DNA from: a bacterium
GTDB lineage: Bacteria > UBP15 > UBA6099 > JAJRTR01
NCBI GenBank assembly: GCA_024278215.1
Contig: JAJRTR010000063.1
Location: forward strand, 1-10,615
Direction: 5' to 3'
DNA length: 10,615 bases
The notes beneath the pieces were generated by a model, which had not been told where the DNA came from, did not search any database, and saw only the letters and a program-made list of their open reading frames with translations. Below are positions 1 to 10,615 of this stretch, in pieces. Numbering within the stretch: the stretch's first letter is position 1; the number at the start of each line of letters is the position of its first letter. The translations under genes were made by a program, and so were the position numbers.

Positions 1-604
1 CGCCGTCCACACCGATTATCACGGGGTTCTGCTCGCGGATATATTGCTGCACTGCGAGCAGGTCCTGCCTGTAGTCCTGGCCGCGCACGACAACGAGCAC
101 CTGCCTGCCCCTGAAGTCGAGTTTCAGCGAGCCTATTTCGAGATTGCTGTAAAGCAAACTCTTTTCTTTTTTTAAATAATTTAATGTATTATTAGCGAAT
201 TTTTCAATCTCGTCCTCGAGTCGTTCCTTCGCCCTCTGATTGCGCACGTTGAGAAGGGGTTGAGTGAGGACCGTGCCGGAAGCGACCTGCTCGCGCCCGA
301 CGAAAATCGCGCCGTCCCGGATAGTTATCCTGTCGCCCTCGGAGACGTACTCGAGCAGGTTGTCGCCCACCTCGTCGATGAGAGGGATATTCGCGTCGAT
401 GAGTAGATATGGGCCGCGGTTGACGTATTTTTCCGAGATCGAGCGGTGGCAGTTGATCACGGCGGCGGGTTTGCACATAACCAGATTTTCCGCAGCCACC
501 ATGTCGAGGTCTTCATGGAGAATGACGGCGATGTCACCAGGTTGAAGTCGTGTTACGAGATTTTTTGTGCGCCTGTCGATGCGGGCGGTTCCGGAAATGA
601 TCAT
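1..604 (-). CDS. steA: SteA-like protein (cytokinetic ring / thiamin-pyrophosphokinase-fold family), 3' part missing
   Basis: The reading frame runs leftwards from ATG at 604 and leaves the window still open after 201 residues. It begins with a short segment followed by the family-typical start RIDRRTKNLVTRLQPGDIAV (residues 8-27). A central segment with IPLIDEVG follows, then a charged, probably helical stretch (about 130-155) and the segment VLVVVRGQDY (169-178). The visible part ends at IIGVDG, where SteA proteins enter a thiamin-pyrophosphokinase-like nucleotide-binding fold, so roughly half of a usual protein is off the left edge. SteA is known from actinobacteria as a cell-division-associated protein acting in septation and daughter-cell separation. 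The function outside that group is inferred. The start codon overlaps the recN stop by four bases (ATGA), indicating translational coupling, and nadK-recN-steA is a known gene order. Recognition is from memory of the family, without a database search. Confidence 0.8.
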   Translation of the reverse strand, partial: MIISGTARIDRRTKNLVTRLQPGDIAVILHEDLDMVAAENLVMCKPAAVINCHRSISEKYVNRGPYLLIDANIPLIDEVGDNLLEYVSEGDRITIRDGAIFVGREQVASGTVLTQPLLNVRNQRAKERLEDEIEKFANNTLNYLKKEKSLLYSNLEIGSLKLDFRGRQVLVVVRGQDYRQDLLAVQQYIREQNPVIIGVDG

Positions 605-2322
605 GCACCGCTCACCACCCGTCCCGCCTCTTTCAGCAGTTCCTTCGCCATGCTGATGGTGGCGTTTTTCTCGCCGGCGTCGCCGAGCATGCGGGACAGT
701 TCGCCGAGCTGGTCGTCACCCGCGACGGCGGAAGAGTGGATCACGGTCCTGCCGCTCTGTTTCTTTTTGAATACAGTCAGATGCGAATCGCCGAAAGCGG
801 CTATCTGCGGCAGGTGCGTTATGGCGATCACCTGCCTGTGGCGACCGAGCGCGGCCATCTTGCCGCCAACATGCCAGGCGGTAACTCCGCCGACACCCGA
901 GTCGATCTCGTCGAATATCAGGACCGGCACCGGGTCGTGCCCGCTGAGGATCGACTTGAAAGCGAGCATGACGCGCGACATCTCCCCGCCACTCGCTACT
1001 TCAGCGATAGGATGCAGCGCCTCGCCCGGGTTCGCCGATATGAGGAACTCGAGAGATTCAGCGCCGCGCGGACCGGTGCCCCCGTTTTTGCCGCCGGCGG
1101 GGTTAAACTTGACTTTGAATTCCGCACCGTCCATAGCGAGTTCGGCCAGTTCGGATTTCATTTGTTTTTCGAGCTTTGCGCAAACTGCCTTGCGCCCTTT
1201 TGTCAACTGCTCCGCCAGACCTTTCAGCACAGTTTTCTTTTCCTTTATTTTGTCGTCCAGTTCGCCGGCGGACTGATCAGTATTTTCGATTTCCTCGACA
1301 CGCGCTTTCGCTTCGCCGCAGAACTCGAGCAGCCTGGCGACAGAGTCGCACCTGTTCTTTTTCATGAGCGACTTTATCTCCAGAAGCCGGTCCTGGAGGT
1401 CACTGAGCCTGCCGGGGTCGGGCTGGAGTTCCGAGGCGGCGGACCTCAGCTCGCGCGCGGCTTCCTCGAGCATTGCCTCCGACTCGACTATCGCCGATAT
1501 CGCCCTCATGATCCGCTCCTCGAGTTCCTCGACATCCCGCAGCTTTTCCGACGCTTCGGCCAGCCTGTTCAGCGCGGACGTGTCGGACCCCGTGAGAGCG
1601 ACTTTATGCCAGGCTTCGGAAGCCGACTCGCTGATCTCGGCGGCGTTCTCGAGCAGCTTCACTTCCTCTTCGAGTTCATAGTATTCCTGCTCGCTTTCGA
1701 CCGAATCTTCTATCTCTTTTATCCTGAAAAGCAGGAGGTCTTTTTCTTCTTCCCTGCGCTGCATACCCTCGTTTATCTCGAGGCGGCGCGTGCGGAGTTC
1801 CTCGAGTTCCTTATATCTTTCAGCGAATAAGGTAACGTTTTTTTTATGTTTTTCCGTACCCAGCAGGTCCACGAATTCCGTGTGGTCTTTGCGGCGCAGG
1901 AGCGCCTGGTGCCGGTACTGGCCGTGAAGGTCCGCGAGTGCATGGCCGACCTCGCGCAGGAGCGCGGCGGTGACGACGCGGGAGTTTATGCGCGCGGTCG
2001 AGCGGCCCGAGGCGGATATCTCGCGCGTTATCGTAAGCGTCTCATCCTCTTCGAGCGCGATGCCCGCGGCGGCGAGATTTTCGCATATAGCGGCGGGCGG
2101 CTGCCACTCGAACACACCCTCGAGCACTGCCCTGTCCGCGCCTTCGCGCACAAAAGTCGCCGACGCTTTCCTGCCCAGCAGTATACTCACGGCGTTTACG
2201 ATCACGGATTTGCCGGAGCCGGTTTCGCCGGTGATGACATTGAGCCCGCCTCCGAACCTGATCGAGAGGTCCTCGGCGAGTGCGAAATTCTGTACGTGGA
2301 ATTCGAGAAGCATATCAGGCAT
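601..2322 (-). CDS. recN: DNA repair protein RecN
   Basis: This is an SMC-like ATPase that acts early in double-strand break repair. The chosen start, ATG at 2322, gives 573 residues, close to the usual RecN length of about 550-570. It overlaps the nadK stop by one base (TGATG), which suggests coupled translation. An alternative ATG at 2313 (MLLEFHVQNFAL) matches the usual RecN N-terminus equally well. Upstream in-frame starts lie inside nadK and are unlikely. The N-terminal ATPase half has the Walker A motif GETGSGKS (32-39). A long heptad-rich, Glu/Leu/Lys-rich coiled-coil region spans roughly 150-370. The C-terminal half has the ABC signature ASGGEMS (443-449), Walker B VLIFDEID with the catalytic D471-E472 pair, and the downstream ITHLPQIA switch segment. 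All ATPase motifs look intact, so the protein should be functional. It sits between nadK and steA in one leftward operon. Confidence 0.96.
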   Translation of the reverse strand: MPDMLLEFHVQNFALAEDLSIRFGGGLNVITGETGSGKSVIVNAVSILLGRKASATFVREGADRAVLEGVFEWQPPAAICENLAAAGIALEEDETLTITREISASGRSTARINSRVVTAALLREVGHALADLHGQYRHQALLRRKDHTEFVDLLGTEKHKKNVTLFAERYKELEELRTRRLEINEGMQRREEEKDLLLFRIKEIEDSVESEQEYYELEEEVKLLENAAEISESASEAWHKVALTGSDTSALNRLAEASEKLRDVEELEERIMRAISAIVESEAMLEEAARELRSAASELQPDPGRLSDLQDRLLEIKSLMKKNRCDSVARLLEFCGEAKARVEEIENTDQSAGELDDKIKEKKTVLKGLAEQLTKGRKAVCAKLEKQMKSELAELAMDGAEFKVKFNPAGGKNGGTGPRGAESLEFLISANPGEALHPIAEVASGGEMSRVMLAFKSILSGHDPVPVLIFDEIDSGVGGVTAWHVGGKMAALGRHRQVIAITHLPQIAAFGDSHLTVFKKKQSGRTVIHSSAVAGDDQLGELSRMLGDAGEKNATISMAKELLKEAGRVVSGA

Positions 2323-3152
2323 CACCGCAGATGGAATTTTTCTCTGACTGTTTCGAAGAAATGTGACGGGCGTATCCTGATGTAACGCACAGAATGCGCG
2401 AAACGGCGTATGACAACCCTGCATTCGGGTGCCAGCGCGTATTCTTCCTGGCCGTCGACTGTCATTATAAGGTCTTCGCGTTCGGGCGGCAGTTCGATCA
2501 GGATTTCATCCGCGCCGTTGGTGACGAGCGACCTCGAGAACAGTGTGTGCGGACAGATGGGACTGATCAGTATTATGTCCAGAGTCGGAGAAACGATCGG
2601 ACCGCCCGCGGAAAGCGAATAGGCGGTCGAGCCTGTCGCGCTCGATACAATTATCCCGTCGCCCAATATCTCGTTATAATATTCATTGTTGACATAGACC
2701 ATGAGGCGAAGCATGCGGCTGGATTTTTTCGTCACGACAATATCGTTGACGGCGGTGCATAATCCACCGATGTCGTTTCCGTCGCAGTCGCGTATTTCGC
2801 CCCTCAGCATCGTGCGTTCCTCGATCTGATAGTCGCCCTTGAGGATGGAGTTGAGGGCCATCTTGCAGTCGCGGAACTTTATTTCCGACAGGAAACCCAG
2901 TCCGCCGAAGTCGATGCCGATGATGGGAATCCGCATCTTTGCCGCCGTGCGCGCGCCGCCGATAAGGGTGCCGTCGCCACCCATAACGATCAGGAAATCC
3001 ATTTCATCCGGCAGCTCGTTTGTCGTGTGTTCAAGGACTATCGTGCGTATCCCGTGCTCTTCGAGCCAGGCGGTGATTTCTTCCACCTGCGATTTCGACA
3101 CTTTCGCCGAATTATGTCTTATGCCCGCGCATTTCACTTTTTTCACCATCAT
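2322..3152 (-). CDS. nadK: NAD kinase
   Basis: This enzyme phosphorylates NAD to NADP using ATP or polyphosphate in the cytoplasm. The 276-residue product has the family hallmarks in order: GGDGT (58-62), the G-x-D-x-G-x-LGFLSE segment (about 79-90), the AVNDIVV motif (134-140), GDG (164-166) and TGSTAYSLSAGG (from 173). Two small departures are visible: ND replaces the more common NE of the N-E/D motif, and GIDFGG replaces GIN-x-G. Both are conservative. Two adjacent ATG codons (3152 and 3149) can start the gene. There is no clear Shine-Dalgarno sequence, and the only -10-like element on this strand (TATTCT, 3163-3158) would place the transcript start almost at the ATG, so leaderless initiation is possible. 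It is the first gene of the nadK-recN-steA operon and is divergent from the GH31 gene. Confidence 0.96.
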   Translation of the reverse strand: MMVKKVKCAGIRHNSAKVSKSQVEEITAWLEEHGIRTIVLEHTTNELPDEMDFLIVMGGDGTLIGGARTAAKMRIPIIGIDFGGLGFLSEIKFRDCKMALNSILKGDYQIEERTMLRGEIRDCDGNDIGGLCTAVNDIVVTKKSSRMLRLMVYVNNEYYNEILGDGIIVSSATGSTAYSLSAGGPIVSPTLDIILISPICPHTLFSRSLVTNGADEILIELPPEREDLIMTVDGQEEYALAPECRVVIRRFAHSVRYIRIRPSHFFETVREKFHLR

Positions 3153-3162
3153 ATATTAGAAT
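3133..3162 (+). promoter_or_regulatory. Candidate sigma-70 promoter for the GH31 gene
   Basis: TTCACT at 3133-3138 (4 of 6 matches to TTGACA) is followed, after an 18-base spacer, by TAGAAT at 3157-3162 (5 of 6 matches to TATAAT). This predicts a transcript start near 3169 and a leader of about 90 bases. The element overlaps the first codons of the divergent nadK, which is common for compact divergent promoters. The assignment rests on sequence match only. Confidence 0.45.
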
Positions 3163-3171
3163 ATCAGTTCA

Positions 3172-3234
3172 GGAATAGTTTAGCACAAAGCAAGCGGACT
3201 GGGGAAGTGCGGCGCAACCTGCGCCGGAATAGTT
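3172..3234. repeat. 9-base direct repeats flanking a perfect hairpin in the nadK/GH31 divergent gap
   Basis: GGAATAGTT occurs at 3172-3180 and again at 3226-3234, 54 bases apart. Between the copies, touching the second, is a perfect 7-bp hairpin with the triloop ACC: CGGCGCA at 3210-3216 pairs with TGCGCCG at 3220-3226. In the predicted GH31 transcript it lies in the 5' leader, about 35 bases before the start codon. It is not followed by a T-run, so it is not a classical terminator. It may be an operator or a leader structure; no role is demonstrated. Confidence 0.4.
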
Positions 3235-3260
3235 CGTATATGATTTCGGAGATGTTGAAG

Positions 3261-4988
3261 ATGTTGAAAAAAATAATTCCGGTATTTGTGATCGCGGCGA
3301 TAGTGACGACTGTTATTTACGCCGGCGCCGAGAACACGCAATACGGGCCGCCCCACCGGCGAGTCGAGAAAAGCAACAGACCTCCGATCTCGCCCGCGTG
3401 GGTTTTCGACCACTGGGTTTGGGAAGACGACGTGAACACGCAGGAAGCCGTGTGGGAACTTGTCGACGGCTACGAGTCGCGCGGCATACCGGTGGGCGCG
3501 GTGGTCATCGACAGCCCCTGGGCGACGGAATACAACAACTTCATCTTCAACAGGGAACAGTACCCGAACCCGCAGGAGATGATCGACAAACTGCACGAAC
3601 GCGGCATAAAAGTGATCCTGTGGCTCACCAGCGTTTTGAATTCCGAGGGTACGGCCGAACAATACGCGCCGACGACATATAACATACATAAAGAAGCACT
3701 GGAAAAGGGTTATATGTGTAATAACGGCAAGCCGACCAAATGGTGGAAAGGGCGTGGCGGATTTGTCGATTACACGAACCCCGAGGCGCTCGCGTGGTGG
3801 CACAACCTGCAGGACCGCGTCATCGACATGGGCATCGACGGCTGGAAGGTGGACGGCGTCGCCACGCTCTTCCCGAACGGTGCGCCCTGTGCGGCAGGTC
3901 CGGTGACGACACGCGAAATGATGGACTACTATTATATGGACATGCAGGAATATATCACGAGCAGGAACCCGCGGGCGGTCGCCTGGAGCCGCGCCGTAGA
4001 CCTCAAACTGGTGCATCCGCGCGGTTTCGCGCCCATCAGCCATTCGCCCGTCAACTGGACAGGCGACGAGCGCCACAACTGGGGTGACGACGGCTTCGCC
4101 GAAGCGCTCAACGATGTGTTCGACTCGGCGCGTCTCGGCTACACTGTCATCGGCACTGACATCGCGGGGTACAACGGCGACGAAAAAATCACCAGACAGC
4201 TGCTGCTCAGATGGGCCCAGTTCGGCGCGCTCAACCCGCTCATGGAAAACGGCGGCCACGGCGCGCACCAGCCCTGGCTCCACGACGACGAAACGGTCAA
4301 CATCTATCGTAAATTCACCCGGCTGCATCTCGAACTGAAACCCTACCTGTATTCTATGATGATCAAAGGCCACTACAAAAAAGGCCCGATCATGCACATC
4401 GTCGGCGGCAAACGGCAATACCTGCTGGGCGACAATCTTTTCGTCGCGGTGATGTACACACCCGAAAACAGCAGGGAAATCGTGTTCCCCTCGGGAGTCT
4501 GGCACGACTACTGGAACCCGGCGGAGATATACAGGGAGGGCCAGGTGACAGACTACAAATGCCCGCTCGACAAATACCCGCTGTTCGCGCGTCGCGGCTC
4601 GATCATCCCGCTTCGCGTTGTGGACAGCGAACTGGGCCACGGCGACGAATCGTTCGCAGAAAGCATAACGCTGGATATCTATCCGGGCGGCAACGCGAAA
4701 TTCATCCTGTGCCAGGAAGGTGCCGACAGGACGACAATCAACCTGACGATGGACAACGACAGGGAATTCACCGTCTACGCGAAGAATCCCGCGGCATCTA
4801 TCATGCTGCGGGCGCTCAGCTTCGAGAAACCCGCAATGATACTGGCCGGGGGCCGCGCGCTCGACGAAACCGCTTCGCTCGACGGACTCGGCGCAAAGCC
4901 CGGCAACTGGTATTACGACCCGGACGATAATCGAGTGTACATCAACCCGGGCACGAACAATAATCTGGACGTTTCCGTCAAGTATTGA
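3261..4988 (+). CDS. Secreted glycoside hydrolase family 31 (alpha-glucosidase / alpha-xylosidase type)
   Basis: The predicted product is an exported retaining alpha-glycosidase with a GH31 (beta/alpha)8 barrel. The start at 3261 is preferred because GGAG at 3248-3251 sits 9 bases upstream and the protein then opens with a compact signal peptide (MLKK, a hydrophobic core, cleavage after AGA at residue 23). An in-frame ATG at 3240 would add 7 residues. The mature protein goes almost directly into the barrel at WVFDHWVWED and lacks most of the N-terminal beta-sandwich found in typical GH31 enzymes. Conserved sites are GWKVDG with the presumed nucleophile D198, WTGDE with the presumed acid/base D269, GTDIAGY (298-304) and NPLMENGGHGAHQPW. 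A proximal beta domain follows (LFARRGSIIPLR), then a C-terminal beta-sandwich. Length is 575 residues, shorter than most GH31. Substrate specificity cannot be read from the sequence. It is divergent from nadK and followed by a 428-base regulatory gap without an evident terminator. Confidence 0.88.
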   Translation: MLKKIIPVFVIAAIVTTVIYAGAENTQYGPPHRRVEKSNRPPISPAWVFDHWVWEDDVNTQEAVWELVDGYESRGIPVGAVVIDSPWATEYNNFIFNREQYPNPQEMIDKLHERGIKVILWLTSVLNSEGTAEQYAPTTYNIHKEALEKGYMCNNGKPTKWWKGRGGFVDYTNPEALAWWHNLQDRVIDMGIDGWKVDGVATLFPNGAPCAAGPVTTREMMDYYYMDMQEYITSRNPRAVAWSRAVDLKLVHPRGFAPISHSPVNWTGDERHNWGDDGFAEALNDVFDSARLGYTVIGTDIAGYNGDEKITRQLLLRWAQFGALNPLMENGGHGAHQPWLHDDETVNIYRKFTRLHLELKPYLYSMMIKGHYKKGPIMHIVGGKRQYLLGDNLFVAVMYTPENSREIVFPSGVWHDYWNPAEIYREGQVTDYKCPLDKYPLFARRGSIIPLRVVDSELGHGDESFAESITLDIYPGGNAKFILCQEGADRTTINLTMDNDREFTVYAKNPAASIMLRALSFEKPAMILAGGRALDETASLDGLGAKPGNWYYDPDDNRVYINPGTNNNLDVSVKY

Positions 4989-5010
4989 AATAGCTCAAAA
5001 AGACAGAATA

Positions 5011-5046
5011 TGAGGCAAAAATGCCTCAAACGTGAGGCAAAAATGC
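5011..5046. promoter_or_regulatory. Palindrome plus repeated half-site, candidate enhancer site for a sigma-54 activator
   Basis: A perfect inverted repeat, TGAGGCA at 5011-5017 and TGCCTCA at 5022-5028 around AAAA, is followed by a second direct copy of its left half: TGAGGCAAAAATGC at 5011-5024 recurs at 5033-5046, an offset of 22 bases, about two helical turns. The sites lie roughly 120-155 bases upstream of the predicted sigma-54 transcript start, the usual distance for enhancer-binding activators. The hairpin begins 22 bases after the GH31 stop but has no T-run, so terminator function is less likely. The activator is not encoded in the window. Confidence 0.5.
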
Positions 5047-5140
5047 ACCATGCAAAGAGAAAAAATCGACTATTACTGCTCAATATCGGCAAATATTGTG
5101 TAAAATAGTTGAAAAATGCGGTTTTTAACCATAAAATAAT

Positions 5141-5156
5141 TGGCACGGATTTTGCA
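5141..5156 (+). promoter_or_regulatory. Sigma-54 (RpoN) -24/-12 promoter
   Basis: TGGCACG at 5141-5147, four bases, then TTGCA at 5152-5156 matches the full sigma-54 consensus (TGGCACG-N4-TTGCW). The invariant GG (5142-5143) and GC (5154-5155) are separated by exactly 10 bases. The predicted transcript start is about 5166-5167, which leaves a leader of about 250 bases before the ATG at 5417. Sigma-54 promoters need an ATP-dependent activator, so the large secreted protein downstream is probably expressed conditionally. Confidence 0.88.
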
Positions 5157-5170
5157 AAGAGATATTCAGT

Positions 5171-5346
5171 TGAGCCAGTTGTAAAATTATGTTCGAAGCG
5201 AGGTCGCGCGAAATTGGTCGGAAGCAAGGCGGAGGTGCAAAATCCCCGCAGGCGTACTTGTAGAGTAAGGATGATTTTGTGCCGACAACGCAGCTGTTGA
5301 CAGTTGCAGCCGGCCGTAGCCGAATCAGAATTTTGCAATTGGCTCA
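5171..5346 (+). ncRNA. Candidate structured leader RNA (unassigned; riboswitch-like or cis-regulatory)
   Basis: The RNA from the sigma-54 promoter would start about 4 bases before this element. Its ends form an 18-bp helix: 5171-5188 pairs with 5329-5346, with 16 Watson-Crick pairs, 2 G-U pairs and no bulge. Inside, 5234-5244 (GGTGCAAAATC) pairs over 11 positions with 5273-5283 (GATTTTGTGCC, 2 wobbles), and its loop can hold a small hairpin, TACTT/GAGTA, at 5255-5259 and 5263-5267. Next come a 7-bp hairpin (5290-5296 with 5301-5307, loop TTGA) and a 4-bp GC hairpin (5311-5314 with 5319-5322, loop CGTA). A weaker hairpin is possible at 5192-5212. The layout is a closing helix with a multibranch interior, as in many cis-regulatory RNAs. 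I could not match it to a known class. The alternative is a short MITE with 18-bp terminal inverted repeats, but no convincing target duplication is visible. Confidence 0.55.
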
Positions 5347-5380
5347 GTGTAAGGCTCCAGGAGCCTGTGCGGAAATTGCA
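5334..5380 (+). promoter_or_regulatory. Alternative hairpin overlapping the 3' strand of the leader helix
   Basis: TGCAATT at 5334-5340 can pair with AATTGCA at 5374-5380, enclosing a perfect inner hairpin in which AGGCTC (5352-5357) and GAGCCT (5361-5366) flank the loop CAG. The outer stem uses bases that the 18-bp leader helix also needs, so the two pairings exclude each other. GGCTC occurs twice (5341-5345, 5353-5357) and its complement GAGCC twice (5172-5176, 5361-5365), allowing strand exchange. The hairpin has no T-run and ends 22 bases before the Shine-Dalgarno sequence, so control of translation or RNA stability is more plausible than termination. Confidence 0.4.
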
Positions 5381-5401
5381 TAAATACAACTCACAATATA
5401 A

Positions 5402-5407
5402 GGGAGG
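5402..5407 (+). promoter_or_regulatory. Strong ribosome binding site for the FN3/dockerin protein
   Basis: GGGAGG lies 9 bases before the ATG at 5417, within a purine-rich stretch. It is a near-consensus Shine-Dalgarno sequence and fixes the start codon. It is much stronger than the sites of the neighbouring nadK and GH31 genes. Confidence 0.85.
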
Positions 5408-5416
5408 AAAAGGAAG

Positions 5417-8400
5417 ATGAGAAAATTGAGATGGATGACAGTCCTGGCGGTAGCGGTATATATGTTGCTGCTTGGCGCAGCCAAGGTTTCAGCGGATGAT
5501 GTGGAGTTTAAATTCACAATCCCCACTATTCCGGATACACCGATAATCGAGAGTGTAAGCAACTCCTCGGCAATTGCCGGTCAGGATTCATTCACAGTAT
5601 ACGCGACAATCAACGGACAGACACAGCTCGAAGCCTGCTGCAACGGCACGTGTACGCACGAATGTGAACCGAACTGCGACTTTTCCGCCTGCGAAATGGA
5701 AGACTACACCGGGCAGGCGGACCCGCGGGTCATTCCGAACCCGACATGTATCCCTAACGCAAACGACACGTCCGGCGGCAGCAACTCAAGCACATGCGGC
5801 GGCAAATCAGGGAACCCGAAAGTCTACTACTATTACAGCGGCGACACAAGCAACACAGCCAGTGTAGACATGACCTATAACTCGACAACCGGGAAGTTCG
5901 AAGGAGTTATCCCAATCACAGGATTAAGCGAAGGTGATGAAGTTACATACTATATCGTGGCTGTAGACAGCAGGGGAAATGTCGTAGCGCAAGTACCAGA
6001 CCCGGAAACAGCGCCCTGCACCACGATTTCCTCTTGGGCGTCCGAATACTCCACACCTGACATAGACAATTGCCAGTTCGCCAACAGCTATGAAGAGTGC
6101 GGCAAGTTTAAAAGTGGAACGCCAACCTGCTACTCAAGTAATAACACTGTTCGTGATATTGAAAATGATACATGTGATGTCGACGGAAACACGACATCGG
6201 GTCTTGGCCTTGTGGATATCCTCGGCTTTTCCGCCGGGGCAGGAAAAGGCTTTTCAGATATGCCCAATGATGTTGTTGTCTGTACACAGATTACTCTGGG
6301 CGCAAATCCTCCCGACCCGGGCACAAGCAGCGGTGCGATCGAAGCTTATCTCATGATATTTTTCAACCCCGACATGCCCGACTCAAACCCGTATGACGTA
6401 CACATGGAAAATGTTTTCGCCATTACCTACGCACCCGAAGCCGCCGGTGCAGACCCGAATCTGGTCAAGGTTCTCTGGGATGGCGAATGCGTAACAAACC
6501 CGAATACTGCGGATATCCTGGGCTGTAAACTCATCGTGGGCAGCCTGAGTGAAACAACGCTTCAGATCGGCGCGGCCGGCGGAAAACTCAGCTTCATCGC
6601 CAAAAACAGCCTGCCCAACGGCGACACCATTCTCGGCTCGACTCATAACTCGGCCAGGCTGATTATGGTAACCGGCGACATCGACCTCAGCGGCTCGACA
6701 CCCTTCTGGCTGGTCGACCTCAGCGTGGGCCTCAGTACCGTGAAAGAAAACAAGACAGTTACCGTTGAACAAGCGGGCAAACCGGCCGCTACGCTGGCTG
6801 TCAATCCCGGCGAATGTAAAGCCTCGGGAGCTTCTTCCTACACTACCGGCACATGCCCTCAGAGCACCTCGGAACCGGATTCAAACGAATGCAAGATCAC
6901 CCTGTACGCTTCGCCCGACGCGGGCTTTACAGGCGAATACAAGATTTATGTCAACACAGTCGACGACGCGAGTTCCGCCACTTATGACAGCTCTATCACC
7001 TCAAACATTTCCGGAACCAATTATTTCCAGTATGTTATCGGCGACGACACGGGAGAACTCCTCGACGGCAAGACATACTATTTCTTCTTTACGAGTGTGA
7101 ACGATTCGAACCCGGACATGGAAACCGACATGTCGGAGGCGGCAAAGTCAAAATGCACAGTAGAAGACTGGGTGCCGCCCGCCGCGCCGAACAGCATGTC
7201 GTGCGCCACGCCCGACGGCAACGAGGGTATATGCGAATGCACATGGAACATGGACACACTCACCGACCCATCCGTACAGGGGTTCTTCATCAGCCGTGAC
7301 TCCGTCAACCTCAATACCAGCCCATTTGGCGCAGTGCCGAACCAGTCGAGCTACCAGTACAGCTACACGGACAACGACACCACCACGCTGGAACTCGGCG
7401 GCGGCCCCTACACATACAGGATCAAGGCTCTCGACGCCGGCGGCAACCAGTCTACAGCAGCCGGCGACGGCAGCGACACAGACACGTGCACACCTGAAGA
7501 CCTCAAAAAACCCGGCAAGATCAGTTCGCTCTCCGTCACGCTCAAATCAGGCATATACGGCGTAGACCTTTCCTGGGAGCAGGGCGAAGACGAAGACCTG
7601 GCCGGCTACAATGTCTACAAGTGTGAGGTCAGCACAAGCGAGCAGACGGATTGCCAGACTAAAGACGACTACCTGACTGGCGGCTATAACGAAAAAATCA
7701 ACTCTTCTATGATTGACAACAGCGGGACACTGGAAGTTGATTCCGAAAACTTCCCGCAGACTGACACCATGTTCTGCTTCTGGGTGGAAGCCTGCGACAA
7801 CTGCGACACGGCAGGTACGTGCCCGAGCAAAACCACACCCAACTGCAGCAACCACGATACGACTACGATCTACAGAAAATGTCTCACGATAACGAGCGTA
7901 CCGGACCCATATAAGCCCGATCTGCCGACTTCAGTATCCACGACGGCGTCGGCGGTGGGCGGAGCGTGCGAGATCACTTTCAGCCGTGTAACATCCGACG
8001 ACGAAGGCGCATTCGAGAATTCGAGTTATCCCACACCGGTGGAACTCATGGGCTACTATCTGATGCGCACGGAAGCCATCGGCGGCGACTGTACAACAAC
8101 CCCCCTGGGTAATCCAGGCAACCTGGGCAGTTCCATCATAGCCGGAACAGTCACCGCCGCCCAGCAACTCGAAGATACTCTCGACACTACCGACGACAAT
8201 AACGGTGACGGCCTCACGAATGGGACCCAGTACTGCTATACCGTTTACTCTTATGATGCCGCAGGTAACTTCAAGACCGACACATTGACTTCCAGCCAGA
8301 TAGGATCATGCACACCGGCAGACACCAAGGCACCGGACAAACCGGTCATGGAGCCTATGGTGTTCGACGAGTATTCATGCACACCGAGCTGGGGCGCAGT

Positions 8401-9826
8401 GACAGACAAAGACTCCGTCACCTATAACGTCTACAGATGTGATGATAAAATAGAAAACTGCACAACGACTGGTGACTACGCTTTGCTTGGCGATGGAACC
8501 GGCATACAGACAACAACATTGCAGGACTATAATGTAACAACTGACGATGACTATACCTATTGTGCTTCAGCATTGGACCCCAGCTCCAACGAAAGCACTG
8601 TATATGAAAGTTCAGACCTGACAAACTGCCAGGTATGTACTCCTTCGAACAGGCCCGCGGCACCTGACGCGACAACTGCATGGCAATTCTCCGCTTCGCC
8701 GAACTACGGCGCGAAAGCATGCTGGACGGATTCCACCGACTACGATGTCGGCGGACAGGGCTACAACCTCTATGCCTGCAAGACGGATTGCAACGGCAAA
8801 GAAGCTTCCACCTGCTGTGACCTCCAGGTCGAAACAGGCTACACCGGCAGCCACGCTTGCACAGACGGCAACGAATGGGTAAAGAACACCATTACGGTGA
8901 CCGAGACGGCCGACTACTACATCGGCGTTACTTATGTAAACGACAACGGAATAGAATCGTTCGCGTCTCTCACAAGCAACGCAGTGAACATTGAAACGCA
9001 GGACGCGTGTGTTATCGACCCCAGTGTTTGCAAGACCGTTATTAAGCTGAAGAAGCCCGTCAAGAAGATGCTTGTAGAGGCCTGCACAGGAGCGGATATC
9101 GGCGACGCGACCGCTTGCAAGGCGACCGGCGAAGCGGCGACCGGCGGCTCATGCAAGTCCAACGGTATTATGAGAAAATGTGAAGTACCCCAGAGCGGCT
9201 TGAAAGTGGAACTGGTGCCGATTACCGGCAGTTCGAGAGCCGCCGGCAGAGATTACGGCACTCCCATCAAAACAGGGATCACGAACGCGAGTGGAACTGT
9301 CGAATTCATGGTTCCCGACTCAGACATCCAGGCTGGCACAGAGTATGTCGTCAGGCTGAGAGTCGACAACTACGATACCGCGATGGAAAACATGTGTGAT
9401 AACGATGCCTCCAGCGATGGTTTCTGTGGCATGGACCTTACAGACCCGGCGGAAATCGACACTTCCGGAGACACTGTGACAATGGAGGAGACACCGCCGA
9501 CACTGCCCCCGAACTCCAGCGACGGCGGCTTCACAGGCGACATCGGCAACTTTAATGGGGACGGAAATGTCAATGCCCTGGACCTTGCGAAACTAAAGCC
9601 TGCCTGGGGTTCCCCTCTGGGTACAGATTGCTACAGAACATGGGCTGACGTCAACATGGACGGCAACATCAATGCTCTTGATCTGGCAACCATCAAGGGC
9701 TTCTGGGGAAAACCTGTTGATTCAAGCGCCATCGATCCATCTGCTCCCGGTGCCATGGTGGCTGGCTATAAGATAGTGGACGGAGTGAAAACTCCAGAGA
9801 CATGGCCCCCGGACGAATGTAAATAA
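5417..9826 (+). CDS. Large secreted cysteine-rich protein with fibronectin-III-like repeats and a C-terminal dockerin-type domain
   Basis: The 1469-residue protein has a Sec signal peptide (charged start, hydrophobic core about 8-22, likely cleavage after VSA at 26). An Ig/FN3-like module follows (about 35-190, with EVTYYIVAVDSRGN), interrupted by a Cys-rich insert. Residues about 260-450 form a module I cannot name. From 453 to about 1180 there are roughly six FN3-like modules, several joined by a recurrent Cys-Thr linker: CTVED at 580, CTPED at 691, CTPAD at 965 and CTPSN at 1074. Residues about 1261-1322 resemble a transthyretin/Cna-like beta module. The end carries two dockerin-type calcium loops: NFNGDGNVNALD (1378-1389) and DVNMDGNINALD (1411-1422). 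I count close to 60 cysteines, about 4 percent, pointing to an oxidising extracytoplasmic location with many disulfides. No LPxTG motif, transmembrane anchor or PEP-CTERM signal is visible at the C-terminus. A role in adhesion or surface scaffolding is inferred. No catalytic domain was recognised. Confidence 0.85.
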   Translation: MRKLRWMTVLAVAVYMLLLGAAKVSADDVEFKFTIPTIPDTPIIESVSNSSAIAGQDSFTVYATINGQTQLEACCNGTCTHECEPNCDFSACEMEDYTGQADPRVIPNPTCIPNANDTSGGSNSSTCGGKSGNPKVYYYYSGDTSNTASVDMTYNSTTGKFEGVIPITGLSEGDEVTYYIVAVDSRGNVVAQVPDPETAPCTTISSWASEYSTPDIDNCQFANSYEECGKFKSGTPTCYSSNNTVRDIENDTCDVDGNTTSGLGLVDILGFSAGAGKGFSDMPNDVVVCTQITLGANPPDPGTSSGAIEAYLMIFFNPDMPDSNPYDVHMENVFAITYAPEAAGADPNLVKVLWDGECVTNPNTADILGCKLIVGSLSETTLQIGAAGGKLSFIAKNSLPNGDTILGSTHNSARLIMVTGDIDLSGSTPFWLVDLSVGLSTVKENKTVTVEQAGKPAATLAVNPGECKASGASSYTTGTCPQSTSEPDSNECKITLYASPDAGFTGEYKIYVNTVDDASSATYDSSITSNISGTNYFQYVIGDDTGELLDGKTYYFFFTSVNDSNPDMETDMSEAAKSKCTVEDWVPPAAPNSMSCATPDGNEGICECTWNMDTLTDPSVQGFFISRDSVNLNTSPFGAVPNQSSYQYSYTDNDTTTLELGGGPYTYRIKALDAGGNQSTAAGDGSDTDTCTPEDLKKPGKISSLSVTLKSGIYGVDLSWEQGEDEDLAGYNVYKCEVSTSEQTDCQTKDDYLTGGYNEKINSSMIDNSGTLEVDSENFPQTDTMFCFWVEACDNCDTAGTCPSKTTPNCSNHDTTTIYRKCLTITSVPDPYKPDLPTSVSTTASAVGGACEITFSRVTSDDEGAFENSSYPTPVELMGYYLMRTEAIGGDCTTTPLGNPGNLGSSIIAGTVTAAQQLEDTLDTTDDNNGDGLTNGTQYCYTVYSYDAAGNFKTDTLTSSQIGSCTPADTKAPDKPVMEPMVFDEYSCTPSWGAVTDKDSVTYNVYRCDDKIENCTTTGDYALLGDGTGIQTTTLQDYNVTTDDDYTYCASALDPSSNESTVYESSDLTNCQVCTPSNRPAAPDATTAWQFSASPNYGAKACWTDSTDYDVGGQGYNLYACKTDCNGKEASTCCDLQVETGYTGSHACTDGNEWVKNTITVTETADYYIGVTYVNDNGIESFASLTSNAVNIETQDACVIDPSVCKTVIKLKKPVKKMLVEACTGADIGDATACKATGEAATGGSCKSNGIMRKCEVPQSGLKVELVPITGSSRAAGRDYGTPIKTGITNASGTVEFMVPDSDIQAGTEYVVRLRVDNYDTAMENMCDNDASSDGFCGMDLTDPAEIDTSGDTVTMEETPPTLPPNSSDGGFTGDIGNFNGDGNVNALDLAKLKPAWGSPLGTDCYRTWADVNMDGNINALDLATIKGFWGKPVDSSAIDPSAPGAMVAGYKIVDGVKTPETWPPDECK

Positions 9827-9851
9827 CAACAGCATTTCAAGACTTTCAGAT

Positions 9852-9888
9852 AAAAAAAACCGCGGCCCGGAAAGCCGCGGTTTTTTTG
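9852..9888. terminator. Strong bidirectional Rho-independent terminator
   Basis: CCGCGGC (9860-9866) pairs perfectly with GCCGCGG (9874-9880) around a 7-base loop. The stem is flanked by eight A before and seven T after, so it can terminate on either strand. It lies 26 bases after the stop codon of the FN3/dockerin protein and insulates it from ffh. Confidence 0.95.
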
Positions 9889-9936
9889 TCCATGCGCCCT
9901 GTCAACAAAAGGGAAAATATCGAAAATAAGCATCCG

Positions 9937-10062
9937 GGTGTGCGACATAAAAGCAGGTTAAAAACAACCACATTTTTAATGTGCGAAAAACAGGGACTGG
10001 TAACGCTGTTTTTTCGGTACCTGTCCCGCTTTTCGCAAAAACCCACTTTTGTGTCGCACACC
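9937..10062. repeat. 126-bp nested imperfect inverted repeat (REP/MITE-like)
   Basis: Outer arms: GGTGTGCGACATAAAAG (9937-9953) is complementary at 16 of 17 positions to 10046-10062. Inner arms: GCGAAAA (9983-9989) pairs with TTTTCGC (10030-10036), and GGGACTGGTAACG (9993-10005) pairs at 11 of 13 positions with 10015-10027, leaving a 9-base loop. The arms are asymmetric, with about 29 bases between outer and inner arm on the left and 9 on the right. The left spacer can itself form a small hairpin (TTAAAAA with TTTTTAA, 9958-9964 and 9973-9979). There is no ORF inside. The arrangement resembles palindromic REP elements mobilised by REP-associated tyrosine transposases, or a non-autonomous MITE. 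It lies between a terminator and the ffh promoter, a typical neutral site. Confidence 0.7.
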
Positions 10063-10079
10063 TTAAACAGCTATAACAT

Positions 10080-10108
10080 TTGACAACTGTTTGCGAGACA
10101 TCTAAACT
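10080..10108 (+). promoter_or_regulatory. Sigma-70 promoter of ffh
   Basis: TTGACA (10080-10085) is a perfect -35 box. With an optimal 17-base spacer, TAAACT (10103-10108) matches the -10 consensus at 4 of 6 positions. The transcript would start near 10115, about 33 bases before the ffh ATG. It lies just outside the inverted repeat at 9937-10062. Confidence 0.75.
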
Positions 10109-10130
10109 ATATGATTGCCCTTGAGAAAGT

Positions 10131-10136
10131 AGGAGG
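10131..10136 (+). promoter_or_regulatory. Ribosome binding site of ffh
   Basis: AGGAGG, a full Shine-Dalgarno core, ends 11 bases before the ATG at 10148. The spacing is slightly long but within the working range, and it supports that start. Confidence 0.8.
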
Positions 10137-10147
10137 CGGAAGTTTGT

Positions 10148-10615
10148 ATGCTCGACAGTTTCAGTGAAAAGCTCGGCGCGACGTTTAAAAAACTGAGCGG
10201 AAAAGGACAGATAACCGAGAAGAATGTCAAGGAGGCTCTGCGCGAGCTTCGTTTCACGCTGCTCGAAGCCGACGTCAACTTTGATGTGGTAAAAAGATTC
10301 ATCGGCGATGTGCGGGAAGCGGCGATGGGCGAGGCGGTCATGAAGAGCCTGACGCCTCATCAGCAGTTCTTCAAGATAGTTCGCGACAACCTCACGGACA
10401 TGCTCGGCGGCGAGCATGAAAGCCTGATCGTCGCGCCTGCCGCGCCCACTATTTATCTCGTGTGCGGTCTTCAGGGCTCGGGCAAGACCACCACCTGCGG
10501 CAAGCTGGGTATGATGCTCTCGAAAAAGGACAAGAGTGTGCTCGCTGTTCCGCTCGATGTCTACCGGCCCGCCGCTATCGACCAGCTCCGCATCGTCGCT
10601 GATAAAACAGGCATC
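10148..10615 (+). CDS. ffh: Signal recognition particle GTPase Ffh (SRP54), 5' part only
   Basis: The first 156 codons are present and the frame is open at the right edge; a complete Ffh is about 440-450 residues. Ffh binds 4.5S RNA and signal sequences emerging from ribosomes and docks with FtsY at the membrane. The N-terminal helical N domain is clear (MLDSFSEKLGATFKKL, then the typical VKEALRELRFTLLEADVNFD and SLTPHQQFFKIV). The G domain begins with the P-loop GLQGSGKTTTCGKL, and the next GTPase motif is DVYRPAAIDQL. All visible motifs match the family. The start follows a good Shine-Dalgarno sequence and gives the usual N-terminus. It has its own promoter and is separated from the secreted-protein gene by a terminator. 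The M domain and any downstream genes (often rpsP and rimM) lie outside the window. Confidence 0.96.
   Translation, partial: MLDSFSEKLGATFKKLSGKGQITEKNVKEALRELRFTLLEADVNFDVVKRFIGDVREAAMGEAVMKSLTPHQQFFKIVRDNLTDMLGGEHESLIVAPAAPTIYLVCGLQGSGKTTTCGKLGMMLSKKDKSVLAVPLDVYRPAAIDQLRIVADKTGI

Follow-up and report, generated by a model that had tools for sequence, protein, structure and literature searches.

A hairpin between a sigma-54 promoter box and a dockerin gene is a MITE copy whose widely shared core appears to be selected as a single-stranded fold

In the stretch of DNA analysed here (the window, 10,615 nucleotides), a strongly self-complementary segment lies between a sigma-54-type promoter box and a gene for a large protein. 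The question that this arrangement raises is whether the segment is a structured leader RNA belonging to that gene, possibly a new cis-regulatory class controlling a large secreted protein, as a sequence-only reading had proposed. The promoter part of that proposal is confirmed: the box, TGGCACGGATTTTGCA (5141-5156, forward strand), has the consensus sigma-54 layout TGGCACG-N4-TTGCA with no mismatches and is the sole such match in the window, and RpoN is encoded in the window's genome. The segment starts 16 bp downstream of the box, which lies outside it, and 71 bp separate its end from the start codon of the downstream gene (5417-9826, forward strand). This gene is likewise not part of it and encodes a 1469-residue protein in which there is a dockerin type I domain. 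A transcript from this promoter, with its predicted start at about 5166, would carry the hairpin. Some 85-130 bp upstream of the box, at 5011-5054, there are two direct repeats of TGAGGCAAAAATGC with a 22-nt period and 77% identity, which are a plausible candidate for an enhancer-binding site.

We will argue that the segment is one copy of a miniature inverted-repeat element (MITE), a kind of non-autonomous DNA transposon, and that the core of this element is under selection as a folded single strand. We assign this joint reading a probability of about 90%.

A blastn search of 5150-5420 against its own genome finds about 40 more copies, near-full-length or partial, that are 87-96% identical. 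End to end, 39 full copies can be aligned, and the unit that they share, GAGCC...GGCTC, corresponds to 5172-5345 of the window, while the flanks vary from site to site. The own-genome copies, their alignment and a scan for ends thus delimit a copy of 174 bp on the forward strand, the family consensus being about 179-180 bp. The aligned copies have terminal inverted repeats, GAGCCARTTGCAAAATT...AATTTTGCAATTGGCTC. In the window, both the sequence and the copy alignment place the left one, GAGCCAGTTGTAAAATT, at 5172-5188 on the forward strand and the right one, which reads GAGCCAATTGCAAAATT on the reverse strand, at 5329-5345. Of the 39 full copies, 28 lie between exact 4-bp target duplications, compared with 1.5% expected from combining the left flank of one copy with the right flank of another. 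The window copy has an imperfect duplication in this alignment, AGTT (5168-5171) and AGTG (5346-5349), which agree at three of the four positions.

The element is also short (174-180 bp), non-coding and present in many dispersed copies. Allowing up to three mismatches, 647 inverted-repeat ends are found in the 4.55 Mb genome and none with a reversed-pattern control, which corresponds to roughly 300 copies; a covariance model of the core gives at least 150 matches in the same genome. When 20 of the repeat ends were sampled, 15 could be paired into elements, and 13 of these 15 are full-length and contain the core. We conclude that 5172-5345 is a MITE copy inserted between the sigma-54 box and the dockerin gene. 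The 18-bp closing helix described earlier, 5171-5188 with 5329-5346, does pair at 18 of 18 positions with two G-U pairs, and it is formed by the terminal inverted repeats that bound this dispersed element. The sequence-only reading had itself named scattered copies of a MITE as the observation that would tell against a dedicated leader RNA, and such copies are what the genome contains.

Some smaller observations were made on these copies. The remaining two of the 15 sampled elements (L267 and L280) are deletion derivatives of 106-107 bp without the core apex, and since L267 retains an exact 4-bp duplication, the core is possibly dispensable for movement. There are also solitary GAGCCAATTGCAAAA ends for which the partner end was not found in the fetched locus (e.g. 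L170 1638, L173 2176 and L181 1583), and these are either remnants or the ends of longer elements. Several of the 207 contigs of the genome (e.g. L025, L029, L035 and L047) start or stop inside a copy, and the repeat probably accounts for part of the fragmentation of the assembly.

The window region folds with -86.9 kcal/mol, more stable than its dinucleotide shuffles (z = -3.87), and for the consensus of the family the core strand reaches -84.5 kcal/mol, compared with -64.4 kcal/mol for its complement. Of the internal helices proposed earlier, the one between 5234-5244 and 5273-5283 is found again, pairing over 11 bp. On the basis of folding and the copy consensus, these are the 5′ and 3′ strands of the core stem P1 (forward strand), which covaries across families. 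The two others, 5290-5296/5301-5307 and 5311-5314/5319-5322, are absent from the 39-copy consensus fold, in which there are long-range pairs instead, for example 5311-5315 with 5202-5206 and 5302-5305 with 5212-5215. Inside P1, the copy alignment and the consensus fold define a conserved core, CC-GCA-(P2 hairpin)-GA-GG-A, at 5246-5272 on the forward strand. It is important to point out that the window copy lacks five nucleotides here, CGTCG between 5267 and 5268, that nearly all other copies have. This loss breaks the 3′ strand of P2 and the conserved GA, and with the apical motif broken, the long 5′-UTR hairpin is expected to affect the dockerin gene only incidentally.

That the hairpin is nevertheless a riboswitch-like leader dedicated to the secreted dockerin protein is in our view very improbable. 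It does sit in the predicted 5′ UTR right after a perfect sigma-54 box, and its fold is very stable. However, a dedicated leader is difficult to reconcile with hundreds of dispersed copies with target duplications, or with the damaged core in this very copy. Nor is there one class of co-oriented gene downstream of the elements: an all-against-all comparison of 346 neighbouring ORFs gave ubiquitous families only and no recurrent neighbour, and the orientation of elements relative to neighbouring genes is inconsistent (15 ++ and 5 -- in the own genome, 14 ++ and 24 -- in other genomes). The suggestion of a new regulatory class for a large secreted protein is thus left without support. As neither a gene family nor an orientation is linked to the fold, it would appear to serve the element. 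In four genomes, tRNA genes (Cys; Leu and Cys; Leu; Val) are located within about 140 bp of core elements (L215 1400-1578, L220 1385-1810, L221 1302-1576 and L223 1501-1676). A general association with tRNA genes was considered and rejected, with 7 core-tRNA pairs within 500 bp among the 169 cores scanned in the fetched loci.

With Rfam 15, at both gathering and permissive thresholds, there is no match for the window and none at the core in 20 relatives, in agreement with the earlier statement that no known riboswitch or ncRNA consensus could be recognised. The core elements resemble Rfam riboswitches and cis-regulatory RNAs in having a covarying structure with conserved unpaired positions, and differ from them in having no Rfam match and no linked gene class, and in spreading as a transposon.

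The core is not confined to this genome. A distant genome contains a 77% match to the inner 69 nt alone (query 55-123), in an element that has different ends. We turn to a scan of contigs, one genome per species, with the core pattern CCGCAGGCRTAN{4,12}TAYGTCGAGGA, which matches at least 114 stretches in many phyla. What recurs in them is CC-GNA-(hairpin)-GA-GG-A, enclosed by a stem whose sequence varies freely. Among the matches listed, many are from Desulfobacterota, and there are also Planctomycetota, Acidobacteriota, Nitrospira, Spirochaetaceae, Clostridiales, Veillonellaceae, Selenomonas, Actinomycetota, Binatota and others; these genomes are mostly metagenome-assembled, and some of the taxon labels are perhaps wrong. 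The covariance model R1 finds the core in 33 of 386 sampled genomes (about 9%), or 32 of 327 genera, and in one Desulfobacterales genome it finds at least 150 copies. On plasmids, a distant blastn search gave no match to the window element, and the pattern scan of viral contigs gave a single match, around which no inverted repeats are detectable. In a Nitrospira defluvii MAG (L102 273-699), three cores are arranged in tandem about 175 bp apart.

These elements have the core in common and differ in their ends. Clearly different inverted repeats flank the core, for example GTGTCCATCCGGAAAT, GAAGCCATCTCAAAATA, GGGCTTGTCCGTAAATAA, CCTAAGTTGAGCGATTTT and GCCCGCATTTCTCACC, and the target duplications differ as well. 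Like the window family, family A has 4-bp duplications (5 exact, 0.6 expected). Families B and E have TA on both sides, and family C has TWA; these were read off the listed flanks, since swapping the flanks is no useful test where the target sequence is fixed. A 5-bp duplication is present in three of the four copies of family D, and families D, E and F have few copies each. The differing ends together with duplications of 2, 3, 4 and 5 bp suggest that different transposase families would have moved these elements. In one Acidobacteria MAG (the genome of L109), two elements, L242 and L254, have interiors that are 94% identical over 133 bp and unlike ends. The end pair, CCCGCATTTCTCAC and CCCGCATTATTCATGAA, is partly similar, the inverted repeats being given as GCCCGCATTTCTCAC and ACCCGCATTATTCATGAA, and the comparison may reflect either a natural end replacement or a fast divergence of the ends.

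Next, we consider the evidence that the fold itself is selected. Across 58 diverse cores, 92.2% of the cells are paired, and 190 cells are changed on both sides, compared to 62 in shuffles. The covariation score is 0.480, while it is 0.120 for shuffled and at most 0.138 for slid controls, so compensatory change exceeds both. Stem P1, which the search pattern leaves unspecified, is 79% paired, compared to 43% when shuffled, in 40 families that are less than 60% identical. Relatives that were found by the model, and not chosen by the pattern, behave in the same way: some have lost a G and its partner C jointly, and others have C-G replaced by U-A.

The fold furthermore depends on the strand. Of 65 families, 62 have a core strand that folds better than the complementary one, and 60 still do when only the arms are considered. 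The mismatches in the arms are strongly unequal, with 372 G-A against 60 T-C and 227 G-T against 136 A-C, and tandem 5′-GA-3′/5′-GA-3′ mismatches occur 72 times, compared to none of the opposite-strand equivalent; since the families are related by descent and no phylogenetic correction is applied, these counts are not independent events and p-values are indicative only. In double-stranded DNA, the two mismatch classes are equivalent, being the same thing seen from either strand, and the asymmetry thus indicates a folded single strand. Taken together, the sequence comparisons point to selection acting on the single-stranded fold of the core, as RNA or as single-stranded DNA. What had been proposed as a structured RNA is accordingly borne out in its selected fold, with strong compensatory change across phyla and strand-specific folding, and not in its role as the leader of this gene. 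An apparent 11-nt phasing of the G-A loops (positions 24 and 35-36) was dropped, as the spacing of successive loops is broad.

It is improbable, in view of this, that we are dealing with an ordinary MITE whose functionless core is kept by descent, with inverted repeats that drift faster than the interior. The two Acidobacteria elements with their partly similar ends do demonstrate that within one genome the ends can outpace the core in change, and copies without the core exist. Passive descent, on the other hand, does not give a free exchange of stem sequence with pairing maintained, it leaves the 72:0 strand asymmetry of the tandem G-A mismatches unexplained, and it does not account for a single core being surrounded by several types of ends, whose duplications measure 2, 3, 4 and 5 bp. 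A more serious option is that the core acts in single-stranded DNA, which would fold when replication or transposition exposes it, for instance as a dock for a host protein or as a structure shielding the palindrome from hairpin nucleases. The strand-specific fold is equally compatible with single-stranded DNA and with RNA, it is as DNA that the elements move, and their orientation relative to genes is inconsistent. This would lead one to look for a bias toward the lagging-strand template, but GC skew, in counts that are uncorrected for relatedness or gene strand, shows none: 17 of 30 own copies are on that template and 49 of 136 elsewhere, the latter a weak trend in the opposite direction. 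In addition, the G-U-type pairs outnumber the A-C ones, which is somewhat better for RNA. We consider the DNA option unlikely, and these two observations give a weak preference for RNA over single-stranded DNA.

Finally, there are other palindromic repeats to which the elements could belong. The tagged palindromes with GTAG or CGTC are 20-40 bp long and have that tag unpaired, the GTAG type being linked to HUH transposases (PMC3733652). Like REP/BIME sequences and these palindromes, the core elements are high-copy, intergenic and found in several phyla, and the known repeats are thought to act partly as RNA hairpins (PMC3733652). If the elements belonged to the REP or CGTC/GTAG superfamilies, which RAYT (HUH) transposases mobilise, this would account for a palindromic, intergenic, high-copy and multi-phylum repeat (PMC3733652), but such membership is hardly credible here. 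The core elements are about 125-190 bp, with the window family at some 180 bp, and have inverted repeats and target duplications of 2-5 bp; the CGTC is paired within the P2 stem and is not an unpaired tag before AT; and there are no RAYT genes among the recurrent neighbours.

Bacterial MITEs with hairpin transcripts are well known (PMC10969869). Correia/NEMIS, ERIC, Nezha, Chunjie (from Geobacter uraniireducens) and QMITE, reviewed in the same article, share with the present elements that they are short and non-coding with inverted repeats and target duplications, that they are high-copy and mostly intergenic, and that their transcripts would form long hairpins. The difference, as judged from their description in the review, is that here a covarying, strand-specific core is common to elements with unrelated ends in many phyla. 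In the open-licence literature we found no earlier description of the core by sequence or topic, and individual families may have been described before. We class the window feature as a MITE, and what appears to be new is the shared core, which we read as marking a MITE superfamily defined by its interior.

As to how such a core might work, the hairpin would act single-stranded, most likely as RNA arising by read-through or by transcription from the element, and would serve the element rather than the neighbouring gene. A transposase would have recognised the inverted repeats in trans. None of the loci inspected in the 207-contig draft, three with DDE_Tnp_1 and 14 whose ends are atypical, holds an autonomous element with the same ends, and far copies of the known ends in other loci do not form a transposon pair around a transposase. 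One doubtful guess is that the core makes transcripts that cross the insertion tolerable: the tandem G-A mismatches would interrupt the helix and leave double-strand RNases with a poor substrate, and a widely conserved host factor would bind to the conserved apical motif.

The usual view of bacterial MITEs is that they are passive leftovers of insertion sequences and that nothing but their ends is of importance. In the present elements, it is the ends that vary, and the non-coding interior is constant and appears to be under selection for folding as a single strand. This suggests that the success of such elements in many hosts is aided by a non-coding structure. It is possible, at somewhat less than even odds, that the core stands for a large class of structured RNA (or single-stranded DNA) modules, undescribed so far, that travel in MITEs moved by several unrelated transposase types across many phyla, the module and not the inverted repeats being the constant part. 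If so, non-autonomous transposons would have in this module a non-coding engine or shield in common. Two of the core carriers, Geomobilimonas luticola JCM 17780 with 7 core matches and Oryzomonas japonica Red96, are cultured strains, which makes the role of the core testable.
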